From an uncultured Draconibacterium sp. (GTDB taxonomy: Bacteria; Bacteroidota; Bacteroidia; Bacteroidales; Prolixibacteraceae), in the NCBI RefSeq assembly GCF_913060805.1, contig NZ_CAJXTC010000011.1, positions 1 through 64,000 of the forward strand: a DNA stretch of 64,000 bases, read 5' to 3'. Positions 1 to 64,000 of this stretch are shown here, piece by piece; within the stretch, counting starts at the first letter, position 1; every line of letters begins with the position of its first letter. The notes beneath the pieces were generated by a model, which had not been told where the DNA came from, ran no database searches, and was given only the letters and a program-made list of their open reading frames with translations. Both the position numbers and the translations under genes were made by a program.

Positions 1-653
1 TGGCTATCGGTAGTTCCCAGGTACGAACACAGGTTAATCACCTGGTCGCGGAAACAGTGCCCGTCGCTCAGCAGCCAAATTTCGGGTGTTGCAATGTCTT
101 CAACCGTAATTTCTTTTTGCTTGTGCAGTTTGTGTCCGCTGTTGGCATAAATCAACATTTCTTCGTAAAACAGTGGTTTCTCCAGTATCTTTTCTTCATG
201 AAGTGGAGTTACCAGAATACCCACGTCGATAAGGTCTTTGTGCAAAAGATTGATGATATTTTCGGTGGTTGCTTCCACAACCTTAATGAAAATATTCGGG
301 TATTTCTTTTTGTAATTTCCAACAAAAATTGGGAGTAGGTACGGCGCAAGCGTTGGAATAATCCCAATGCGCAACATCCCTGAAACCTGGTTTTTATGGT
401 CTTTTACAATGTTGTTTATCTCTTCGGCCTGTTTTAAAACCACACGCGCTTGTTCAATAATCCGAACACCAACATCGGTTGGGATTAGCGGTTGTTTACT
501 CCTGTCGAAAATAATGATCTCGAGGTCTTCTTCCAGCTTTTTAATTTGCATGGAAAGCGTTGGCTGTGTGATAAAACAAGATTCAGCAGCTTTGCCAAAA
601 TGACGATGGGTGTCAACGGCAACTATATACTCTAATTGGGTTAGGGTAATCAT
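1..653 (-). CDS. oxyR: OxyR-type LysR regulator, truncated by the window edge
   Basis: Hydrogen-peroxide-sensing transcription activator of the LysR family. The first 217 residues are visible; the 3' part lies beyond base 1. Residues 1-60 form the winged HTH (MITLTQLEYIVAV..., AAESCFITQPTLSMQIKKLE) and an effector domain follows. The motif DGHCFRDQVINLC carries two cysteines nine residues apart (C200, C209), matching the redox pair C199/C208 of E. coli OxyR. That separates it from generic LysR proteins. The start is the ATG at 653. A perfect ATAG-N7-CTAT element lies 27 bases upstream and suggests autoregulation. Confidence in the family is high; the regulon cannot be seen. Confidence 0.93.
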   Translation of the reverse strand, partial: MITLTQLEYIVAVDTHRHFGKAAESCFITQPTLSMQIKKLEEDLEIIIFDRSKQPLIPTDVGVRIIEQARVVLKQAEEINNIVKDHKNQVSGMLRIGIIPTLAPYLLPIFVGNYKKKYPNIFIKVVEATTENIINLLHKDLIDVGILVTPLHEEKILEKPLFYEEMLIYANSGHKLHKQKEITVEDIATPEIWLLSDGHCFRDQVINLCSYLGTTDS

Positions 654-679
654 GGCGTAAGTCGATTTTTGATTTAAAG

Positions 680-694
680 ATAGAAAAAATCTAT
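680..694. promoter_or_regulatory. OxyR-like operator ATAG-N7-CTAT
   Basis: ATAG, seven bases (AAAAAAT), then CTAT. This is the dyad module known for OxyR sites. It sits 27 bp before the oxyR ATG. No second module is found at the expected 7-bp spacing on either side, so only one dimer site is present. A near-match to the -7 element (TATCTTTA on the minus strand, 675-682) overlaps it, as expected for autorepression. The function is inferred. Confidence 0.55.
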
Positions 695-768
695 AATTCT
701 GAGCCTTAAGTTGAGGTTAATTCAATTTAGTAAAATAAATACGCTTGTAAGGTATTGAAAATTAGTTG

Positions 769-1284
769 CTAAATGCAGGTTTGTTGGCGATACCACTCGA
801 ATGCAGCCACTGATAATGCATTCGAAATATTTAACGATTTACACCCGCCGGGCATGGGAATGTACACACTTTTATTGGCCATTTTAATAATGTTTTCGGG
901 GAGTCCGTGCGATTCGCTTCCCGCAAGGAGTATGGTTTTTGGTGATAGTTTTTCGCGGTAAATATTTGTGGCTCCGTCGCAGGTCTCCACAATGGTGAGC
1001 TGAAAATCGGCACCCAGCAGTTCAATAAAATCGTTTTCTGAAATAAAGCGCCACTTCATCTGGTCGTATGAAAATCCGGCGGTCTTTTTAATTTTAGATT
1101 CACGGTGATTTTCCGATTCGCGAACGAACAAAACTTCCTGAGCTCCAAGATTATGAGCCAAGCGAATTATTTTGCCAATATTCTCGGAATTCGACAAGTG
1201 CCAGGCCGCAATTATAATGGCGCTGCTTTCGGGAAATTTCTCGTCGTCTTTCGCATTAAAAAACTGTACAGAATTGGTGTTCAT
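769..1284 (-). CDS. SpoU/TrmH-family RNA 2'-O-methyltransferase
   Basis: 171-residue SPOUT-class methyltransferase that transfers a methyl group from SAM to a ribose 2'-OH in tRNA or rRNA. All three SpoU motifs are visible: motif 1 (SNSENIGKIIRLAHNLGA, about residues 31-48), motif 2 (LLAGSESHGLPENI) and motif 3 (IPMPGGCKSLNISNALSVAA), which together form the trefoil-knot SAM site. The length fits a minimal catalytic domain without the extra N-terminal substrate domain of RlmB, so it may be TrmL- or TrmH-like. The RNA target cannot be told from sequence. It is divergent from the lipoprotein gene starting at 1372. Confidence 0.85.
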   Translation of the reverse strand: MNTNSVQFFNAKDDEKFPESSAIIIAAWHLSNSENIGKIIRLAHNLGAQEVLFVRESENHRESKIKKTAGFSYDQMKWRFISENDFIELLGADFQLTIVETCDGATNIYREKLSPKTILLAGSESHGLPENIIKMANKSVYIPMPGGCKSLNISNALSVAAFEWYRQQTCI

Positions 1285-1323
1285 GATAATAAACCGGCTT
1301 TTCTTCGTTACTATTTAAAATAC

Positions 1324-1331
1324 TACTTTTG
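1324..1331 (+). promoter_or_regulatory. Bacteroidota -7 element TACTTTTG
   Basis: Matches TAnnTTTG exactly and lies 41 bp before the ATG at 1372 in the divergent gap. It supports the start at 1372 rather than an in-frame start at 1105, which would overlap the methyltransferase gene. No convincing -33 TTTG was found. Confidence 0.5.
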
Positions 1332-1371
1332 TGCAAAAGGAAAGTTGTCAAAAATAAACAATTATATACGA

Positions 1372-2169
1372 ATGAAGATTTCTGTTCAATACTTGGTGCT
1401 TTTAGTGCTAATAATTTTTGTTTCATGTGGCCCGTCGGATGAAGATAAGGCGCGTGTAAAGATCGATCTGGCGAAAAATCTGCTGGCTAAAAGCGATACG
1501 GCTGAAGCGATTCGTCAGTTAGACAGTATTCCGAAACTGTACCCGGAGGCCATGTATTCGGCCAATGCCGCTAAAAATCTGTTGCAGGAAGTTCGTTTTG
1601 AGGTCATGCAACGGAAAGAGGCAGAGTTGGATTCGGTAAACGTGCAGGTTGCAGAACTGGAAAAATCGTTTGTAAAAGAGAAAACCGAATTCGACCGTTA
1701 TGAACAATACACGCATAAACGCCAAACATTTAAGCGTGCGTGGGATCGCTCGTACATTCAAGTGCATTTAGATGAGCGTGGCGAGTTGTATTTGAGTAGT
1801 AATTATCATGGCGAAAACTGGTTGAATCACACCGGACTTCGTGTGTACGACAGCGGCGATGATGCTAAAACAGAAGAGATTCCGATTGGTTCGGTTGATA
1901 ACCATCGCAGCGATTTTATGGAAGCCAAGTGGGAAAAAGTATCGTACCGAAACGGAAAAGACAATGGCGTTATTGAGTTTATAGCCAATAATGTTGACCG
2001 CAACCTGAAAGCTGTTTTTCTGGGGAACGAGTACTACTATATTATTCTGGAAACCTACGATAAAGAAGCTGTTCGTGATGCGCTGGCTTTATCAAAAGCT
2101 ATTAAAAAACGCAATAAACTGGAACAGGAGGTAAAAGCGTTGGGGCAGAAGATTAATTTTCAGCAATAA
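1372..2169 (+). CDS. Lipoprotein of unknown function with coiled-coil
   Basis: 265-residue predicted lipoprotein with signal peptide MKISVQYLVLLVLIIFVSCG; the lipid-modified Cys is about residue 19. Residues about 25-65 look like a TPR-type helical pair (KNLLAKSDTAEAIRQLDSIP), followed by a charged helical stretch (RKEAELDSVNVQVAELEKSF) and a soluble domain rich in beta strands. A second helix (LEQEVKALGQK) closes the protein. No family recognised. It is followed after 11 bases by a SIMPL-domain gene on the same strand, so they probably form one transcript. The start is set by the signal peptide and the -7 element. Confidence 0.75.
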   Translation: MKISVQYLVLLVLIIFVSCGPSDEDKARVKIDLAKNLLAKSDTAEAIRQLDSIPKLYPEAMYSANAAKNLLQEVRFEVMQRKEAELDSVNVQVAELEKSFVKEKTEFDRYEQYTHKRQTFKRAWDRSYIQVHLDERGELYLSSNYHGENWLNHTGLRVYDSGDDAKTEEIPIGSVDNHRSDFMEAKWEKVSYRNGKDNGVIEFIANNVDRNLKAVFLGNEYYYIILETYDKEAVRDALALSKAIKKRNKLEQEVKALGQKINFQQ

Positions 2170-2180
2170 TCTGAAAGCGT

Positions 2181-2882
2181 ATGAAGAATTCAACGGCAGT
2201 AATTTTAGGCATTTTTATGGTGCTGGCCTTTGGTTTGTTTGGTGTGTTTTTCAAACAATCGCGGCAACAGCAGCAAACAGTAAAAGTGGTGGGTTATGCT
2301 ACTCACGAATTCGAAAGCAACGTGGTGAAATGGACTGTGAGTCTTTCGCAACGTGTTTCCATGTCGGGTACTGAAGAAGGTTACCGCCTGATGGCTAAAA
2401 AGCTCGGAACATTCAAAAAAGTTTGGGAGAGCACAGGCATTTCTACCGACGAATTTAAAGTGTTTCCAATAAGTGTAAACCGCGAGTATTCAAATGGCGG
2501 GCAATCGGGTTACAACCTCACACAACGTATTTATATTCTTTCTGACGATTTAAAAAAGATTGAGGAAATCGCCATCGACCCGGCGGTTTTTGTAAATGCA
2601 GGACTGGCTTTCGATAATTCGCAAATGGAATTTTTTAGCACTGAGCTGGAAGAAATTAAAAAGGAGTTGCTTGGTGCGGCAACACAAAATGCCCGCGAAC
2701 GCGCCGATCTGATTGTATCTACAACCGACTTAAAGGTAGATAAGCTGCTTTCGGCACGTAGTGGCGTTTTTCAAATCACAGAACCTTATTCTACTGAAGT
2801 GGCCGGTTATGGTGTGCACAATACCAGTTCGCCAACCAAAAACATTAAAGTTACCGTATCGGCCGAATTCTCATTGAAATAA
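2181..2882 (+). CDS. SIMPL (DUF541) domain protein
   Basis: 233 residues. An N-terminal signal anchor (about residues 5-25) is followed by a SIMPL/DUF541 domain recognised by the opening VKVVGYATHEFESNVVKWTV, the middle YNLTQRIYILSDDLKKIEEI and the C-terminal strand NIKVTVSAEFSLK. The family occurs in the periplasm or attached to membranes. Proposed roles are envelope stress tolerance and adhesion, but no enzyme activity is known. It lies between two lipoprotein genes with 11-base spacing on both sides and is likely part of the same operon. Confidence 0.8.
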   Translation: MKNSTAVILGIFMVLAFGLFGVFFKQSRQQQQTVKVVGYATHEFESNVVKWTVSLSQRVSMSGTEEGYRLMAKKLGTFKKVWESTGISTDEFKVFPISVNREYSNGGQSGYNLTQRIYILSDDLKKIEEIAIDPAVFVNAGLAFDNSQMEFFSTELEEIKKELLGAATQNARERADLIVSTTDLKVDKLLSARSGVFQITEPYSTEVAGYGVHNTSSPTKNIKVTVSAEFSLK

Positions 2883-2893
2883 AACCAGAATTT

Positions 2894-4114
2894 ATGCTTG
2901 TCAGAACATTTAAGGTTTTTGTCGGATTTATTATTCTCCTCACCATTTCAGGGTGTGGCAATAAAAACCCCGAAAAATTGAGTGTTGAGGCGTTGCCAAT
3001 TGATGCTGTGGTTAATGGAAATATTCTTTCCGGGCCTTCAGCGCTTAACGATTCCGACCGTTTTGTTTGGGGCGGCAGCGTATTAAAAGGCGACGACGGA
3101 AAATACCACATGATATACAATGTTTTTGAATGTGGCGATTCATTGCCGGCGTTTACCAATGGCTGGGTACTTGGCTCGAAACTGGCTTATGCCATTTCGG
3201 ATTATCCTGATCGTGATTTTCAGTTTAAAAAAATAGTATTGCGTGGTCGTGCTCTCGAAGGCGACAGCACTGCCTGGGACGCTCAAATGGTATCGAATCC
3301 GCATCTGAAAAAGTTTAACGGAAAATATTACCTGTATTTTATCGGCTCGAAAGATCCGGGTGTGCAGCCCGCAGGTTCGCCCGGCGAAAAGCTGAGCAAA
3401 CGAAACCGTGTTCAGCAAAACCAAAAAATTGCGGTTATCGAGTTTGATAGTTTCGAGGATCTGATGGAAGGAAATTTTAGCCGCCCCGACGAGCCTTTGC
3501 TAGCGCCCCGAACCCGTGTGAAGCCTGATAATATTGTTAATCCGTCGCCGGAAGGAACGCAGCCAAAACCCGACAATATTATTGTGGTAAATCCTGCAGT
3601 AACTTATCGCCCGGACGATGGGAAATACCTGCTGTATTTTAAAGGAAACCTTTACGACCCAAACTGGCGCGGTGTTCACGGTGTTGCTCTGTCTGATTCG
3701 CCAACAGGACCATTTACACCGCTTGATGATATTATTTTTGATTTCAGGACAGAGGACGGGAAAATTGCATCGGCCGAAGATCCGTATGTTTGGTATCACA
3801 AAACGCAACAGAAATTTTATGCCGTATTCAAGGATTTTTCGGGCAAAATTACCGGTGCAGATCCGGGTTTGGCAATTCTTGAATCAACCGACGGAATAAA
3901 ATGGACAAAACCTGCCGATCCGTTTTTTATGAAAAAGCAAGTGGTGCTACAATTGGGCGATACCATAAAAGTAGATCGTTTGGAGCGTCCGCAATTGTTA
4001 ATTGACGAAGAAGGGAATCCGGAGGTTCTTTACGCAGCCTGTTCCATTATCAATATTAACCCGACCAAAAAAGGCGAATCGTTTAATGTGCAAATTCCAC
4101 TTCGGAATAAGTAA
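2894..4114 (+). CDS. GH43-like five-bladed beta-propeller lipoprotein
   Basis: 406-residue predicted lipoprotein (MLVRTFKVFVGFIILLTISGCG, lipobox ISGC). The mature part shows the blade pattern of the GH43/GH32/GH117 superfamily: WGGSVLKGDDGKYHMIYNVF, then WDAQMVSNPHLKKFNGKYYLYF, VNPAVTYRPDDGKYLLYFKG, and SAEDPYVWYHKTQQKFYAVF. Acidic residues in the expected blade positions (ASAEDPYVW) suggest a catalytic site. The substrate cannot be assigned. No SusC/SusD pair is nearby, so this is not a complete polysaccharide utilisation locus. The start is set by the signal peptide. Confidence 0.75.
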   Translation: MLVRTFKVFVGFIILLTISGCGNKNPEKLSVEALPIDAVVNGNILSGPSALNDSDRFVWGGSVLKGDDGKYHMIYNVFECGDSLPAFTNGWVLGSKLAYAISDYPDRDFQFKKIVLRGRALEGDSTAWDAQMVSNPHLKKFNGKYYLYFIGSKDPGVQPAGSPGEKLSKRNRVQQNQKIAVIEFDSFEDLMEGNFSRPDEPLLAPRTRVKPDNIVNPSPEGTQPKPDNIIVVNPAVTYRPDDGKYLLYFKGNLYDPNWRGVHGVALSDSPTGPFTPLDDIIFDFRTEDGKIASAEDPYVWYHKTQQKFYAVFKDFSGKITGADPGLAILESTDGIKWTKPADPFFMKKQVVLQLGDTIKVDRLERPQLLIDEEGNPEVLYAACSIININPTKKGESFNVQIPLRNK

Positions 4115-4197
4115 CGGGAATTCTATTATTTTTGGCCTCAAAATTATAGCCGGCAAAACCAAGAGTTTTACGGCCAACTAACAATTTGTTTATTCGC

Positions 4198-4770
4198 ATG
4201 AGCCAAAATCCCAGCAGAGCAAAACAAGCAAAACTGATTCGGAATTTCAGAAAGATACACCGCATTACAGGTGTTGTATTATTTGTATTTTTCCTGTTTG
4301 TATCCGTTTCCGGAATTTTATTGACGTGGAAAAAGAACAGTGGTGGTCTTATTTTGGCCAAGTCGCAAAAGGGAACTTCAACCGAGTTGAGCGAATGGCT
4401 GCCCATCGACAGTTTGCATACAATTGCCCTTCAGGTTTTCCGCGATTCTATTTCGGCTGAAGGCGTGCCTGAACTGGATAAAATAGATGTCCGACAAAAC
4501 AAGGGGATGGTAAAATTTGTGTTTGAAGAAGGTTATTGGGGTGTTCAGTTAGATGGTGCCACCGGAGCGGTTCTGCAAATTGAACGCCGCTGGTCGGATT
4601 TAGTCGAAAATATACACGATGGTTCGGTGCTCGATCACTGGTTTCGGACTGATGGAGGACTGAAACTTTTTTATTCCAGCATTACAGGTTTGGCGCTGTT
4701 GTTATTCAGTGTAACCGGATTTTGGTTGTGGTACGGGCCAAAACGTATGCGGAGAAAAATAGAACGCTGA
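4198..4770 (+). CDS. PepSY-associated TM protein
   Basis: 190 residues counted from ATG 4198 (a TTG at 4186 is a less likely start). FRKIHRITGVVLFVFFLFVSVSGILLTWK is a first membrane helix with the typical H...G pattern of PepSY-TM (PiuB-like) proteins; a periplasmic PepSY-like segment follows, then a second helix (GLALLLFSVTGFWLWYGPKR). Larger relatives are linked to ferric-siderophore reduction. This two-helix version is short and lacks that evidence. It is followed by a convergent gene at 4806. Confidence 0.75.
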   Translation: MSQNPSRAKQAKLIRNFRKIHRITGVVLFVFFLFVSVSGILLTWKKNSGGLILAKSQKGTSTELSEWLPIDSLHTIALQVFRDSISAEGVPELDKIDVRQNKGMVKFVFEEGYWGVQLDGATGAVLQIERRWSDLVENIHDGSVLDHWFRTDGGLKLFYSSITGLALLLFSVTGFWLWYGPKRMRRKIER

Positions 4771-4805
4771 TGACACGGATTTTTGGGATATTCGCCGATT
4801 TGGAA

Positions 4806-6395
4806 TTACCCTTTGCGTTTGATCTTTAATTTCTGCCCTATATACAATCCGCGATCGTTTTTCAGCTGATTTAGTCGCATTATCTCATCGGCCGAAATTC
4901 CTGCATATTTTTGAGCAATGTCCCACAAGGTATCGCCTTTTCGCACCGTGTAATACTCGTAGTTCGGATCAAGTGGTTTTGTTTCGCGCGTTGTCGTTGT
5001 TGTAGACGTTTTTCCGATCGATGCCTGTTTCTGAGCAAAACTCATAGAAGTAACTTTCTCATACTTTTCCTTGTCTTTTTCAGGAACGTAAATAGCCAGT
5101 TTCTGGCCCACACGAATCATATCTCGACTGATGTTGTTCCAGTACCGTAAATCGGATGCGCGCACATGAAACCACGACGATATAAAACCAACGTTATCGC
5201 CTGCTTTAACGGTGTAAACAACCTTTGCTTTTCCTTTTATATCAACAGGCGTAAAATAGCTGCTGTTGCTGGTTGTTGGATCCATTAAAGTATTGTTGGG
5301 GAAGTATTTATTGCGCTCGTAAGCAAAAATTGCGGTGTCAAGATCAACAAAATCCAGGATCACATCATTCGGTAAAACCAGCGGATATGGTTTGCTTGCT
5401 TTAGCCGGAATAACATCGCGGCGATACATTGGATTGAGTGCACGTAGTTGTTCCTTTTCGATATGCAGTTTTGCGCTAACCTGATCGAAGTGCAGGTAGT
5501 CGTTCACCATTATGGTATCAACCGATAGCTCGATCTCCGGGTAACGCGGAACGAGATTGTGTTCCTTGTAATATTCGAAGGTGTAAGTTGCCGCAATAAA
5601 TGCCGGCACGTAACCTCTGGTTTCGCGTGGCAGGCGGTAGTAGATTTCCCAGTAATTTCTTTTGCCTCCCGAGCGGCGGATGGCACGGTTTACATTTCCG
5701 GGGCCACAGTTGTAGGCTGCAATGGCTAAATGCCAGTCGCCATAAATGTCGTGCAATTTTGTAAGATAGCGGGCAGCAGCATCGGTTGCTTTTATCGGGT
5801 CGCGGCGCTCGTCGACAAACGAAGTAATCTCCAGTTTCATGTTGCGGGCAGTGCCGTACATAAATTGCCACAAACCGTTTGCGCCAACTCTCGAACGCGC
5901 CGTTGGATTTAATGCCGATTCAATAATGGCCAGGTATTTTATCTCCAGCGGCATGTCGTATTTATCCAGCGTTTCCTCAAAAATAGGGAAGTAGTAGGCC
6001 GATAAGCCAAGCATCACCTCAACGAGGTCACGACGCTTTTCGGAGTACATTTTTATGTAGTTTTTCACCACTTTATTGTACGACAGATCAACAACCTGTT
6101 CAATGTCTTTTAAGCGGTTGATGTAGACTGAATCGGGCAGGTTTTTAGGGAAATCGAGTGTTGTTACTTCCGAACGATCGAAATTAAAGCGGTTCTGAAT
6201 ATCCCACGAGCTCATCATGCTGTCCATCTGGTCTGAAAGGACAGGATTCAGCATATCGTCAACATCTAATTCGTTAAAACCAACAGTGTCTGTCTGCAGT
6301 TTTAAGTCATCTAATGTTAGCGCCGTGTCAACTTCCTGCGCAAGTGCATTCGTAAAAAATAAAATCGAAAATATATAAATCGTAAAATATCTCAT
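4806..6395 (-). CDS. mltD: MltD-like lytic transglycosylase with two LysM domains
   Basis: 529 residues, signal peptide (MRYFTIYIFSILFFTNALAQ). It cleaves the glycan strand of peptidoglycan in the periplasm. The SLT domain starts near residue 140; the catalytic Glu is E159 in LAIIESALNPTARS, followed by GLWQFM and the AIAAYNCGPGNVNRAI motif. Two C-terminal LysM modules bind peptidoglycan: VVYTVKAGDNVGFISSWFH (about 390-436) and YYTVRKGDTLWDIAQKYAG (about 479-527). It lies 1 base after the DUF5683 gene, completing the parA-parB-DUF5683-mltD order common in Bacteroidota. Confidence 0.93.
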   Translation of the reverse strand: MRYFTIYIFSILFFTNALAQEVDTALTLDDLKLQTDTVGFNELDVDDMLNPVLSDQMDSMMSSWDIQNRFNFDRSEVTTLDFPKNLPDSVYINRLKDIEQVVDLSYNKVVKNYIKMYSEKRRDLVEVMLGLSAYYFPIFEETLDKYDMPLEIKYLAIIESALNPTARSRVGANGLWQFMYGTARNMKLEITSFVDERRDPIKATDAAARYLTKLHDIYGDWHLAIAAYNCGPGNVNRAIRRSGGKRNYWEIYYRLPRETRGYVPAFIAATYTFEYYKEHNLVPRYPEIELSVDTIMVNDYLHFDQVSAKLHIEKEQLRALNPMYRRDVIPAKASKPYPLVLPNDVILDFVDLDTAIFAYERNKYFPNNTLMDPTTSNSSYFTPVDIKGKAKVVYTVKAGDNVGFISSWFHVRASDLRYWNNISRDMIRVGQKLAIYVPEKDKEKYEKVTSMSFAQKQASIGKTSTTTTTRETKPLDPNYEYYTVRKGDTLWDIAQKYAGISADEIMRLNQLKNDRGLYIGQKLKIKRKG

Positions 6396-6396
6396 C

Positions 6397-7056
6397 TTAA
6401 AAAGTAAAAGTGCAACTTACACCATAAACGTATTGAAAATTCTGGTATTGCATTGTAGGCTGCCAGTTAAAAGTCAGGTCTTCGCTGATATCAAAATCGT
6501 ACAAGTGTGCGTCAACGCTTGCATCGATGATGTTCAGTCCGTAAAATCCAATGATACTGATAATTAGCAAGTCGCGATTACGCCGGTAGTAACTTTGTTG
6601 TTTGTCGAGCCCGGATTTAAAATTGTTGTAATGAGTAGGGTTATTTAAGTCGTAATACTGCGCAGCCTCCAAATCCATATACGAATTTGTTGGATCGTCT
6701 GGTCCGTATGGTCCGTCTCCATCAGTTAAATCTGCGTATGCCTGACGCATAATTGTGTAGTTGTCGTTGTTCCAGTGAATAAAATAACCTATGGTTCCGA
6801 AACCTGCATAAATTAACGGAATTTTCCAGTATTTTTTGTTGTACGCCTGTCCAAGTCCCGGTAAAAATGTAGAATAGAGGGTTGCTTTTTTAGGCGAATG
6901 TTCAACCTTTGTTGGTACTTCATTTGCCTGTGCAATAAAAGCAGAATCCTGCGCAGTGGTTTGCCCCAGCAAGTTAATACTGAAAAACAATGGCAGGCTA
7001 AGAAGCAATATTTTTGAAAAAAAACCGCGTTTAATCACACTAATAATTTTGCGCAA
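6397..7056 (-). CDS. DUF5683 domain protein
   Basis: 219 residues with a signal peptide or signal anchor (FFSKILLLSLPLFFSINLLG). The conserved core PKKATLYSTFLPGLGQAYNK, followed by KYWKIPLIYAGFGTIGYFIHW, identifies DUF5683, a Bacteroidota family of unknown function. A second hydrophobic segment is NRDLLIISIIGFYGLNIIDA, and the C-terminal strands end in FTF as in outer-membrane proteins. Its constant position next to parB and mltD suggests a link with cell-wall growth or envelope assembly; this is inferred from context only. Confidence 0.82.
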   Translation of the reverse strand: MRKIISVIKRGFFSKILLLSLPLFFSINLLGQTTAQDSAFIAQANEVPTKVEHSPKKATLYSTFLPGLGQAYNKKYWKIPLIYAGFGTIGYFIHWNNDNYTIMRQAYADLTDGDGPYGPDDPTNSYMDLEAAQYYDLNNPTHYNNFKSGLDKQQSYYRRNRDLLIISIIGFYGLNIIDASVDAHLYDFDISEDLTFNWQPTMQYQNFQYVYGVSCTFTF

Positions 7057-7096
7057 AAATAGAAAATACCCTTAGTAATTGTGTGATCCTTAAGGT

Positions 7097-7963
7097 TTAT
7101 TTTTGATTTTCAATTATTTTAACAATTCTTTCCAGGTCGGCTTCCGACTTAAACGGAATGGTAATCTTTCCTTTTCCTTTCTCGTTCATCGAGAAATCGA
7201 TACGTCGGCTGAAAATTTTATCGAGCTGCGTTTTAATAATCTTAAACTCTTTTGGGAACTTGGGTTTTTTCGTGTCGCCAGTTTTCTCTTCGCTTGAATT
7301 TAAATCGCGAACAACTTCTTCAACTTTGCGAACGGAAAGCCCGTGTTTTATAATCTGCTCGAAGATCATGATCTGCGTATCGGCATCATCGATATTAATG
7401 ATGGCACGCGCATGACCCATCGATATTTCTTTGTCGATCAATCCTTTTTGTACAATGGCCGGAAGTTTTAATAAACGCAGGTAGTTGGCAATAGTGGAGC
7501 GTTTTTTACCCACACGTCCGCTTAGTTCTTCCTGGGTGTATTCCAACTCGTCCATCAGGCGTTGGTAGCTTAGTGCAATTTCGATAGAATCGAGGTCTTC
7601 GCGCTGAATGTTTTCAACCAGCGCCATTTCCAACATTCCATCGTCTTTGGCTTTGCGCACATAAGCCGGTATTTTATTCAGTCCTGCCAGTTGCGATGCC
7701 CTAAAACGGCGTTCTCCGGCAATGATCTGGTATTTGTCGTCGCCAACTTTTCGTAAGGTAATGGGCTGTATCAACCCGATTTCTTTGATGGAAGCCGAAA
7801 GTTCTGCCAGTGCCTCTTCATCAAATTTCGATCGGGGTTGAAAAGGATTTGCTTCTATCTTGCTTAATTCAATTTCATCCAGTCCGGCGCCTTGCTGCAT
7901 TTTTTCAGCATCGTCGATAAGTGCGCCTAATCCTCTTCCAAGTGCATTCCTTTTTGCCATCAT
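7097..7963 (-). CDS. parB: Chromosome partitioning protein ParB
   Basis: 288 residues. ParB binds parS and spreads as a CTP-dependent clamp to organise the origin region. Visible are the N-terminal RGLGALID signature, the CTP-binding GERRFRASQLAG box (about residue 85-95), the partner motif ENIQREDLDSIE, the HTH (RVGKKRSTIANYLRLLKLP) and the C-terminal dimerisation tail. The start could be either of two adjacent ATGs (MMAKRN). It lies 16 bases after parA and is co-transcribed with it. No clear parS site was found in the window. Confidence 0.95.
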   Translation of the reverse strand: MMAKRNALGRGLGALIDDAEKMQQGAGLDEIELSKIEANPFQPRSKFDEEALAELSASIKEIGLIQPITLRKVGDDKYQIIAGERRFRASQLAGLNKIPAYVRKAKDDGMLEMALVENIQREDLDSIEIALSYQRLMDELEYTQEELSGRVGKKRSTIANYLRLLKLPAIVQKGLIDKEISMGHARAIINIDDADTQIMIFEQIIKHGLSVRKVEEVVRDLNSSEEKTGDTKKPKFPKEFKIIKTQLDKIFSRRIDFSMNEKGKGKITIPFKSEADLERIVKIIENQK

Positions 7964-7979
7964 ACTTACTTAAGAATGT

Positions 7980-8780
7980 TTAATTTATAACAACATTGTC
8001 TTTCGACATTTTAGTCATGGCATTGCGCTGTAAAATTTCGCGCGCCAGGTTCATGTGGTTAATTGCTCCTTTCGAGCTTGCATCGTAAAGTACCACCGGC
8101 TTTCCGTAACTTGGTGCTTCACTTAATTTTACGTTACGCTGAATTACAGTGTCGAATACCATTTCCTGGAAGTGGTGTTTTACTTCCTCCAAAACCTGGT
8201 TCGACAGGTTCAAACGACCGTCGTACATGGTTAACAGGAATCCTTCGATACTCAATTCCGGGTTCAACCGGTTTTGAATGATCTTGATCGTATTCAGCAG
8301 TTTTCCAAGTCCTTCCAATGCAAAATATTCGCACTGAACAGGAATAATTACAGAATCAGACGCAGTCAGGGCATTTACGGTAATTAATCCCAATGATGGT
8401 GAGCAATCGATAAAAATAAAATCGTATTTGTCTTTTATGGTTTCCAATGCCGATTTTAGCACTTTCTCGCGATTAGGCAGGTTTAGCATTTCAATTTCAG
8501 CACCCACCAAGTCAATGTGCGAAGGAATCAAATCGAGATTGTCGATGCCGGTGTGTAAAACCGCTTTTTCGGCTTCCACCTCATTTACAATACATTCGTA
8601 AATGCTTGATTGCACATTTCTCAGGTCGAATCCCAATCCCGATGTGGCATTTGCCTGCGGATCGGCATCAATAATCAGGACTTTTTGTTCAAGTACTGCC
8701 AGACTTGCAGCCAGATTAATTGTTGTGGTTGTTTTACCAACTCCTCCCTTCTGGTTTGCTAACGAAATTATTTTTCCCAT
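7980..8780 (-). CDS. parA: Chromosome partitioning ATPase ParA/Soj
   Basis: 266 residues. ATPase of the ParA/MinD family that moves ParB-parS complexes over the nucleoid. The deviant Walker A KGGVGKTTTTINLA (residues 11-24), the switch I region DADPQANATSGLG and Walker B FIFIDCSPSLGLITVNAL are intact. The length is that of chromosomal Soj without an N-terminal HTH. A TAACTTTG -7 element lies 32 bp upstream. Confidence 0.95.
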   Translation of the reverse strand: MGKIISLANQKGGVGKTTTTINLAASLAVLEQKVLIIDADPQANATSGLGFDLRNVQSSIYECIVNEVEAEKAVLHTGIDNLDLIPSHIDLVGAEIEMLNLPNREKVLKSALETIKDKYDFIFIDCSPSLGLITVNALTASDSVIIPVQCEYFALEGLGKLLNTIKIIQNRLNPELSIEGFLLTMYDGRLNLSNQVLEEVKHHFQEMVFDTVIQRNVKLSEAPSYGKPVVLYDASSKGAINHMNLAREILQRNAMTKMSKDNVVIN

Positions 8781-8811
8781 TTATAGCGTCTTTTTTATTC
8801 TTGAGCGGTTT

Positions 8812-8819
8812 CAAAGTTA
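8812..8819 (-). promoter_or_regulatory. -7 element TAACTTTG for parAB
   Basis: Exact TAnnTTTG match on the minus strand, 31 bp before the parA ATG. A TTTG lies upstream (8836-8839) but at 16 rather than about 19 bp spacing, so the -33 element is uncertain. Confidence 0.5.
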
Positions 8820-8874
8820 ACAATTTACAGATAACCAAAGTGAAATTTTAGGGGCGGGCAGGGGGATAATTTGG

Positions 8875-8906
8875 TAAGCGCTTGGATTTGAACAGAAAAG
8901 CGCTTA
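8875..8906. repeat. Paired AAGCGCTT palindromes upstream of parA
   Basis: Two copies of the 8-bp palindrome AAGCGCTT (8876-8883 and 8898-8905) with centres 22 bp apart, flanked as TAAGCGCTT and AAGCGCTTA so that they also form a 9-bp inverted repeat. They lie between the end of the sugar kinase gene and the parA promoter. They may be a protein-binding pair two helical turns apart or a hairpin; no T-run follows on either strand, which argues against an intrinsic terminator. Confidence 0.5.
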
Positions 8907-9899
8907 AATTTTTTGAGATTTCATCTCTTTTTTAAGCTGTGTTTGATCCACCGGAACAACACCAACTTTCTCGCAAACCAATCCGCCTGCCAGGTTCGAC
9001 ATTAATGCCATAGTTTTTGGTGGAAGTCCTGCTGCCATTGCTAAACTGGCTACTCCGATTACCGTATCGCCGGCTCCCGAAACGTCAGCAATGTCGCGAA
9101 TTGCAACCGGATAATATTGCTCTTTTACACCGTTGCTGATAAAAACTCCTAGTTCAGAAAGTGTAATAAAAATCAGTTTTAACTGCATCTCCTTTTTAAA
9201 GGTTTCAGCCGCTTCTTTCAGGCCTTCCAAATCGCCTTTTTTAAGTGGCAATCCGGTGCCGTCGACAAACTCTTTAAAATTGGGTTTAAAGAGCGATACA
9301 TTTTTATAGTTTCTGAAGTTGCGTTTTTTGGGATCAACAGCTGTTGGAATACCTTTTTCCTGTGCCAGTGCGTTAATGGTTTTAAACAAATTCGGCGTAA
9401 CCACACCTTTGTCGTAATCAACAAAAACGATCACATCAACCGGATTGATTTCGATCTCCTTTTTGATGGCGTTGATCAATTTGTTTTCCATCTCTTCCGA
9501 AATGTAATCGATTGATTCTTCGTCAACCCGAACAATTTGTTTTCCCGAACTGATAATCCGGTTTTTAACGGTTGTGTTTCGTGTAGGATCGACAAAAATT
9601 CCCTCGGCAGAAACGTTTCGTTTTTCCAGAAGATTTTGAAATTCTTTCCCGTTATCGTCGTTACCAACAACTGCAAAAAGAATTGGAGTAGCTCCCAGCG
9701 CCTGAATATTTCGCGATACATTTGCCGCACCACCTAAACGGTTTTCACGGGTTGTTACGGATACAATAGGTACAGGAGCCTCGGGTGATAAGCGATCTAC
9801 TTTTCCCCAAAGGTAGGTGTCAACCATCGCGTCGCCAATTACTATGGCACGCATTTTTGAAAATCGGTCGAATATTTCGTTTACTTCTGCTTTGTTCAC
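8904..9899 (-). CDS. rfaE1: Heptose-7-phosphate kinase-like PfkB kinase (HldE/RfaE domain I)
   Basis: 331 residues, PfkB/ribokinase family. It most resembles the kinase half of HldE, which phosphorylates D-glycero-beta-D-manno-heptose 7-phosphate at C1 on the way to ADP-heptose for lipopolysaccharide core. Visible: GDAMVDTYLWGKVDRLSPEA, the GGAANVSRNI substrate motif and the C-terminal SGAGDTVIGVASLAMAAG with the catalytic Asp. The nucleotidyltransferase half of bifunctional HldE is absent, so it should work with a separate rfaE2. Other sugar kinases are possible. Confidence 0.85.
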   Translation of the reverse strand: MNKAEVNEIFDRFSKMRAIVIGDAMVDTYLWGKVDRLSPEAPVPIVSVTTRENRLGGAANVSRNIQALGATPILFAVVGNDDNGKEFQNLLEKRNVSAEGIFVDPTRNTTVKNRIISSGKQIVRVDEESIDYISEEMENKLINAIKKEIEINPVDVIVFVDYDKGVVTPNLFKTINALAQEKGIPTAVDPKKRNFRNYKNVSLFKPNFKEFVDGTGLPLKKGDLEGLKEAAETFKKEMQLKLIFITLSELGVFISNGVKEQYYPVAIRDIADVSGAGDTVIGVASLAMAAGLPPKTMALMSNLAGGLVCEKVGVVPVDQTQLKKEMKSQKI

Positions 9900-9917
9900 A
9901 AAACGATGTTAAGGCCA

Positions 9918-9925
9918 CAAAACTA
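9918..9925 (-). promoter_or_regulatory. -7 element TAGTTTTG for the heptose kinase gene
   Basis: Exact TAnnTTTG on the minus strand, 18 bp upstream of the ATG at 9899. No -33 element at the usual distance. Confidence 0.4.
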
Positions 9926-10174
9926 AGAAAAAAACAGTGGTAGAAAAATGCCAAAACGCAAAAGTTATTATGTTTTTAGATATCATTGTAAGTAAAACGA
10001 ACCAAAATATTTTATGGTTGAGTTGGATGTTAGATAATAGACATTAAATCCTAGATATTGGATATTTTTTGCGATTGGCTTTTAAAATGTTGAAGATCCA
10101 ATATTCAATTTATAATTTCCAAAGTAGTGAATCCTTTGGGTATTGATTGTTGATTCTGTGTGGTTATTCGATTA
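9926..10174. other. AT-rich intergenic region with an inverted repeat
   Basis: No credible gene. It holds a perfect 9-bp inverted repeat (ATATTGGAT at 10055-10063, ATCCAATAT at 10096-10104) in a stretch of degenerate TTAGATA/AGACATT-like words that often litter Bacteroidota intergenic DNA. It lies between priA (ending at 10175) and the sugar kinase start. Confidence 0.4.
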
Positions 10175-12646
10175 CTAGGCCGGATCGACATCGATATTAA
10201 AAACGCAACTGCTGTTTGAAGGAAGATGCCTAACTGCTTTAACTGCAGCGGTGATTTCTTTTTTAACCAGGTCGAGGTTGAGTTTGCGATCGATCTTTAT
10301 CCATATCTCTTTGTGGTGCCACAATTGAATGCGGCTGATTAACGGATATTCCGGTCCCATAACAATCAACTGTTTATGTTTCCGCAGTTGTTGAGCCAGC
10401 TGGTTGGCAGCGCGATCAACGGTTTGAACATTTTTATGTTTTACCACAATTTTCACCAGTCGGTAAAAGGGCGGGTATTTAAAGAGCTGACGTTCTTCAA
10501 ACTGCTCTTTTAACGTAGCCTGGTAGTTTTGCTCACGAATCAATTCAATTAGCGGGTGATCGGGTTGCGAAGTTTGAATAACCACTTTTCCCTGTTTGTG
10601 TTTTCGCCCGGCGCGGCCTGCCACTTGCGAAATAAGCTGATAAGCGCGTTCGTGAGCACGAAAATCTGGGAAATTGATCAGGTTGTCGGCATTTAAAATT
10701 CCCACAACACTTACGTGTTCAAAGTCCAGTCCTTTGGTTACCATTTGTGTCCCGATCAGTATATTTGTTTTTCGTTCCTCGAGATTTTTAACGATTTTGG
10801 CAAAGGCGTTTTTCGATTGCGTGGTGTCCAAATCCATGCGCGCAATTCGTGCATTTCGGAACAGCGATTTCAACTCATCCTCAATTTTTTCGGTTCCGTA
10901 ACCCCGTGTTTTTAACTCGGGCGAACCGCAATTATCGCATTTATCAGGCAGCTGGTAGCTAAAACCGCAATAGTGGCAACTCAGCCGTCGTTTGTATTTG
11001 TGATAGGTGAGACTTACGTCGCAATTGCGGCATTTAGGAATATCGCCGCAGGAGAAACATTCAACGTAAGGCGAATAACCACGCCGGTTTTGAAACAGGA
11101 TGATCTGTTCGTTTTTCTCCAGTGCCGTTTCCATCATTTCAAAAAGTTCGGGCGTTAAAAAGGAACGCATTTGTTTGCGTTTATACGCGCGTTTTATATC
11201 GGCAACCAGAATCTCAGGAAGTTCCATTTCCGAGTGGCGCTTCATCAGATTTACCAGTCCGTATTTGTTTTTTAGTGCGTTGTAATACGATTCGAATGAG
11301 GGCGTTGCTGAGCCTAACAAAACTTTTGCATCGTTCTGATAGCCCAAAACCACGGCCATGTCGCGGGCATTGTAGCGCGGTGCCGGATCGAATTGTTTGA
11401 ATGAATTTTCATGTTCCTCGTCAACAATCACAATTCCAAGTTTCGAGAAAGGTAAAAATACGGCCGAACGTGCACCTAAAACTAACTGGTAACCTTCTTT
11501 CGGATTATCGTTGAACTGCATCACTTTCTCCCAAATTTCAACACGCTCCTGGCTGTTTAGTTTCGAGTGGTAAATGCCCACTTTGTTGCCGAAAACATTT
11601 TTCAGTCGTTTTACAATTTGTGTGGTGAGTGCAATTTCCGGAACGAGATACAAGGCCTGTCTTCCGGTTTTAATGATCTCATCAATAAGATGAATGTAAA
11701 TCTCCGTTTTGCCACTGGCCGTAATTCCGTGAATCAGCGTAACCTGCTGCGTTTCGAAAGTGGTTTTTATTTCTTCGTAAGCTTTTGCCTGGTGTTTGTT
11801 CAGCAAATTAATACTTACCTGTTCGATTTTTTCTTCCTCCAGCCGCGAGACTTGTTTCTGGTGTTCTGCCAGTATTTTCTTTTTTGCTAACTCCTTCACA
11901 AGATTTGGCGAAAAAGCGGTTCCGGCAAGCAATTCTTTTTTGGGTATTTGATTAATCTGCTCGTCGGAAAAAGCGTTGGTAACCGTACAAAAATGAAAAA
12001 GCAGTTCCTGTTGCTTTTTGGCACGCTTCAACGAATCGGCCTTTTCCTGAAGCACTTTTTCGGAAGAAATGCTGCTGTGCAGTTTTATAAAAGACTCGGT
12101 TTTTGGTTTGTATTTGCTGCTGATCTTTTCTTCGGCGTAAACCACTTTTTTATCCATCAACGAGCGCAGTGCCTGGTACGAAAATTCGGTTCCTAGTTTG
12201 TGCTCTATATCCGAAAGTTGCGAAACATCTTCCTGCAATTGCCGGATGATCAATTCTTCTTTTGGACTCAGATTTACCGGTTCGTCAACACCGGTTAAGA
12301 AAAGTTTCGATTTGCTTTCAAGCTTTAATCCGGTTGGCAGCGCTGCCCGAAATACGTCGCCCAGCGTGCAGCAATAATACTGCGCCAACCATTGCCACAA
12401 CTTAAAATTTACCGGAAAAATTATCGGGTGTTCATCAAGGATTTCCTGAACTTCCTTAATCTCAAAATCATCCGGTTTTTTATCCGAAAGCGAGATGACC
12501 AGAGCTGCGTACAACTTCTTTTTGCCAAACTGCACAATTACCCGTTTCCCCGGAGCAATTTCGTTCTCCAGCGATGCAGGTACTTTGTAGGTAAAACTAT
12601 CGTGCAACGACAGTGGTAATATGACTTGTGCAAAAAGTTCAGGCAT
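10175..12646 (-). CDS. priA: Primosomal protein N' (replication restart helicase PriA)
   Basis: 823-residue superfamily 2 DNA helicase that reloads the replisome at stalled forks. The N-terminal 3'-DNA-binding domain opens with FAQVILPLSLHDSFTYKVP. Helicase motifs: Walker A GITASGKTEIY (about 311), DEEH box VIVDEEHENSFKQ, and the arginine-finger region QVAGRAGRKHKQG. Between the lobes is the zinc-binding insertion with eight Cys (CFSCGDIPKCRNC ... CHYCGF ... CDNCGS). The length is slightly above E. coli PriA. A TACTTTTA near-promoter lies just upstream. Confidence 0.95.
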   Translation of the reverse strand: MPELFAQVILPLSLHDSFTYKVPASLENEIAPGKRVIVQFGKKKLYAALVISLSDKKPDDFEIKEVQEILDEHPIIFPVNFKLWQWLAQYYCCTLGDVFRAALPTGLKLESKSKLFLTGVDEPVNLSPKEELIIRQLQEDVSQLSDIEHKLGTEFSYQALRSLMDKKVVYAEEKISSKYKPKTESFIKLHSSISSEKVLQEKADSLKRAKKQQELLFHFCTVTNAFSDEQINQIPKKELLAGTAFSPNLVKELAKKKILAEHQKQVSRLEEEKIEQVSINLLNKHQAKAYEEIKTTFETQQVTLIHGITASGKTEIYIHLIDEIIKTGRQALYLVPEIALTTQIVKRLKNVFGNKVGIYHSKLNSQERVEIWEKVMQFNDNPKEGYQLVLGARSAVFLPFSKLGIVIVDEEHENSFKQFDPAPRYNARDMAVVLGYQNDAKVLLGSATPSFESYYNALKNKYGLVNLMKRHSEMELPEILVADIKRAYKRKQMRSFLTPELFEMMETALEKNEQIILFQNRRGYSPYVECFSCGDIPKCRNCDVSLTYHKYKRRLSCHYCGFSYQLPDKCDNCGSPELKTRGYGTEKIEDELKSLFRNARIARMDLDTTQSKNAFAKIVKNLEERKTNILIGTQMVTKGLDFEHVSVVGILNADNLINFPDFRAHERAYQLISQVAGRAGRKHKQGKVVIQTSQPDHPLIELIREQNYQATLKEQFEERQLFKYPPFYRLVKIVVKHKNVQTVDRAANQLAQQLRKHKQLIVMGPEYPLISRIQLWHHKEIWIKIDRKLNLDLVKKEITAAVKAVRHLPSNSSCVFNIDVDPA

Positions 12647-12688
12647 AAAAAATATTTGCCTAAAAGTACGTGAATTTATGGAATAAGC

Positions 12689-13552
12689 TTAATCGAAGTT
12701 GGTGTGGATCCATTTTTCCACATCTTCCATCAGCCAGTTGGGTGTTGAAGTAGCTCCGCAAATACCCACCGACTTAATGCCGTCAAACCATTCCTGTTTA
12801 ATTTCGTCGAGATTTGAGATGAAATACGAATCGTCATTTACTTCTTTGCAAATCGTGTAAAGGTATTGTCCGTTGGAGCTTTTTCGGCCGGCAACAAACA
12901 GGATCATATCAAAACGCTCGGCGAATTTTTTCAGGTTTGGAACGCGGTTCGATACCTGCCGGCAAATGGTGTCTTTTATTTCAACCGGAACTCCCGGCTC
13001 GGTAGTTTCTTTTACTTTTTGAGCAATTTCATGGAAGTCCTCAATTCGTTTGGTAGTTTGCGAATACAGCGAAACCGGACGACTTTTGTCGATCTTATCC
13101 ACGTCGGCAATGCTTTCGATAATGATTGCGTTGTGTTTGGTTTGCCCGTTCAAACCTTCAATTTCGGCGTGTCCTTTTTTGCCGTAAATAACCACCTGAC
13201 CTTCGATTTGCGAATGTTTGGAATACGAACTTTTTACTTTCTCCTGCAGTGTTAACACCACTGGGCAGGTCGCATCGATTAATTCTACATTGTTGGCTTT
13301 GGCATATTCGTAGGTTTCCGGCGGCTCGCCATGCGCGCGGATTAAAACTTTACAATTGCTGAGGGTGAAAAACTCCTCTTTCGAAATCGACTTCAATCCC
13401 ATTTTTTCAAGACGCTCCACTTCCATCCCGTTGTGAACGATATCGCCCAAACAATACAGTTGGTTCGTATCCTTCAACTCATCCTCCGCTGCTTTGATTG
13501 CGTTGATCACGCCAAAACAAAATCCCGATCTTCTATCTATCTCAACAATCAT
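12689..13552 (-). CDS. ispH: 4-hydroxy-3-methylbut-2-enyl diphosphate reductase IspH
   Basis: 287 residues. [4Fe-4S] enzyme of the last MEP-pathway step, making IPP and DMAPP. The three cluster cysteines are visible in SGFCFGVINA (C12), DATCPVV and SVGICGATSTP; the catalytic Glu/Thr region is GHAEIEGLNGQT. It overlaps cmk by 4 bases (ATGA), so the two are translationally coupled; this cmk-ispH pairing next to porQ is common in Bacteroidota. Confidence 0.95.
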   Translation of the reverse strand: MIVEIDRRSGFCFGVINAIKAAEDELKDTNQLYCLGDIVHNGMEVERLEKMGLKSISKEEFFTLSNCKVLIRAHGEPPETYEYAKANNVELIDATCPVVLTLQEKVKSSYSKHSQIEGQVVIYGKKGHAEIEGLNGQTKHNAIIIESIADVDKIDKSRPVSLYSQTTKRIEDFHEIAQKVKETTEPGVPVEIKDTICRQVSNRVPNLKKFAERFDMILFVAGRKSSNGQYLYTICKEVNDDSYFISNLDEIKQEWFDGIKSVGICGATSTPNWLMEDVEKWIHTNFD

Positions 13553-14247
13553 TTTCCTTCAGTAATTTCTTTTACCTTGTTAACGGCCCAGTCCAATTGT
13601 TGTTCGCGCGTTAGCTCACTATTATCAAGAATAAGTGCGTCATCGGCTTGTTTTAAGGGACCTACAGCGCGAGTAGAATCGATTTTATCGCGCCCCTCAA
13701 CATTGGCTAAAATCTCCTCGAAGTTTACTTTGTCTCCTTTTTCTGTGAGTTCGAGGTAGCGGCGCTGCGCACGAATTTCGGGCGAGGCGGTCATAAATAT
13801 TTTTAGCTCGGCATGGGGGAAAACCACTGTGCCAATATCGCGGCCATCCATCACAATGCCTTTGTTTTTGCCATTTTCGCGCTGCTGGCGCACCATTTCG
13901 TGGCGCACCTCGGCAATGGTACTAATTGGGCTTACATTCTCCGAAACTTTCAACTGACGGATCTCATCTTCCACATTTTCGCCATTCAGAAAAGTGGTGT
14001 TCTTGCCAGCTTTTTCGTCCCATTTAAAGGTGATTTTTATGTCTTTTAACCCGTCGATAACCTTTTGTGTGTCGGGAATTTTATTTTCGATCCAGCCGTT
14101 TCGCAGGGCGACCAACGTAACTACACGGTACATGGCACCGGTGTCGATATAAACGTAACCCAACCGCTGTGCAAGCGATTTGGCCATGGTACTTTTTCCG
14201 CAAGACGAGTGGCCATCGATGGCGATGATAATCTTTTTGTCGTTCAT
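13549..14247 (-). CDS. cmk: Cytidylate kinase
   Basis: 232 residues from ATG 14247 (an in-frame TTG at 14271 is less likely). Phosphorylates CMP/dCMP. P-loop GHSSCGKSTMAKSLAQRLG, IDTGAMYRVVTLVAL, and the late motif MDGRDIGTVVFPHAELKIF are all typical. Last 4 bases overlap the start of ispH. The 5' side is followed by a 0.67 kb non-coding stretch that contains repeat copy A, so cmk and porQ are not directly joined here. Confidence 0.94.
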   Translation of the reverse strand: MNDKKIIIAIDGHSSCGKSTMAKSLAQRLGYVYIDTGAMYRVVTLVALRNGWIENKIPDTQKVIDGLKDIKITFKWDEKAGKNTTFLNGENVEDEIRQLKVSENVSPISTIAEVRHEMVRQQRENGKNKGIVMDGRDIGTVVFPHAELKIFMTASPEIRAQRRYLELTEKGDKVNFEEILANVEGRDKIDSTRAVGPLKQADDALILDNSELTREQQLDWAVNKVKEITEGK

Positions 14248-14291
14248 GTTTCTTTTAGGAATTTGAAGCAAAGATGGGGAAATTTTAATTA

Positions 14292-14420
14292 AGATTCAAT
14301 TGTCTGATTTAGGTGTTTCTAAATAAATTCTGGAGAATTAAAATTCATTGAGAAATGCATGTTTTTATTGTTTGCAAATATGCAATTGGTCTGTTGTTGG
14401 GGTTGACTGTAAATCAATAT
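14292..14420. other. AT-rich intergenic DNA before repeat copy A
   Basis: No gene supported. A CATCTTTG near-match to the -7 element on the minus strand (about 14269-14276) may serve cmk. Confidence 0.3.
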
Positions 14421-14850
14421 TGTAGCTTTTGTCCTCATGCCGGACGGGCAGTTCCTTTTGCATTCGATCAAAAGGAACCAAAAATCTTGTCAAAAAATAA
14501 CCTTTGCGTTTTTTCAATTTGGCTAATTAGCCCGATTGACGGATTTTTGACGAGCCCGCACGAGATTTGCCTTCAAGGCCGCCTTCGGGAAAAAGCGTTA
14601 AGAAAATCAATGGAGAGAACGTCAAGAAATCAAGTTTGTTCGACGCTCGTTAGACCGAAGGAACGAAGGGCTAAAAGGAGGAGTTTCTTGATTTTAGTGA
14701 AAGGAATTTATTTTTTGGCTTTTTATCGTCAGCGGTGGCTTTTTTGAATCCTTTTTCATGTGATTAGGATTGTTCAAGGTTGGCATCACATGTAATTCGC
14801 AAGCTCATTTCAGCTATAGGAAAAAGGATTTCCTGTCTGGAAAGACGATT
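14421..14850. repeat. Dispersed non-coding repeat, copy A (about 0.4 kb)
   Basis: Aligns along its whole length with 20221-20594. Shared landmarks: a 10-bp hairpin GTTCCTTTTG / CAAAAGGAAC near the start, TTGACGGATTTTTGACGAGC, GGGCTAAAAGGAGGAGTTTC, TTTTATCGTCAGCGGTGGCT and an end with TTTCCTGT-GGAA-GACGAT. The ends form imperfect inverted repeats (TCGTCTTC... / ...GGAAGGACGA, clearest in copy B). Copy A carries an extra 54 bp (14759-14812). Reading frames are not conserved between copies, so it is not coding. It may be a MITE-like element or a structured RNA family. Confidence 0.8.
14759..14812. mobile_element. 54-bp insertion inside repeat copy A
   Basis: Present in copy A and absent in copy B, where TTTTCA joins directly to GCTATAGG. 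The inserted DNA spans an 8-bp inverted repeat CATGTGAT (14757-14764) / ATCACATG. It could be a tiny palindromic insertion or a deletion from copy B. Two copies alone cannot decide. Confidence 0.4.
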
Positions 14851-14920
14851 GGTTGATGGATCGAACTATAATCGATTTTAAAAAATGGGAGGCTGTTTTA
14901 GAAATGGTAGATTATTTCAA

Positions 14921-15949
14921 TTAGAAATTGTTATTCAAATTAACCGATACTGAAAACAGGTTAGACGAGCCTGCCAAATGGAAACGGGAAATGGCATAAT
15001 CAAAATGGAAACGTTTGATTTTTAATCCGAATCCTGCCGAAAATCCAACTGTTGAAGCTTTGTTGTCGAATTTTAATTCCTGTCGTCGTTGATAGTTATA
15101 TCCCACACGCAATGTGAAATTTTCCGAAGGAAGAATTTCAGCTCCCAACACCAGGTGGCGCATGGTTTGTTTGGCAAATCCTTCTTCGCGCTGGTGAATG
15201 GTTTCGCCGTTAAACTCCTCTTCTTCATCTCCCGATGCCAAATCCCAGTGGTTAAGGTGCTGCAAAGTAGCCGAGAAAATAAGCGGGGCATGTTGTAACC
15301 GCTTGCTGATTCCTGCCTGAATGTTCAGCGGAATACGTTCGCGATCAGCTCCGTCGTAGTACGTAGAAATTTGTGTTCCGAAGTTGCGCACCACCAGAGC
15401 TACGTTTGTATATTCATCCTTGCTGGCAAAGCTGGCACCCAAATCGGCAGCAATTCCAAACGATTGGTAGGTTTCGAACGACGATAAAATTGGTTTCAGG
15501 TTGATCCCGTACTTCAGTCGTTTGTAACTGTTCGAATAAATGAGGTTCAAGGCGTATTCAGCGGCTTTAAAAGTAGCACCGGTAAGTTCGCCTCCTTCCG
15601 TAGCTTCATCAAACTGCCCGTAATTAATGTAGTGCATACCCACGGCAAAATTCCCAATTCCTTCATATGTTTTAGCGTACGAGGCATAACCATAATTGAC
15701 ATCGGCTAGGTAATTTACGTAATTCACTAATACGCGGTTGTCCATATCTTCGTGGAGCAGAGCCGGATTAGCGTAGGGCAGGTTGAGGTCTTCCGAATCG
15801 AGAATTGCAATTTGAGTTCCTCCCAAAGCGGCAATTCGTGCCGAGTTTGTCAGCTCCAAAAACTGGTAAGTGTACTCACCTCCAATTTGGGCCTTTCCCG
15901 CCAACATCGAAAAACAAAAGAGTATAAAAAGGTAAATTTTTCGCTTCAT
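14921..15949 (-). CDS. porQ: Type IX secretion system protein PorQ
   Basis: 342 residues with signal peptide MKRKIYLFILFCFSMLAGKAQ. PorQ is an outer-membrane beta-barrel of the FadL/PorV type that acts with the PorZ/PorU/PorV attachment complex of type IX secretion. Recognised from the N-terminal YQFLELTNSARIAALGGTQI, the ANPALLHEDMDN motif and the barrel strands ending in LFSVSVNLNNNF. It sits upstream of cmk and ispH, its common neighbours. The presence of PorQ implies that the cell has type IX secretion; the other components are not in the window. Confidence 0.88.
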   Translation of the reverse strand: MKRKIYLFILFCFSMLAGKAQIGGEYTYQFLELTNSARIAALGGTQIAILDSEDLNLPYANPALLHEDMDNRVLVNYVNYLADVNYGYASYAKTYEGIGNFAVGMHYINYGQFDEATEGGELTGATFKAAEYALNLIYSNSYKRLKYGINLKPILSSFETYQSFGIAADLGASFASKDEYTNVALVVRNFGTQISTYYDGADRERIPLNIQAGISKRLQHAPLIFSATLQHLNHWDLASGDEEEEFNGETIHQREEGFAKQTMRHLVLGAEILPSENFTLRVGYNYQRRQELKFDNKASTVGFSAGFGLKIKRFHFDYAISRFHLAGSSNLFSVSVNLNNNF

Positions 15950-15976
15950 GCGCGATCGTCATTTTTTCTAAAACGC

Positions 15977-15984
15977 CAAAGGTA
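15977..15984 (-). promoter_or_regulatory. -7 element TACCTTTG for porQ
   Basis: Exact TAnnTTTG on the minus strand, 27 bp before the porQ ATG at 15949. Confidence 0.5.
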
Positions 15985-16112
15985 TTTAATTATTATTATA
16001 GGGGAAACAGATTGGGAAAATTATCAGAGGATTTGAACACTGATGACGCTGGTTGTGCTGATTTTCGCTGTTTTTATACTGTAATTGATCTTGACATATG
16101 GAGTGTAAAACA

Positions 16113-16964
16113 CTAAGTACGAGGCAACCGCTCCGGCCAAATATTAGGTAACTCTCCACTAAACCCGATTTCGGGTAGATTGTCAATCAGCTTCATTTCT
16201 TCTTTTGTAAGCTCAAAATCGAATAAGTTCATATTGTCCAGAATTCGTTCGTTGGTGGTTGATTTTGGGATAACCACTACATCGTGCTGCGTAATCCAGC
16301 GTAAGCAAACTTTGGCGATGGATTGATTATGATTCTGTGCAATTTGCTGCAAAGTTTCGTTATCGAATACACGCCCGCGCGCCAGTGGCGACCAGGCTTC
16401 AATAACAATGTTGTGTTTTTTGCAGTATTCTGTCAGTTCCGGTTGCCAGTATCCAGGGTGAAACTCAATTTGGTTTACTGCCGGTTTTACATTGGCCGTT
16501 TGGAACAAAGCATCAAAATGCTCCTGAAAGAAATTGCTTACGCCAATCGATTTTATCTTTCCTTCGGCCTGCAATTCTTCCATGGCGCGCCAGGTGTCGG
16601 CGTTGGTTTTTTGCCAGTTATCGTAGTTGCGGGCATTTGCGGGCCAATGTATCAGGTACAGATCGATGTAATCCAGGTCGAGCTTTTTTAGTGATTTTTC
16701 CAGTTCCGTTTTTGTGGATTCATAACCCAAACACTCGCGCCATAACTTGGTGGTTACAATGATCTCTTCACGTGGAATGCCACTGGCTTTAATTCCTTTG
16801 CCAACGGCTTCTTCGTTAAAATAAAAAGCAGCCGTGTCGATTAAACGGTAGCCATTTTGCAGAGCAAAACTTACTGCTTCAATTCCTTCTTGTTCTTCTG
16901 ATTTATAGGTTCCGAAACCAATAATTGGTAGCTCGTTTCCATCGTTTAAAAGTAGTTTTTTCAT
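16113..16964 (-). CDS. Aldo/keto reductase
   Basis: 283 residues, AKR superfamily TIM barrel using NADPH to reduce aldehydes or ketones. The four catalytic residues are visible: Asp in LIDTAAFYFNEEAVGKG with the Tyr in the same stretch, Lys in VTTKLW, His in YLIHWP. Cofactor motif VVIPKSTTNERILDNM is present near the C-terminus. Similar to the AKR5 group (2,5-diketo-gluconate reductase-like), but the substrate is not predictable. No operon partner is evident. Confidence 0.9.
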   Translation of the reverse strand: MKKLLLNDGNELPIIGFGTYKSEEQEGIEAVSFALQNGYRLIDTAAFYFNEEAVGKGIKASGIPREEIIVTTKLWRECLGYESTKTELEKSLKKLDLDYIDLYLIHWPANARNYDNWQKTNADTWRAMEELQAEGKIKSIGVSNFFQEHFDALFQTANVKPAVNQIEFHPGYWQPELTEYCKKHNIVIEAWSPLARGRVFDNETLQQIAQNHNQSIAKVCLRWITQHDVVVIPKSTTNERILDNMNLFDFELTKEEMKLIDNLPEIGFSGELPNIWPERLPRT

Positions 16965-16994
16965 AAAGTGTAATTTTAGTTGGTTGTTGGGGTT

Positions 16995-17318
16995 TCAAAA
17001 TAAATCGAAGTGGTCGTTAAAGTATACAAATATTAGTAATACTATTACCAGTCCAATTGCAATACTCAGCATTATCTTCCGATTGCTGTTCTTCCTTTCT
17101 TCTTCCAGTTTCGATCGAAGTTCCTTTTTGTAACTATCCGAGTATATTTTGCTTTTCAAAAAAGAAAAATTCCGTTTTTTTATGTGGTAATAATTGCCTA
17201 CTTCCGGGCCGGCTGAAGGAGAGCCTCCACCACCGTCAGGTTTGCTTCGTTTCCCAAGATACTTTCTGGGTTTCATTGTTGAAATCCAGCGTTGCATTCC
17301 GAGGCCGTTGTATCCCAT
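16995..17318 (-). CDS. Small conserved membrane protein of unknown function
   Basis: 107 residues. N-terminus MGYNGLGMQRWISTMKPRKY is basic; a Gly-rich patch (PDGGGGSPSAGPE) follows, then a charged helix (KKELRSKLEEERKNSNRK) and one C-terminal membrane helix (IMLSIAIGLVIVLLIFVYF). This is the layout of a tail-anchored or single-pass protein. No family assigned. It lies 29 bases after the YkgJ gene on the same strand and probably shares its transcript. Confidence 0.6.
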   Translation of the reverse strand: MGYNGLGMQRWISTMKPRKYLGKRSKPDGGGGSPSAGPEVGNYYHIKKRNFSFLKSKIYSDSYKKELRSKLEEERKNSNRKIMLSIAIGLVIVLLIFVYFNDHFDLF

Positions 17319-17347
17319 GTGTTGGTTTTTGTTGTTATGCCTTAAAG

Positions 17348-17848
17348 TTAGAAATTTTCCTTCTTTAATTCCTCAAAAACTTCCAGCACCACCGGGCAGG
17401 TTTCGCAGTTTTTATGCGACAGATCGAGAATCTGATAAAATCGTTTACGGTCGGTGTGTGGATATTCGCGGCAAGCTTTGGGGCGGCTTTCGTAAACCAT
17501 ACAATAGTTGTCGGGCATCAGAAAAGGGCAGGGGTGCTCCTTAAAAACATAGTCGCCGTCTTCATCTACTTTGATGTATTGCTCCGTAAAATCGGGTAAT
17601 TTCATTTTCAGGTGTTTGGCCAGACGCTCAATGTCTTTAACAATGAGTCGTGGCCCGATAGTTTTGCAGCAGTTGGCGCAATCCAGACAGTCGAAATTAT
17701 CAAACGCTTCGTAATGCAGTGCATGCACCACATCATCAAGCCGCTTTGGTTTTTTCTTTTTCAGCTTTTTCAGCACGGCGTTGGTTTCCGGCCTGCTTTT
17801 GTCAGTAAGCAGTTTTAATTCTTCCGGTGTTTTAAAATCGATATTCAT
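17348..17848 (-). CDS. YkgJ-family cysteine cluster protein
   Basis: 166 residues. Contains the CLDCANCCKTIGPRLIVKDI cluster plus HPCPFL, YCMVYESRPKACREYP and HKNCETCPVV, i.e. the zinc- or iron-chelating Cys array of UPF0153/YkgJ. Some relatives (FliB-like) act in protein modification, but most have no known function. The 5' side faces the palindromic intergenic region at 17880-18000. Confidence 0.85.
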   Translation of the reverse strand: MNIDFKTPEELKLLTDKSRPETNAVLKKLKKKKPKRLDDVVHALHYEAFDNFDCLDCANCCKTIGPRLIVKDIERLAKHLKMKLPDFTEQYIKVDEDGDYVFKEHPCPFLMPDNYCMVYESRPKACREYPHTDRKRFYQILDLSHKNCETCPVVLEVFEELKKENF

Positions 17849-17890
17849 TTTGGCTGCAATTTAAATAAAAACTTTCTTTACCCCTCACCC

Positions 17891-17980
17891 TGTCGGGAGC
17901 TCCCCTCACAAGGGGAGCCTGTCGTTGGGATATTTCTTTGCTTCAAATCAAGGCTGTTTTCCCTTACAAAGGGAAAATGT
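17891..17980. repeat. Two intergenic hairpin palindromes
   Basis: First: GCTCCCCT-CACA-AGGGGAGC (17899-17918), 8-bp stem with 4-base loop. Second: TTTTCCCTT-ACA-AAGGGAAAA (17957-17977), 9-bp stem with 3-base loop. Both are bordered by TGTCG words. They lie between the minus-strand EamA and YkgJ genes. They resemble the short REP-like palindromes common between genes in Bacteroidota; a terminator role for the EamA gene is possible. Confidence 0.65.
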
Positions 17981-18013
17981 CGATAGACAAAAGGGTAGAG
18001 TGAAAATTCGAGT

Positions 18014-18937
18014 TTATTTCTGGTGAATTTCAACAGCTTTTTTGTTACCGTTGGTATCTCTTTTCTTAATCTGCGACAGGAATAGTCCCGTTACTACCAC
18101 AATAATTCCGACGATTTTATGGAAACCCAATTCATCTTTCAGAATAAAATAGGCCATTACTGCCACAAAAACCGGTACAAGATTTACAAAGGTATTGGCG
18201 CGCGTAACTCCAAGCTGACGCAGGCCTTTTGTGAAGAACACAAAGGCGAGAGTAGATGAAAATATGGCCAGCAAAACAATGGCTCTAAATGCCTGTGCAT
18301 GAAATGGTGTGTTCAGAAAATCCTGAAAATCGATGGTGAGCCAGATGGGCAAAAACAGCAGTGTGCCGATTATATTCTGGTAGGCAATAATAGTCAAGGT
18401 ATTGTACTTGTCGGCCAATTGTTTTAGAATAAGTGCAAAGCTGATGGAGGCGATAACGGCCATAAATTCGAGGCCAACACCCAGGGGCGAAGCATCAAAC
18501 CCAAATTGCCCGTTGGTTACAACGAGTCCAACTCCGGCAAATGAAAAAATAATACCGACCACAGTCATAACCCTGATCTTTTCTTTGTAAAATATCCAGG
18601 TTGCAATGGGCGTAAAAAGCGGTATGGTAGCAACAATTACGGCAGCAACGGTCGACGATACATATTTCAGCCCGTAACTTTCGCCAAGGAAATACAGAAA
18701 CGGCTCGAAAAAGGCCATAAAAAAGAACAACTTGTAATCTTCCTTTTTTACTTTCTGCAGCTTTTTTAGCGATAGTGCCATGAGGATAATAAGTGCCGAC
18801 GAAATTGCCAGCCTGAAAATAACCACGGTAATGGGTTTGTAAGCAAGGAAAGCAATTTTGAACCAAACAAACGAAAGGCTCCAGCAAAAAACCGCCGCAA
18901 GTGCAAACAGAATGGCAAGAAGATCTTTATTTTTCAT
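18014..18937 (-). CDS. EamA/DMT-family transporter
   Basis: 307 residues with ten membrane helices in two EamA repeats. Landmarks: AVFCWSLSFVWFKIAF, STVAAVIVATIPLFTPIATW, the repeat start QLADKYNTLTIIAYQNIIGT and LVPVFVAVMAYFILKDELGF. The C-terminal tail is basic. Members export amino acids or other small metabolites; the substrate is unknown. It is divergent from the TIM-barrel lipoprotein gene. Confidence 0.85.
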   Translation of the reverse strand: MKNKDLLAILFALAAVFCWSLSFVWFKIAFLAYKPITVVIFRLAISSALIILMALSLKKLQKVKKEDYKLFFFMAFFEPFLYFLGESYGLKYVSSTVAAVIVATIPLFTPIATWIFYKEKIRVMTVVGIIFSFAGVGLVVTNGQFGFDASPLGVGLEFMAVIASISFALILKQLADKYNTLTIIAYQNIIGTLLFLPIWLTIDFQDFLNTPFHAQAFRAIVLLAIFSSTLAFVFFTKGLRQLGVTRANTFVNLVPVFVAVMAYFILKDELGFHKIVGIIVVVTGLFLSQIKKRDTNGNKKAVEIHQK

Positions 18938-19141
18938 GTAATAAACATTGTTTTATCCTTAGGCAACATTTGGAACTGGTTTAAGTTTTTGCTGCCGTAA
19001 ATTTAATTTTCATGCTTTTTATTGAATCCGATAGTTCAGCGAATTATAGCAATCAAATATGGGAATAATGCGCGAAAAACCACATATTTGTAGTCTATTC
19101 ATTTTTTCGAATATAAATTTAAATACCTAAAACCAATTAAA

Positions 19142-20056
19142 ATGATTTCAAAAAGAATTAGTTTGAAAATGGCTGCCATGCTGGTTGTTGCTGTGTTATT
19201 CATGCAGGGATTCACCTCTTGTAATTCGGCCCCGAAAAAAGCAGAAGAAAAAAGTGCTGAAGTTCAGAAGGAACTTTTTATCGGACTCCAACTTTATTCG
19301 GTTCGCGACGATATGGCGAAAGATGTTCCCGGAACAATTAAAGCTGTTGGCGAAAGCGGATACAAGTTTGTTGAAACTGCAGGTTATGGCGATGGATTGA
19401 TGTACGGCATCGATCCGGTGGAGTTTAAAAATCTGTGCGAAAGCAACGGTTTGCAATTTCTGGGAGCACACACCGGACAAGCTGTTCCAACCGAAGAAAA
19501 CTGGGATGAAACCATGGCCTGGTGGGATACTTGTATTGCAGCGCATAAAGCTGCGGGCGTAAAATGGATCGTTCAACCATGGATGGGAGAAATAGCTTAC
19601 CAAAGCCTCGACGGTTTAAAAGACTATTGCGAGTATTTTAACGCTGTTGGCGAAAAATGTAATGCCGCCGGTATTCGTTTTGGCTACCATAATCACGATC
19701 AGGAATTTACAACTGAGTATGAAGGCAAACCGCTTTACGACTGGATGTTGGAATTAACCGATCCTGAAAAAGTGATGTTTCAACTCGATTTATACTGGAT
19801 TGCCGAAGGTGGCAAAAACGCCGTTGATTATTTCGAAAAATATCCCGGACGTTTTGAGTTGTGGCACATAAAAGACGAAAAAGAACTGGGCGAAAGTGGT
19901 AAAATGGATTTTGCTTCGGTTTTTGCTGAGCGCGAAAAAGCTGGTGCAAAATACGGTGTGGTGGAAGTTGAGCGTTACAATTTCGAACCGATAGAAAGCT
20001 GTAAAAAAAGTATGGATTATCTGAAGTCGCAGGATTACGTCGACTTTTACGAATAA
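19142..20056 (+). CDS. Sugar phosphate isomerase/epimerase-like TIM-barrel lipoprotein
   Basis: 304 residues. Signal peptide with lipobox (LVVAVLFMQGFTSCNS), so it is exported and lipid anchored. The mature part is a xylose-isomerase-like TIM barrel: IGLQLYSVRDDMAKDVPGTI, a KFVETAGYGDG strand, FGYHNHDQEF with metal-binding His/Glu, FQLDLYWIAEGGKN and YGVVEVERY. Relatives isomerise or epimerise sugars and inositols. An exported member suggests processing of extracellular sugars or keto-glycosides. A strong terminator follows. Confidence 0.85.
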   Translation: MISKRISLKMAAMLVVAVLFMQGFTSCNSAPKKAEEKSAEVQKELFIGLQLYSVRDDMAKDVPGTIKAVGESGYKFVETAGYGDGLMYGIDPVEFKNLCESNGLQFLGAHTGQAVPTEENWDETMAWWDTCIAAHKAAGVKWIVQPWMGEIAYQSLDGLKDYCEYFNAVGEKCNAAGIRFGYHNHDQEFTTEYEGKPLYDWMLELTDPEKVMFQLDLYWIAEGGKNAVDYFEKYPGRFELWHIKDEKELGESGKMDFASVFAEREKAGAKYGVVEVERYNFEPIESCKKSMDYLKSQDYVDFYE

Positions 20057-20072
20057 GAAAGTTTACAACAAT

Positions 20073-20113
20073 AAAAAAGCGGTTGCTCGAATTCATCGGG
20101 CAACCGCTTTTTT
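20073..20113 (+). terminator. Rho-independent terminator
   Basis: Stem AAAAAAGCGGTTGC / GCAACCGCTTTTTT with a short loop, ending in a T-run, 17 bases after the stop of the TIM-barrel gene. Confidence 0.85.
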
Positions 20114-20220
20114 ATTAAATACATTCCTCCTATCTCATATAACTTTCTGTGAATCCAGTTCATTTTCAGATAGAAACTAAAGGTTGTTTCAGATTAAAGA
20201 AACGTAGTTAAATTTCTACC

Positions 20221-20594
20221 TGTGGCTTTCGTCTTCATGCCAGACGGGCAGTTCCTTTTGCATTCGATCAAAAGGAACCAAAAATCTTGTCAAAAAAAAC
20301 CTTTGCGTTTTTTCAATGTGACAGATTAGCCCGATTGACGGATTTTTGACGAGCCCGCACAAGATTTGCCTTCAAGTCCGCCTTCGAGAAAAAGCGTTTA
20401 GAAAATAAATGTAAAGAACGTATTAAAATCAAGTCTGTTTGACGATCGTTAGCCCTGAGGCAGGAAGGGCTAAAAGGAGGAGTTTCTTGATTTTAGTGAA
20501 TGGAATTTATTTTTAGGTTTTTATCGTCAGCGGTGGCTTTTTTCAATAGTTTTTCAGCTATAGGAAAAAGTATTTCCTGTCCGGAAGGACGATT
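20221..20594. repeat. Dispersed non-coding repeat, copy B
   Basis: Second copy of the element at 14421-14850 in the same orientation, without the 54-bp insertion. Clear imperfect terminal inverted repeats: CGTCTTC...GACGGGCAG at the left and CTGTCCGGAAGGACGA at the right. Carries the same 10-bp hairpin (GTTCCTTTTG / CAAAAGGAAC) at 20250-20277. It fills most of the 0.6 kb gap between the TIM-barrel and beta-barrel genes. The rest of the gap shows nothing recognisable. Confidence 0.8.
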
Positions 20595-20681
20595 TCGTAA
20601 ATTTACTTCAGCAGCAAATTGTAATGACTTTAAATTTTGCCGGCAATCTCTGGAATTCATCTGTTTTTAGTGCGTTAAGTC

Positions 20682-21314
20682 TTAGAACTTCCCAAACTTA
20701 AATGTCATTCCTACATTAAAACCCCGCAGCACGTCCGGATTGGTATCGTACAGTTTAATGTCGGAAGTAAGTCGGTAACTTCCATAGGTTGCAATGCGGA
20801 AAAAGCGGGTGAGATTGAATTCCAACTCTACACCCGGTTCGAAAACAAAAAACAAGTCAGTGTCGTATTCCTGGTAATCGTGGTAATGATCCCATTCCCA
20901 GCCGGTGTGTTCAACAAGCGAAATTCCACCCATTCCCACAACAATTGGAAATGAAACATGCACCGGTTTTGTTCCTCCCACAATAGGTTCGAAAAATACA
21001 CCGCCGTAACCTCCGGCTAAAAAGAAACGGTCTTCGGGATTTGCCTGGTAGTTATGATATTCCAGGTCGTTTACAAAACCGTATCCGGCAATACCAATGG
21101 CAAACGAGTGGTCGAAAATAAAAGCACCGCGTGCTCCGGCCACCATTGCATCGCGTCCGTCAATTTGGGTGTAGCCAAGCGTAAATGCTCCGTAACCGCC
21201 GTTGCTTCGCTGGTTCGAAAAGATGGTTTCAACTTCGTTGTTGTAATAATCGTCTTGCGCAAAGGCAAAACCGGCAGCCAGTAAAATGGCCATTAAAAGT
21301 GTTAGTTTCTTCAT
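20682..21314 (-). CDS. Outer-membrane beta-barrel protein, unknown function
   Basis: 210 residues. Signal peptide MKKLTLLMAILLAAGFAFAQ, then alternating aromatic/polar strands (GAFTLGYTQIDGRDAMVAGA, FFLAGGYGGVFFEPIVGG, VELEFNLTRFFRIATYGSYR) and a C-terminal strand FNVGMTFKFGKF ending in Phe after a basic pair, typical of an eight-stranded outer-membrane barrel. No specific family recognised. It is the last gene of the minus-strand block that begins with the ECF sigma factor. Confidence 0.75.
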   Translation of the reverse strand: MKKLTLLMAILLAAGFAFAQDDYYNNEVETIFSNQRSNGGYGAFTLGYTQIDGRDAMVAGARGAFIFDHSFAIGIAGYGFVNDLEYHNYQANPEDRFFLAGGYGGVFFEPIVGGTKPVHVSFPIVVGMGGISLVEHTGWEWDHYHDYQEYDTDLFFVFEPGVELEFNLTRFFRIATYGSYRLTSDIKLYDTNPDVLRGFNVGMTFKFGKF

Positions 21315-21345
21315 TTTTCTGAATGTGTTAAATAGTTGTTTTGGC

Positions 21346-21837
21346 TTAAAAATGATATTTTATGGTAAAGGCAAAGTCGAATAGTTCCAGGTCGAAGAAG
21401 TCGCGGCCCAGCACATCAACATAAGGTTTTGCCTCGAATCCGATGGAGAGCGGTACTTCGTAGAACAGGTATTCAAGGCCTACAACGGCGTCGACACCTG
21501 CCAGCAGCGCTGTTCGTTCTTCGTACCAACTGGTGTTGTTTTGTACATAGTATTTGTCCCACTGCTCGTACCCAAAATGGGCTCCCAGTCCGTAAAAAAG
21601 CGATAATTGCTCCGAGAAGGTAAACAGGTCGTACTCGTGAAATTCTTTAAAAGCATGGAACTGAATTCCATCGTCGCGAGTGGCCAAAAGGAATTTGTAC
21701 GAATTGGCATCGTCGGTGTAAAAGCGGTACTCGAAACCCGATGAATGTCCGCCGCGGATACCCACTGCTTTATCGAATGTTTGAGCCGATAAGGCCAGTG
21801 GCACACAAAAAAGTAAGATAATGAGGTAGCGTTTCAT
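21346..21837 (-). CDS. Small secreted or outer-membrane protein
   Basis: 163 residues. Signal peptide MKRYLIILLFCVPLALSAQ, then GIRGGHSSGFEYRFYTDDAN and strands such as LSLFYGLGAHFGYE and YLFYEVPLSIGFEAKPYVDV, ending in FAFTIKYHF. This reads as a compact barrel like that of its neighbour. Unknown function. It lies 11 bases after the DUF2807 gene, so co-transcription is likely. Confidence 0.72.
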   Translation of the reverse strand: MKRYLIILLFCVPLALSAQTFDKAVGIRGGHSSGFEYRFYTDDANSYKFLLATRDDGIQFHAFKEFHEYDLFTFSEQLSLFYGLGAHFGYEQWDKYYVQNNTSWYEERTALLAGVDAVVGLEYLFYEVPLSIGFEAKPYVDVLGRDFFDLELFDFAFTIKYHF

Positions 21838-21848
21838 GGTAGTTGTTT

Positions 21849-22565
21849 TTAGTTTTCGCTGATTACACTTCCCGAGCCCGAAATGTGGGTTTCAACACCC
21901 GGATTTCCGTAATAAAATACATTTCCGCTACCCGAAATATTTGAGCGAAGGTTGCGCGAAACGGTAACATACATATCGCCCGAGCCCGATGTGGAAGTGG
22001 TACAATTGTAAAGATCGAGCTGATGGGCATCAATCGTTCCCGATCCGCTGATAACAAAATCTGCGTCGTCGGCAAAGCCCGAGAATTCAATCGTTCCCGA
22101 TCCCGAAAGCAAAGCATCAACTTCTTCGGCTTCAAAAGCGGTAATTATGCTCCCCGAGCCGGAAAGGACAACATCTATTTCGTTGCTCACAAAATAGTCG
22201 GTAGTAATAATTCCCGATCCGCTCTGTTTTATACCTCTCAGTGTTGGAGTTGAAATGAGTACTTCCATGGGCATGCGGCTTTTCAAATCCCGAATTCCTT
22301 TTACATCAATGTGCAAGGTTTCGCCCGAAACATAAGTTTCAATGTACTGCAACAGGTTTTCATCGGCACTAATTACCACATCGTGGCTTTGCGCTTCGGT
22401 GATGTGAACTTCAAATTCTCCCGATGATTTTACTTTTTCAAATTCGGTAACAATTCGGCTTTCTGTTCCGCGGATTCCGTTTCCTTCAACTGTAAATTCG
22501 TCGATGCAACTGGTGGCGCTAAAGATCATAGCAAGCCCATAAATGAATAGCTTAATAGTTTTCAT
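21849..22565 (-). CDS. DUF2807 (GIN domain) auto-transporter-adhesin-like lipoprotein
   Basis: 238 residues. Lipobox in GLAMIFSATSCIDEF. The rest is a right-handed beta-helix of DUF2807 type with at least six SGSG turns (SGSGIITTDYF, SGSGSIITAFE, SGSGTIEFSGF, SGSGTIDAHQL, SGSGDMYVTVS, SGSGNVFYYGN), spaced about 18-23 residues. Such proteins are surface or periplasmic with no known enzyme activity. It probably belongs to the ECF-sigma-led operon. Confidence 0.85.
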   Translation of the reverse strand: MKTIKLFIYGLAMIFSATSCIDEFTVEGNGIRGTESRIVTEFEKVKSSGEFEVHITEAQSHDVVISADENLLQYIETYVSGETLHIDVKGIRDLKSRMPMEVLISTPTLRGIKQSGSGIITTDYFVSNEIDVVLSGSGSIITAFEAEEVDALLSGSGTIEFSGFADDADFVISGSGTIDAHQLDLYNCTTSTSGSGDMYVTVSRNLRSNISGSGNVFYYGNPGVETHISGSGSVISEN

Positions 22566-22712
22566 AACAAATTGTTTTCTGGCGGGAAGCTTGCTTAATT
22601 GTTTTCATGGCTTTGGCAAACAATTCCCGTGTGGTTAATAATTGTTTTCTTTCTGCTTTTAAAAGACAGGTGTTTTTGGGAGAGGTTGCAAAATGCGTGC
22701 TAAAAATTTTAT

Positions 22713-23810
22713 TTAGTATGCAGTACGAAGATTTATATTGCCCGAATTCGCCCTGATAGTAAGCTTTTCGGTGGATTCCGGAGCCTCTCCAAAATTTCCA
22801 ATAATTTTTATTTCATTCTCTTTTTCATCCAATACGTCTTCCTTCTCAATAGAAAAATCGGTATCAAAACTCACATCTGCTTTTGTGTGTTGAATGTCGA
22901 AACTAAATGCAGATTCGCTGTTAAAATACAGGTTAATGTCGGTTGATCGCGACTCGATATTCACGTCACTAAAATCAGCTACAGCTCCTTCAATTTCAAC
23001 ATCGCCATATTCCGCTTGAATTTTAGCACGGTCGGTGAGTTTGGTAATTCTGAACGTGGTGAAACTGCTTTGTGCATCGAGTAGCTCAATTTGGCGGATT
23101 CTGAATTTGTCGCGGCGCGATGATGCCGTCAGGCTTTCTACCTCCTGTAACTCAAACTCGGTTGATTTGCTTTGCAGGTGAATCGTTCCCATTTCTTTCG
23201 TATACAGTTCGCTGAAATTACAATCCAGGCGCCCTTTTTCTATTTTATTGATGGTGGCATCGGCAAAGTTCAGCGTAAGATTTAGGTTGCTGAAATCGTG
23301 GGCTTTCATGTTTCCGTTCGACAGTGTGATATCCGCCTCGCCTTTGTAATCGCCAATGTAAATGTCACCAAATTTATTGTCTACTTTTAAGCGGTTCGAG
23401 TCGGGCAGCCAAACCGTATAATCCACCTGAATATTTCCGTCCGAACTCAACAAAGTTTCCTTAAACTTTTTGATCTCGCGGCCCAATGTACTTTGGTTTT
23501 TTTCAACTATCGTGCGTACGATCAGGTAGTGTTCGCTGTTGGTTATATCAAAATCTATCTCGTCAATCGACTCTTCCAGTTTCGACAGTTTTTTTTCTTC
23601 AACCCTAATGTTGATCAGAAATTTCACCGAATCTTTGTCCCAGGTCTTAAAATCTATTTTACCGTATTTATTGGTGATTTCAATTTGTGTTTCGGGCGTA
23701 ATCGCATACGATTTCCTGATTTCTTTGGTGTCGGTAAACTGTGCATTTACCAATAACGGAGCAAGTAAAACCAACAGCCCGGCAACTATTTTCCATTTTG
23801 TATTTATCAT
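22713..23810 (-). CDS. Secreted DUF4097-like beta-helical protein
   Basis: 365 residues with a signal peptide (WKIVAGLLVLLAPLLVNAQ). The opening ITPETQIEITNKYGKIDFKTW and repeating strands (VDNKFGDIYIGDYKGEADIT, IQAEYGDVEIEGAVADFSDV, RANSGNINLRTAY) resemble DUF4097/adhesin-like proteins related to DUF2807. It lies 13 bases after the putative anti-sigma gene and is separated from the DUF2807 gene by about 150 bases. Unknown function, probably in the envelope. Confidence 0.75.
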   Translation of the reverse strand: MINTKWKIVAGLLVLLAPLLVNAQFTDTKEIRKSYAITPETQIEITNKYGKIDFKTWDKDSVKFLINIRVEEKKLSKLEESIDEIDFDITNSEHYLIVRTIVEKNQSTLGREIKKFKETLLSSDGNIQVDYTVWLPDSNRLKVDNKFGDIYIGDYKGEADITLSNGNMKAHDFSNLNLTLNFADATINKIEKGRLDCNFSELYTKEMGTIHLQSKSTEFELQEVESLTASSRRDKFRIRQIELLDAQSSFTTFRITKLTDRAKIQAEYGDVEIEGAVADFSDVNIESRSTDINLYFNSESAFSFDIQHTKADVSFDTDFSIEKEDVLDEKENEIKIIGNFGEAPESTEKLTIRANSGNINLRTAY

Positions 23811-23823
23811 TTTTCCTCCTTGT

Positions 23824-24330
23824 CTAACATTTAATTTGGTTCAGCACATCGTCGCAAAGTTGCAACCTGTAGCGGTTGTTTTCAATCATTGCCTCGATTA
23901 CGCTTTTATTCGAAATATTTTCCTCCAAATCGTTTTTAAGCAGCTTGTACATACCTTCCAGTTCGTTCAAATCGGTTTCGATTTCGTGTTTCAGTTCCGG
24001 AAAAGTATAGTAACATTTTTGTATTTCTTTCAGTTTCTGGTTCACCTGTGACGAGTAAAATGCTTCAGCTTCGATAAGCTCTTTCAGCTCAGGATCTGCA
24101 TTCTCTGCCAGTCGGACAGGACTGTTCATGCTGTTTTGCCAAAGTACAATTCCTGTTGCGATTAGAATAACCGCCACAGCTGCAGCGCGCATAAAATAGT
24201 GGTGCAGCGGAACAACTTTTGTTGTTTTTGTGGCAGCTTCAATTTTGTCCCACACTTCCGGCGATGGTGCTCTGAAATCGAACTCCTCGCGGTTTGCTTT
24301 TATAAATTCGTCCAATCTATTCTTCTCCAT
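23824..24330 (-). CDS. Putative anti-sigma factor-like membrane protein
   Basis: 168 residues. Cytoplasmic N-terminus (MEKNRLDEFIKANREEFDFR...PSPEVWDKIEA), one membrane helix (AAAVAVILIATGIVLW, about 48-64), then a periplasmic helical part (LKELIEAEAFYSSQVNQKLK, LEGMYKLLKNDLEENISNKS). Position 5 bases after an ECF sigma gene and one-helix topology fit an anti-sigma factor, but no zinc-binding HxxxCxxC motif of the ZAS type is present. The role is inferred from context. Confidence 0.65.
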   Translation of the reverse strand: MEKNRLDEFIKANREEFDFRAPSPEVWDKIEAATKTTKVVPLHHYFMRAAAVAVILIATGIVLWQNSMNSPVRLAENADPELKELIEAEAFYSSQVNQKLKEIQKCYYTFPELKHEIETDLNELEGMYKLLKNDLEENISNKSVIEAMIENNRYRLQLCDDVLNQIKC

Positions 24331-24335
24331 ATGGC

Positions 24336-25001
24336 TTATATTTTATCCATAGCATCTCCATGGGTTTGTTTTAATAACTCAACAACACGGCGTTTGGCGC
24401 GCATAAACTGGGTTTTCGATGTCGATTCTTTAATCTTCAGTATTTGCGCAATTTCACCATGATCGTATCCCTCGAGCAGGTAAAGTGAAAAAATCATTCG
24501 TCCGCCTTCGGGTAATTGTTCCATCGCCTGTGTAATATTTGCAACTGTATATTCCGGCTCGTAATCGTTGTTTTCCGCTTCGCTGTCGAAGTCGTAAATC
24601 TCTTCGCAATAGGTGAGATCCACTTTTCGTTTGTTAATGGCATTAATGCAGGTGTTTACCACGATGCGTTTTAACCACGACCCGAAATTCGATTCGTAAC
24701 GGAACGACTCCAGTTTGGTAAATGCCTGTGTAAATGCTTCTTGCAACATGTCTTCGGCCTCCTCACGGTTATTCATCATTCGGTAGCAAATATTGAACAT
24801 GGCTTTAGAGTACAATCCATATAGCTCGTATCGTGCCCGGTTATCTCCTTTTTTACAGGCTTCGATAATTTTTTTATGTATGTGCTCTTTTTGTCTCAAC
24901 TGTTCATCTTTCAATTTTAATGACAGGAATATTTTGCAGTGGTTGCAAAATGCAGGATGTATTTTTTTTGATTGGAAAACAATCGTAAACAAAAATACCA
25001 C
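24336..25001 (-). CDS. ECF RNA polymerase sigma factor
   Basis: Sigma-70 family, extracytoplasmic-function type. Region 2 is FNICYRMMNNREEAEDMLQE (with the DNA-melting helix FRYESNFGSWLKRIVVNTCI), region 4 is LPEGGRMIFSLYLLEGYDHG plus EIAQILKIKESTSKTQFMRA. The listed ATG gives 221 residues, but about the first 29 look unlike the family; a TTG at 24914 (LKDEQLRQK...) would give a typical 192-residue protein. It heads the block of envelope genes down to 20682, which it presumably controls together with the next gene. Confidence 0.9.
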   Translation of the reverse strand: MVFLFTIVFQSKKIHPAFCNHCKIFLSLKLKDEQLRQKEHIHKKIIEACKKGDNRARYELYGLYSKAMFNICYRMMNNREEAEDMLQEAFTQAFTKLESFRYESNFGSWLKRIVVNTCINAINKRKVDLTYCEEIYDFDSEAENNDYEPEYTVANITQAMEQLPEGGRMIFSLYLLEGYDHGEIAQILKIKESTSKTQFMRAKRRVVELLKQTHGDAMDKI

Positions 25002-25023
25002 TCAAAATTTAATTTATTTTGAG

Positions 25024-25052
25024 TTGTGGAAAGAATAAAATATTTATATTTG
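25024..25052 (+). promoter_or_regulatory. Promoter of tRNA-His
   Basis: TTG at 25024-25026, 18 bp, then TATATTTG at 25045-25052. This is the best -33/-7 pair in the window and ends 17 bases before the tRNA. Confidence 0.7.
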
Positions 25053-25069
25053 CACCCGCAAACAAAATG

Positions 25070-25143
25070 GTGGTTGTAGTTCAGTTGGTTAGAACGCCGG
25101 ATTGTGGTTCCGGAGGTCGTGGGTTCAAATCCCATCATCCACC
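25070..25143 (+). tRNA. tRNA-His (GTG)
   Basis: Cloverleaf: acceptor GTGGTTG/CATCCAC, D arm GTTC-N9-GAAC, anticodon arm CCGGA-TTGTGGT-TCCGG with anticodon GTG, T arm GTGGG-TTCAAAT-CCCAT and C73. A G precedes position 1 (25069) and can pair with C73, the histidine identity mark. CCA is not encoded. The fifth acceptor pair is a U5-U68 mismatch. Confidence 0.93.
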
Positions 25144-25146
25144 CTA

Positions 25147-25183
25147 CAAAAGCTTCAGATTTTATCTGGAGCTTTTTTTATTT
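25147..25183 (+). terminator. Terminator after tRNA-His
   Basis: Stem AAAGCTTCAGAT / ATCTGGAGCTTT (one G-U) with TTTT loop, then a T-run, directly after the tRNA. Confidence 0.8.
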
Positions 25184-25198
25184 CTGTACATTTAACAC

Positions 25199-25765
25199 AT
25201 GCAAATAACCACAATAATTCTTGCCGGCGGGAAAAGTAAAAGAATGGGCACCGACAAAGCACTGTTGGAGCTCGAAGGAAAAACTTTGCTCGAACGTGCT
25301 ATTAATCTTTGTAAACCGATTTCTACAGAACTTTTGATAAGCTCGAACAGTGATTTGCACGCCGGGTTTAATTATCCGGTTATTAACGATGAGGTGAAAA
25401 ACTGCGGACCGATTGGAGGGATTTATTCCGGTTTAAAACAATCGAATACCGATTGGAACCTGGTTTTAAGCGTTGATACAGCTTTTGTTGATGCGCCTTT
25501 TTTACAGTTTCTTATCGAAAATATCGGCGATTTTGATGCAGTGGTACCGTTTTCCGAAAAAGGTGGTGAACCGCTTATTGCGCTTTACAATAAAAGTTGT
25601 ATCTCAAAAATGGAAGAGTTGATTGAGAATGGTGATTACCGAATGCACAATTTGCTGAAGACTGTAAATACCAACTGGGTTGATGCACAGGAATACTTGA
25701 ACAAAAACAAGCGCTTATTTACCAATTTAAACCGGCCGGAAGATTTGGAATCATCCAAACTCTGA
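25199..25765 (+). CDS. mobA: Molybdenum cofactor guanylyltransferase MobA
   Basis: 188 residues. Attaches GMP to molybdopterin to form the bis-MGD cofactor of DMSO-reductase-family enzymes. N-terminal LAGGKSKRMGTDKALLELEG nucleotide motif, NCGPIGGIYSGLKQ, SVDTAFVDAPFLQF (metal site) and GGEPLIALYN are all MobA features. Its product would be needed by the molybdoenzyme encoded at 33351, which is in the same region. The last 15 bases overlap the convergent regulator gene. Confidence 0.9.
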   Translation: MQITTIILAGGKSKRMGTDKALLELEGKTLLERAINLCKPISTELLISSNSDLHAGFNYPVINDEVKNCGPIGGIYSGLKQSNTDWNLVLSVDTAFVDAPFLQFLIENIGDFDAVVPFSEKGGEPLIALYNKSCISKMEELIENGDYRMHNLLKTVNTNWVDAQEYLNKNKRLFTNLNRPEDLESSKL

Positions 25766-26440
25766 AATGTTTTTCAGGCGTTTTTTGTCGGCAATAAGAA
25801 TGTCCTTTCCAAAAATTTTTATGATTTCATCTTTACGGAATTCGGATAAGGTACGGATCACATTTTCTGTGGTCATTCCGATATATTCGGCAATTTCGCG
25901 CCTTGATATGGGAAGTTCAAACTCGTCCTTTTTATAAATGTAATCGGAAAAATAAAGCAGCACGTGCGCAATGCGTCCCTTTAAGTGTTTGCGTTTAATT
26001 TCCAGGCTATCATGGATAATTTTATCGGTCATCTGACTAATATTCGACATCATGTCCATGGCGAAAAGTGCATTTTCCTCGGCATATTTTCGTACCACAT
26101 CCAATTGCAAAATACAAACTGTAGTTTGCTCAATGGCAGTAACAGAGTATTTGTATTGTGTTGATGAAAATACCGACAAAAGGCTAACAAAGTCAAAAGG
26201 TTTCGAGAAGCTGATAATTTGATCTTTACCGTCGATGGTAGCTTTCGACAGTTTAACCAAACCTTTTTTCATGTACACAAATTCGGTTATCGGATCGCCT
26301 TCCTGTATTATCGACTCTCCTTTTGAGAAACTTCTTTCCACTTTTAAATCGCAGATATTGGTGAGTTCATCACTTTTCACATGAGCAAAAAAGATATTTT
26401 TTAACTGACAATATTCGCAAGTACAAGATGTGTTTCCCAT
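25751..26440 (-). CDS. Fnr/Crp-family regulator with N-terminal cysteine cluster
   Basis: 229 residues from ATG 26440 (an ATG at 26473 adds 11 unlikely residues). Cyclic-nucleotide-type sensor domain (FSKGESIIQEGDPITEFVYM), long dimer helix, and C-terminal HTH ISRREIAEYIGMTTENVIRT. The N-terminus carries C6, C8, C11 and C30, with C109 further in, resembling the cysteine arrangement of FNR that holds an O2-sensitive Fe-S cluster; the spacing differs from E. coli FNR (C20, C23, C29, C122). It is divergent from the sulfur operon, with an FNR-type box in between. Confidence 0.85.
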   Translation of the reverse strand: MGNTSCTCEYCQLKNIFFAHVKSDELTNICDLKVERSFSKGESIIQEGDPITEFVYMKKGLVKLSKATIDGKDQIISFSKPFDFVSLLSVFSSTQYKYSVTAIEQTTVCILQLDVVRKYAEENALFAMDMMSNISQMTDKIIHDSLEIKRKHLKGRIAHVLLYFSDYIYKKDEFELPISRREIAEYIGMTTENVIRTLSEFRKDEIIKIFGKDILIADKKRLKNISEFG

Positions 26441-26505
26441 AGCCCGGTTTACTCGTGTTTCATTAACCCGCAATGTATCAATTTTTTATGATATTTATTA
26501 CTCTC

Positions 26506-26517
26506 TGATAATTATCA
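26506..26517. promoter_or_regulatory. FNR-type operator TGAT-AATT-ATCA
   Basis: Perfect 12-bp palindrome that matches the core of the FNR consensus (TTGAT-N4-ATCAA). It lies in the gap between the Fnr-type gene and the sulfide:quinone reductase operon; its centre is about 41 bp before a TAACTTTA near -7 element. Confidence 0.6.
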
Positions 26518-26551
26518 TAGCAGGTTTTACAGCATCTTACTCGTGCTCAGA

Positions 26552-26559
26552 TAACTTTA
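26552..26559 (+). promoter_or_regulatory. Probable -7 element TAACTTTA of the sulfur operon
   Basis: Seven of eight matches to TAnnTTTG, 30 bp before the ATG at 26590 and downstream of the FNR-type box, an order that fits activation. Confidence 0.4.
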
Positions 26560-26589
26560 AATCGCTGATAACCAATAGAACGATTTAAA

Positions 26590-27825
26590 ATGAAGAAGAT
26601 AGTAATTCTTGGAGCCGGAACTGCGGGCACAATGATGGCTAATAAGCTACGGAAGGCACTCGACAGAGACGAGTGGGCAATCACCATTGTCGATCAGTTT
26701 AAAACACATTACTACCAACCCGGATTTTTATTTATTCCTTTTGGTATTTACCAGAAGGAAGATGTGATAAAACCAAAGGCTGATTTTATTCCGGCCGGGG
26801 TGACAATGATTTATTCGGCAATCGACAGAATTGAGGGCGATGCCAGCAAAGTACATCTTGATGGCGGGAAAGTGCTGAATTACGATTTTCTGATTGTGGC
26901 TACCGGTACCAAAACCAATCCGGATGAAACTCCGGGTTTGAAAGATAAGTTGTGGTACAAGGAGATCTTCGATTTTTATACCATCAACGGCGCTTTGGCA
27001 CTGCAAAAGTTCCTTAAAGGCTGGGAAGGTGGAAAACTGGTTATGGCGATTACCGAACTGCCATATAAATGTCCGGTTGCACCGCTTGAGTTTGTGTTTC
27101 TGGCCGATGCCTATTTTACGGGTCTGGGCATTCGCGATAAGGTGGAGATAACCTATGTTACGCCAATGCCGGGAGCTTTTACCAAACCCGTTGCTACCAA
27201 AATGCTTTCGGAGCTGTTGGCCGAGAAAAACATCGAAGTAATTCCTGATTTTTATATCGAGCGGGTAGATAACGACGAGAAGAAGCTTATTTCATACGAC
27301 GAAAAAGAAATTGATTTTGATGTGCTCACCGTGGTGCCGGTAAATATGGGCGACGAAATGATTGAACGAAGCGGTTTGGGCGACGATCTGAACTTTGTTC
27401 CAACCGATAAACATACGTTGCAGTCGGTGGCACACGAAAACATTTTTGTGTTGGGCGATGCTTCAAATATTCCAACATCCAAAGCCGGATCGGTGGCTCA
27501 CTTTGCCGCTGATATTTTATTCGAGAACCTGATGAGTGCCATCGAAGGCCGTCCGTTGCATGCCAAATTCGATGGTCATGCCAACTGCTACATCGAAACA
27601 GGTTTTGGCAAAGGTGCACTTATCGATTTCAATTACGATACAGAACCACTTCCGGGAACATTCCCGCTACCGGGCATCGGGCCGTTTGGCTTGCTCGAAA
27701 ATACCAAAATCAACCACTATGGTAAAGTGATGTTCCGCTGGATCTACTGGCATATTCTGCTTAAAGGAAAAGAGTTGCCGGTGGAGCCGCTAATGACAAT
27801 GGCCGGGAAAAAGAAGGTGAACTAA
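26590..27825 (+). CDS. Sulfide:quinone reductase-like flavoprotein
   Basis: 411 residues. FAD-dependent oxidoreductase of the SQR/NDH-2 group: dinucleotide motif ILGAGTAGTMMANKLRKA, second motif LIVATGTKTNPDETPGL, and FVLGDASNIPTSKAGSVAHF near the C-terminus. C161 (LPYKCPVAP) and C333 (GHANCYIETG) match the two cysteines that form the polysulfide bridge in SQR; the third cysteine of classical SQR is missing, as in some SQR classes. It likely oxidises sulfide to zero-valent sulfur and reduces quinone at the inner membrane. First gene of a four-gene operon with DUF1641, TusE-like and DsrE-like proteins. Confidence 0.85.
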   Translation: MKKIVILGAGTAGTMMANKLRKALDRDEWAITIVDQFKTHYYQPGFLFIPFGIYQKEDVIKPKADFIPAGVTMIYSAIDRIEGDASKVHLDGGKVLNYDFLIVATGTKTNPDETPGLKDKLWYKEIFDFYTINGALALQKFLKGWEGGKLVMAITELPYKCPVAPLEFVFLADAYFTGLGIRDKVEITYVTPMPGAFTKPVATKMLSELLAEKNIEVIPDFYIERVDNDEKKLISYDEKEIDFDVLTVVPVNMGDEMIERSGLGDDLNFVPTDKHTLQSVAHENIFVLGDASNIPTSKAGSVAHFAADILFENLMSAIEGRPLHAKFDGHANCYIETGFGKGALIDFNYDTEPLPGTFPLPGIGPFGLLENTKINHYGKVMFRWIYWHILLKGKELPVEPLMTMAGKKKVN

Positions 27826-27841
27826 TAAAAGGAGCCTGATT

Positions 27842-28522
27842 ATGGAAGAGAGATCATTACAAGTACAAATATCGGAGCTGAATCAAAAGGTTGACTTGCT
27901 GCTGGAGTACGTAAACCAGCAGCGGCTTAAAACCAACGAGGTGGAAGATTTGATTTCCGACCTGTCGATTGTAGGGAAGGATATGTACGATACGGCAGTT
28001 GAAGACCTCGATAACCGAATGGTGCATCTTGATATCGATGAAGTGAAGGGGCTCATGTTGCGTATTCTGCGTAACATCGATAACATGAACCGCTTTCTGG
28101 AAATGTTTGAAAGTATCAATGATCTGATAAAAGATGCTTCACCAATTCTAAACGAGGTGATCATCGACTTCTCCAAAAAACTAAATGAGTTGGATCAAAA
28201 AGGCTACTTCGATTTCTTTGCCGAGGCCGGACAGATCTTCGATAATATTATTACCCATTACAAACCGGACGATGTGAAAGAGCTGGCCGATAACATTGTT
28301 ACCATTATGGAGACAGTGCGCTCGGCAACACAACCAGAAATGATGAAAGCGATGAACAATGGACTTAAAATTTACGGAAGCATGGAAATGGAACATGTTC
28401 CGGAGTATTCCATTTTTAAGGTTATGCGCGAAATGAATCAACCGGAAATGAAACGTGCGCTGGGATTCTTTGTGACTTTTATGAAGAACATGGCTGCAGA
28501 AACCAATAAAAACAACAATTAA
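27842..28522 (+). CDS. DUF1641 protein
   Basis: 226 residues, all helical, no signal or membrane segment. DUF1641 core: LADNIVTIMETVRSATQPEM followed by the tail QPEMKRALGFFVTFMKNMA. The N-terminus is a predicted coiled coil (QVQISELNQKVDLLLEYVNQ). DUF1641 proteins are often encoded next to SQR-like or FdhE-like flavoproteins; the molecular role is unknown, perhaps a membrane adaptor for the flavoprotein. It starts 16 bases after the SQR stop. Confidence 0.85.
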   Translation: MEERSLQVQISELNQKVDLLLEYVNQQRLKTNEVEDLISDLSIVGKDMYDTAVEDLDNRMVHLDIDEVKGLMLRILRNIDNMNRFLEMFESINDLIKDASPILNEVIIDFSKKLNELDQKGYFDFFAEAGQIFDNIITHYKPDDVKELADNIVTIMETVRSATQPEMMKAMNNGLKIYGSMEMEHVPEYSIFKVMREMNQPEMKRALGFFVTFMKNMAAETNKNNN

Positions 28523-28532
28523 AAATAAGATT

Positions 28533-28844
28533 ATGGCAGAAAAAACTTTCGCAGGAAAAACTGTTGAGGTAACCGCTGAAGGCTACCTGGTAAACAAATC
28601 GGATTGGAGCAAGGAAGTTGCTGCAGAAATGGCAAAAGAAGATGGTATTGAATTGACTGACAAACACTACGAAGTGTTGGGCTATTTACGTGAGCAGGAA
28701 GCGGCGGGAGCGTCGCTCACGATCAGAAAAGTTGGAAAATCGGGTATCGTTGATATTAAGGGATTGTACCAATTGTTTCCCGGCGGTCCGTTAAAACTAT
28801 CTTCAAAATATGCTGGTATTGCGAAACCGGCAAGTTGCGTTTAA
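28533..28844 (+). CDS. TusE/DsrC-family sulfur carrier, single-cysteine type
   Basis: 103 residues. DsrC-fold sulfur-relay protein: GYLVNKSDWSKEVAAEMAKE, LTDKHYEVLGYLREQ, and the C-terminal arm LFPGGPLKLSSKYAGIAKPA ending in SCV. The penultimate C102 is the persulfide-carrying residue. The second cysteine of true DsrC, 11 residues earlier, is replaced by S91, so it cannot form the DsrC intramolecular disulfide or trisulfide and is TusE-like. In this operon it may accept sulfur from the SQR or from the DsrE-like protein. Confidence 0.9.
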   Translation: MAEKTFAGKTVEVTAEGYLVNKSDWSKEVAAEMAKEDGIELTDKHYEVLGYLREQEAAGASLTIRKVGKSGIVDIKGLYQLFPGGPLKLSSKYAGIAKPASCV

Positions 28845-28862
28845 AACCAAAAACTTAAGAAT

Positions 28863-29366
28863 ATGACTGATGTAAAAGAAACGCCTTTAAAAAAGGTGAT
28901 GATCATTGTAGCCAAAGCCAATATTGAAGATGTGTATGCTGGTTTGATAATGGCAAATGGAGCAGTCATGGAAGGTATTGAGGCCAAGTTGTTTTTTACA
29001 TTTTTTGGACTGGATGCCATTACCAAAAACCAGATGAACAAGTTGCACACGGCTACAGTTGGTAATCCGGGAATGCGGATGCCAAACGGTTGGTCTTTTC
29101 CTACTTTGCTTGGGGCAATCCCGGGAGTTGAAGCAGGGGTATCATCAATGATGAAAAAGCAAATGGATGAATTAGATGTTCCGCCGGTTGACGAATTTCT
29201 TGATATGATAACCGCAGGCGGCGGCGAAATTTATGCCTGTAAAATGGCAGCCGATATGTTCAAACTGACGAAAGATGACTTGTGTGAACATGTAAAAGCT
29301 ATTATAACAGTTGGAGACTTATACGCTATGTCTGGAGGGGACGGTACCCAGATTATTTTTACTTAA
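28863..29366 (+). CDS. DsrE/DsrF-like sulfurtransferase
   Basis: 167 residues, DsrE2-type. KKVMIIVAKANIEDVYAGLI, the FFGLDAITK segment, a Met-rich central insert (NPGMRMPNGWSF ... SSMMKKQMD) and the conserved Cys in EIYACKMAADMF (C126) followed by C141. Such proteins pass sulfane sulfur between carriers such as TusA, DsrE and rhodaneses. The partner is likely the TusE-like protein encoded just upstream (18-base spacing). No membrane helix is clear. Confidence 0.85.
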   Translation: MTDVKETPLKKVMIIVAKANIEDVYAGLIMANGAVMEGIEAKLFFTFFGLDAITKNQMNKLHTATVGNPGMRMPNGWSFPTLLGAIPGVEAGVSSMMKKQMDELDVPPVDEFLDMITAGGGEIYACKMAADMFKLTKDDLCEHVKAIITVGDLYAMSGGDGTQIIFT

Positions 29367-29372
29367 TCTACT

Positions 29373-29639
29373 AACCTGAATTAGACTTTAAATTTTATCT
29401 CAGTTTCAATTTATTTTTAGGAGAAATCGCTTCAGATTTTTATAGGACTATTGTGATAATGCAAGAAAATTTGAAGCGATTTATGCAAAAATTAATGAAA
29501 TCAGAAGGAAAATACAGAAATGCACAATCTTTAAACCAAAAATATCTGGAAATAGCCCGCTATTCCTGCGATATTTTTAATTCAAATCTTGCACATTTCT
29601 GTATTTCTGAGATATAATATTTAAAATCGAACTCAGGTT
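29373..29639. repeat. Nested inverted-repeat element, MITE-like
   Basis: 267 bp. Outer imperfect inverted repeats of about 31-33 bp (29373-29403 and 29607-29639, ends AACCTGA/TCAGGTT). Inside are two more hairpins: 17-bp arms AAATCGCTTCAGATTTT / AAAATTTGAAGCGATTT (29424-29440, 29466-29482; one mismatch) and a long imperfect palindrome of about 100 bp (29508-29607) whose ends are AAATACAGAAATG / CATTTCTGTATTT and whose centre is AATAGC-CC-GCTATT. No gene inside. It fills the gap after the sulfur operon. Confidence 0.75.
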
Positions 29640-29654
29640 AATATACGAGGAAGT

Positions 29655-29688
29655 TAAGCGTCATCTGTTTTCAGGTGGCGCTTTTTTT
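29655..29688 (+). terminator. Terminator hairpin
   Basis: AAGCGTCATCTG / CAGGTGGCGCTT (two G-U pairs) with TTTT loop followed by seven T on the plus strand. It would end plus-strand transcription from the sulfur operon and overlaps the stop codon of the convergent gene. Confidence 0.7.
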
Positions 29689-32392
29689 ATTTCCAATCCG
29701 GAAGAATACATGCTGAACTTCGTTTTTCCAGCTGCCCCTCAAAATCGTTAAGCGTGGCTTGCATAATTCTCGAGTTATCATCGTGGCAAGTGAGGCAGGC
29801 ACCAACCGTTAATATGGCTTGTTGCTGTTGAATACTTAACGGAGAAACATTCGAGCGCGTTGCTACTTTCCCGGTTCTGGTTTGCAGAAAATCGATCCAC
29901 GCATCGGCAGGCAAACCATCGTTTACATCGCGCTGGTATAGCGGAGAGAATTTCCATTTACCTTTTCCGTCTGCAATTTCGTATTCCAGTTTCCCTTCGC
30001 CATACCCAAGGGCTAGCGAGCTGTTGTGGCAGCTTTTGCAATCGCGCCCTTCTTTGGTGGTGGTGTGCGGTGCAACCGGCGCATACAAACGATGGAAAAT
30101 AGTGGAATTATCAGTGTCGTCAGTGTAAGTGCTTTTGTCGATGGTCATTATCATACCCGGCGCAACTGGAATTACCTCTGATTTTTCGCCTTCGGTCCGC
30201 ATTCCAAGCGACGGAAGTTTTGCCTCGTACTCGCCAAAAAATTCTACCCAACCACCGGTTTGTTCTTTATTGGTAACCATGTTGTACGATGGTTCGTTCG
30301 GATCGTATTCGTTATGGCAGCCAATACAAGTTGGTACCCACGACGAGTGACAGCTTGAACACGCAACATCAGAGTGTGCGTTACTGCGTGTGCAAACTTC
30401 TGCCGGACGTGTTAACGCCATTTTGACGTTGCTGTTTTTGGTCTGTAAAAAGGCAGTGTCGTTCTCAATAAAAGTATTTACTAACGCGTGGTTGCGTTTG
30501 CCGGTTACCAGAAATTCTTTGTCAGAAATATTACCCAAACGCAAAGCGGCAATAATTGCCGATTCATTGTCAAGATTTTCAGCTTTTATCGTTTTTGCAT
30601 CGCCATCAAAATGGCAATCAATACATTGCACATCAGCCTGATCTTCTTGGTGGGCATAAAGTGTTCCGTCGCCCATTACTTCGTAGGAGTGGTGACAATC
30701 GATACATTCCATACCCAACTCGTGGTGCACGTCTTGTTGCTTTTTTATAAATACACGTTCTCTCTCAATCAGGCGGTAGTTGTTGTCGTTGTCGGGCATT
30801 TGTCTGGCTTCAAGCGTTGTTTCATGCCAGCCTTCGTAACTGGTCGAAATCCTGCCGGAGCGGCTGTGGCATCCAAAACAGTGGTTGTTGCTAATGGCCA
30901 GACTCACTGACGGATGTGCATTAACAATAGTGTCTTTTGCCATAGCAAGTGCTATTTCTGCTTCGGGGCTGTAATTCAGATGGCAGGCAAGGCAACCTCC
31001 GCCACGACTGCTTTCGTCAACAGGGCCATATTCTGTTTTTGGATTTCCAAGGTGGCAGCGAACGCATAAATTTCGAAGGTGTTCATCGGCAGCCGAGTTA
31101 CCAAGATGATGTACATTGGCCAGTTCATCCGGATTGTCCTGCTCGTTAAAAACAAAACGATCAACACTGATCATGCCGCTTAACGTTGCCATTAAACCGG
31201 TGGGTACGCGCTCAACAATTTCCGGATGACACTGCGTAGTTCCGCAGGATTGTGGCGCTGTTGCCAGGTTTCCCGGAATAAGGATCATATTATTATGCGA
31301 CTGATTTTTGCCGGTTGCAAACGGATTTCCTCCATGGCACGAAACACAACCAATGGCTTCAGGCGAATGCGAATCGGTAAGGCCATGCGTTTCCGAATGG
31401 CAGGCCAGACAGCTTTCTTTTCGTCCCTGAATAACGGGTGAAGCTATTGCTGTCCCCAAATCAAACTCGGGGGTAAGTTTTACTATCGGCGATTTAAAAT
31501 TATTCAGCACTTCGTAGCGGTAATTTTCCTGCCACGGGTTTTTCCATTGCCAGCGCTCTCCACGGAAAAATAATCCGATTACTGTTAAAACCAGGTAGAA
31601 AGCAGTAAAAACCAATAAACTTCGTTTGCTGAGAAATACGATTTTTCCTTTGGCCGAATTAACCAGGTAAAGCAAAACGAGTAGAACCAGAAATAGCAGT
31701 AACGACCACGCGGGGTGGCTCAACCAGTGCAATATTTCCTGGAAGCCAACAAAATACCACGGCCCTTTAACAGCAGGATTTAGGTTGTCGTGCAGCGGTG
31801 CGCTGAAAAGGTAACTAAATGCCAAAACTCCAATTGCCGAAACAACAAAATCCAACACGGGCGGCCAGTATTTTCTTCGGCTGTGCTCAATCATTATTAC
31901 CGCAATAAAGACCGTAAACGTGGCAATATGGTGCACATAAATTAGCTGGTAACTTTCCGGGTGACCAAGCAACGAAAAAGCCAGCGACTCGCCAATGAGC
32001 GGAACACGCTCGGCCAGTGTTTGTAATATTTGTCTAGCCTGCTCGCTGTCGGAATCACCTTTCAGTAAAAACCCGGTGATCATGGCCAGAAAAATAATCA
32101 GCACACCAATACTTAAACGGAATGCCAGTCCCTTTTTAAGTCCAATATTTTCTTTGTAATGAAAATGATCGTAAAGGTGAATAAGGCTGAAAATAAGGAA
32201 GAATTGCGAACTCCAGTAATGATAATTACGGATGAGCGCCGCCCACGGGTTGGTAACGATCATTGTGCTTACACTCAGGTAAGGCGACTCAACATTAAAA
32301 GGTACGGCAAGCAACACACCTGATAAAATAACCAGCCAGAACAGGGCTACAGCCACTGTTCCAAAAGTCGTTTTATCATTCTTCTTTGCCAT
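29687..32392 (-). CDS. Cytochrome b fused to a 12-haem cytochrome c
   Basis: 901 residues. Residues 1 to about 290 form a cytochrome b-type membrane domain with 7-8 helices and His pairs (YHYWSSQFFLIFSLIHLYDH, YQLIYVHHIATFTVF), and a KGPWYFVGFQEILHW motif comparable to the PEWY loop of bc/b6f complexes. From about residue 320 the chain holds 11 CxxCH haem motifs and one CGTTQCH (CX4CH), 12 in all, and ends in SSACILPDWK. It follows the Rieske gene by one base. Together they look like a bc-type quinol oxidase in which the c part is an integral dodecahaem domain. The electron acceptor is unknown. Confidence 0.88.
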   Translation of the reverse strand: MAKKNDKTTFGTVAVALFWLVILSGVLLAVPFNVESPYLSVSTMIVTNPWAALIRNYHYWSSQFFLIFSLIHLYDHFHYKENIGLKKGLAFRLSIGVLIIFLAMITGFLLKGDSDSEQARQILQTLAERVPLIGESLAFSLLGHPESYQLIYVHHIATFTVFIAVIMIEHSRRKYWPPVLDFVVSAIGVLAFSYLFSAPLHDNLNPAVKGPWYFVGFQEILHWLSHPAWSLLLFLVLLVLLYLVNSAKGKIVFLSKRSLLVFTAFYLVLTVIGLFFRGERWQWKNPWQENYRYEVLNNFKSPIVKLTPEFDLGTAIASPVIQGRKESCLACHSETHGLTDSHSPEAIGCVSCHGGNPFATGKNQSHNNMILIPGNLATAPQSCGTTQCHPEIVERVPTGLMATLSGMISVDRFVFNEQDNPDELANVHHLGNSAADEHLRNLCVRCHLGNPKTEYGPVDESSRGGGCLACHLNYSPEAEIALAMAKDTIVNAHPSVSLAISNNHCFGCHSRSGRISTSYEGWHETTLEARQMPDNDNNYRLIERERVFIKKQQDVHHELGMECIDCHHSYEVMGDGTLYAHQEDQADVQCIDCHFDGDAKTIKAENLDNESAIIAALRLGNISDKEFLVTGKRNHALVNTFIENDTAFLQTKNSNVKMALTRPAEVCTRSNAHSDVACSSCHSSWVPTCIGCHNEYDPNEPSYNMVTNKEQTGGWVEFFGEYEAKLPSLGMRTEGEKSEVIPVAPGMIMTIDKSTYTDDTDNSTIFHRLYAPVAPHTTTKEGRDCKSCHNSSLALGYGEGKLEYEIADGKGKWKFSPLYQRDVNDGLPADAWIDFLQTRTGKVATRSNVSPLSIQQQQAILTVGACLTCHDDNSRIMQATLNDFEGQLEKRSSACILPDWK

Positions 32393-32393
32393 T

Positions 32394-32786
32394 TTATCCT
32401 TTTATAGTTAGTGATTTCCCATCGTCGGAAACCGAAGAATCGAGCAATGTAAGGTTTTTATACGCCGGCCCTTTTATAACCTGTCCTTGCAGATCGTATT
32501 CCGAACCATGGCACGGACAAACCAATTTCCCGCTTTCCATTTTGTCAATTTTGCAGCCCAGGTGGCTGCAGTGCGATGAAAAAACCTTTGTTTTATTATC
32601 CGAATTAACAATAATGTATTTGTCGAAAAACTGCACTTCCTTATTCTTGTTCAGCGGCACAGAAGCCACTTCTGTACCGGAATTGGCAATATGCTGGAGC
32701 GTTAATTTATTCCAAATGAGTGCAAAAAACGAAACAAATCCTACCGCCGCAACTTTCAAAAATACTCTTCGGTTTTTGGTTTTCAT
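32394..32786 (-). CDS. Rieske [2Fe-2S] protein
   Basis: 130 residues. Tat-type anchor (NRRVFLKVAAVGFVSFFALI) then a Rieske domain with SSHCSHLGCKI (C73, H75; disulfide partner C78) and VCPCHGSEYD (C90, H93; C92), which is the complete ligand and disulfide set. It transfers electrons from quinol at a bc-like complex on the periplasmic face. One base separates it from the cytochrome b/c fusion gene, so the two subunits are co-expressed. Confidence 0.93.
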   Translation of the reverse strand: MKTKNRRVFLKVAAVGFVSFFALIWNKLTLQHIANSGTEVASVPLNKNKEVQFFDKYIIVNSDNKTKVFSSHCSHLGCKIDKMESGKLVCPCHGSEYDLQGQVIKGPAYKNLTLLDSSVSDDGKSLTIKG

Positions 32787-32803
32787 CCGTGTATTATTTG
32801 AGA

Positions 32804-32811
32804 CAAATGTA
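32804..32811 (-). promoter_or_regulatory. -7 element TACATTTG of the Rieske-cytochrome operon
   Basis: Exact TAnnTTTG on the minus strand, 17 bp before the Rieske ATG. It overlaps an inverted repeat ATTTG-AGA-CAAAT (32797-32809), a possible operator. Confidence 0.5.
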
Positions 32812-33350
32812 ATAAATTGAGTAAACTAGGAAATTGAAAATTTTTCTGTTTAATAAAACTAAAGGAAGTGCGCTAAGTCACAGAAAACTATTAAATCAAA
32901 CTTTATATCCAAATGAATCAAAAAAACAACGATTTAGTAGGTGTGCACATATGTTAAAGAACTTGTTTGCAATTCTGGTTCGGTTCTAAATTATAATTAA
33001 TTTTATTTGCTCGTTGAGCTATGCTCTAATTCTTTAGAAGTAAGCATTATAGGTTCTGTGGTGATTTGATTGGTTCTAAGCGTAAGTGCTTATTTTTAAT
33101 GGTTTCAAATTAAGCATATAAGCCACCAAAATGTAAAATCATTTTTATATTTGCCCGATATCTAAAAATATAGATAGTTATATATGAATAACTTTAAAAA
33201 GATGCTAAACTCTTATTCTCCAGCTCTTTTTTAAAACAGTTTTTAAGGAGAAAGAGAAGCGTGATCGACGTCAAAAAAAAAATTGGAAAGAAAATAACCA
33301 TGTAGACAACATGTTGCATGAGTTACCATTAAAATAAACTATTTAGACGA
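32812..33350. other. Long divergent intergenic region
   Basis: Separates the Rieske operon from the molybdoenzyme operon. No long ORF. It holds promoters for both sides, an inverted repeat TATCTA-N6-TAGATA at 33159-33176 and about 195 bases of leader before the ATG at 33351. A 14-codon reading frame with GTG start (33261) behind AAGGAG (33246-33251) is present but unsupported. Confidence 0.4.
33146..33153 (+). promoter_or_regulatory. -7 element TATATTTG of the molybdoenzyme operon
   Basis: Exact TAnnTTTG. The inverted repeat TATCTA-N6-TAGATA begins 6 bp downstream, over the expected transcription start. This leaves a leader of nearly 190 bases. Confidence 0.5.
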
Positions 33351-35606
33351 ATGAAGACAAGACGGGATTTTATCAAAATTTCAACTGCCGGTGCCGGAGC
33401 TGCAGCCATAAGTTTTAAAGCTTTTGGATCAAAAGGTTTCGGGCTCTTCGAATCGAAGACAGAAGGTCCGGTAAGTGATGAGGATCTTACTCCGTATCCA
33501 ACTTATTGCGAAGTATGTTTTTGGAAATGTGCTGCGTGGGCTTATGTTGACAAAAGCGGAACTATACGAAAAGTTGTTGGTAACAAGAACGATCCGCATT
33601 GTAACGGTCGCTTGTGTCCTCGCGGAACAGGAGGTGTTGGTATGGTTTACGACGAAGACCGCTTAAAAACACCACTGATAAGAGATACGCGCAAAGATGG
33701 TACTCAATATTTCAGAGAAGCAAGCTGGGAAGAGGCCTTGGATAAAGTTGCCGATAAGATGAAGGAAGTGAAAGAAAAGCACGGTCCTGAAGCTTTTGGT
33801 TTGTTCAACCACGGAACTCCTGGTGGTCATTTTCATCATTTGTTGCGTGCTTACGGTTCGGAAAGTAATGCTGAGCCGGCGTTTGCCAACTGTCGTGGAC
33901 CGCGTTCATCGGCATACTTCTCAACTTTTGGTGCATATGTTGGTTCGCCTGAATGTACCGATATCAGAGATACCAAATGTCTTGTTTTAATTGGTTCGCA
34001 TCTGGGCGAAAACATGCACAACTCGCAGGTGCAGGAAATGTCGGATGCCATTGATAACGGCGCAACCATTATTACGGTTGATCCGCGTTTTTCAACGGCA
34101 GCAGCACATTCAAATCACTGGTTGCCAATCAAACCGTCAACCGATATTGCTTTGTTAATGGCATGGATTCACGTGCTGATTTACGAAGGGTTATACGATA
34201 AAGATTACGTTGAGCAATACACGTTTGGTCTTGATTATTTAAAAGACCACGTAAAAAATATGACTCCGGAGTGGGCGTATGGCATCACTACAATTGAGCC
34301 GGAAGAAATCAGAAGAACTGCACGCGCTATGGCCGATGCAGCTCCTGCAGTAATTATTCACCCGGGACGCCACGTTGTTTGGTACGGCGACGATACACAA
34401 CGCGGACGCGCCATGGCAATTCTGACAGCTTTATTAGGATCATGGGGAAAGCGCGGTGGATTATATTTCCCAGAGGGCGTTTCTGTTCCTGCCTATCCAC
34501 ACCCACATTTTCCTGAACCAAAATGGACATGGAAAGACTGGAATGAAGACCGATACCCGCTGGCAACAATGGGAATTACAACCGAGGCCTTAAAAGCATC
34601 TATTCCAAGATACAACTATAAACATCAGCTTAAAGCATGGTTGGTGGCCGGAACAAACCTGCCGCTGTCGATGCCGGATAAACCGTTATTCAAAGAGGCT
34701 GCTGATTCGGTAGAATTTATTGCAGTAATGGATACTATGCCAATGGATATCACGGGTTATGCCGATGTGGTTTTCCCTGAGGCAACCTACCTGGAGCGTT
34801 ACGATGTAATTCGCTCTGCCGCTAACCGCGAGCCAAACATCGCATTGCGTATGCCGGCCATCGAACCAAAATACGATTCGAAACCGGGATGGTGGATCGC
34901 CAAACAAATTGGCGAACGTTTAGGATTGCACGACTACTTTAACTACGATGATTATTCGGAAGTAATCGACTGGCAGTTAAAACAGCTGGGTACTTCGCTG
35001 GAAGAAATGAAGAAAATCGGGGTTAAAAAGTACCCAAGAAAGAGCGGACCGCTTTATTTGGGCGATGGCGAAAACTTTGATTTCAATACCACCACCGGAA
35101 AAATTGAACTTTATTCGGTTGATTTTGCCGACCACGGTTTTGATCCGATTCCAAATTATACAAAACATCCTGAGCCGCCTCAGAATTTCTACCGTTTGAT
35201 TTATGGTCGTGCGCCAATGCACACTTTTAGCCGTACATCAAATAACCCGAATTTATCAGACTTGATGAGCGAAAACAGCGTTTGGGTAAATCCAAAAGTT
35301 GCCGACTTGTGGGAACTGAAAAACGGACAAGAAGTTTGGCTGAAAAACCAAGACGATGCCATCACATCATTTCCTGTAAAAGTTCGTGTAACCGAACGGA
35401 TTCGATGGGATTCGGTGTACATGGTTCACGGATTTGGTCATAAAAACAAAAAACTCTCGAGGGCTTTTGGAAAAGGAGCCGCCGATACCGAAATGATTAC
35501 CAACGTTGCAGTTGACCCGATTATGGGTGGTACCGGAATGAGAGGAAACTTTATAACATTTTTAACAGAAGATCCTGCACTGGAAGGAAAGGAGGTTAAA
35601 GCATGA
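33351..35606 (+). CDS. Polysulfide/thiosulfate reductase-type molybdoenzyme, catalytic subunit
   Basis: 751 residues, DMSO-reductase family. Tat signal MKTRRDFIKISTAGAGAAAI exports the folded enzyme. A [4Fe-4S] site C53-C56-C60-C89 (CEVCFWKC ... GRLCPRGTGG) is followed by bis-MGD-binding segments (PGRHVVWYGDDTQRGRAMAI, VAGTNLPLSMPDKP). C181 in FANCRGPRSS is the likely Mo ligand. The CFWKC motif and gene order A-B-C match PsrA/PhsA/SreA. It could reduce polysulfide, thiosulfate or elemental sulfur, or run in the opposite direction. The stop overlaps the next start (ATGA), showing translational coupling. Confidence 0.87.
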   Translation: MKTRRDFIKISTAGAGAAAISFKAFGSKGFGLFESKTEGPVSDEDLTPYPTYCEVCFWKCAAWAYVDKSGTIRKVVGNKNDPHCNGRLCPRGTGGVGMVYDEDRLKTPLIRDTRKDGTQYFREASWEEALDKVADKMKEVKEKHGPEAFGLFNHGTPGGHFHHLLRAYGSESNAEPAFANCRGPRSSAYFSTFGAYVGSPECTDIRDTKCLVLIGSHLGENMHNSQVQEMSDAIDNGATIITVDPRFSTAAAHSNHWLPIKPSTDIALLMAWIHVLIYEGLYDKDYVEQYTFGLDYLKDHVKNMTPEWAYGITTIEPEEIRRTARAMADAAPAVIIHPGRHVVWYGDDTQRGRAMAILTALLGSWGKRGGLYFPEGVSVPAYPHPHFPEPKWTWKDWNEDRYPLATMGITTEALKASIPRYNYKHQLKAWLVAGTNLPLSMPDKPLFKEAADSVEFIAVMDTMPMDITGYADVVFPEATYLERYDVIRSAANREPNIALRMPAIEPKYDSKPGWWIAKQIGERLGLHDYFNYDDYSEVIDWQLKQLGTSLEEMKKIGVKKYPRKSGPLYLGDGENFDFNTTTGKIELYSVDFADHGFDPIPNYTKHPEPPQNFYRLIYGRAPMHTFSRTSNNPNLSDLMSENSVWVNPKVADLWELKNGQEVWLKNQDDAITSFPVKVRVTERIRWDSVYMVHGFGHKNKKLSRAFGKGAADTEMITNVAVDPIMGGTGMRGNFITFLTEDPALEGKEVKA

Positions 35607-36136
35607 GATATGCAATGGCGATCGACACAAAAAAATGTGTTGGGTGTGGCGACTGTGTAGTGGCCTGTCAAACTGAGAATAATGTACCACATGGTTACTG
35701 TCGCGACTGGATTGTTGAACGCGTTGACGGAACTTACCCAAGCTTAAGTCTTGAATTTCGTTCGGAACGTTGTAATCACTGCGATAATTCTCCATGTGTG
35801 AGATGCTGTCCAACCGGGGCAAGTCATATCGAAGAAGGTGGAATTGTAACCGTAACTCACCATAAATGTATTGGTTGTGGCGCCTGTATTCAGTCGTGCC
35901 CTTACGATGCACGTTACTCACATCCTGAAGGTTATGTTGATAAATGTACCTTCTGTTTGCACCGCGTTCAGAAAGGACAAAATACGGCTTGTGTTGATGT
36001 GTGTCCTACCAAGTGTTTGCATTTTGGCGATTTGGACGATCCGAACAGCGATGTTTCGTTGGCAATCAAAGACCGTTCATGGAAAGTACTGGCACCTGAA
36101 GCCGGAACAAAACCACAATTGTATTTTCTAACCTAA
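35603..36136 (+). CDS. Four-cluster ferredoxin subunit (PsrB/PhsB-like)
   Basis: 177 residues without signal peptide. Sixteen cysteines form four [4Fe-4S] clusters: CVGCGDCVVAC, CNHCDNSPCVRCCP, CIGCGACIQSC, CTFCLHRV...CVDVC with CP partners. It passes electrons between the NrfD-type membrane subunit and the molybdenum subunit; with no signal of its own it is expected to be co-exported with the Tat-targeted catalytic subunit. Starts inside the stop region of the catalytic gene. Confidence 0.93.
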   Translation: MRYAMAIDTKKCVGCGDCVVACQTENNVPHGYCRDWIVERVDGTYPSLSLEFRSERCNHCDNSPCVRCCPTGASHIEEGGIVTVTHHKCIGCGACIQSCPYDARYSHPEGYVDKCTFCLHRVQKGQNTACVDVCPTKCLHFGDLDDPNSDVSLAIKDRSWKVLAPEAGTKPQLYFLT

Positions 36137-36154
36137 CGCTTAAAACCTGATAGA

Positions 36155-37096
36155 ATGAAAGAAGAATTATTTGTAAGCGGACGAAATATTCCGAACATTG
36201 ATCCATACCTCAATATATGGCACTGGCAAATTCCACTCTATTTGTTTTTAGGTGGTTTGGCTGCCGGAATATTGTTTTTTGCCGGATATTATGTGGTCAG
36301 GGGAAAAGAAAATGAAATGAAGACAACGGTAAAAATTGCGCCAATCATTGCTCCAATTGCATTGGTACTGGGTTTATTTGCGCTGTTTCTCGATTTAAAA
36401 CATAAACTTTTCTTTTGGCAATTGTACACCACCATCCGATTGGAATCGCCAATGGGTTGGGGAGCCTGGACACTGATGATCATTACTCCGATATCGTTTA
36501 TATGGGTGGCCAGTTACATGAAAGAACTGATCCCGGGCTGGAACTGGAAATTTGATTTCCTTGAAAAGTTCGAGGCTTTTGTAATAAAACACAGAGTAAG
36601 CCTGGCGTGGATTATGATGGTCTATGCGATCATATTGGGTGTTTATACCGGAATTTTGCTGTCGGCATTTAATGCACGTCCGTTATGGAATACTTCCATA
36701 CTTGGGCCGCTGTTCCTGGTTTCGGGATTCTCAACCGGGCTTGCAACCATCATTTGGATGAGTAAAGATGCCAACGAACGGAAAATATTAAGCAGGATCG
36801 ACCTTGTTTTTATTATCATCGAAATCTTTCTGATCGTTCACCTTTTTATGGGATTTTTGGCTGGCTCGGAAACAGCTATCGAAGCAGCTAACTTATTCCT
36901 TGGTGGAGAATTTACCGTAAGTTTTTGGGTGTTTGTTGTGGCCATCGGATTGATCTTTCCGGCCTTGTTCGAAACCCTTGAAATTTGGGGAATGCACGTA
37001 CCAAAATGGTTACCTCCGGTAATGATTTTATTTGGTGGTTTTATGTTCCGTTTTATTATGGTTGAAGCCGGACAAATTACACGTTATCTCTATTAA
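36155..37096 (+). CDS. NrfD/PsrC-like membrane subunit
   Basis: 313 residues with eight predicted helices. PYLNIWHWQIPLYLFLGGLA at the N-terminus is the classic NrfD/PsrC opening, and the late helices end in PVMILFGGFMFRFIMVEAGQ. It anchors the complex and exchanges electrons with the quinone pool; it carries no haem. The 18-base gap to the B subunit indicates one operon. Confidence 0.92.
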   Translation: MKEELFVSGRNIPNIDPYLNIWHWQIPLYLFLGGLAAGILFFAGYYVVRGKENEMKTTVKIAPIIAPIALVLGLFALFLDLKHKLFFWQLYTTIRLESPMGWGAWTLMIITPISFIWVASYMKELIPGWNWKFDFLEKFEAFVIKHRVSLAWIMMVYAIILGVYTGILLSAFNARPLWNTSILGPLFLVSGFSTGLATIIWMSKDANERKILSRIDLVFIIIEIFLIVHLFMGFLAGSETAIEAANLFLGGEFTVSFWVFVVAIGLIFPALFETLEIWGMHVPKWLPPVMILFGGFMFRFIMVEAGQITRYLY

Positions 37097-37112
37097 AATA
37101 AACTATACTAAT

Positions 37113-37649
37113 ATGAGTTCAGAACAAACAAATATAAAAGAACCGAAATACATCAACCCTTATCTAGGAGGTGTTTTACTCGGACTATTGGTTCTTGCAA
37201 CTGTATTTATTACAGGCCGTGGACTGGGTGCCAGCGGGGCGGTTAAAAGTGCAGTTGTAACAACATCAAATACTATTGCGCCAAAAGCTACCGAAGCTAA
37301 TGCATATATGTGTCAGTTTCTTAGCGACGGTCATTCGCCAATGAATACCTGGCTGGTGTTCGAATCGCTGGGACTTTTATTGGGTGGAATTCTTTCCGGT
37401 ATTGTTTTCGGAAGAATGAAGAAATTCAGAATTGATAAAGGACCTCAGATTTCCAATAAAAAACGACTCATTTTAGCCTTGATTGGTGGAGCTCTTTTTG
37501 GTTTGGGAAGTCAGTTTGGCCGCGGATGTACCAGTGGAGCCGCATTAAGTGGCACTGCAACTTTTGCCTTAGGCGGTGTAATTGTAATGTTTTCCATTTT
37601 TGGTACCGGCTACCTGGTGGCTTACTTTTTTAGAAAATTTTGGATCTAG
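37113..37649 (+). CDS. YeeE/YedE half-transporter (first)
   Basis: 178 residues from ATG 37113; an upstream in-frame start at 37032 would overlap the NrfD gene. Four to five helices and the conserved Cys motif QFGRGCTSGAALSG. YeeE proteins take up thiosulfate through cysteine relays; here the protein is half the usual size and is partnered by a second half at 37757. A large loop (TNTIAPKATEANAYMCQFLS) with an extra Cys is unusual. Confidence 0.85.
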   Translation: MSSEQTNIKEPKYINPYLGGVLLGLLVLATVFITGRGLGASGAVKSAVVTTSNTIAPKATEANAYMCQFLSDGHSPMNTWLVFESLGLLLGGILSGIVFGRMKKFRIDKGPQISNKKRLILALIGGALFGLGSQFGRGCTSGAALSGTATFALGGVIVMFSIFGTGYLVAYFFRKFWI

Positions 37650-37690
37650 TGAAAAGTTCGCAGTCGCAGTTGGCAGTAGGCAGGGCAGAA

Positions 37691-37727
37691 AATACTGAGA
37701 CTGTAAACTGAATACTGAGACTGTAAA
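37691..37727. repeat. 17-bp tandem direct repeat
   Basis: AATACTGAGACTGTAAA at 37691-37707 and again at 37711-37727 (period 20), in the only large gap of the operon. Just upstream is a GCAGT-rich stretch (GTCGCAGTTGGCAGTAGGCAG). Confidence 0.7.
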
Positions 37728-37756
37728 TAATATAGAATATTAAAAAGAAATAAGAT

Positions 37757-38359
37757 ATGGGACCTTTAATTCCTAATGGTGTAATTGGCGGCGGATGGGA
37801 TTTTGTTATCGCAATTCTACTCGGAGTCGCATTTGGATTTATTCTCGAAGCATCGGGTTTTTCTTCATCAAGAAACCTGGCCGGCGTATTTTACGGCTAT
37901 AACTTTGTTGTGCTTCGCGTATTTTTTACCGCGTTAATCGTAGCAATGGTTGGTCTGTTATATTTCGATTATGTGGGCTGGATCAGTCTTTCGCAAATAT
38001 TTATTCTTCCAACATTTTTAGGACCAATGATCGTTGGTGGAGTAATAATGGGAGTTGGATTTGTGTTGGGCGGTTTTTGCCCGGGAACCAGCTTTACCGG
38101 AATTGCCATTGGTAAACTCGATGCCGTATTTTTTGCGATTGGGCTTTACGTGGGAATCTTTGGTTTTTCGCTGGCATTTCCATTGTTCGAAAACTTCTTT
38201 ACAAGCGGAAACCTCGGAAACGTTACCCTTACCGATCTGACCGGTATTCCTGCTCCGGTATTCGCTGTAATATTTACAGTGGTGGCACTGGCTGCTTTCT
38301 GGGGAACAATGTTTATCGAGAAACGCGTGCGTAAAAACATGAAGCAATATAAATTCTAA
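37757..38359 (+). CDS. YeeE/YedE half-transporter (second)
   Basis: 200 residues, five to six helices. Motifs: GFILEASGFSSSRNLAGVFY and LGGFCPGTSFTGIAIG, whose Cys is the second relay cysteine of YeeE-type transporters. With the first half it would reconstitute the complete two-repeat fold for moving thiosulfate or another sulfur anion. The basic C-terminal tail (EKRVRKNMKQYKF) suggests a cytoplasmic end. Followed after 13 bases by the first tail-cysteine rhodanese. Confidence 0.87.
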   Translation: MGPLIPNGVIGGGWDFVIAILLGVAFGFILEASGFSSSRNLAGVFYGYNFVVLRVFFTALIVAMVGLLYFDYVGWISLSQIFILPTFLGPMIVGGVIMGVGFVLGGFCPGTSFTGIAIGKLDAVFFAIGLYVGIFGFSLAFPLFENFFTSGNLGNVTLTDLTGIPAPVFAVIFTVVALAAFWGTMFIEKRVRKNMKQYKF

Positions 38360-38372
38360 ACGACTGAGAACG

Positions 38373-38984
38373 ATGAATAGAAACTATATTTTACTAACCG
38401 TACTTATGCTTGTGTTGGCGGTAGGCACTTTGTTTTTAACCACAGATGATGAGCCAAAACAAATTGCTCCTGAGGAATTGCTGCAGGAAATTATTCAGCC
38501 TACACGATATGTAACCACCGACCAGGTGGCTAAAATGATCATTCAGGGCGATCCGTCGTTGTTAATGGTTGATGTGCGTCCGGCAGCGGAATATGACGAA
38601 TATGCTTTGCCGGGTTCGTTAAATATCCCGCTTGAGGATTTGTTAAACGATGGCAATCTGGGATATTTTGGAGTTCCGGGCATTAAAGTGGTGTTTATTT
38701 CAAACGACGATATCCGTGCCGATCAAACATGGGTGCTTACCAAACGTTTGGGAATTGATGGTACCTACGTTATGAAAGGCGGTTTAAATAAATGGATGCA
38801 AACCATTATCGAGCCTGCACAACCTAATGCTGATGCCCCTTCGGTTGATCACGAACTTTACGCATTTCGTAAGGGAGCACAAATTTATTTTACCGGTGCT
38901 GAAGCCGCAACTCCAGATGGCGACAATGTTGAAGTACAGGTTCGCAGAAGAGAAAAAACAAACGTTGCGGCCGGTGGTTGCTAA
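38373..38984 (+). CDS. Membrane-anchored rhodanese-fold protein without catalytic Cys, C-terminal Cys tail (1)
   Basis: 203 residues. N-terminal helix (NYILLTVLMLVLAVGTLFL) anchors a rhodanese domain: LLMVDVRPAAEYDEYALPGS and a late GGLNKW motif. At the active-site loop the text is VVFISNDDIRADQT, so Ser stands where rhodaneses have Cys. The only cysteine is the last residue of the tail VRRREKTNVAAGGC, which the next protein shares. Classical sulfur transfer by the loop is ruled out; the tail Cys may be the sulfur-bearing or attachment group. It probably faces the periplasm. Confidence 0.85.
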   Translation: MNRNYILLTVLMLVLAVGTLFLTTDDEPKQIAPEELLQEIIQPTRYVTTDQVAKMIIQGDPSLLMVDVRPAAEYDEYALPGSLNIPLEDLLNDGNLGYFGVPGIKVVFISNDDIRADQTWVLTKRLGIDGTYVMKGGLNKWMQTIIEPAQPNADAPSVDHELYAFRKGAQIYFTGAEAATPDGDNVEVQVRRREKTNVAAGGC

Positions 38985-39011
38985 TTTCTAACTTTTGAAA
39001 AAATTAATAGC

Positions 39012-39650
39012 ATGCATATACATGAACTAAATCCGTGGAGAACATTAATCGCAGTGGCAGTATTTGTGGTTATTCTCGCTATTGGCTTTTTAACCATGCC
39101 AAAACCTTTGTTCGAATACCAAAAAAGCATGGACGAAAGTATTGAGGCTTTGCTCGATGGTGAGGACTATTTTTACCCGTGGGAGCTGGTAGATGTAATC
39201 GACGGTAATACCGACAGTATCGTTCTGTTCGATATCCGCGATAACTTTGTTTTCGGGCAAGGACATATTCCCGGAGCCGAGAATTTATCGGCAAATACTT
39301 TAACCGATCCTGATAATTTGGAACGTTTGAAAGCACTTCGCGATATGGGCGTAACCATCGTTTTGTATGGCGAAAACGAATTGCAGGCCAATGGTCCGTG
39401 GATGTTTTTCCGTCAGGTAGGTTTTAACAATATCAAACTTTTGCTGGGTGGTTACGAGTATTACAAAGCCAATGAAGCTGACTTGGCGGCTACCATAAAC
39501 GACGATGCGTATTTTAGCGGATTTCCGCGGTTTAATTACGCTGAAATGGCTGCACCAAAAGACGGCTCTGAAATCAATGCTGATCAGGATAACAAACCTG
39601 TTCAGGTGCGTCGTCGAGAAAAAACAAGTGTGGCTGCCGGCGGTTGTTAG
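39012..39650 (+). CDS. Membrane-anchored rhodanese-fold protein without catalytic Cys, C-terminal Cys tail (2)
   Basis: 212 residues, paralogue of the preceding protein. N-terminal helix (TLIAVAVFVVILAIGFLTM), rhodanese domain (SIVLFDIRDNFVFGQGHIPG, then LLLGGYEYY). The active-site loop reads IVLYGENELQANG, with Gly in place of Cys. Again the only cysteine is the very last residue, in VRRREKTSVAAGGC. Both proteins keep an identical tail while the domains have diverged, so the tail is under selection. A terminator follows. Confidence 0.85.
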   Translation: MHIHELNPWRTLIAVAVFVVILAIGFLTMPKPLFEYQKSMDESIEALLDGEDYFYPWELVDVIDGNTDSIVLFDIRDNFVFGQGHIPGAENLSANTLTDPDNLERLKALRDMGVTIVLYGENELQANGPWMFFRQVGFNNIKLLLGGYEYYKANEADLAATINDDAYFSGFPRFNYAEMAAPKDGSEINADQDNKPVQVRRREKTSVAAGGC

Positions 39651-39681
39651 CAGATTGATAAGTAATTACACAACGATATTT

Positions 39682-39716
39682 AAAAAATCCTGGAGATTCT
39701 GTCTTCAGGATTTTTT
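39682..39716 (+). terminator. Terminator of the molybdoenzyme operon
   Basis: AAAAAATCCTGGAGA / TCTTCAGGATTTTTT stem-loop ending in a T-run, 31 bases after the second tail-cysteine gene. Confidence 0.85.
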
Positions 39717-39783
39717 ATTGGAATCATTTTTGTAAAGCAATGCTCAATACTTATTGTTATATTCGAAATTAAAATAGAAACGC

Positions 39784-40947
39784 ATGTCAAAGATCCTGGT
39801 AATAGATGATGAGAGAAGTATTCGGAACACTTTAAAAGATATTCTTGAATACGAAAAATATGAAGTAGATCTGGCAGAAGATGGAACAAAAGGAATTGAG
39901 AAAATTCGTTCGGCCGAGTACGACGTGGTGTTGTGCGATATTAAAATGCCGGGACTGGATGGGATTGAAGTGCTGGAACGCGCGGTAGTTCTTGCACCCG
40001 ATACGCCGATCGTTATGATCTCGGGGCACGGAAATATTGATACCGCTGTTGATTCGATAAAAAAGGGAGCGTTCGATTACATTGAAAAGCCGCTTGATTT
40101 AAACCGACTGTTGATTACCATCCGCAACGCTATGGATAAATCGACACTGGTTACCGAAACTAAAATTCTGAAGAAAAAGGTTAATAAGAAATTTGAAATC
40201 ATTGGCGAGTCAAAAGCCATTTCCGAAATTATTGAAATGGCCGACCGCGTGGCTCCAACCGATGCCCGCGTTTTAATTACCGGTGCCAACGGATCGGGAA
40301 AAGAGTTGGTTGCCCGCCGAATTCACGACCAGAGTAACCGCTCGTCAGGTCCGTTTGTTGAGGTAAATTGTGCTGCTATTCCTTCCGAGTTGATTGAAAG
40401 TGAATTGTTTGGTCACGAAAAAGGTGCGTTTACTTCGGCAGTAAAACAACGCAAAGGAAAATTTGAGCAAGCCAATGGCGGTACACTTTTCCTGGATGAG
40501 ATTGGCGATATGAGTCTTTCGGCACAAGCCAAAGTTTTACGTGCGTTACAAGAAAGTATTATCAGCCGTGTTGGTGGCGATAAACACATAAAAGTTGATG
40601 TACGCGTGGTGGCTGCTACCAATAAAAACCTGGCTAACGAGATCGATGAAAATAAATTTCGCGAAGATTTGTACCACCGTTTAAGTGTGATTTTAATTCA
40701 TGTTCCTACGCTTAACGAACGCCTTGACGATATTCCATTACTTGCCGGCCACTTTGTTAAGCAAATTTGTGGCGAGTACGGTATGCAGGAAAAAACGATT
40801 ACGGAAAAGGGCATAAAAGAGTTGCAAAAAATTAACTGGACCGGAAATATCCGCGAGTTCCGGAATGTAATTGAAAGGCTCATTATTTTGTGCGACAAGG
40901 AAATTACCGACGCCGATGTTTTAAAATTTGCGGCTCCTCTAAAGTAG
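39784..40947 (+). CDS. Sigma-54 response regulator lacking an HTH domain
   Basis: 387 residues. Receiver domain with phospho-acceptor D52 (VVLCDIKMPGLDG) and the KPLD lysine; AAA+ domain with Walker A ITGANGSGKELVARRIH, the sigma-54 contact loop GAFTSA, and Walker B LFLDEIGDM. It ends soon after the AAA+ lid (NIREFRNVIERLIILCDKEI), so the Fis-type DNA-binding domain of NtrC proteins is missing. It may activate from solution. No cognate kinase is adjacent. It may serve the upstream sulfur operon, but that is only proximity. A near-promoter TATATTCG lies at 39758-39765. Confidence 0.88.
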   Translation: MSKILVIDDERSIRNTLKDILEYEKYEVDLAEDGTKGIEKIRSAEYDVVLCDIKMPGLDGIEVLERAVVLAPDTPIVMISGHGNIDTAVDSIKKGAFDYIEKPLDLNRLLITIRNAMDKSTLVTETKILKKKVNKKFEIIGESKAISEIIEMADRVAPTDARVLITGANGSGKELVARRIHDQSNRSSGPFVEVNCAAIPSELIESELFGHEKGAFTSAVKQRKGKFEQANGGTLFLDEIGDMSLSAQAKVLRALQESIISRVGGDKHIKVDVRVVAATNKNLANEIDENKFREDLYHRLSVILIHVPTLNERLDDIPLLAGHFVKQICGEYGMQEKTITEKGIKELQKINWTGNIREFRNVIERLIILCDKEITDADVLKFAAPLK

Positions 40948-41012
40948 ATTTCTTTAAAATATTCCTCAATCTAAAAACAACTTTACTGATTTGTTGTTAA
41001 GTATGTAACAAA

Positions 41013-41043
41013 GTAGTTTATAACGTTCTGTAACGTTAGCTAC
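41013..41043. repeat. Palindromic hairpin with AACGTT repeats
   Basis: GTAG ... AACGTT-CTGT-AACGTT ... CTAC. The two AACGTT words (41022-41027, 41032-41037) are themselves palindromes. Lies 65 bases after the response regulator gene. Confidence 0.5.
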
Positions 41044-41053
41044 TAAAGATATT

Positions 41054-41150
41054 AGCCTCTGGTTTCGGAAGTCAATTTGTCATGGCGTATTATTAATCTT
41101 TCCCTCGGGAAAATATTTTCTTCCGTTTTCAGAGGCTTTTCTTTTCTGTA
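41054..41150 (+). ncRNA. Possible structured RNA or terminator
   Basis: Outer stem AGCCTCTG...CGGAAG (41054-41071) with CTTCCG...CAGAGGCT (41120-41137), 8 and 6 bp around a small internal loop, enclosing a second hairpin TTCC-CTCG-GGAA. A U-rich run (CTTTTCTTTTCTG) follows on the plus strand. It may end the response regulator transcript or be a small RNA. Confidence 0.45.
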
Positions 41151-41198
41151 TTTCTCAACAGTCTAGAGGTATATCTTTGGTATTTTCTCCCCCTAATC

Positions 41199-41368
41199 GA
41201 ATCCCTACCGGATTCCTTTTTCTTGGGATCTATTACTTATTACTATAATCAAGCCCGTCCCGGGCTTTTGCAGGAGAGCATTTAACGATATAAACCTTTG
41301 AAAACTCCATAGGAGTTCGATTTTAATAGGGACCCGAAAGACAAAAGCAAACAACCCGGTACGGGTTG
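41199..41368. repeat. Array of four short-loop palindromes (REP-like)
   Basis: GAATCC-CTACC-GGATTC (41199-41215), AAGCCCG-TCC-CGGGCTT (41251-41267), AACTCC-ATA-GGAGTT (41303-41317) and CAACCCG-GTA-CGGGTTG (41352-41368). All have 6-7 bp stems rich in CC/GG and 3-5 base loops, with centres 35-52 bp apart. No gene. It lies between the convergent response regulator and pssA. Confidence 0.65.
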
Positions 41369-41389
41369 GATTTCCACTTCGATCCCTTT

Positions 41390-42136
41390 CTAAAATTCCA
41401 CCTTAAACAGGTAAAAGATCACATTCAGAATAATGTAAAGTAAGATGATCAGCGCCAATCCGTAAACGTTAAAAACGATTAGTAAAATGGCTGATAAACC
41501 GAGGAACAGGTAACGATACCAGTTGTCTTTTATACGCAGGTTTTTCACTTTTAGCGAAAACATTGGTAGGTTAATTACCATCATTCCCGACATGAAAATA
41601 CCCAGAATAACCAGGTTTTTTGTGGAATACAGCATTTGAAAATTATCGTGGTATTTCGGGAATTCAAGCATCAATCCCAGCGAAGCCCAAAATATTCCGT
41701 TTGAAGGAATTGGCAAACCTCTGAAAAATGGTTCGTCGCTCAGGTAAACATTAAATTTGGCTAAACGAAGCGCACCAAACACAGGCACCAGAAATGAAGA
41801 AAAAAGAATGATCCACTGCCACCAGTCAGCACTTATTTCGTGAATTGGCTGGTTTTCCCCGAACATGGCAAACTCCAGTAAGGTAAATAAAATCGCTCCG
41901 GGAGCCACTCCAAACGACACCAGATCCGACAACGAATCCAGCTGTTTACCAATTTCAGAGTAAGCTTTTAATGCTCTTGCGGCAAGTCCGTCGGCAAAGT
42001 CGAAAACCGAAGCGGCACAAATAAAAATTCCTGCCCAGATCAGGTGACCGTCGATGGCAAAAATGGTGGCAATAACTCCTGATAAAAGGTTGAGGGTGGT
42101 AATAAAGTTGGGTATCTGTTTAATAATGTTTCTCAT
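41390..42136 (-). CDS. pssA: CDP-diacylglycerol-serine O-phosphatidyltransferase
   Basis: 248 residues, CDP-alcohol phosphatidyltransferase family; makes phosphatidylserine, precursor of phosphatidylethanolamine. Motif AASVFDFADGLAARALKAYSEIGKQLDSLSD is spread over residues about 42-70 and gives the D-x2-D-G-x2-A-R-x8-G-x3-D-x3-D metal site. Multiple membrane helices. Last gene of the rsfS-ftsH-LUD-DUF2007-cdsA-pssA run, 12 bases after cdsA. Confidence 0.92.
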   Translation of the reverse strand: MRNIIKQIPNFITTLNLLSGVIATIFAIDGHLIWAGIFICAASVFDFADGLAARALKAYSEIGKQLDSLSDLVSFGVAPGAILFTLLEFAMFGENQPIHEISADWWQWIILFSSFLVPVFGALRLAKFNVYLSDEPFFRGLPIPSNGIFWASLGLMLEFPKYHDNFQMLYSTKNLVILGIFMSGMMVINLPMFSLKVKNLRIKDNWYRYLFLGLSAILLIVFNVYGLALIILLYIILNVIFYLFKVEF

Positions 42137-42148
42137 CTGTAAGTTCCT

Positions 42149-42976
42149 TTACACGTTTCCGGTAAAAATGAGCCAAATAAAAATTGCTGGGATAACAAAA
42201 AGCAAACTATCCAAACGGTCTAAAAATCCGCCATGTCCGGGTAAAAATGTGCCCGAATCTTTTACGTCGATTTCGCGTTTTATCTTCGATTCAAATAAAT
42301 CGCCCAATGTGCCAAAAACCACAGTAAGCACTGCAATAGCAATCCAGCTAACCATGCTCACCGCCTGAAATAGAACTGCATTTACTATCCCCATAATTAT
42401 GGCAAAAACGGCTCCTCCAATTAATCCTTCCCACGATTTTGCCGGTGATATATTCTTACACATTTTGTGTTTGCCAAACTGTGTTCCCACCAAATAAGCT
42501 CCCGAATCGTTGATCCAAAGTATAAAAAACACACCAACCATTATCCATGGGTAAAAAGTATTTTGCCCATTAATTGATGTATGCACAACAAAGTTCATCA
42601 AACTAAAAGGCAGTGCGATGTAGGCAAAACCAAGTGTACTTGAACCTGCATTTTTTAGCGTGTCTTTGTCGCTTCTGAAAATTTCGACAACAAGCAGAAT
42701 AACAACGATTGCAATAAAGCTAAAACCAAACTGGCGCGGCAGGTAATTATTCGATAAGCCAAAACAAATCAGGAAAAAGATAACGCCAAAAATGCTTCCG
42801 ATAATTCGCGAAGGATGATGACCGGCTTTTTCCACCATGGCATAAAATTCGTATTGGGTAATAAATAAAAGAGATGCAAATACCACTGCAAAAATGATGG
42901 GATGCAGCAGCGTTCCGCCCAGCATAACGGCTATATAAATAACTCCTGTTAGAGAGCGTTTAAGTAAATTACTCAC
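42149..42976 (-). CDS. cdsA: Phosphatidate cytidylyltransferase
   Basis: 275 residues, polytopic. Makes CDP-diacylglycerol from phosphatidate and CTP, the substrate of the PssA encoded next. Signature near the C-terminus: SKIKREIDVKDSGTFLPGHG followed by GFLDRLDSL. It overlaps the preceding DUF2007 gene by 8 bases. Confidence 0.93.
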   Translation of the reverse strand: MSNLLKRSLTGVIYIAVMLGGTLLHPIIFAVVFASLLFITQYEFYAMVEKAGHHPSRIIGSIFGVIFFLICFGLSNNYLPRQFGFSFIAIVVILLVVEIFRSDKDTLKNAGSSTLGFAYIALPFSLMNFVVHTSINGQNTFYPWIMVGVFFILWINDSGAYLVGTQFGKHKMCKNISPAKSWEGLIGGAVFAIIMGIVNAVLFQAVSMVSWIAIAVLTVVFGTLGDLFESKIKREIDVKDSGTFLPGHGGFLDRLDSLLFVIPAIFIWLIFTGNV

Positions 42977-43178
42977 CTTTTAATTCTTTGATTAGGTTAA
43001 TAGCCTCGTCACGGTTTTCTTCGGCCACATATATTTTGTACTCGCCAAAATTCTGGTACGCCGAATCGTGTTGGTTCAGAACAACAATTTTTATCCCGGC
43101 ACTTTCAAGTAGGTCTTTAGCCATTTCGGCCTTGTACTCGTGCGTTGTCATAAAAATCATTTCCCAACCTTTTTCCAT
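42969..43178 (-). CDS. DUF2007 small protein
   Basis: 69 residues, soluble: FMTTHEYKAEMAKDLLESAG followed by IKIVVLNQHDSAYQNFGEYK, a DUF2007 (putative signal-transducing) ferredoxin-like fold. Commonly placed before cdsA in Bacteroidota; the 8-base overlap suggests translational coupling. Function unknown. Confidence 0.8.
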   Translation of the reverse strand: MEKGWEMIFMTTHEYKAEMAKDLLESAGIKIVVLNQHDSAYQNFGEYKIYVAEENRDEAINLIKELKGE

Positions 43179-43212
43179 GCTGCAAAGTTAACAAAATATG
43201 GTTTCCAAGAAG

Positions 43213-43827
43213 TTAATAGATAAACACATGTAATTCGCGCGGCCCGTGAGCGCCCATAACCAGCGTTTTTTCAATATCTGCGGTTCGGCTTGGCCCTGTA
43301 ATTAAGGTAATTTGCGAAGGCAACTGATCAGCATACTTCTCCTGTATTTTGTCGTAAGCGGTATGCTGGAAATCAACCAGCTGATCTTTCCGGGCAATCA
43401 CAATGTGTTGCGGTGGATACACCGACATTTGCCGGCCTCCCTGCAAAGCTGCACTTACCATTACGGATCCGGTGTGTGCAATCAAAAATTCGCAGGATGT
43501 TATTCCTGCTTCTATTGCCTGTTGCCTTTCGTGGTAATTTTGATGCTCAATTCCGTTCTTTGTCAGCAGCTCCTGAAGCTCATTTTCAGCACAAACCACT
43601 TCCGTTTTAGGAATATCCTGCAATAGCGTTTTTAGCTTTTCAACAAGCTCTTCTTCTGATTTACACAAATAAACACTCCCGTTTACCGCCTCCAGATTTT
43701 CTTTAAATGCCTGATCTAAAGATTTTTCAATAGAGTGATAAACGGGAGCATCAAAATCGGGCATCTCCGGCTCGGGGTGAATAGCTTTTTTAAGCTTGTT
43801 CAATATTTCTTCTCGAGCCGATGCCAT
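43213..43827 (-). CDS. LUD-domain protein (LutC-like)
   Basis: 204 residues. LUD/DUF162 domain recognised by CEFLIAHTGSVMVSAALQGG, VYPPQHIVIARKDQLV and the terminal ITLITGPSRTADIEKTLVMG with GAHGPRELHVFI. LutC takes part in lactate oxidation with LutA and LutB, which are absent here; in Bacteroidota a lone LUD protein is often found after ftsH. It begins directly at the ftsH stop. Confidence 0.85.
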   Translation of the reverse strand: MASAREEILNKLKKAIHPEPEMPDFDAPVYHSIEKSLDQAFKENLEAVNGSVYLCKSEEELVEKLKTLLQDIPKTEVVCAENELQELLTKNGIEHQNYHERQQAIEAGITSCEFLIAHTGSVMVSAALQGGRQMSVYPPQHIVIARKDQLVDFQHTAYDKIQEKYADQLPSQITLITGPSRTADIEKTLVMGAHGPRELHVFIY

Positions 43828-45900
43828 TTATTCTTTTGTTGTTTCCTCCTCGTGATTTTCTTCAGTTTTTGCTTTTGTGTCTTCGATAAGATCTGTTTTT
43901 ATGGGTTTTTCACCGTTTCCGTTTTCCGAAATTACGTGTTTTTTATCCCACGGACGTTTGCCAAAAATCTCTTCCAGATCTTCACTAAATATCACCTCAC
44001 GTTCAAGCAGCAAATTGGCTAGTTTCGAATGTCCTTCGGTATTTTCTTTCAATACTTGCTTCGCACGTTCATACTGGCTGTCGATAAGTATTTTTACTTC
44101 CTGATCGATTAATTCTGCGGTTTTTTCGCTGTATGGTTTGGTGAACGAATAATCCGACTGACCGGTTGAATCGTAATAACTTACGTTTCCTACTTTTTCG
44201 CTCATACCAAAAATGCTAACCATCGCATAAGCTTGCTTGGTAACTTTTTCGAGGTCGTTTTGTGCGCCAGACGAAATTTTACCAAATGTAATTTCTTCTG
44301 CAGCACGTCCGCCCAAAGCCGACGCCATTTCATCCAACAGTTGTTCTTTGGTTGTAATCGAACGCTCTTCGGGCAAATACCAAGCTGCTCCCAGCGCTTT
44401 TCCGCGCGGAACAATCGTTACTTTAACCAGCGGGTGCGCATATTCCAGCAACCAACTAATGGTGGCGTGGCCAGCTTCGTGGAAAGCAATTGTTTTCTTC
44501 TCTTGCTGAGAAATGATTTTATTTTTCTTTTCCAGACCACCGATAATACGGTCAACAGCGTCAAGGAAATCCTGTTTGGTAACCGAATCTCTGTTTCTAC
44601 GGGCAGCGATTAACGCAGCTTCGTTACAAACATTGGCAATATCTGCACCCGAGAATCCCGGAGTTTGTTTAGCCAGAAAATCAACTTTTACTTCTTCGCT
44701 CAATTTTAACGGACGTAAATGAACATTGAAAATCTCACCACGCTCATTTAGGTCGGGTAACTCAACGTGAATCTGACGGTCGAAACGGCCGGCACGCATT
44801 AATGCACGGTCGAGAATATCAGCACGGTTGGTTGCTGCCAGAATGATTACCCCGCTGTTGGTGTCAAAACCATCCATTTCGGTAAGCAGCTGATTCAGCG
44901 TATTTTCACGTTCATCGTTCGATCCCATATTTGGGTTTTTACCACGGGCACGACCAATGGCGTCAATTTCATCGATAAACACAATACAAGGTGCTTTTTC
45001 TTTGGCTTGCTTAAACAAGTCGCGAACACGCGATGCTCCAACTCCCACAAACATTTCCACAAAATCGGAACCAGACATGCTGAAAAACGGAACGTTTGCT
45101 TCGCCGGCAACAGCTTTGGCAAGCAGGGTTTTACCCGTTCCCGGAGGACCAACCAAAAGTGCTCCTTTCGGAATTTTACCACCGAGTTTGGTATATTTTG
45201 CCGGGCTTTTCAGGAATTCTACAATCTCTTCCACTTCCTGTTTGGCTTCTGCAAGTCCGGCAACATCTTTAAAGTTTGTCGAAACTTTCTGGTCTTTATC
45301 AAAAACTTTGGCCTGCGACTTTCCGACATTGAAAATACCGCCGGCGCCACCTCCTCCGGCACCACCACGGCTCATTCTTCGGAAAATCCACCACCACAGT
45401 AATATTATCAGTACAAAAGGCCCGATCGACCAAATAATGTCGCGAGCCCAATTCTGCTCATCCTCGTAAACCGGGAAGACTTTGTCTTGCATATTTTCCT
45501 GAGCAACGGTAAGATCCTCAGCAAATTTTTCAATCGGTCCGGTATTCAGTTTAAAATGCGGGCCAATATCTGATGGTTTCGAGAAGTTCCCTTCAAACTG
45601 CGATTCGTAATTTTTTATCCGGTCTTCTTTCAAATAAATCCGGGCAATTTTTTCGTTAATTACTACAATACGTTTAACATCGCCGTTTTGCAACATTTGT
45701 TTTACCTCGGGCCACGATGTGTCAACAGGGCCTTTGCTGGTGCTGATGTAATATTGTACAATAAGAAAAACAACAGCTATAATTCCGTAAATCCAATACG
45801 CATTGAATTTTGGCGGTTTACCGTTGTTCTTGGGATTTAATTTCCCAAAAGGGTTGTTCAGATTGTTCTGATCTTTTTTGTTGTTTTGTTTATCTGTCAT
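43828..45900 (-). CDS. ftsH: ATP-dependent zinc metalloprotease FtsH
   Basis: 690 residues. Two N-terminal helices around a periplasmic domain ([37 protein letters not shown]), a Gly-rich linker, AAA+ domain (Walker A GPPGTGKT, Walker [15 protein letters not shown]) and the zinc site HEAGH ([13 protein letters not shown]). Degrades misfolded membrane and regulatory proteins. The acidic C-terminal tail ([10 protein letters not shown]) is typical. It follows rsfS by 6 bases. Confidence 0.96.
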
Positions 45901-45906
45901 GGTCTT

Positions 45907-46275
45907 TTAATCTTCTTCTTCAATTTGTGTAATTTTTGCATCAGCCCAAAGTCCTTCGAGGTTATAAAACTGCCGTGCTTCTTCCTGGAAAACATGTACC
46001 ATTACATCTCCATAATCCAGTAGTATCCAAATTGCATTTCGGTAGCCGTCGCGATGCCAAACATCTTCGCCGGTAATTTCTTTAACCGTTTGTTCTACCG
46101 TGTGTGCAATTGAATCAACATGTGTTGAGGAGGTTCCGTGGCATATTATAAAATGTCCGCATTCTGTATGATCAATACTTTCCAGATCAACGTGCTTTAT
46201 ATCTTTCCCTTTTATTCGATGAATACCTTCAAGAATTGCTTCTAATAAAATCTTTGATTCTTCTGCTTTACTCAT
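45907..46275 (-). CDS. rsfS: Ribosomal silencing factor RsfS
   Basis: 122 residues. Binds L14 of the 50S subunit and blocks subunit joining. Family features: LEAILEGIHRIKGKDIKHVD, FIICHGTSSTHVDSIAHTVE, WILLDYGDVMVHVFQEEARQ and FYNLEGLWADA. First gene of the operon leading to ftsH and pssA, with a -7 element 19 bp upstream. Confidence 0.94.
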   Translation of the reverse strand: MSKAEESKILLEAILEGIHRIKGKDIKHVDLESIDHTECGHFIICHGTSSTHVDSIAHTVEQTVKEITGEDVWHRDGYRNAIWILLDYGDVMVHVFQEEARQFYNLEGLWADAKITQIEEED

Positions 46276-46294
46276 AAAAATTTATTGTACCCTA

Positions 46295-46302
46295 CAAAGA
46301 TA
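46295..46302 (-). promoter_or_regulatory. -7 element TATCTTTG of rsfS-ftsH operon
   Basis: Exact TAnnTTTG on the minus strand, 19 bp before the rsfS ATG. Confidence 0.55.
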
Positions 46303-46340
46303 ATCTTTTTGTCCATTAACCATTTTTTAAGAGAATGGTT

Positions 46341-46348
46341 TACTTTTG
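46341..46348 (+). promoter_or_regulatory. -7 element TACTTTTG of birA
   Basis: Exact TAnnTTTG, 7 bp before the birA ATG, implying a nearly leaderless transcript. Confidence 0.5.
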
Positions 46349-46355
46349 AAATTAT

Positions 46356-47096
46356 ATGTTTTTAACGGACAAAAATATAATCGTATTTAACGAGCTCGAT
46401 AGTACCAACAACTATGCCAAGCAACTGGTGCAGGAAAAGGCGGCTCAAGGCACTGTCGTTTTGGCACATTACCAGGAAAGTGGCCGTGGGCAAGTGGGTA
46501 ATTTTTGGGAAAGCGAACGCGATAAAAATTTGCTTTTCAGTGTGATTCTGTACCCCGGTTTTTTAGAAGCCGGCAAACAGTTTTATATCTCGAAAGTTGT
46601 TAGCCTGGCTTTGGCCGACGTACTAAAACAGCAACTTGATGACGTAAAAATTAAGTGGCCCAACGATATTTATGTGGGTGAAAAGAAAATTGCCGGCATC
46701 TTAATCGAAAACACGGTGAAGGGGATAGCGCTTGATTCTTCGATAGTTGGCATTGGTGTTAACGTAAATCAGGAGCAGTTTCTGTCGAATGCACCCAACC
46801 CGGTGTCGATGAAACAACTCTTGAAAAAGGATTTTGAAATTCAGGATATTTTAAAAGAATTTTTGCTGAGGCTGGAGGATTATATTGAGGTATTGCGTGA
46901 GGGGAGACTCGAAAAAGTTGATGCAGAATATTTCCAATCTCTGTTCAGAAATGAAGGTTTGCACCCGTACCGGAAAGACGGCAAAGAGTTTAGCGCCAGA
47001 ATTGCAGGCATTGGCAGTTTTGGGCAACTTCAGTTAGAAGAGCCCGACGGAAATGTATGCGAATATATGTTTAAAGAGGTGGAGTTTGTTGTTTGA
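46356..47096 (+). CDS. birA: Biotin-[acetyl-CoA-carboxylase] ligase
   Basis: 246 residues. Activates biotin with ATP and attaches it to the carboxyl carrier protein. Motifs: FNELDSTNNYAKQLV, ESGRGQVGNFWESERDKNLLFSVIL across residues about 43-67 (the family has GRGRxGxxW; here GRGQVGNFW), KWPNDIYVGEKKIAGILIE, and VGIGVNVNQE. No N-terminal HTH, so it is a monofunctional ligase and not a repressor. Confidence 0.93.
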   Translation: MFLTDKNIIVFNELDSTNNYAKQLVQEKAAQGTVVLAHYQESGRGQVGNFWESERDKNLLFSVILYPGFLEAGKQFYISKVVSLALADVLKQQLDDVKIKWPNDIYVGEKKIAGILIENTVKGIALDSSIVGIGVNVNQEQFLSNAPNPVSMKQLLKKDFEIQDILKEFLLRLEDYIEVLREGRLEKVDAEYFQSLFRNEGLHPYRKDGKEFSARIAGIGSFGQLQLEEPDGNVCEYMFKEVEFVV

Positions 47097-47367
47097 AAAA
47101 GATTGATGGAGATTGAAAGGAAGATTGAATTAGATTGCTAAATTGTTCTATTGCTAAACTGTTAAATTGTATAAGAAGCATTTGTCCCTCAATGTTTATT
47201 GACATTTTTGTGAACCACAAAAGACACATAGAACACATTAGATTTTACCAATTGCCTACTCCTTCTAAAATCTGCAATCGTTAATCAACATTCGAAATTC
47301 AGCTTTCTTTTTCTGTGTAACTCCGTGGTAAAATCTTTGCCTATTGATATTTGCCAAATGCCAATTG
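47097..47367. other. Intergenic DNA without recognisable gene
   Basis: Low-complexity words (ATTGCTAAATTGTT, ATTGCTAAACTGTTAAATTG) and the phrases AACCACAAAAGACACATAGA and TGTGTAACTCCGTGGTAAA, which recur in Bacteroidota intergenic DNA as degenerate repeats. No terminator is evident. Confidence 0.35.
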
Positions 47368-47817
47368 TTACTGATAGGGCAATCTCGATAGTGTGTCGGC
47401 CAACTGATTAATGCCTTCTTCCAGTTTGCTTCCGGCCATCATTTTAATCATCATGCTCATTTCGGCATGCAGCGTAAGGCGCATTTTTGTTTTGTATTCA
47501 TTAACTGGCATTAACTGAATCCAGAAAGTAAAACTCAGTGGTAAACCACCCGAACTTTCCACTTTTACCGTTTTAAATGGCTCGCGGTTAACAATCTTAA
47601 TTTCGGCAACTCCCAGCCCGGTGATATTGAATTTACAGGAGTCCTGGTCCGACTCAAAGTCGGTAATTTTAATCTGCGGTACCTTTTCTGTTATTTTCTC
47701 TATCAATCCTGAATTGAGGTAAGTAGACAGGTTTTCGAAATTCGACAGGTAATTAAAAACCACCTGCTGATTTTGTTCGATAACTTTTACTTCGCTAACG
47801 TATTTGTTGAGTGCCAT
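47368..47817 (-). CDS. SRPBCC-family protein
   Basis: 149 residues from ATG 47817 (an in-frame upstream start at 47844 would run into the pyrE terminator). START/polyketide-cyclase-like helix-grip fold: KVIEQNQQVVFNYLSNFENL at the start, PLSFTFWIQLMPVNEYKTKM, and a long C-terminal helix MIKMMAGSKLEEGINQLADT. Probably binds a hydrophobic ligand; function unknown. Confidence 0.75.
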   Translation of the reverse strand: MALNKYVSEVKVIEQNQQVVFNYLSNFENLSTYLNSGLIEKITEKVPQIKITDFESDQDSCKFNITGLGVAEIKIVNREPFKTVKVESSGGLPLSFTFWIQLMPVNEYKTKMRLTLHAEMSMMIKMMAGSKLEEGINQLADTLSRLPYQ

Positions 47818-47821
47818 AGTT

Positions 47822-47862
47822 TTAATAAAAAATCCCGCCCCCAATAACCATTAGGAGCGGGA
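47822..47862 (-). terminator. Terminator of pyrE
   Basis: On the minus strand TCCCGCTCCTAA ... GGGGGCGGGA stem followed by TTTTTTATT. Lies 27-67 bases after the pyrE stop. Confidence 0.75.
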
Positions 47863-47888
47863 AATATTTAATGTCTTTTACTTTCAGA

Positions 47889-48521
47889 TTATTTTCCCCA
47901 GTTGGCAGGGTCTTCGCGCCATTCCATCAGCGACTCTACCTGGTCTTTTGTAATATCGCCTCTTTCCAGCGAAAAGTCGATCAGGATCTGGTAACGGCTT
48001 AACGAAGTAAGTTCGATACCTGCTTTCTGGAAGTTTTCTTTTGCCAATGGGAAATTGTAAGTGAAAATTGATACCATTCCCACAACATCGCCACCAAAGT
48101 TGTTAACGGCCTCGGCAGCTTTTAAACTGCTGATTCCTGTAGACACAAGGTCTTCAACAACTACCACTTTTTTGAATGGTTTCAGGTCGCCTTCAATCAG
48201 GTTTTCCAATCCGTGTCCTTTTGGTTTCGAACGAACATAAACGAACGGAAGTCCCAGTTTATCAGCCACCAACGCACCAATTGCAATAGCTCCGGTTGCT
48301 ACCCCGGCAATTACTTCTGCCTCCGGGTATTTTTCCTGAATCAGCTGTACAAATGCATCGCGAATGTACGCGCGGGTGTCAGGATAAGAAAGCGTTTTTC
48401 TGTTGTCGCAATAAATTGGAGATTTCCAACCCGATGCCCATGTAAATGGATTATCTGGTTGTATCTTTATAGTGTTAATTTCAAGTAATCTCTTGGTTAC
48501 TTCTGTTTGTATATTTTCCAT
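47889..48521 (-). CDS. pyrE: Orotate phosphoribosyltransferase
   Basis: 210 residues from ATG 48521 (MENIQTEVTKRLL); a longer frame from 48650 would overlap the divergent NUDIX gene. Converts orotate and PRPP to OMP in pyrimidine synthesis. PRPP loop VVVVEDLVSTGISSLKAAEA, the IYCDNRKTLSYPDTRAYIRD region and YVRSKPKGHG catalytic loop are present. A TACTTTTG -7 element supports this start. Confidence 0.95.
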   Translation of the reverse strand: MENIQTEVTKRLLEINTIKIQPDNPFTWASGWKSPIYCDNRKTLSYPDTRAYIRDAFVQLIQEKYPEAEVIAGVATGAIAIGALVADKLGLPFVYVRSKPKGHGLENLIEGDLKPFKKVVVVEDLVSTGISSLKAAEAVNNFGGDVVGMVSIFTYNFPLAKENFQKAGIELTSLSRYQILIDFSLERGDITKDQVESLMEWREDPANWGK

Positions 48522-48543
48522 AATTATGTGCAATTTTAATTCA

Positions 48544-49170
48544 ATGCAAAAGTATAAAGTTTTTTTGAATGAAAAGAGGATCGGTTTTGTGCCGGGCGCG
48601 AATATAACATTGAGTAAACTATGCCGGATTTTGACCGAAAACAGCGGCATTGACGATATAATGGGCTGGTTGTCGGATTTTGAAAACAGCGATATCCCGG
48701 AAACTGTTGTAGAACATCCCGAAGTTGAGCTTGTGTTTCAGAATTTCAGATCGGCATTTTTGCAAATTGACGCTGCCGGAGGAGTGGTAAAATACGATGG
48801 GAAATTGCTTTTTATTTTCAGGCACGGGAAATGGGATTTGCCGAAAGGAAAAATCGATAAAGGTGAAAGTATTGAAACTGCAGCTTTGCGCGAAGTGGAA
48901 GAAGAATGTGGCATTACAAATCACTCGATTGTAAAAGCGCTGCCATCAACCTATCATATTTACAAGTCGCCGTACAAAAAATCATTGGGGCAGTGGATTT
49001 TTAAAGAAACCTATTGGTTTGAAATGGACTACAATGGTGCGGAAACGCCAGTTCCGCAACTGGAAGAAGGAATTACCGAAGTGCGCTGGTTTCATCCGAA
49101 TGAGCTGGACGTGGTACTCGAAAATACCTACGAAAACTTAAAAGCGCTGATCGAACTTTACCGCGCTTGA
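48544..49170 (+). CDS. NUDIX hydrolase
   Basis: 208 residues from ATG 48544. N-terminal domain of about 75 residues (MQKYKVFLNEKRIGFVPGAN) of unknown role, then a NUDIX domain with the full box GKIDKGESIETAALREVEEE followed by CGI. Hydrolyses a nucleoside-diphosphate-linked substrate, not identifiable further. Divergent from pyrE with only 22 bases between starts, so promoters overlap coding DNA. The 3' end overlaps the convergent gene by 13 bases. Confidence 0.88.
   Translation: MQKYKVFLNEKRIGFVPGANITLSKLCRILTENSGIDDIMGWLSDFENSDIPETVVEHPEVELVFQNFRSAFLQIDAAGGVVKYDGKLLFIFRHGKWDLPKGKIDKGESIETAALREVEEECGITNHSIVKALPSTYHIYKSPYKKSLGQWIFKETYWFEMDYNGAETPVPQLEEGITEVRWFHPNELDVVLENTYENLKALIELYRA
48547..48554 (-). 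promoter_or_regulatory. -7 element TACTTTTG of pyrE
   Basis: Exact TAnnTTTG on the minus strand, 25 bp before the pyrE ATG; it lies within the first codons of the divergent NUDIX gene. Confidence 0.55.
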
Positions 49171-50579
49171 TTACGCTGACGCATAAACAGCTCGTTACGC
49201 AACCAGGTGCCAAATTGTTGCTCGAAGCCATTTAGCGGCGCTTTAGCATCGTCGAAAACTACCTGGTGTTTTTCGTTTAGCAAATAGCATTGTGGAAAAG
49301 ACCGGACCTTATATTCTGAAATGGCTGAATTTTCCGTGTCGATTAAAATAGTTGCCGGAACCTTGTTTTCTTTAAAAAAGCTATCGATTCCTGCCCTGTC
49401 GGTGTTTCTCAGCACCACAAAAATTTCGAGGTTTTTATTAAATAGTTCGTTCAGGCGGCTCAGGTATTTTAAATGTTCCTGGCAAATAACAGTCTCCACA
49501 TCGGCAAAAATTAGGTATTTAAATTTCTCCTGGCTGTTGTTTGTACAAACCTTTTTGCCGTTAAGGTCGCTTAAACAAATCGCCGGTGCTCCGCTTCCTT
49601 TTTCCAGAAACGAGATTTTTGCCGCCACGTTTTTGGCTGCCTCACGTATTTTAATTTCCGGGTTGTTGGTAAAATGTTTGCTGGCGATCATATTTTTAAT
49701 GGCTTTCTCCGGAAATTCTTTGGAGTAAAAACCATCGTGCAGCATTTTTAATAACACCAAATCGGCCATTTTTCCCGATAACTTATATTTCTCCGAAATA
49801 AAAGCAAGCAGGCCGTTAATGTTTTCGCCGGCAACTGCGGCTGATACTTTAGCTCCGCCAATGGCTTTTGCCGAAAAGCTCAATTGCTTGTCGAAAGTTT
49901 TGTCGAATAAGGTTTTAAACGATTGATGTCCCCAAAACTTTGGCGAAATTGACTGAAAAATAGCAGAATAATCTTCTGGACTCATTCTAAAAATATCAGC
50001 TTCCATAAGTTTTAAACGCAATGTTTTGTGCAGCTCAAAACTCTCCGATCCTTTTTCAGGGAAAGCTTCGTCGATTCCGGCTTTTAGTCGGTTAAAGGCA
50101 GCTTCGGATTGTTGAAAATATAAGGCGTTAAAATCTTTGTCGGTCAATTCGTTTAGTTTCTGTTCAAAGCGACTGATCTTGTCGTTAAGCATTTCGCCGT
50201 TGTTGGTGAAAAACCAAAACGAAATCGGCTGAAAGTACGGATTCTTTTGGTCGGCAAACGATTTCTTTTTTAGTGGCGGAAGTTTTAAATCGATGGTTTT
50301 TCCCGGTTCAATCAAGAGCATTCCGCGGTAAATTCCAAATTCAGAAAAAGTAAATACCGGCTCATCAATTTGTATGGAAACCTCGCTGGTTCCTTCGCTG
50401 TTAAATTTTAAAGTAAAAGCCACTTTGTCGGTGTTTGAAATCGGGTCGGCAAAGGTATAAAAAGTAAGCTGTTCGTTGGCGTATTCCGGATTGGTGCAAC
50501 GAATAGTTGTTGCGATTCCATTTAACGAAAAGCCCAGCGAAGCGATGAGGATTATCAGAAAACGTATGCTATTGTTCAT
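49158..50579 (-). CDS. Secreted thioredoxin-fold protein of unknown function
   Basis: 473 residues with a signal peptide (FLIILIASLGFSLNGIA). N-terminal beta-rich domain of the type that precedes thioredoxin domains in Bacteroidota TlpA-like proteins, a helical middle, and a C-terminal thioredoxin-like domain (FKYLIFADVETVICQEHLKY ... VPATILIDTENSAISEYKV). The usual CxxC is replaced by a lone Cys (VICQEH), so it is not a classical disulfide reductase. It follows coaD by 5 bases and overlaps the NUDIX gene at its 3' end. Confidence 0.7.
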   Translation of the reverse strand: MNNSIRFLIILIASLGFSLNGIATTIRCTNPEYANEQLTFYTFADPISNTDKVAFTLKFNSEGTSEVSIQIDEPVFTFSEFGIYRGMLLIEPGKTIDLKLPPLKKKSFADQKNPYFQPISFWFFTNNGEMLNDKISRFEQKLNELTDKDFNALYFQQSEAAFNRLKAGIDEAFPEKGSESFELHKTLRLKLMEADIFRMSPEDYSAIFQSISPKFWGHQSFKTLFDKTFDKQLSFSAKAIGGAKVSAAVAGENINGLLAFISEKYKLSGKMADLVLLKMLHDGFYSKEFPEKAIKNMIASKHFTNNPEIKIREAAKNVAAKISFLEKGSGAPAICLSDLNGKKVCTNNSQEKFKYLIFADVETVICQEHLKYLSRLNELFNKNLEIFVVLRNTDRAGIDSFFKENKVPATILIDTENSAISEYKVRSFPQCYLLNEKHQVVFDDAKAPLNGFEQQFGTWLRNELFMRQRNQAR

Positions 50580-50584
50580 AGGTG

Positions 50585-51061
50585 TTATTCAACTTTAAAT
50601 TCGCTCATATCCAGCCCTTTTGGCAGGAACATGCTGGCATCTCCGCCATGCGAAACAATGTCGCGAATTATACTTGCATTAACCGGTGTATGTTCCGGCA
50701 GGGTGAGCAGAAATACCGATTCAATTTCGGGATGCATCTTTTTATTTACCTGGGCAATGGCACGCTCGTATTCAAAATCGGACGAGGTACGTATGCCGCG
50801 TAAAATGTATTTTGCTCCCACTTCTTTACAGAAATCAACAGTCAGTCCTTCGTGCAGGCGAACCTCAACAGTGGGCTCATCTTTAAAAACCTCGTTGATC
50901 CACTTCAGCCTTTTTTCAATGGGAAAGAACGATTTCTTATTGGCGTTAAAACCGATCATGACATAAATTTTGTCGAACATTGAAATGGCACGTCGAACAA
51001 TCGACTCGTGTCCTACTGTAAATGGATCAAAAGATCCGGGGAATATGGCTATTCTTTCCAT
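50585..51061 (-). CDS. coaD: Phosphopantetheine adenylyltransferase
   Basis: 158 residues from ATG 51061 (MERIAIFPGSFDPFTVGHES), rather than an upstream in-frame start. Fourth step of coenzyme A synthesis. Nucleotidyltransferase HxGH variant TVGHESIV, the second motif ILRGIRTSSDFEYERAIAQV and the NASIIRDIVSHGGD tail are present. A TAATTTTG -7 element lies 22 bp upstream. Confidence 0.95.
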   Translation of the reverse strand: MERIAIFPGSFDPFTVGHESIVRRAISMFDKIYVMIGFNANKKSFFPIEKRLKWINEVFKDEPTVEVRLHEGLTVDFCKEVGAKYILRGIRTSSDFEYERAIAQVNKKMHPEIESVFLLTLPEHTPVNASIIRDIVSHGGDASMFLPKGLDMSEFKVE

Positions 51062-51082
51062 TTTGAATCGTTTAAAGTGCTT

Positions 51083-51090
51083 CAAAATTA
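51083..51090 (-). promoter_or_regulatory. -7 element TAATTTTG of coaD
   Basis: Exact TAnnTTTG on the minus strand, 21 bp before the coaD ATG at 51061. Confidence 0.5.
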
Positions 51091-51125
51091 GCTAAAAATG
51101 CTTAGCGTAAAAACGAAGGCGGCGG

Positions 51126-53342
51126 CTAGTTTATTGCTTTTGCCCGGTTTGAGCTCACAAACAGGATGTTGCCCAGGTCGTTGTAGCCTTCGCTGAATTC
51201 TTCAATATTTTTCAATGCATCGGTAGTAAAACCAATGATTGTAAGGTCGGCATCCGCCGAATATTTCATGATTTTGCTTTTCCGGTCACCCGATTCGTAA
51301 GGCACCATCGAAATGTTCGACGGGCTAATTGGCAAACGTCCGGCTTTTATCAACTCCATCAATTGTTTGCGTTTTTCCTCCATGTCTTGTTCGGGGTAAA
51401 GCGCAAATATTTTAATCTTTCCTTTTTTCCACTCCGGATGACCTAAAATAATGTAACCCAGCAAAATCATCAGGTTTGCATTCACATAATCTTCCGGTCG
51501 TATCCAGATATGAATCTCTTTTTTGTACCCAAAACTTTTGTACGAAGTATTCAGAATACAAATGTCGAAACCGGCCGATTCAACGATTTGATAATTGCCC
51601 GTAATTTCTTTCAAATTTCCCGGATCGGTGCGCGAAAACTCAAACAGAATCAGGTTATTTCCTTTTCCCGAAATTCCGGAAAGTTGCACCACCTGCGCAA
51701 TTGCCGAAGTATACGACGGCGAAATAATTGTGTCGAGATAAACGCGGTTATCACTTCCTGCCGAAAGTTGTATCAAACGGTCGAGTACTTGTTTTGATTC
51801 ATTCGTATTTTTCTCGTTCAGCAACCCTTTTATAAAGTGGATGTAGGTTCCAAATCCGTATTTGTACGATATCCAGCGCATGATGTCGAAAGCAGAACGA
51901 CGTTTAAACGTATCGTGCGAAATACAAACACCAAAAGGTCGCCAGCTTTTATCTTTTTCGCTGTCGGCGCGCTGAAGCATAATTTGCAACTGGCGGCTAA
52001 GTTGGAAGATCACGCCACGGAACAATTTGTTCAGCCCCTGGTTTTCTTCGTTGTTTAGCATGATAACGTAGTAGATTATGGCCATTATTACTACCGAAAC
52101 CGCTGCGTAAGTGGCATTCATTTGAAACATTAGCCACAACGATGAAAGTGTTCCGATAAGCGATAAATGCCAGCTTGAGCGGAAGGTTGGGCGGTAGGCC
52201 GGATCGGCCGCAAAATGTTCGAGTAACGAGATTAAACAAATGGCGCTGTAGGTTACCATGAAAAACATGGAGATAATTTGCGCCACGAAGTCAACGTCGC
52301 CAACAACAACAAATACAAATGCAATAACAATGGTAATCAACGATCCGTTTATGGGTTCGTTATCGGTTTTTCTTCCTTTGGCAAACCAGCGGTTTATGTG
52401 TCCCTGCGGAAAAATATCGTCGTAGCCAATAGCTTGTAAAGTTCGTGGTGCAACCATTATCGATCCTAATGCCGAACTTAATGATGCTGCTGCCAGACCG
52501 ATCGGAATTATTGGTCCCCAAATGGCAATTTTGCTCATAATCAACTGGTCGGCCACCAAATCTTCGGGCGTTGCCGAAACTGCAAATTTGTAGGCAACGG
52601 CAACATAAACCAGCATGCCAACTACTGTTGCCCACAGCGTTCCGCGTGGAATCGATTTTTTAGGATCTTTTAAATCGCCCGAAAGTCCCAAGCCTGCTGC
52701 AAGCCCCGTAAATGCCGGGAATATGATGGTGAATACAAAAAAGAAATTCAGGTTATTGGGAATTTTACTGTGAAAATTAACTACTTCGGGTTTTATCGTT
52801 GAGTCGCCTAAAAAGAACATGGCGATAGAAGTCAATAAAATGGCAACTACCACATACAGTGCTTTCATACCCACATTTGCTCCTTTTGTAAGAATTAGAA
52901 TCGACAGCAAAAACATGGTTGGAATGGAAATCCAACGCCGGTCGGGGATGTAGAAATTATACGTTTCACCAATCCATTTTATTACCGGCTCAAACGCTTC
53001 GCCAAAAGCAATTACATAAAAAGCAACACTAATAGCTTGCGAGAGGTATAAAGCAATACCAATGGCTCCTCCAATGTTCAATCCGAAAGAGCGGCTGATA
53101 ATGTAATAAGCACCACCGCCTTGCACCCGTTGGTTGGTGGCAATTTCGGCAACGGCAAAAGCTGTGGGAATAGTAACAATGTGCCCCAAGGCAACAATGC
53201 CAATTACGCCGATAAAACCAACCTGACCAACAGCCCAGCCAAAACGCAGAAATAAAATTGCTCCAAGGATGGTGGAAAGTGCCGTTAGAAAAACCGGCAA
53301 AGTGCCGAATTTTGCATTAGTGTTTACCAGCGATTTAGCCAT
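51126..53342 (-). CDS. SLC12-like amino acid/cation-chloride permease
   Basis: 738 residues. About 12 membrane helices in an APC fold resembling Na-K-Cl cotransporters: TALSTILGAILFLRFGWAVG, VAEIATNQRVQGGGAYYIIS, IIFPAFTGLAAGLGLSGDLK. The roughly 290-residue C-terminal cytoplasmic domain contains USP-like segments (ILLGYIILGHPEWKKGKIKI, ADLTIIGFTTDALKNIEEFS), also as in SLC12. The ion or amino acid moved is unknown. Stand-alone gene. Confidence 0.85.
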   Translation of the reverse strand: MAKSLVNTNAKFGTLPVFLTALSTILGAILFLRFGWAVGQVGFIGVIGIVALGHIVTIPTAFAVAEIATNQRVQGGGAYYIISRSFGLNIGGAIGIALYLSQAISVAFYVIAFGEAFEPVIKWIGETYNFYIPDRRWISIPTMFLLSILILTKGANVGMKALYVVVAILLTSIAMFFLGDSTIKPEVVNFHSKIPNNLNFFFVFTIIFPAFTGLAAGLGLSGDLKDPKKSIPRGTLWATVVGMLVYVAVAYKFAVSATPEDLVADQLIMSKIAIWGPIIPIGLAAASLSSALGSIMVAPRTLQAIGYDDIFPQGHINRWFAKGRKTDNEPINGSLITIVIAFVFVVVGDVDFVAQIISMFFMVTYSAICLISLLEHFAADPAYRPTFRSSWHLSLIGTLSSLWLMFQMNATYAAVSVVIMAIIYYVIMLNNEENQGLNKLFRGVIFQLSRQLQIMLQRADSEKDKSWRPFGVCISHDTFKRRSAFDIMRWISYKYGFGTYIHFIKGLLNEKNTNESKQVLDRLIQLSAGSDNRVYLDTIISPSYTSAIAQVVQLSGISGKGNNLILFEFSRTDPGNLKEITGNYQIVESAGFDICILNTSYKSFGYKKEIHIWIRPEDYVNANLMILLGYIILGHPEWKKGKIKIFALYPEQDMEEKRKQLMELIKAGRLPISPSNISMVPYESGDRKSKIMKYSADADLTIIGFTTDALKNIEEFSEGYNDLGNILFVSSNRAKAIN

Positions 53343-53445
53343 ATTAACTCTGTTTGTTGTTTTAAAGGTGAAATATAATTCTGAAAAATCAAACGATTTT
53401 AGAAAATTTAGTGATGTTTGTTGTAATCAAGTTCCGGTAATCTAG

Positions 53446-54741
53446 TTATTCGTTTTCAAGTACCCATTGGGCATCCAGTACGAGCATTGAATCGACAGAT
53501 ATGTTTTGTTCGTTTGCTTTTTCGGTTACATTCTTCAACCAGTTTTCATCACTTTTTATTCGCCTGATTACTTCCTGAATCTTTTGGTTGTAGGCTTCAG
53601 GACCTTCGATATGTCCCTGTAGAATATCGAGTGCATCATCAACAAATCCCCAGGCCATATTTACCATGTTCGATTCGGATGCCATTAGCAGAACAACATC
53701 GCTGTTATTAAGTACAGATTGACGATTGATGGAATTGACTTTCACACTCGATTGCTTGCTCTCCGGATAAACTTCATTGTTGTAGTACCAGAACGATGTT
53801 TTATTAAAACACTTTTCGCCTAAGCCCAGATAATACCAGTTCCAGTAAAAACTATCTCCAATTACTAACATATTCGTCTTGTCACTTTCGGTATAATCCC
53901 ACTCAGTGGTCGGATACGACAATGTTTGCGATGGAAGGCCTTTCAACAGGTTCATGCCCCATTCAATATCATTATCAGTTCCCTGACTATAATTTTGTTT
54001 GCGGACGTCGGTGATGATCATGTCCGGTAAATTCCGGCCAGATAATTTTTCTACCTGTTTTATTAAACTGTCGGCAGCAATGGCTGCACCGTACTCACTC
54101 CAGTGAATGCCGTACTGAGGATACAAAATATGCTGCGTTGTATCTTTCATCTGTAAAAACCAGTCGTTGGCGTCAAAACAGTTCACTCCATAAGTGGGCA
54201 GTAATTTGCTGTATTCTTTGTAAAAAGTGCTGTCGGTTGCTTCTTCATTGCTTTCCTCCGGGAAATATTCCGGACAATAAGATGCCTTTCCTGGAGGAAG
54301 AACAACAATCAGTGTTTTGCCAACATTTTCCAGTTCTGTTTGTAATTTTTTTAACGCTTCTACTTTTTTTACAAGATCGGCTCGTCCATTAAAATACTGG
54401 CCGTGATAAGCATCAATATAAGCTTGTTCGAACAAATAATTGTCCTTTCCAACTACCACTCCTTTTGCCGATGCTTGTTTAAAAAGTGAAAACTGAATCT
54501 GATTATGCAAACGCACTAAAAACGGGCGAAATCCGATGTTGTCGTTTATAAATTTCTCCATGTTTGATTGATACTCACCAGAGAACCAGCCGGAAGTTGA
54601 ATACTCCGGTTTCTGTGCAATAATTACACCTCCATGAAGCGGTTCTTCGTGAAATACGTCAACTTTAGCCTGTATTAGTGGTAGAATAAGCACGAATACG
54701 AAACCTGTAAACAATAATATTTTTGTTTTCTGATTCTTCAT
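53446..54741 (-). CDS. AlgJ/AlgX-like SGNH polysaccharide acetylation protein
   Basis: 431 residues with a signal anchor (KILLFTGFVFVLILPLIQA). The domain resembles AlgJ/AlgX, periplasmic partners of MBOAT proteins in O-acetylating exopolysaccharide: DNIGFRPFLVRLHNQIQFSL, GKDNYLFEQAYIDAYHG, PPGKASYCPEYFP, GIHWSEYGAAIAADSL with the catalytic His, and VIGDSFYWNWYYLG with the nucleophile Ser. The usual Asp two before that His is Gly. It begins 2 bases after the algI stop, so both act together. Confidence 0.85.
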   Translation of the reverse strand: MKNQKTKILLFTGFVFVLILPLIQAKVDVFHEEPLHGGVIIAQKPEYSTSGWFSGEYQSNMEKFINDNIGFRPFLVRLHNQIQFSLFKQASAKGVVVGKDNYLFEQAYIDAYHGQYFNGRADLVKKVEALKKLQTELENVGKTLIVVLPPGKASYCPEYFPEESNEEATDSTFYKEYSKLLPTYGVNCFDANDWFLQMKDTTQHILYPQYGIHWSEYGAAIAADSLIKQVEKLSGRNLPDMIITDVRKQNYSQGTDNDIEWGMNLLKGLPSQTLSYPTTEWDYTESDKTNMLVIGDSFYWNWYYLGLGEKCFNKTSFWYYNNEVYPESKQSSVKVNSINRQSVLNNSDVVLLMASESNMVNMAWGFVDDALDILQGHIEGPEAYNQKIQEVIRRIKSDENWLKNVTEKANEQNISVDSMLVLDAQWVLENE

Positions 54742-54743
54742 GA

Positions 54744-56165
54744 TTAAAACCTAAAGTAAATAAACGGGTTAAAGTCGGATGACGTAACTGCACTCAAATT
54801 AATTACCAGCAAAACCAGCAAAATTATACTGACCACGATGTGGGTAGAACGTTTGTATTTGGTGTAAAATACAAATGTTTGAAGCTGTTTTCCTGCCTTT
54901 AAAAGTGTGATTACAGAGAACAACGCGGCAAGAATCATGATGTATTTCGATTCAGTAGTCAGGTGATAATCTGCTAATGATATATCGGTCGAGAACATCT
55001 TTCCAAGGTAAAAGCGAATGTCGGGCAGGTTTTCGATTCGGAAGATTACCCAGCCAACAAGTACAACAATATAGGTAAAAAGTACGCGTGGGATTGTTCC
55101 GATTCGTTTGAAAAGTTTTATTAGAAAAATGCGATCGAGAATAAGAAAACAGCCATGCCAGGCCCCCCAAATAACAAAGTTCCAGGAAGCTCCGTGCCAC
55201 AAACCGGAAATCAGAAACACAGTAATTAAATTGCCGTATAAACGCCTTTGGCTTTTTACCCGGTTGCCGCCAAGTGGAATATACAGGTAATCGCGCATCC
55301 ACTCGCTTAAGGTAATGTGCCAGCGGCGCCAAAACTCGGTAATGTTTTGCGATATGTAAGGATTATTGAAATTCTCGGGGAATTTGAAGCCAAAAATACG
55401 CCCTAAACCAATGGCCATATCGGAGTAGCCGCTAAAATCGAAATAGATTTGAAAAGAATAGGCCACGGCAGCTAACCAGGCCAGGGGAGTGGTAACTTCG
55501 GAATGGGGAAGTGAATAAATGGCATCAACCTGCTCGCCCAGCACATTTGCAATGAGCATCTTTTTCGATAAGCCGATCACAAACCGGTACATTCCGTACA
55601 GCTTCTCATCCAGCGTTTCATTCTTTCTTCTGTCAATAATATCGTCGGCAACCGTATTAAAGCGAACGATCGGTCCGGCAATTAACTGGGGAAACATCAA
55701 AATATACAGGAAGTAATCAGTTATTCTTTTAAGCGGAGCATGCACTTTTCTGTACACATCAATGGTGTATGTCATTGATTGAAACGTAAAAAACGAGATT
55801 CCGATGGGTAACGCTACCGCCGTCCACTGCACCGACTGAAACCCGGCCGATTGAAGCAAGGCATTAAAGTTTTCGATAAAAAAATTGGCATACTTAAAAT
55901 AGGCGAGCAGTCCAATGTTTATGAATACAGATGTCCAAAGGTACAGTTGCCGGTGTTTGGCATCGCGGTGAATTTGGCGAACAACATAAAAGTTAATGGT
56001 TAGCGAAGCCAGTAACAAAAACACAAATTTAGGAGCACCCCAGGCATAAAATACGAGGCTTGAAACAAGCAGCACGTAATTTCTGAATTTGTGCCCAACT
56101 ACGTGATATATAATTAATACCAGTGGTAGAAATATGCAAAGAAAAAGGATACTACTAAATAACAT
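54744..56165 (-). CDS. MBOAT-family O-acyltransferase (AlgI-like)
   Basis: 473 residues, 11-12 helices. Moves acyl groups across the inner membrane for polysaccharide O-acetylation. Typical AlgI landmarks: YAWGAPKFVFLLLASLTINF, LPIGISFFTFQSMTYTIDVY, FPQLIAGPIVRFNTVADDI, WRRWHITLSEWMRDYLYIPL, and GLWHGASWNFVIWGAWHG with the catalytic His. It sits 14 bases after the GH16-like lipoprotein and 2 bases before the AlgJ-like gene. Confidence 0.93.
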   Translation of the reverse strand: MLFSSILFLCIFLPLVLIIYHVVGHKFRNYVLLVSSLVFYAWGAPKFVFLLLASLTINFYVVRQIHRDAKHRQLYLWTSVFINIGLLAYFKYANFFIENFNALLQSAGFQSVQWTAVALPIGISFFTFQSMTYTIDVYRKVHAPLKRITDYFLYILMFPQLIAGPIVRFNTVADDIIDRRKNETLDEKLYGMYRFVIGLSKKMLIANVLGEQVDAIYSLPHSEVTTPLAWLAAVAYSFQIYFDFSGYSDMAIGLGRIFGFKFPENFNNPYISQNITEFWRRWHITLSEWMRDYLYIPLGGNRVKSQRRLYGNLITVFLISGLWHGASWNFVIWGAWHGCFLILDRIFLIKLFKRIGTIPRVLFTYIVVLVGWVIFRIENLPDIRFYLGKMFSTDISLADYHLTTESKYIMILAALFSVITLLKAGKQLQTFVFYTKYKRSTHIVVSIILLVLLVINLSAVTSSDFNPFIYFRF

Positions 56166-56179
56166 ATTTGTGAATTAAC

Positions 56180-58180
56180 TTATTCAACAACAATTTCATA
56201 CACTTTCCCTTTTATATCGTTCTTTGGGAATGGAACGCCGTTTTGCGAGAAGGGTTGAAATGGCCACCACTCGGCATAATGAAATTCCTGCGTAATTATG
56301 CACAACATTTGGTTGTTGGGTATCGATGTGTATTCATCGTTCATATAACCACAAAGTTCCATGTTGTCGGGTGTTGGTCCGGCTCTCCATATAATCTCAG
56401 TTGGTTTCCATTCAATTTCGTAATAGAAATACTCCGGATCGTATAATTTGTCGTTTTTAATCGGGTACTTTGATGTTACCGCTTTGTAATGATCGGTCCA
56501 GCGATGCAGCTCAAATGTTTTGTCTTTGTACGAAATGTCGTCAACTCCCTTAAAAAATTTCTGTGGATCCTGATTGGCCAGATCCCAGTTGGTACAGCAG
56601 AACATCACATTGTCCGATTCGCGGTCATCGTCTTTCAAAAACTCCTCATTATCCCAAGTTGGCGAGGTTTTTACAATCTCAATATCAATTTCGGAATAGA
56701 AGTAATTCTTTTGCTTTTTTGCCAGCGACTCTTCTCCGTCTTCTCCTTTCGGAATGTAACCATCGCGTTCGGCAGGCCGGCGGTTATTCCATTCGGCTTC
56801 GTCCTGGTAAATTAACCAGAAGGCATTTGTGAGTCCGTTCCAAACGTTGTCGTTATTTAATTGTCGCGGGAATTTTATTTTACCCCGGAACTTGCCATAC
56901 GTAAAACCAATGCGTGTTTTTGCTCCAACATTTTGCTTGCGTAATTCCTGCCCCTCAACATTGCCCGGATTTATCAATGTTAGCAAACTATCTTGAATAA
57001 AAGCAGTTTCGCACGGTGTTTGACTGTTAAACGAATGTCCCACAATTAATTCTGTAGAATCGTATTTTTCCATGGCGCTGAAAAAATCATCCTGGGTATA
57101 AGGCTCGTTAATCACGTCGCGAACCAGGGGAACATTTCTCATGGTGTATCCCCTGTCGATGGCATGCGAGTATTGCTCGAAATGAGCGTGCTCGTATAAA
57201 TGTTCAGTACTGTTACACGCGTCCGACAAGTATTGCGTATCGATATTCTCGTCGCGTTGTTGTGCCGGGTTGATGTATAATCCTTTGGCCGGATCGATGG
57301 TTGCCGACACTTTTAAAACACGGTCCGAAGTCGTAACCGACACTCCCTCCATTGTACTTCCTTCGCCATTTCTGAAATAGTAAAACGGATTAATAAAAGC
57401 ACTGTTTTCATCGGTTTGCCCAATGTTTTTAATGTAATCAGGAATATTCGCTAAAGCAGCTTCATCAGCCACAATAAGCATAAACTCATAATTCCCGACC
57501 CGCGGATTTCTTTTCCAGCGGTGGTTAAAATCACCTTTTCGCGATTCATCTTTTATCATCCACAAAGCATCGAGAAAAAGCTGCTGCTCAATATCCCGGT
57601 TTTCCTTTGCAGCTTTTTCCTGAATTGATTTGAACCAATCAGGTGTAGTTCGCATGGCATTTTTTAAACCCTCAATTCGTTCTTTGCTAAAAACCTGCTT
57701 GCTCATATCGCCGCCATAATACAAATGTTCGTCTCTGGGGTTACCTACTATCCGAAATTTATCCGTTATGCTTTTGCCGTTGACCGCCTTAAAACCTGTA
57801 GATACATCTTCCCAGCTCCCGTAAAAGTTCTCGTGGCAATAGGGGTGGAGGTTGCCATTTTTTATTTCAGGGAATTTATAGCTGCTATTCTGGTAGTATA
57901 TTTTGTAATAATATTGTTTCGAGCCATCAGTTTTATCGACTTTAAAACTAAATGAAAAGTTGCCATCACTGGTTTGGTTCGAAGACGGAATGATAATACC
58001 ATCAACTATCGCGTTATCCAAGTCCATTGGTAATGCAACCGTATCACTTTCGCTCAAATTGCTTAACGGGTCGAAATTTTTGATTACACTATTTGTTGTA
58101 TTGGTGCACGAATATAAAGTAGAACTAAATATAGCCAGTAACAAAAAAAATCTAAATAGTTTATTCATTTGGCTTGTCAT
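56180..58180 (-). CDS. Lipoprotein with GH16-like domain
   Basis: 666 residues from ATG 58180; a longer start at 58255 would overlap the upstream gene by 26 bases. Lipobox in FRFFLLLAIFSSTLYSCTNT. The N-terminal 300 residues are of unknown fold. The C-terminal half resembles a GH16 jelly roll: FRGKIKFPRQL..., NGLTNAFWLIYQDEAEWN, then YSEIDIEIVKTSP with the EIDIE catalytic pattern at 497-501, and YYEIEWKPTEIIWRAGPTPD. It may trim or cross-link the polysaccharide made by this operon. No close named family recognised. Confidence 0.7.
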   Translation of the reverse strand: MTSQMNKLFRFFLLLAIFSSTLYSCTNTTNSVIKNFDPLSNLSESDTVALPMDLDNAIVDGIIIPSSNQTSDGNFSFSFKVDKTDGSKQYYYKIYYQNSSYKFPEIKNGNLHPYCHENFYGSWEDVSTGFKAVNGKSITDKFRIVGNPRDEHLYYGGDMSKQVFSKERIEGLKNAMRTTPDWFKSIQEKAAKENRDIEQQLFLDALWMIKDESRKGDFNHRWKRNPRVGNYEFMLIVADEAALANIPDYIKNIGQTDENSAFINPFYYFRNGEGSTMEGVSVTTSDRVLKVSATIDPAKGLYINPAQQRDENIDTQYLSDACNSTEHLYEHAHFEQYSHAIDRGYTMRNVPLVRDVINEPYTQDDFFSAMEKYDSTELIVGHSFNSQTPCETAFIQDSLLTLINPGNVEGQELRKQNVGAKTRIGFTYGKFRGKIKFPRQLNNDNVWNGLTNAFWLIYQDEAEWNNRRPAERDGYIPKGEDGEESLAKKQKNYFYSEIDIEIVKTSPTWDNEEFLKDDDRESDNVMFCCTNWDLANQDPQKFFKGVDDISYKDKTFELHRWTDHYKAVTSKYPIKNDKLYDPEYFYYEIEWKPTEIIWRAGPTPDNMELCGYMNDEYTSIPNNQMLCIITQEFHYAEWWPFQPFSQNGVPFPKNDIKGKVYEIVVE

Positions 58181-58229
58181 ATGGTTTTGCTGTATTGTTT
58201 CGGTTAAGATATGAATTCCAGGTAATTTA

Positions 58230-61200
58230 TTATTCATCAGTTTTTTCTTCTTCATTGGCCTCCATCAATTCCCAATTGTTGTAATCGTAAATATTTCCTT
58301 TCACCCTGAACGATTGACGGATGTTGTATTTCGACCGGGTTTTAAGATTCTGGTGCCACCAGGTCAGGAAGGTATATATTTCGCGTCCAGCCTGCTCTTC
58401 TCCCTGCGTTGGATCGTTATCGTTAAACAATATCGAAGGAATGTCGGCGTTGCTCATGGTACGCCAATCTTCTTCCAAAGGTCCTTTAGCATTAAAATCT
58501 TTTACAAGCATTAAACAGTTCAGGCGTAGAAACAAGTCTTTTCTGAATTTGTCGTAGTTGTAATTTTCCAACGGTACATCCACTACCGCTTTTCCATCGT
58601 AATGATACCATTCCGGACCATGATCGGATGCAATAACGATCTTTGTATTATCATAAACATTGTTATCCTGTAACCATTTCATCCATTTCGAGAAGTCCTC
58701 GAAAAATTTTTCCTGATTTTGGTAAGGGTGCACATTTTTGGTGATTTGACCATCCTTAACAATGTTCCAGGGGGCATGAGTATACTCAGTATGGAAAAAA
58801 ATAAAATTTTTGTCGGTACTCGTATTCACCGAGATGTTGGGTAATATCTGTACAAAATAATGAGGAATTGTTTCGTTGTTCTTCTGATACGATTCATCGA
58901 AATGCACCAGCCAGTTTCGTTCGTTATAAATCAGAGGTTTTAAACATAACGGAACGCCATAAAACAGGGAGTTTTCCCAAAATCGGGTATACCAAATCTC
59001 AACACTGCTGCCGAGTTTCAGCACCTTGTCCCACGAAGGATCCCACCAGGGAATAAAATTATCAAACTGATCCCAATCAACGCTTGCATATCCCATGTTT
59101 CCGCTCGAAAAGTAGTAATCATTTTCCTTTATTCTGTCGTAGAATGTTTCAGTAGCAAGCCGGTACTTGTTAAGTATCGATTCATCACTCATCGCATTCA
59201 TATTCGCAATATTAAAATCATTGCCGTTCATCATTGCCGGCATCGAGGCATAAGTAAAGTTCGAGGTTGATACCGTGTTCGGATACCACTTGAAGCCTTT
59301 AAAAATTTCTTTATACTCCGGATGATCCTCGAGTATATCTTTCATATACCACCCTTGTAATCCATCGGGAATAAAGAACAAAATATTCTCTTTGGTTTGC
59401 GAGAAGGGAATCACTTTATCAACTGCCGGCCCTTTTTTCTGCTCTTTTTTATCGGCAAAAAGTTGTCCTTTCGTTCCCGATTTGTAGGTGCTTTGACCAA
59501 TTGTAATAAGGATAAAAAGTACAAAAGCGATTGTGACATATTTATGATGGTCTTGTTTTATCAGGTATGTAACAAATGACATCGCACCAACAATAAAAGC
59601 AAATTCCAACACGTAAAACCACAGATTAAAAGCGAGTTTGCTTTCTTCTGAGAACATGCTGTCTTGCAAAGTACCGACGTTTACCGGAACAAGAAATGTA
59701 TTTACATAAAACAATATAGATAAGCCCAGCATCAACTTTGTAAGCCCTTTTCGAAGTTGGTTGGGAGCAACTACAAACAGAATAAGTAGAATAAGAAAAG
59801 CAGATGCAGCAATGCTAAAATTGTTTACAATGATGTCGGTAGCAACAAAGTTGAAGTTGTACGGAAACGATGCATAAACCATTAAGGGTTTCCACCAAAA
59901 TACCAGTGTAACGATATAGAATGATACCAGCGTGTAGGCAATAATCCATCTTCGGCTGAATCCGTTTTTATTCACTGCCTTGTTCTGAACTGCGAAATAA
60001 AATGGCAATACAGCTGATCCAATTCCGGCGAGAATAATGGACGCCAAGCTACATTGTTCTTTTATACTTTCCGGTAGCGATAACCAACCGAAAAGTACAA
60101 AGTCGTTATGCATTGTTACCAAAAATATTTCGGTCTGTGCCAAAAGAAATAGGCTTGAAATAACCAGCGAACTACTCCATTTTAGCGATCCGCGCAATCC
60201 GTTACTAAAGAATTTTATTGCTAACAGGATTTGAAGTGGAATGAGAGTAATAACGGATATTACGAGCAACGCATTATTTTCTCCGTGATAATAATATTTA
60301 CCCGAAAGATAGAAGTAAATAACAGCTGCAAATGCGATATAAAAAAACGCGTTATGAATAGTCAGCTGTTGAATTCTAAGTATAGCTTTTTTTACCGGCG
60401 TTTTAATAAGAATAAACGACCAAACAAGTACAATTGCTACTCCGGCAAGTTGTAATGTCAACCCAATAAAATGATCGAACCGATTTGTTATCGACCAGTA
60501 AATTGCTGCCAGCAGCGCAACAACAACCGAAACTTGTGTGGCGTAGAAATATTGCTTTTTATTCTTAAGAAAATCTTCTTTTACGGCGGTTCGAAACGAC
60601 TTGAAAAGCAATCCAATAAAACTGGTTAAAAGCAGCGATCCGAATAGTGATGCAAGGATGCGCATTGGCAGCGGCTCCAGACTTCGGCTCAATGCCCAGT
60701 TAATTTGTGCAATAACCGTTATAAAAGCAAAAACAAAAAAGACTGCCGGAAGGAAAGTCGATAATGAAACTGAGGTCATCGATTTTTCAGAGCGTTTAAA
60801 TACCTCTTTATTGGTTATAAACAGACGTAAAAATGCAAATACGTTGTTCATGGTCCAGTACAGTACCAGCCCCGATGGGAGATTGAACAGCAGCACCAGA
60901 AAAGCTCCGGCAATGACAACCATTTGTTTACGCTCCAATGTGTTTCCATTACGGGTGTAAAAATATACTGTTAACAGATTTACAACTGTCATTAGTATCG
61001 GCAACACATTCACAATCCCAAATAAATGATCGGGTTTTGAGAGGTCGGTTAACGGGCCAAACGATACACCTTGAATAGCTTCCAGGTTGTCGAGGTATTG
61101 ATACGCAGCAATAAAAAACGGGATTTGTACCAGCAGACTTAAAATCGGGATGAGTGCTTTAAACTGGCTGTAACCAAACTGTCGGTTTAATGTTTTTAGG

Positions 61201-61442
61201 TAATAATAGCGCTCCTGCCCGGTATACACCTGCTTAATTTCATCAATTAAAGGTTGCATGCGCTTTTTAATGGCGTCGTCGTGTTTTTTCGCTTTCTCTA
61301 TATAAATGAATATGGGAAGCAGTAACAACGAAATGGCAAAACTTAAAAACAGTATTGCAATTCCATAGCTGCCGGTTAGGTTATAGCCAGCCTCAAAAAT
61401 GGTACGTACTAAAAATATAAATGGTGAAAATATTTTATCCAT
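58230..61442 (-). CDS. YidC-like domain fused to alkaline-phosphatase-superfamily transferase
   Basis: 1070 residues. Residues 1-215 match YidC/Oxa1 (YGIAILFLSFAISLLLLPIF, FKALIPILSLLVQIPFFIAA, LFNLPSGLVLYWTMNNVFAF). The groove Arg of true insertases is Ser38. A polytopic segment of about 12 helices (230-660) follows. Residues about 685-1040 form a sulfatase/LtaS-like catalytic domain: ENILFFIPDGLQG with metal Asp near 693, the nucleophile region SNFTYASMPAMMNG near 730, FHTEYTHAPW, and ASDHGPEWYH near 939. It could transfer phosphoglycerol or phosphoethanolamine to a surface glycan. Its start is 6 bases from the paralogue's stop. Confidence 0.85.
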   Translation of the reverse strand: MDKIFSPFIFLVRTIFEAGYNLTGSYGIAILFLSFAISLLLLPIFIYIEKAKKHDDAIKKRMQPLIDEIKQVYTGQERYYYLKTLNRQFGYSQFKALIPILSLLVQIPFFIAAYQYLDNLEAIQGVSFGPLTDLSKPDHLFGIVNVLPILMTVVNLLTVYFYTRNGNTLERKQMVVIAGAFLVLLFNLPSGLVLYWTMNNVFAFLRLFITNKEVFKRSEKSMTSVSLSTFLPAVFFVFAFITVIAQINWALSRSLEPLPMRILASLFGSLLLTSFIGLLFKSFRTAVKEDFLKNKKQYFYATQVSVVVALLAAIYWSITNRFDHFIGLTLQLAGVAIVLVWSFILIKTPVKKAILRIQQLTIHNAFFYIAFAAVIYFYLSGKYYYHGENNALLVISVITLIPLQILLAIKFFSNGLRGSLKWSSSLVISSLFLLAQTEIFLVTMHNDFVLFGWLSLPESIKEQCSLASIILAGIGSAVLPFYFAVQNKAVNKNGFSRRWIIAYTLVSFYIVTLVFWWKPLMVYASFPYNFNFVATDIIVNNFSIAASAFLILLILFVVAPNQLRKGLTKLMLGLSILFYVNTFLVPVNVGTLQDSMFSEESKLAFNLWFYVLEFAFIVGAMSFVTYLIKQDHHKYVTIAFVLFILITIGQSTYKSGTKGQLFADKKEQKKGPAVDKVIPFSQTKENILFFIPDGLQGWYMKDILEDHPEYKEIFKGFKWYPNTVSTSNFTYASMPAMMNGNDFNIANMNAMSDESILNKYRLATETFYDRIKENDYYFSSGNMGYASVDWDQFDNFIPWWDPSWDKVLKLGSSVEIWYTRFWENSLFYGVPLCLKPLIYNERNWLVHFDESYQKNNETIPHYFVQILPNISVNTSTDKNFIFFHTEYTHAPWNIVKDGQITKNVHPYQNQEKFFEDFSKWMKWLQDNNVYDNTKIVIASDHGPEWYHYDGKAVVDVPLENYNYDKFRKDLFLRLNCLMLVKDFNAKGPLEEDWRTMSNADIPSILFNDNDPTQGEEQAGREIYTFLTWWHQNLKTRSKYNIRQSFRVKGNIYDYNNWELMEANEEEKTDE

Positions 61443-61448
61443 GTGTGG

Positions 61449-64000
61449 CTATTTTGTTCTGGTCCAATTATTTATGTCGTATATGTTCTCCTTGATCTTG
61501 TAACCTCGAAGTATAGGATAGTTCGTATTCTCGAACATTTTTATTTTCCATGAAACCTTTAGTGCATCAAAAGTTCTGTTATTCAGCGAATCGATCATCA
61601 ATGGCGTATTTCCGTTAAATGAAATATTCTGAACATCGAGTGTGCTCATCAGCGTCGAATCTATTGAAATTTCTCCGTTTGAAGAAAAATCTTTCACCAA
61701 TAATAACGAAGAAAAGTTAAGCATGTCGGCAAAAGGAACTTTATCGTAGTTTATGTTTTGATAGGGTTGGTCAATCATTACCGTTGCAGTGTCTTTCACA
61801 TGTCGCAACCCGTGGTCGCTGGCAATTACAATACGTGTATTATCGTAAACATCTAATGATTTCAGAACATTTATCCACTGCGAAACAATATCCAGTCCCC
61901 ATTTATTATTGGTGTAAGGATCTACATTTGGCACAAACGAACCATCCTCGTCGATAATATCCCACGGAAAATGTGTGGCTTTATACGACATAAACGTGTA
62001 GGTCTTTTGGCTGGCTTTATTTTCGGTAATATAGGGCAGTGCGCGCAATGAATTATAATGGCGGGTAATGTCGTTGTGCTCATTAACGCCTGGTTGATGC
62101 ATATGCCAGGAACCATTGTCGTAAATTACGGTTTTAAACAGTAAAGGAGAGCTGAAAAACAAAGCGTTATATCGCAGTATTTCAACACCAATATTTCGTG
62201 TCTGACCTATGTTTAGTACCTTTTTTAACGGGTTCCAATTATCGCTCCATATCGGGATGTAACGATCGTAAGTCCTTTTGTCGATTTTGCAGTAAGGCAA
62301 ATCGCTGCAAGTGTAAAAATATCCGCTTCCTTGTGCTTTGTCGCGTAAAGTTTCCGCAGCCTTAGTCATTTTTTCACCCAGTGTGTGGTCCTTATCCTTA
62401 TCCAAAAGTAAGGGCTCAAATTCATATCCTCCAATCAGTCCGGGCATCGATCCTCCGGTGTAATTTGTTGATGCAACCGTGTTGGGATAATAGGTAAAAC
62501 CAGCGAAATTTTCTTTGTTTGCCCGGTTTTCATCCAGATAACGCTGAAAGAACCATCCTTCAATCATATCCAGCATGATAACAACAACATTTTCCTGATC
62601 TTTCGAAAGAGTAATGTTATGATCTGAAACATCAATACTTTTTGCCTGGCTTACGATTCTGTCTCCTTCATTAACACGACTTAAATCTGCCGCGTTTAGC
62701 GCGAATATTGCCTGCCCAATGACGATTACGTTCAAAAGCACCAGAAAAATATTTACGCTTTTGAGCTTATTTCTCCGATAGAAGAAACGGACTAAAAAAT
62801 AAAGTCCAACAATGGCAAATGCCTCGGTTATATATTCTAAGTACGGTGTATCTAATTCGCTGCTTCTGGAGTAATTCAGTCCTTGAAGCGTTCCGACATT
62901 TAAAGGGATAATAGCACTGTGGATAACGCTTATTAACACCAATAATACAGAAATAACAGAGAACCATACACGAAGGCGTTTGGGCGAAATCCAATAGATA
63001 AACAGTAAGGCCAAAATAATCTGGACCATTAAAACCAATCCGCTGTTAATTATTGAATCTGTTCCAAATCGGAAAGCTTCAGGGTAAGATGAAAAGGTAA
63101 CCAGCGGATTCCAGACAAGGATAAATCCGGATAAGAAAACAATACTGAGCACAAAGGAAATAAATCCCGGCTTGTGGTTAATTTTTGATTTCCAATTCAG
63201 CGTAAACGGCACGATTATAAATACGAATAATAAGCCAAACAGAGCAACATCCTGCATTTTTGAACCGCTTTTGTTTTTCGCGATGTTCAGGAATTCAAGG
63301 ATGTGGGTATTTTCTAACGAAAGAAAATGATAAACCTGAACGATTAGGCAGATCAATAATACCAGGTGGAAAAAGTGTTTAAACTTTATGCTTGAAAGTA
63401 GCTTCGTTTTAACCAGGCAAGCGATCTGAAGGATAATCGAAAGAACCAGGGACATTATTGCAAGGTCTTCATTTACACCTTCGTAATTGTACAGTGATGC
63501 CAGGTATAAATAAACCGACACAAACAATAGCGATATTATAACTGCGGGAGAAGTTTTTTCTATTCCTTTTTTTATAACCGAATTATACAAATTCAGTACA
63601 CCAATAAGTAGTGAAATTACCAGTGCCGCAATTATACGTTCTGCTATTTTAACGAGAATAGTTATCTCTTTTCCAATTATTGTTACATCGAATAGTTGTA
63701 TTACCACGAACGACAGCACCGCTATTGAAAGGTAGCTTTGCCAGTGTTTAGATAACTCCTTTTCCAGTTTTTTGCGAAATACAGAATACCATCCGTCCTG
63801 AATACCATTTTCATTCGTTTCAACCGGCTCAGGTATATTTGGATTAAACACTTCCCTGTTGGTTATGAATAGGCGTAAAAATGCAAACACATTGTTCATG
63901 GTCCAGTACAGTACCAAGCCGGAAGGAAGATTGAACAGCAGTACTAAAAATATACCGGCTACCACAATCATTTGTTTCCGCTCCGATTTGTTGCCATTGC
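61449..64000 (-). CDS. Second YidC-alkaline-phosphatase fusion, 5' end beyond the window
   Basis: At least 850 residues; the reading frame is open to base 64000 and the N-terminal YidC helices lie outside. The visible YidC end (ERKQMIVVAGIFLVLLFNLP, SGLVLYWTMNNVFAFLRLFI) is nearly identical to the neighbour, at DNA level too. The catalytic domain has diverged: NVVVIMLDMIEGWFFQRYL, STNYTGGSMPGLIGG, FMSYKATHFPW and VIASDHGLRHVKD keep the metal and nucleophile pattern. The pair arose by tandem duplication and may act on different substrates. Confidence 0.85.
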   Translation of the reverse strand, partial: NGNKSERKQMIVVAGIFLVLLFNLPSGLVLYWTMNNVFAFLRLFITNREVFNPNIPEPVETNENGIQDGWYSVFRKKLEKELSKHWQSYLSIAVLSFVVIQLFDVTIIGKEITILVKIAERIIAALVISLLIGVLNLYNSVIKKGIEKTSPAVIISLLFVSVYLYLASLYNYEGVNEDLAIMSLVLSIILQIACLVKTKLLSSIKFKHFFHLVLLICLIVQVYHFLSLENTHILEFLNIAKNKSGSKMQDVALFGLLFVFIIVPFTLNWKSKINHKPGFISFVLSIVFLSGFILVWNPLVTFSSYPEAFRFGTDSIINSGLVLMVQIILALLFIYWISPKRLRVWFSVISVLLVLISVIHSAIIPLNVGTLQGLNYSRSSELDTPYLEYITEAFAIVGLYFLVRFFYRRNKLKSVNIFLVLLNVIVIGQAIFALNAADLSRVNEGDRIVSQAKSIDVSDHNITLSKDQENVVVIMLDMIEGWFFQRYLDENRANKENFAGFTYYPNTVASTNYTGGSMPGLIGGYEFEPLLLDKDKDHTLGEKMTKAAETLRDKAQGSGYFYTCSDLPYCKIDKRTYDRYIPIWSDNWNPLKKVLNIGQTRNIGVEILRYNALFFSSPLLFKTVIYDNGSWHMHQPGVNEHNDITRHYNSLRALPYITENKASQKTYTFMSYKATHFPWDIIDEDGSFVPNVDPYTNNKWGLDIVSQWINVLKSLDVYDNTRIVIASDHGLRHVKDTATVMIDQPYQNINYDKVPFADMLNFSSLLLVKDFSSNGEISIDSTLMSTLDVQNISFNGNTPLMIDSLNNRTFDALKVSWKIKMFENTNYPILRGYKIKENIYDINNWTRTK

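Follow-up and report, generated by a model that had tools for sequence, protein, structure and literature searches.

Two adjacent genes in the window, the stretch of 64,000 nucleotides analysed here, encode proteins that combine a YidC-type domain with a domain of the alkaline-phosphatase/sulfatase superfamily, and the same operon contains a TagB/TagF-like gene and genes of a phosphonate pathway. Based on comparative sequence analysis, we propose that these gene products may form a membrane-crossing relay which decorates the cell surface with phosphonate, a reading to which we give a probability of about 50%.

FUS1 (58230..61442, minus strand) is a three-part protein of 1070 aa, composed of an N-terminal YidC domain (residues 1-215), a region of 13 predicted transmembrane (TM) helices (residues about 227-657) and a C-terminal alkaline-phosphatase/sulfatase-superfamily domain (residues about 677-1066). 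FUS2 (1013 aa, minus strand) occupies 61449..64000 of the window, extends beyond its edge to 64490, and likewise carries a YidC domain at its N-end and a sulfatase-type domain at its C-end. The initial annotation had described a YidC-type opening, many helices in the middle, an LtaS/sulfatase-like end with Asp, Thr/Ser and DHG motifs, and a second copy just upstream; all of these features were recovered. The first 215 residues were also checked for an unrelated fold, and the YidC core fold was found in both FUS1 and FUS2. The helices of FUS1 amount to five in the YidC part plus the 13 predicted ones, and a five-TM N-domain of the LtaS/EptA type is absent. Because Lys and Arg are enriched in the predicted inside loops (37 per 152 residues) compared with the outside loops (15 per 179), the sulfatase domain is predicted to be periplasmic.

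Structure and profile searches assigned an alkaline-phosphatase-superfamily fold to the C-terminal domain, with EptA, MCR-1 and LtaS among the matches and a PF00884 score under the cut-off (19.3 versus 25). Residues D693, T730, D940 and H941 were invariant in all 94 aligned fusions. We take T730 to be the nucleophile and the Asp and His residues to be metal ligands; T730 aligned with the catalytic Ser position of the sulfatase 7snj. In S1 sulfatases the Cys or Ser of the C/S-x-P-x-R motif becomes formylglycine. This Cys/Ser was absent from the fusions, the nucleophile position being Thr in 94/94.

A scan of genome contigs found 174 stretches encoding the fusion, and the best 80 of these gave 74 loci, whose record titles name Bacteroidales, further Bacteroidetes and many spirochaetes; a few are labelled Clostridia, Mageeibacillus, Chloroflexi or Fluviicola. 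The survey of the fusion and its neighbours that had been suggested earlier revealed that the fusion recurs in Bacteroidales, in Spirochaetota (by record title including gut and rumen spirochaetes) and in a handful of other lineages. Among the related loci (best 80 of 174 stretches), 107 fused ORFs were found, of which 99 lay away from a locus edge, and all 99 were at least 820 aa long; with the records of the window's own genome added, the counts were 112 and 101. Full-length single-frame fusions were also present in many of the genomes surveyed. A sequencing artefact or chance fusion, of which a two-ORF split in relatives had been named as a sign, was therefore rejected, although some split copies do exist. 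The second copy of locus L022 is divided into two ORFs, one for the YidC and one for the sulfatase part, and split or truncated copies occur in Treponema putidum (L030, several), in L017 (with runs of N) and at several locus edges; the genome survey gave fusion pieces in G154, G234, G254, G265, G273, G281, G287 and G327. Loci L027 and L038 contain a YidC fusion with a far-diverged sulfatase domain (5.1 and 3.8 bits) adjoining a TagF-like gene. A plasmid search returned 13 records with matches at 14-17% coverage and no fusion.

The whole operon comprises nine genes on one strand. Upstream of FUS2, beyond the window edge and all on the minus strand, are genes for a TagB/TagF-like protein (64524-65747), an iron-type alcohol dehydrogenase (Fe-ADH, 65757-66878), a phosphonopyruvate decarboxylase (Ppd, 66883-68013) and a Fom1-like fusion of cytidylyltransferase (CyTase) and PEP mutase (68070-69434), with gaps counted from FUS2 of 33, 9, 4 and 56 bp. 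The PEP mutase scored 425 bits against TIGR02320 (cut-off 319.55), and its EDKTGLKKNS sequence fits EDKxxxxxNS, given as the PEP mutase motif in the sections of PMC6697681 covered here. Ppd similarly scored 501.9 against TIGR03297 (cut-off 312.5). Among PDB chains, 5x3d (E 1.4e-59) came closest to the CyTase part; this chain is named phosphoenolpyruvate phosphomutase, and we take it to be a domain of Fom1. Fom1 makes CMP-hydroxyethylphosphonate, as stated in the same sections (PMC6697681). For Fe-ADH, the best model was the phosphonate model TIGR03405 with a score below the cut-off (171.6 versus 423.7), which counts against the relay and because of which we only infer the substrate of this enzyme. 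The operon product is predicted to be CMP-2-hydroxyethylphosphonate (CMP-HEP), and the end product is predicted to be a decorated surface glycan or lipid, perhaps O-acetylated. The initial annotation had pointed to phosphoglycerol and phosphoethanolamine as the groups that LtaS-type enzymes transfer; here the group handed on is most likely a phosphonate, with a C-P bond, made by genes past the window edge. The gene order PepM-CyT/Ppd/ADH/TagF/fusion recurs in other Bacteroidales loci.

Downstream of FUS1, three further minus-strand genes follow at gaps of -26, 14 and 2 bp. They encode a 691-aa protein with a lipobox-like N-terminus as judged by eye (56180..58255, overlapping the FUS1 end by 26 bp), an AlgI/DltB-like MBOAT O-acyltransferase of 473 aa (54744..56165) and an AlgJ/AlgX-like SGNH protein of 431 aa (53446..54741). 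The AlgI and AlgJ-like assignments made earlier were upheld by PF03062 (106 bits versus a cut-off of 27) and PF16822 (52 bits versus 26.5), respectively; the best NCBIfam match of the MBOAT protein was DltB, yet under its cut-off. The 691-aa protein had been called a GH16-like lipoprotein, and the GH16 part of this name found no support in the profile libraries searched. Its single homologue was in L013. With the window proteins as queries, MBOAT-like genes were found in 5, AlgJ-like genes in 3 and the lipoprotein gene in 1 of the 74 loci (best 80 of 174 stretches), and these three genes look like accessory members of the operon.

The TagB/TagF-like protein is the more constant neighbour of the fusion. 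It passes Pfam PF04464 (Glyphos_transf; 33.7 versus a cut-off of 22.1), the motif RPHPQ is invariant in 58 aligned TagF-like proteins, and a hydrophobic segment of the YIDP type is conserved at the N-terminus. Within the loci from the best 80 of 174 stretches, a TagF-like gene accompanied the YidC part in 59/74 and lay at most 300 bp from the fusion in 46/70; it was missing from 15/74 when locus DNA only was considered, which counts against the relay. Other genes in the same 74 loci were Ppd (22), CyT-PEP mutase (19), ADH (16), a cytidylyltransferase-CobD-like fusion (14) and a spirochaete-type PntC-AEPT-like fusion (3). ADH was present in 15 of the 18 Bacteroidetes-type loci L007-L024; the three without it (L009, L013 and L016) lie at a contig end and start within the array of fusions. 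The CobD-type fusion of L028, the one compared with the PDB, best matched the threonine-phosphate-decarboxylase-like 6oux, and its other half matched 6pd1, a nucleotidyltransferase/aminotransferase which we take to be the Treponema denticola PntC-AEPT. Since both halves have such matches, this fusion suggests CDP-ethanolamine as another donor for the pair of fusion and TagF-like protein.

Co-occurrence was then evaluated in whole genomes with a profile of the TagF-like clade built from the fusion neighbours, using E<=1e-40 as the clade cut-off in the Bacteroidales set. Among 149 Bacteroidales genomes, which like all those surveyed are related to one another, the fusion was found in four and the TagF-like clade in the same four, one of which (G049) has the fusion in two pieces on two contigs. 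In Spirochaetota, the phylum to which G154 (the genome containing L030) belongs, the full fusion profile matched 139/149 genomes, mostly through canonical YidC; matches beyond the YidC part singled out 25 genomes, of which 23 have full-length fusions and two, G234 and G287, fragments only. The TagF-like clade was detected in 25/149, exactly the 25 fusion-bearing genomes, including the two with fragments only. Within the window's own phylum, the fusion or TagF-like gene occurred in the own genome only, among 395 genomes. When only the sulfatase domain was used as the profile, the search yielded, apart from fusions, just four weaker relatives with no YidC match (in G294, G314, G249 and G515; 69-97 bits). 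None of these four genomes gave a TagF-like match in a whole-genome profile search, and two of the relatives adjoin ribosomal protein genes (by eye) with no TagF-like gene beside them. Because the two are paired in the same genomes and the TagF-like gene is absent from the four YidC-less ones, the YidC part is, by these profile searches, the portion that goes with the TagF-like partner within the fusion/sulfatase-domain family.

The fusion also outnumbers its partner. In the 23 Spirochaetota genomes with full-length fusions, fusions were more numerous than TagF-like genes in 15, equal in 8 and fewer in 0, and across the 25 genomes 55 near-full-length fusions stand against 30 TagF-like genes. 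G267, for instance, has four fusions scattered over 1.4 Mb and a single TagF-like gene. One donor-maker supplying several acceptor-specific transferases would look like this.

PEP mutase follows the pair less strictly. It exceeded the cut-off in 8/149 Bacteroidales genomes, all four fusion genomes among them (Fisher p 3.5e-6), and in 18/149 Spirochaetota genomes, 11 of them within the 25 (p 5.1e-6); for the 23 genomes with full-length fusions the count was 9 (p 2.1e-4). Of the 48 genomes behind loci L025-L073 and L075, 18 had PEP mutase and 30 gave no match, many of the latter being possibly incomplete MAGs. The idea of a phosphonate-specific system is weakened by these counts: since PEP mutase is missing from many genomes with the pair, the core of fusion and TagF-like protein appears not to be phosphonate-specific.

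The YidC part itself differs from an insertase at the groove. Ser38 of the fusion aligns with the positive residue of the groove (Arg72 of BhYidC2, in TM1), which is R in 3wo7 and Lys in the separate canonical YidC of the same genome. Among 94 aligned fusions this position was T in 53, S in 32, N in 6 and Q in 3, and a positive charge was found in 0/94. A conserved Arg in H1 of insertases is named in the portion of PMC8675477 covered here; in the corresponding portion of the YidC review PMC7618853, the groove charge was looked for and nothing was found. The fusion has no free basic cytoplasmic C-tail either, as its chain passes into further TM helices, while the canonical YidC of the same genome has both the charge and the tail. 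The YidC fold and its cytoplasmic hairpin are kept, with 20 invariant columns in residues 1-215 across the 94 sequences; N155, Y195, N199 and N200 are among the invariant residues on the groove side.

Within the fusion, conservation is highest in the YidC domain and lowest in the 13-TM region. When copies within a locus were compared, identity was higher in the YidC than in the sulfatase domain in 39/39 pairs, with medians of 69% (YidC), 39% (sulfatase) and 29% (TM region), and between loci the medians were 50%, 33% and 22%. FUS1 and FUS2 share 82.5% identity in the YidC and 33% in the sulfatase domain. Identity at fourfold-degenerate sites showed a far smaller spread than protein identity (0.47 for YidC, 0.41 for sulfatase and 0.39 for TM within loci), and for FUS1/FUS2 it pointed to about equal divergence (0.33, 0.33 and 0.28, respectively).

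When each pair was set against between-locus pairs matched for sulfatase identity, the within-locus YidC identity was above the matched median in 30/38 cases and above the 95th percentile in 10/38, and the FUS1/FUS2 value exceeded all 617 matched pairs (maximum 77.8%). Unmatched Bacteroidales between-locus pairs reached 87.7% with a median of 70%, which counts against the relay. In trees of 26 multi-copy loci, at least one pair of same-locus copies formed an exclusive group by their YidC parts in 7/26 and by their sulfatase parts in 3/26; the YidC parts were ungrouped by locus in 19/26, a further point against the relay. Four loci showed grouping by the YidC part only, namely that of FUS1/FUS2, L012, L075 and, for one pair of copies, L029; the reverse pattern was seen in 0/26. 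Purifying selection alone, which the equal fourfold divergence of FUS1/FUS2 had first suggested, was consequently dropped as the explanation of their high YidC identity. Because the YidC parts there group by locus and the sulfatase parts do not, older gene conversion probably contributes as well; recent gene conversion was seen in L012 and L077. A mirror-tree comparison gave a mixed result: TagF-like identity correlated at 0.92 with the YidC and 0.77 with the sulfatase domain outside Bacteroidales, and at 0.82 and 0.85, respectively, overall. Taken together, the conservation, matched-pair and tree comparisons suggest that what the YidC part handles is shared by the copies in one cell and that what the sulfatase part handles is copy-specific. 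This pattern would agree with a donor linked to a lipid and an acceptor that differs between copies.

The proposed relay would begin in the cytoplasm, where the CyTase-PEP mutase, Ppd and Fe-ADH would make HEP and activate it as CMP-HEP. The TagB/TagF-like transferase would then move the phosphonate from CMP-HEP to a lipid carrier in the inner leaflet. The YidC-type domain, which probably receives the head group from the TagF-like enzyme, would pass this polar group through the bilayer along its uncharged polar groove, and the periplasmic LtaS/EptA-like domain, with Thr730 as the nucleophile, would pass the phosphonate on to its acceptor, a glycan or lipid. The two fusions of the operon may serve two acceptors from a single donor, and the MBOAT/AlgJ pair may O-acetylate the same material. 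Elsewhere the two-gene core appears to be fed other CMP- or CDP-activated head groups, for example 2-aminoethylphosphonate or probably ethanolamine phosphate. Known TagF-type enzymes make polymers on lipid-linked acceptors and not lipid donors, which counts against such a relay. The initial suggestion that the YidC part was recruited for a lipid-linked substrate of a surface-glycan transferase gains indirect support from the groove charge, the TagF-like partner and the conservation of the YidC domain, as well as from the scrambling of lipids in liposomes by purified E. coli YidC, described in the covered portion of a preprint (Li et al., PMC10491306); flipping and transfer are the steps we infer. 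Somewhat more tentatively than the relay itself, we suggest a general two-gene machine for surface phospho- and phosphono-head groups, in which the TagF-like protein would make the lipid-linked donor and an Oxa1-superfamily fold that has lost insertion would serve, within the transferase itself, to translocate the lipid as its dedicated task.

The strongest rival is built from the same components as the relay. Here the cytoplasmic substrate of the TagF-like enzyme would be a lipid-linked glycan, which it would decorate or polymerise on; the fusion would be a flippase-ligase that carries this larger lipid-linked product across the membrane and joins it to its acceptor. Members of PF04464 are teichoic-acid primases and polymerases, so the match of the TagF-like protein to this family speaks for it; HEP has both a hydroxyl and a phosphonate, which makes a teichoic-acid-like poly-HEP chemically possible, and the pattern of one TagF-like gene with many fusions fits as well. 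We nevertheless consider it unlikely, as amino head groups are apparently used elsewhere (PntC-AEPT in 3/74 and CyT-CobD in 14/74 loci, best 80 of 174 stretches) and these should not polymerise through the amine, and a YidC-sized groove looks small for cargo such as a glycan or polymer. It is distinctly unlikely, in our view, that the YidC domain is inert and serves to anchor the 13-TM region or to help it fold, with the sulfatase domain using bulk phospholipid and the TagF-like protein acting independently on the same glycan. EptA, MCR-1 and LtaS, which are among the matches of the C-terminal domain, do take their group from phospholipids. A simple anchor is however disfavoured by the YidC conservation (39/39 pairs; 20 invariant columns in 94 sequences), with the 13-TM region the least conserved part, and by the pairing: fusion and TagF-like gene were never apart in the two sets of 149 genomes (two genomes having fragments only), and the four YidC-less genomes lack the TagF-like gene.

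The C-terminal domain might alternatively be a hydrolase or remodeller of phosphonate or phosphate esters, or a PbgA/YejM-like lipid sensor, and not a transferase. PbgA was indeed its top Foldseek match, and phosphonate monoester hydrolases are present among the VIA rows for the domain. We regard this as improbable, since the invariance of the Thr nucleophile and metal ligands in 94/94 is unexpected for a pure sensor, and a hydrolase would leave the activated donor and the TagF-like partner in the operon unexplained. It is very improbable that the YidC part is a working insertase for the membrane proteins of the operon. Its fold is that of YidC, and the groove charge is dispensable in some YidCs, so its loss alone is no proof of lost insertase function; but the charge is gone from all 94 aligned fusions, the chain has no free basic tail, and both features are present in the canonical YidC that the genome encodes separately.

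The pair of TagF-like protein and fusion, which occurred together wherever either was found in the genomes searched with both profiles (in two of them with fusion fragments only), is a concrete candidate for the steps after CMP-phosphonate in surface phosphonate biosynthesis. If the general two-gene machine exists, it would supply the late half that is missing from phosphonyl tailoring, and would join a lipid flippase of the YidC type to its own enzyme in one chain. Because the insertase groove charge is lost yet the domain is the most conserved part, the fusion offers a natural test of lipid movement as the physiological job of the YidC fold. Since by record titles it is found in gut and rumen spirochaetes and Bacteroidales, it may also shape surface chemistry in host-associated communities.

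Among known systems, GtrA/GtrB/Gtr is a three-part lipid-carrier decoration system with one donor synthase, a flippase and periplasmic transferases. The relay would share its logic, from activated donor to lipid-linked donor, flipping and acceptor-specific transfer with one donor-maker and several transferases, whereas the fusion would move a phosphonate or phosphate head group and would unite flipping and transfer in a single polypeptide. LtaS and EptA/MCR-1 resemble the fusion in catalytic fold, Thr nucleophile, Asp/His metal ligands and (predicted) periplasmic placement; the N-terminal domain of LtaS/EptA consists of five TM helices, in contrast to the YidC domain and 13 predicted TM helices of the fusion, which is further accompanied by a TagF-like partner and, in this operon, by a CMP-phosphonate pathway. 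That partner resembles the TagB/TagF CDP-glycerol glycerophosphotransferases in its PF04464 match and RPHPQ motif, and differs by its YIDP-type N-segment and by its predicted donors, CMP-phosphonate or other CDP-X. Unlike YidC/Oxa1/Alb3 insertases, the fusion has S/T/N/Q in place of the groove Arg/Lys (94/94), no free basic C-tail, and a continuation into TM helices and an enzyme. With the Pnt pathway (Rice et al. 2019, PMC6697681), the operon has PEP mutase, Ppd and cytidylyl activation in common, and three loci contain a PntC-AEPT-like fusion; in the sections covered, that paper describes the steps after CMP-phosphonate as unknown, and the word "sulfatase" is absent from its main text. No account of the fusion, nor of a link between YidC and phosphonate biosynthesis, turned up in the covered portion of the open-licence PMC literature. 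Every part belongs to a known family and, as far as this literature goes, what is new is their combination and pairing.

Tandem copies of the fusion, in which a YidC domain, transmembrane helices and a sulfatase-superfamily domain form one polypeptide, occur at loci L012 and L077. Their YidC-coding parts are near-identical, silent sites included, while the remaining parts differ, which marks a recent gene conversion confined mostly to the YidC part. In Treponema putidum, a 16-kb array (L030:1-15700) carries TagF-like transferase genes together with fusions; the YidC and sulfatase ORFs are separate in most of them, and a single copy, of 952 aa, is intact. Gene decay, phase variation or errors in the sequence could each account for these split fusions.

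Transmembrane-sulfatase relatives lacking YidC adjoin ribosomal protein genes (identified as such by eye) at L122 and L123 in genomes G294 and G314, respectively, and whole-genome search of both returned no TagF-like match. This YidC-less arrangement is possibly the state preceding YidC fusion.

The TagF-like partner (L004:4524-5747) and its homologues share a conserved hydrophobic N-terminus that follows the pattern YIDPxx(G)S. Close to the TagF-fusion pair, the ORF at L028:4298-6118 joins a cytidylyltransferase to a CobD/serine-phosphate-decarboxylase-like domain, and similar ORFs are found at L034, L035, L037, L040, L042, L046, L049, L057, L060, L061, L063, L071 and L074; PDB comparison was made for the L028 ORF alone. 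Such a fusion suggests a route from phosphoserine to CDP-ethanolamine within one protein. In a Clostridia MAG, YidC-sulfatase fusion genes flank an ORF (L052:4197-6206) that fuses three parts: a MobA-like NTP transferase, a cytidylyltransferase and a PEP mutase.

The lipoprotein-like protein of 691 aa encoded at 56180-58255 of the window gave no Pfam, NCBIfam or PDB match at the thresholds applied; at L013, its homologue adjoins MBOAT/AlgJ genes and a fusion.
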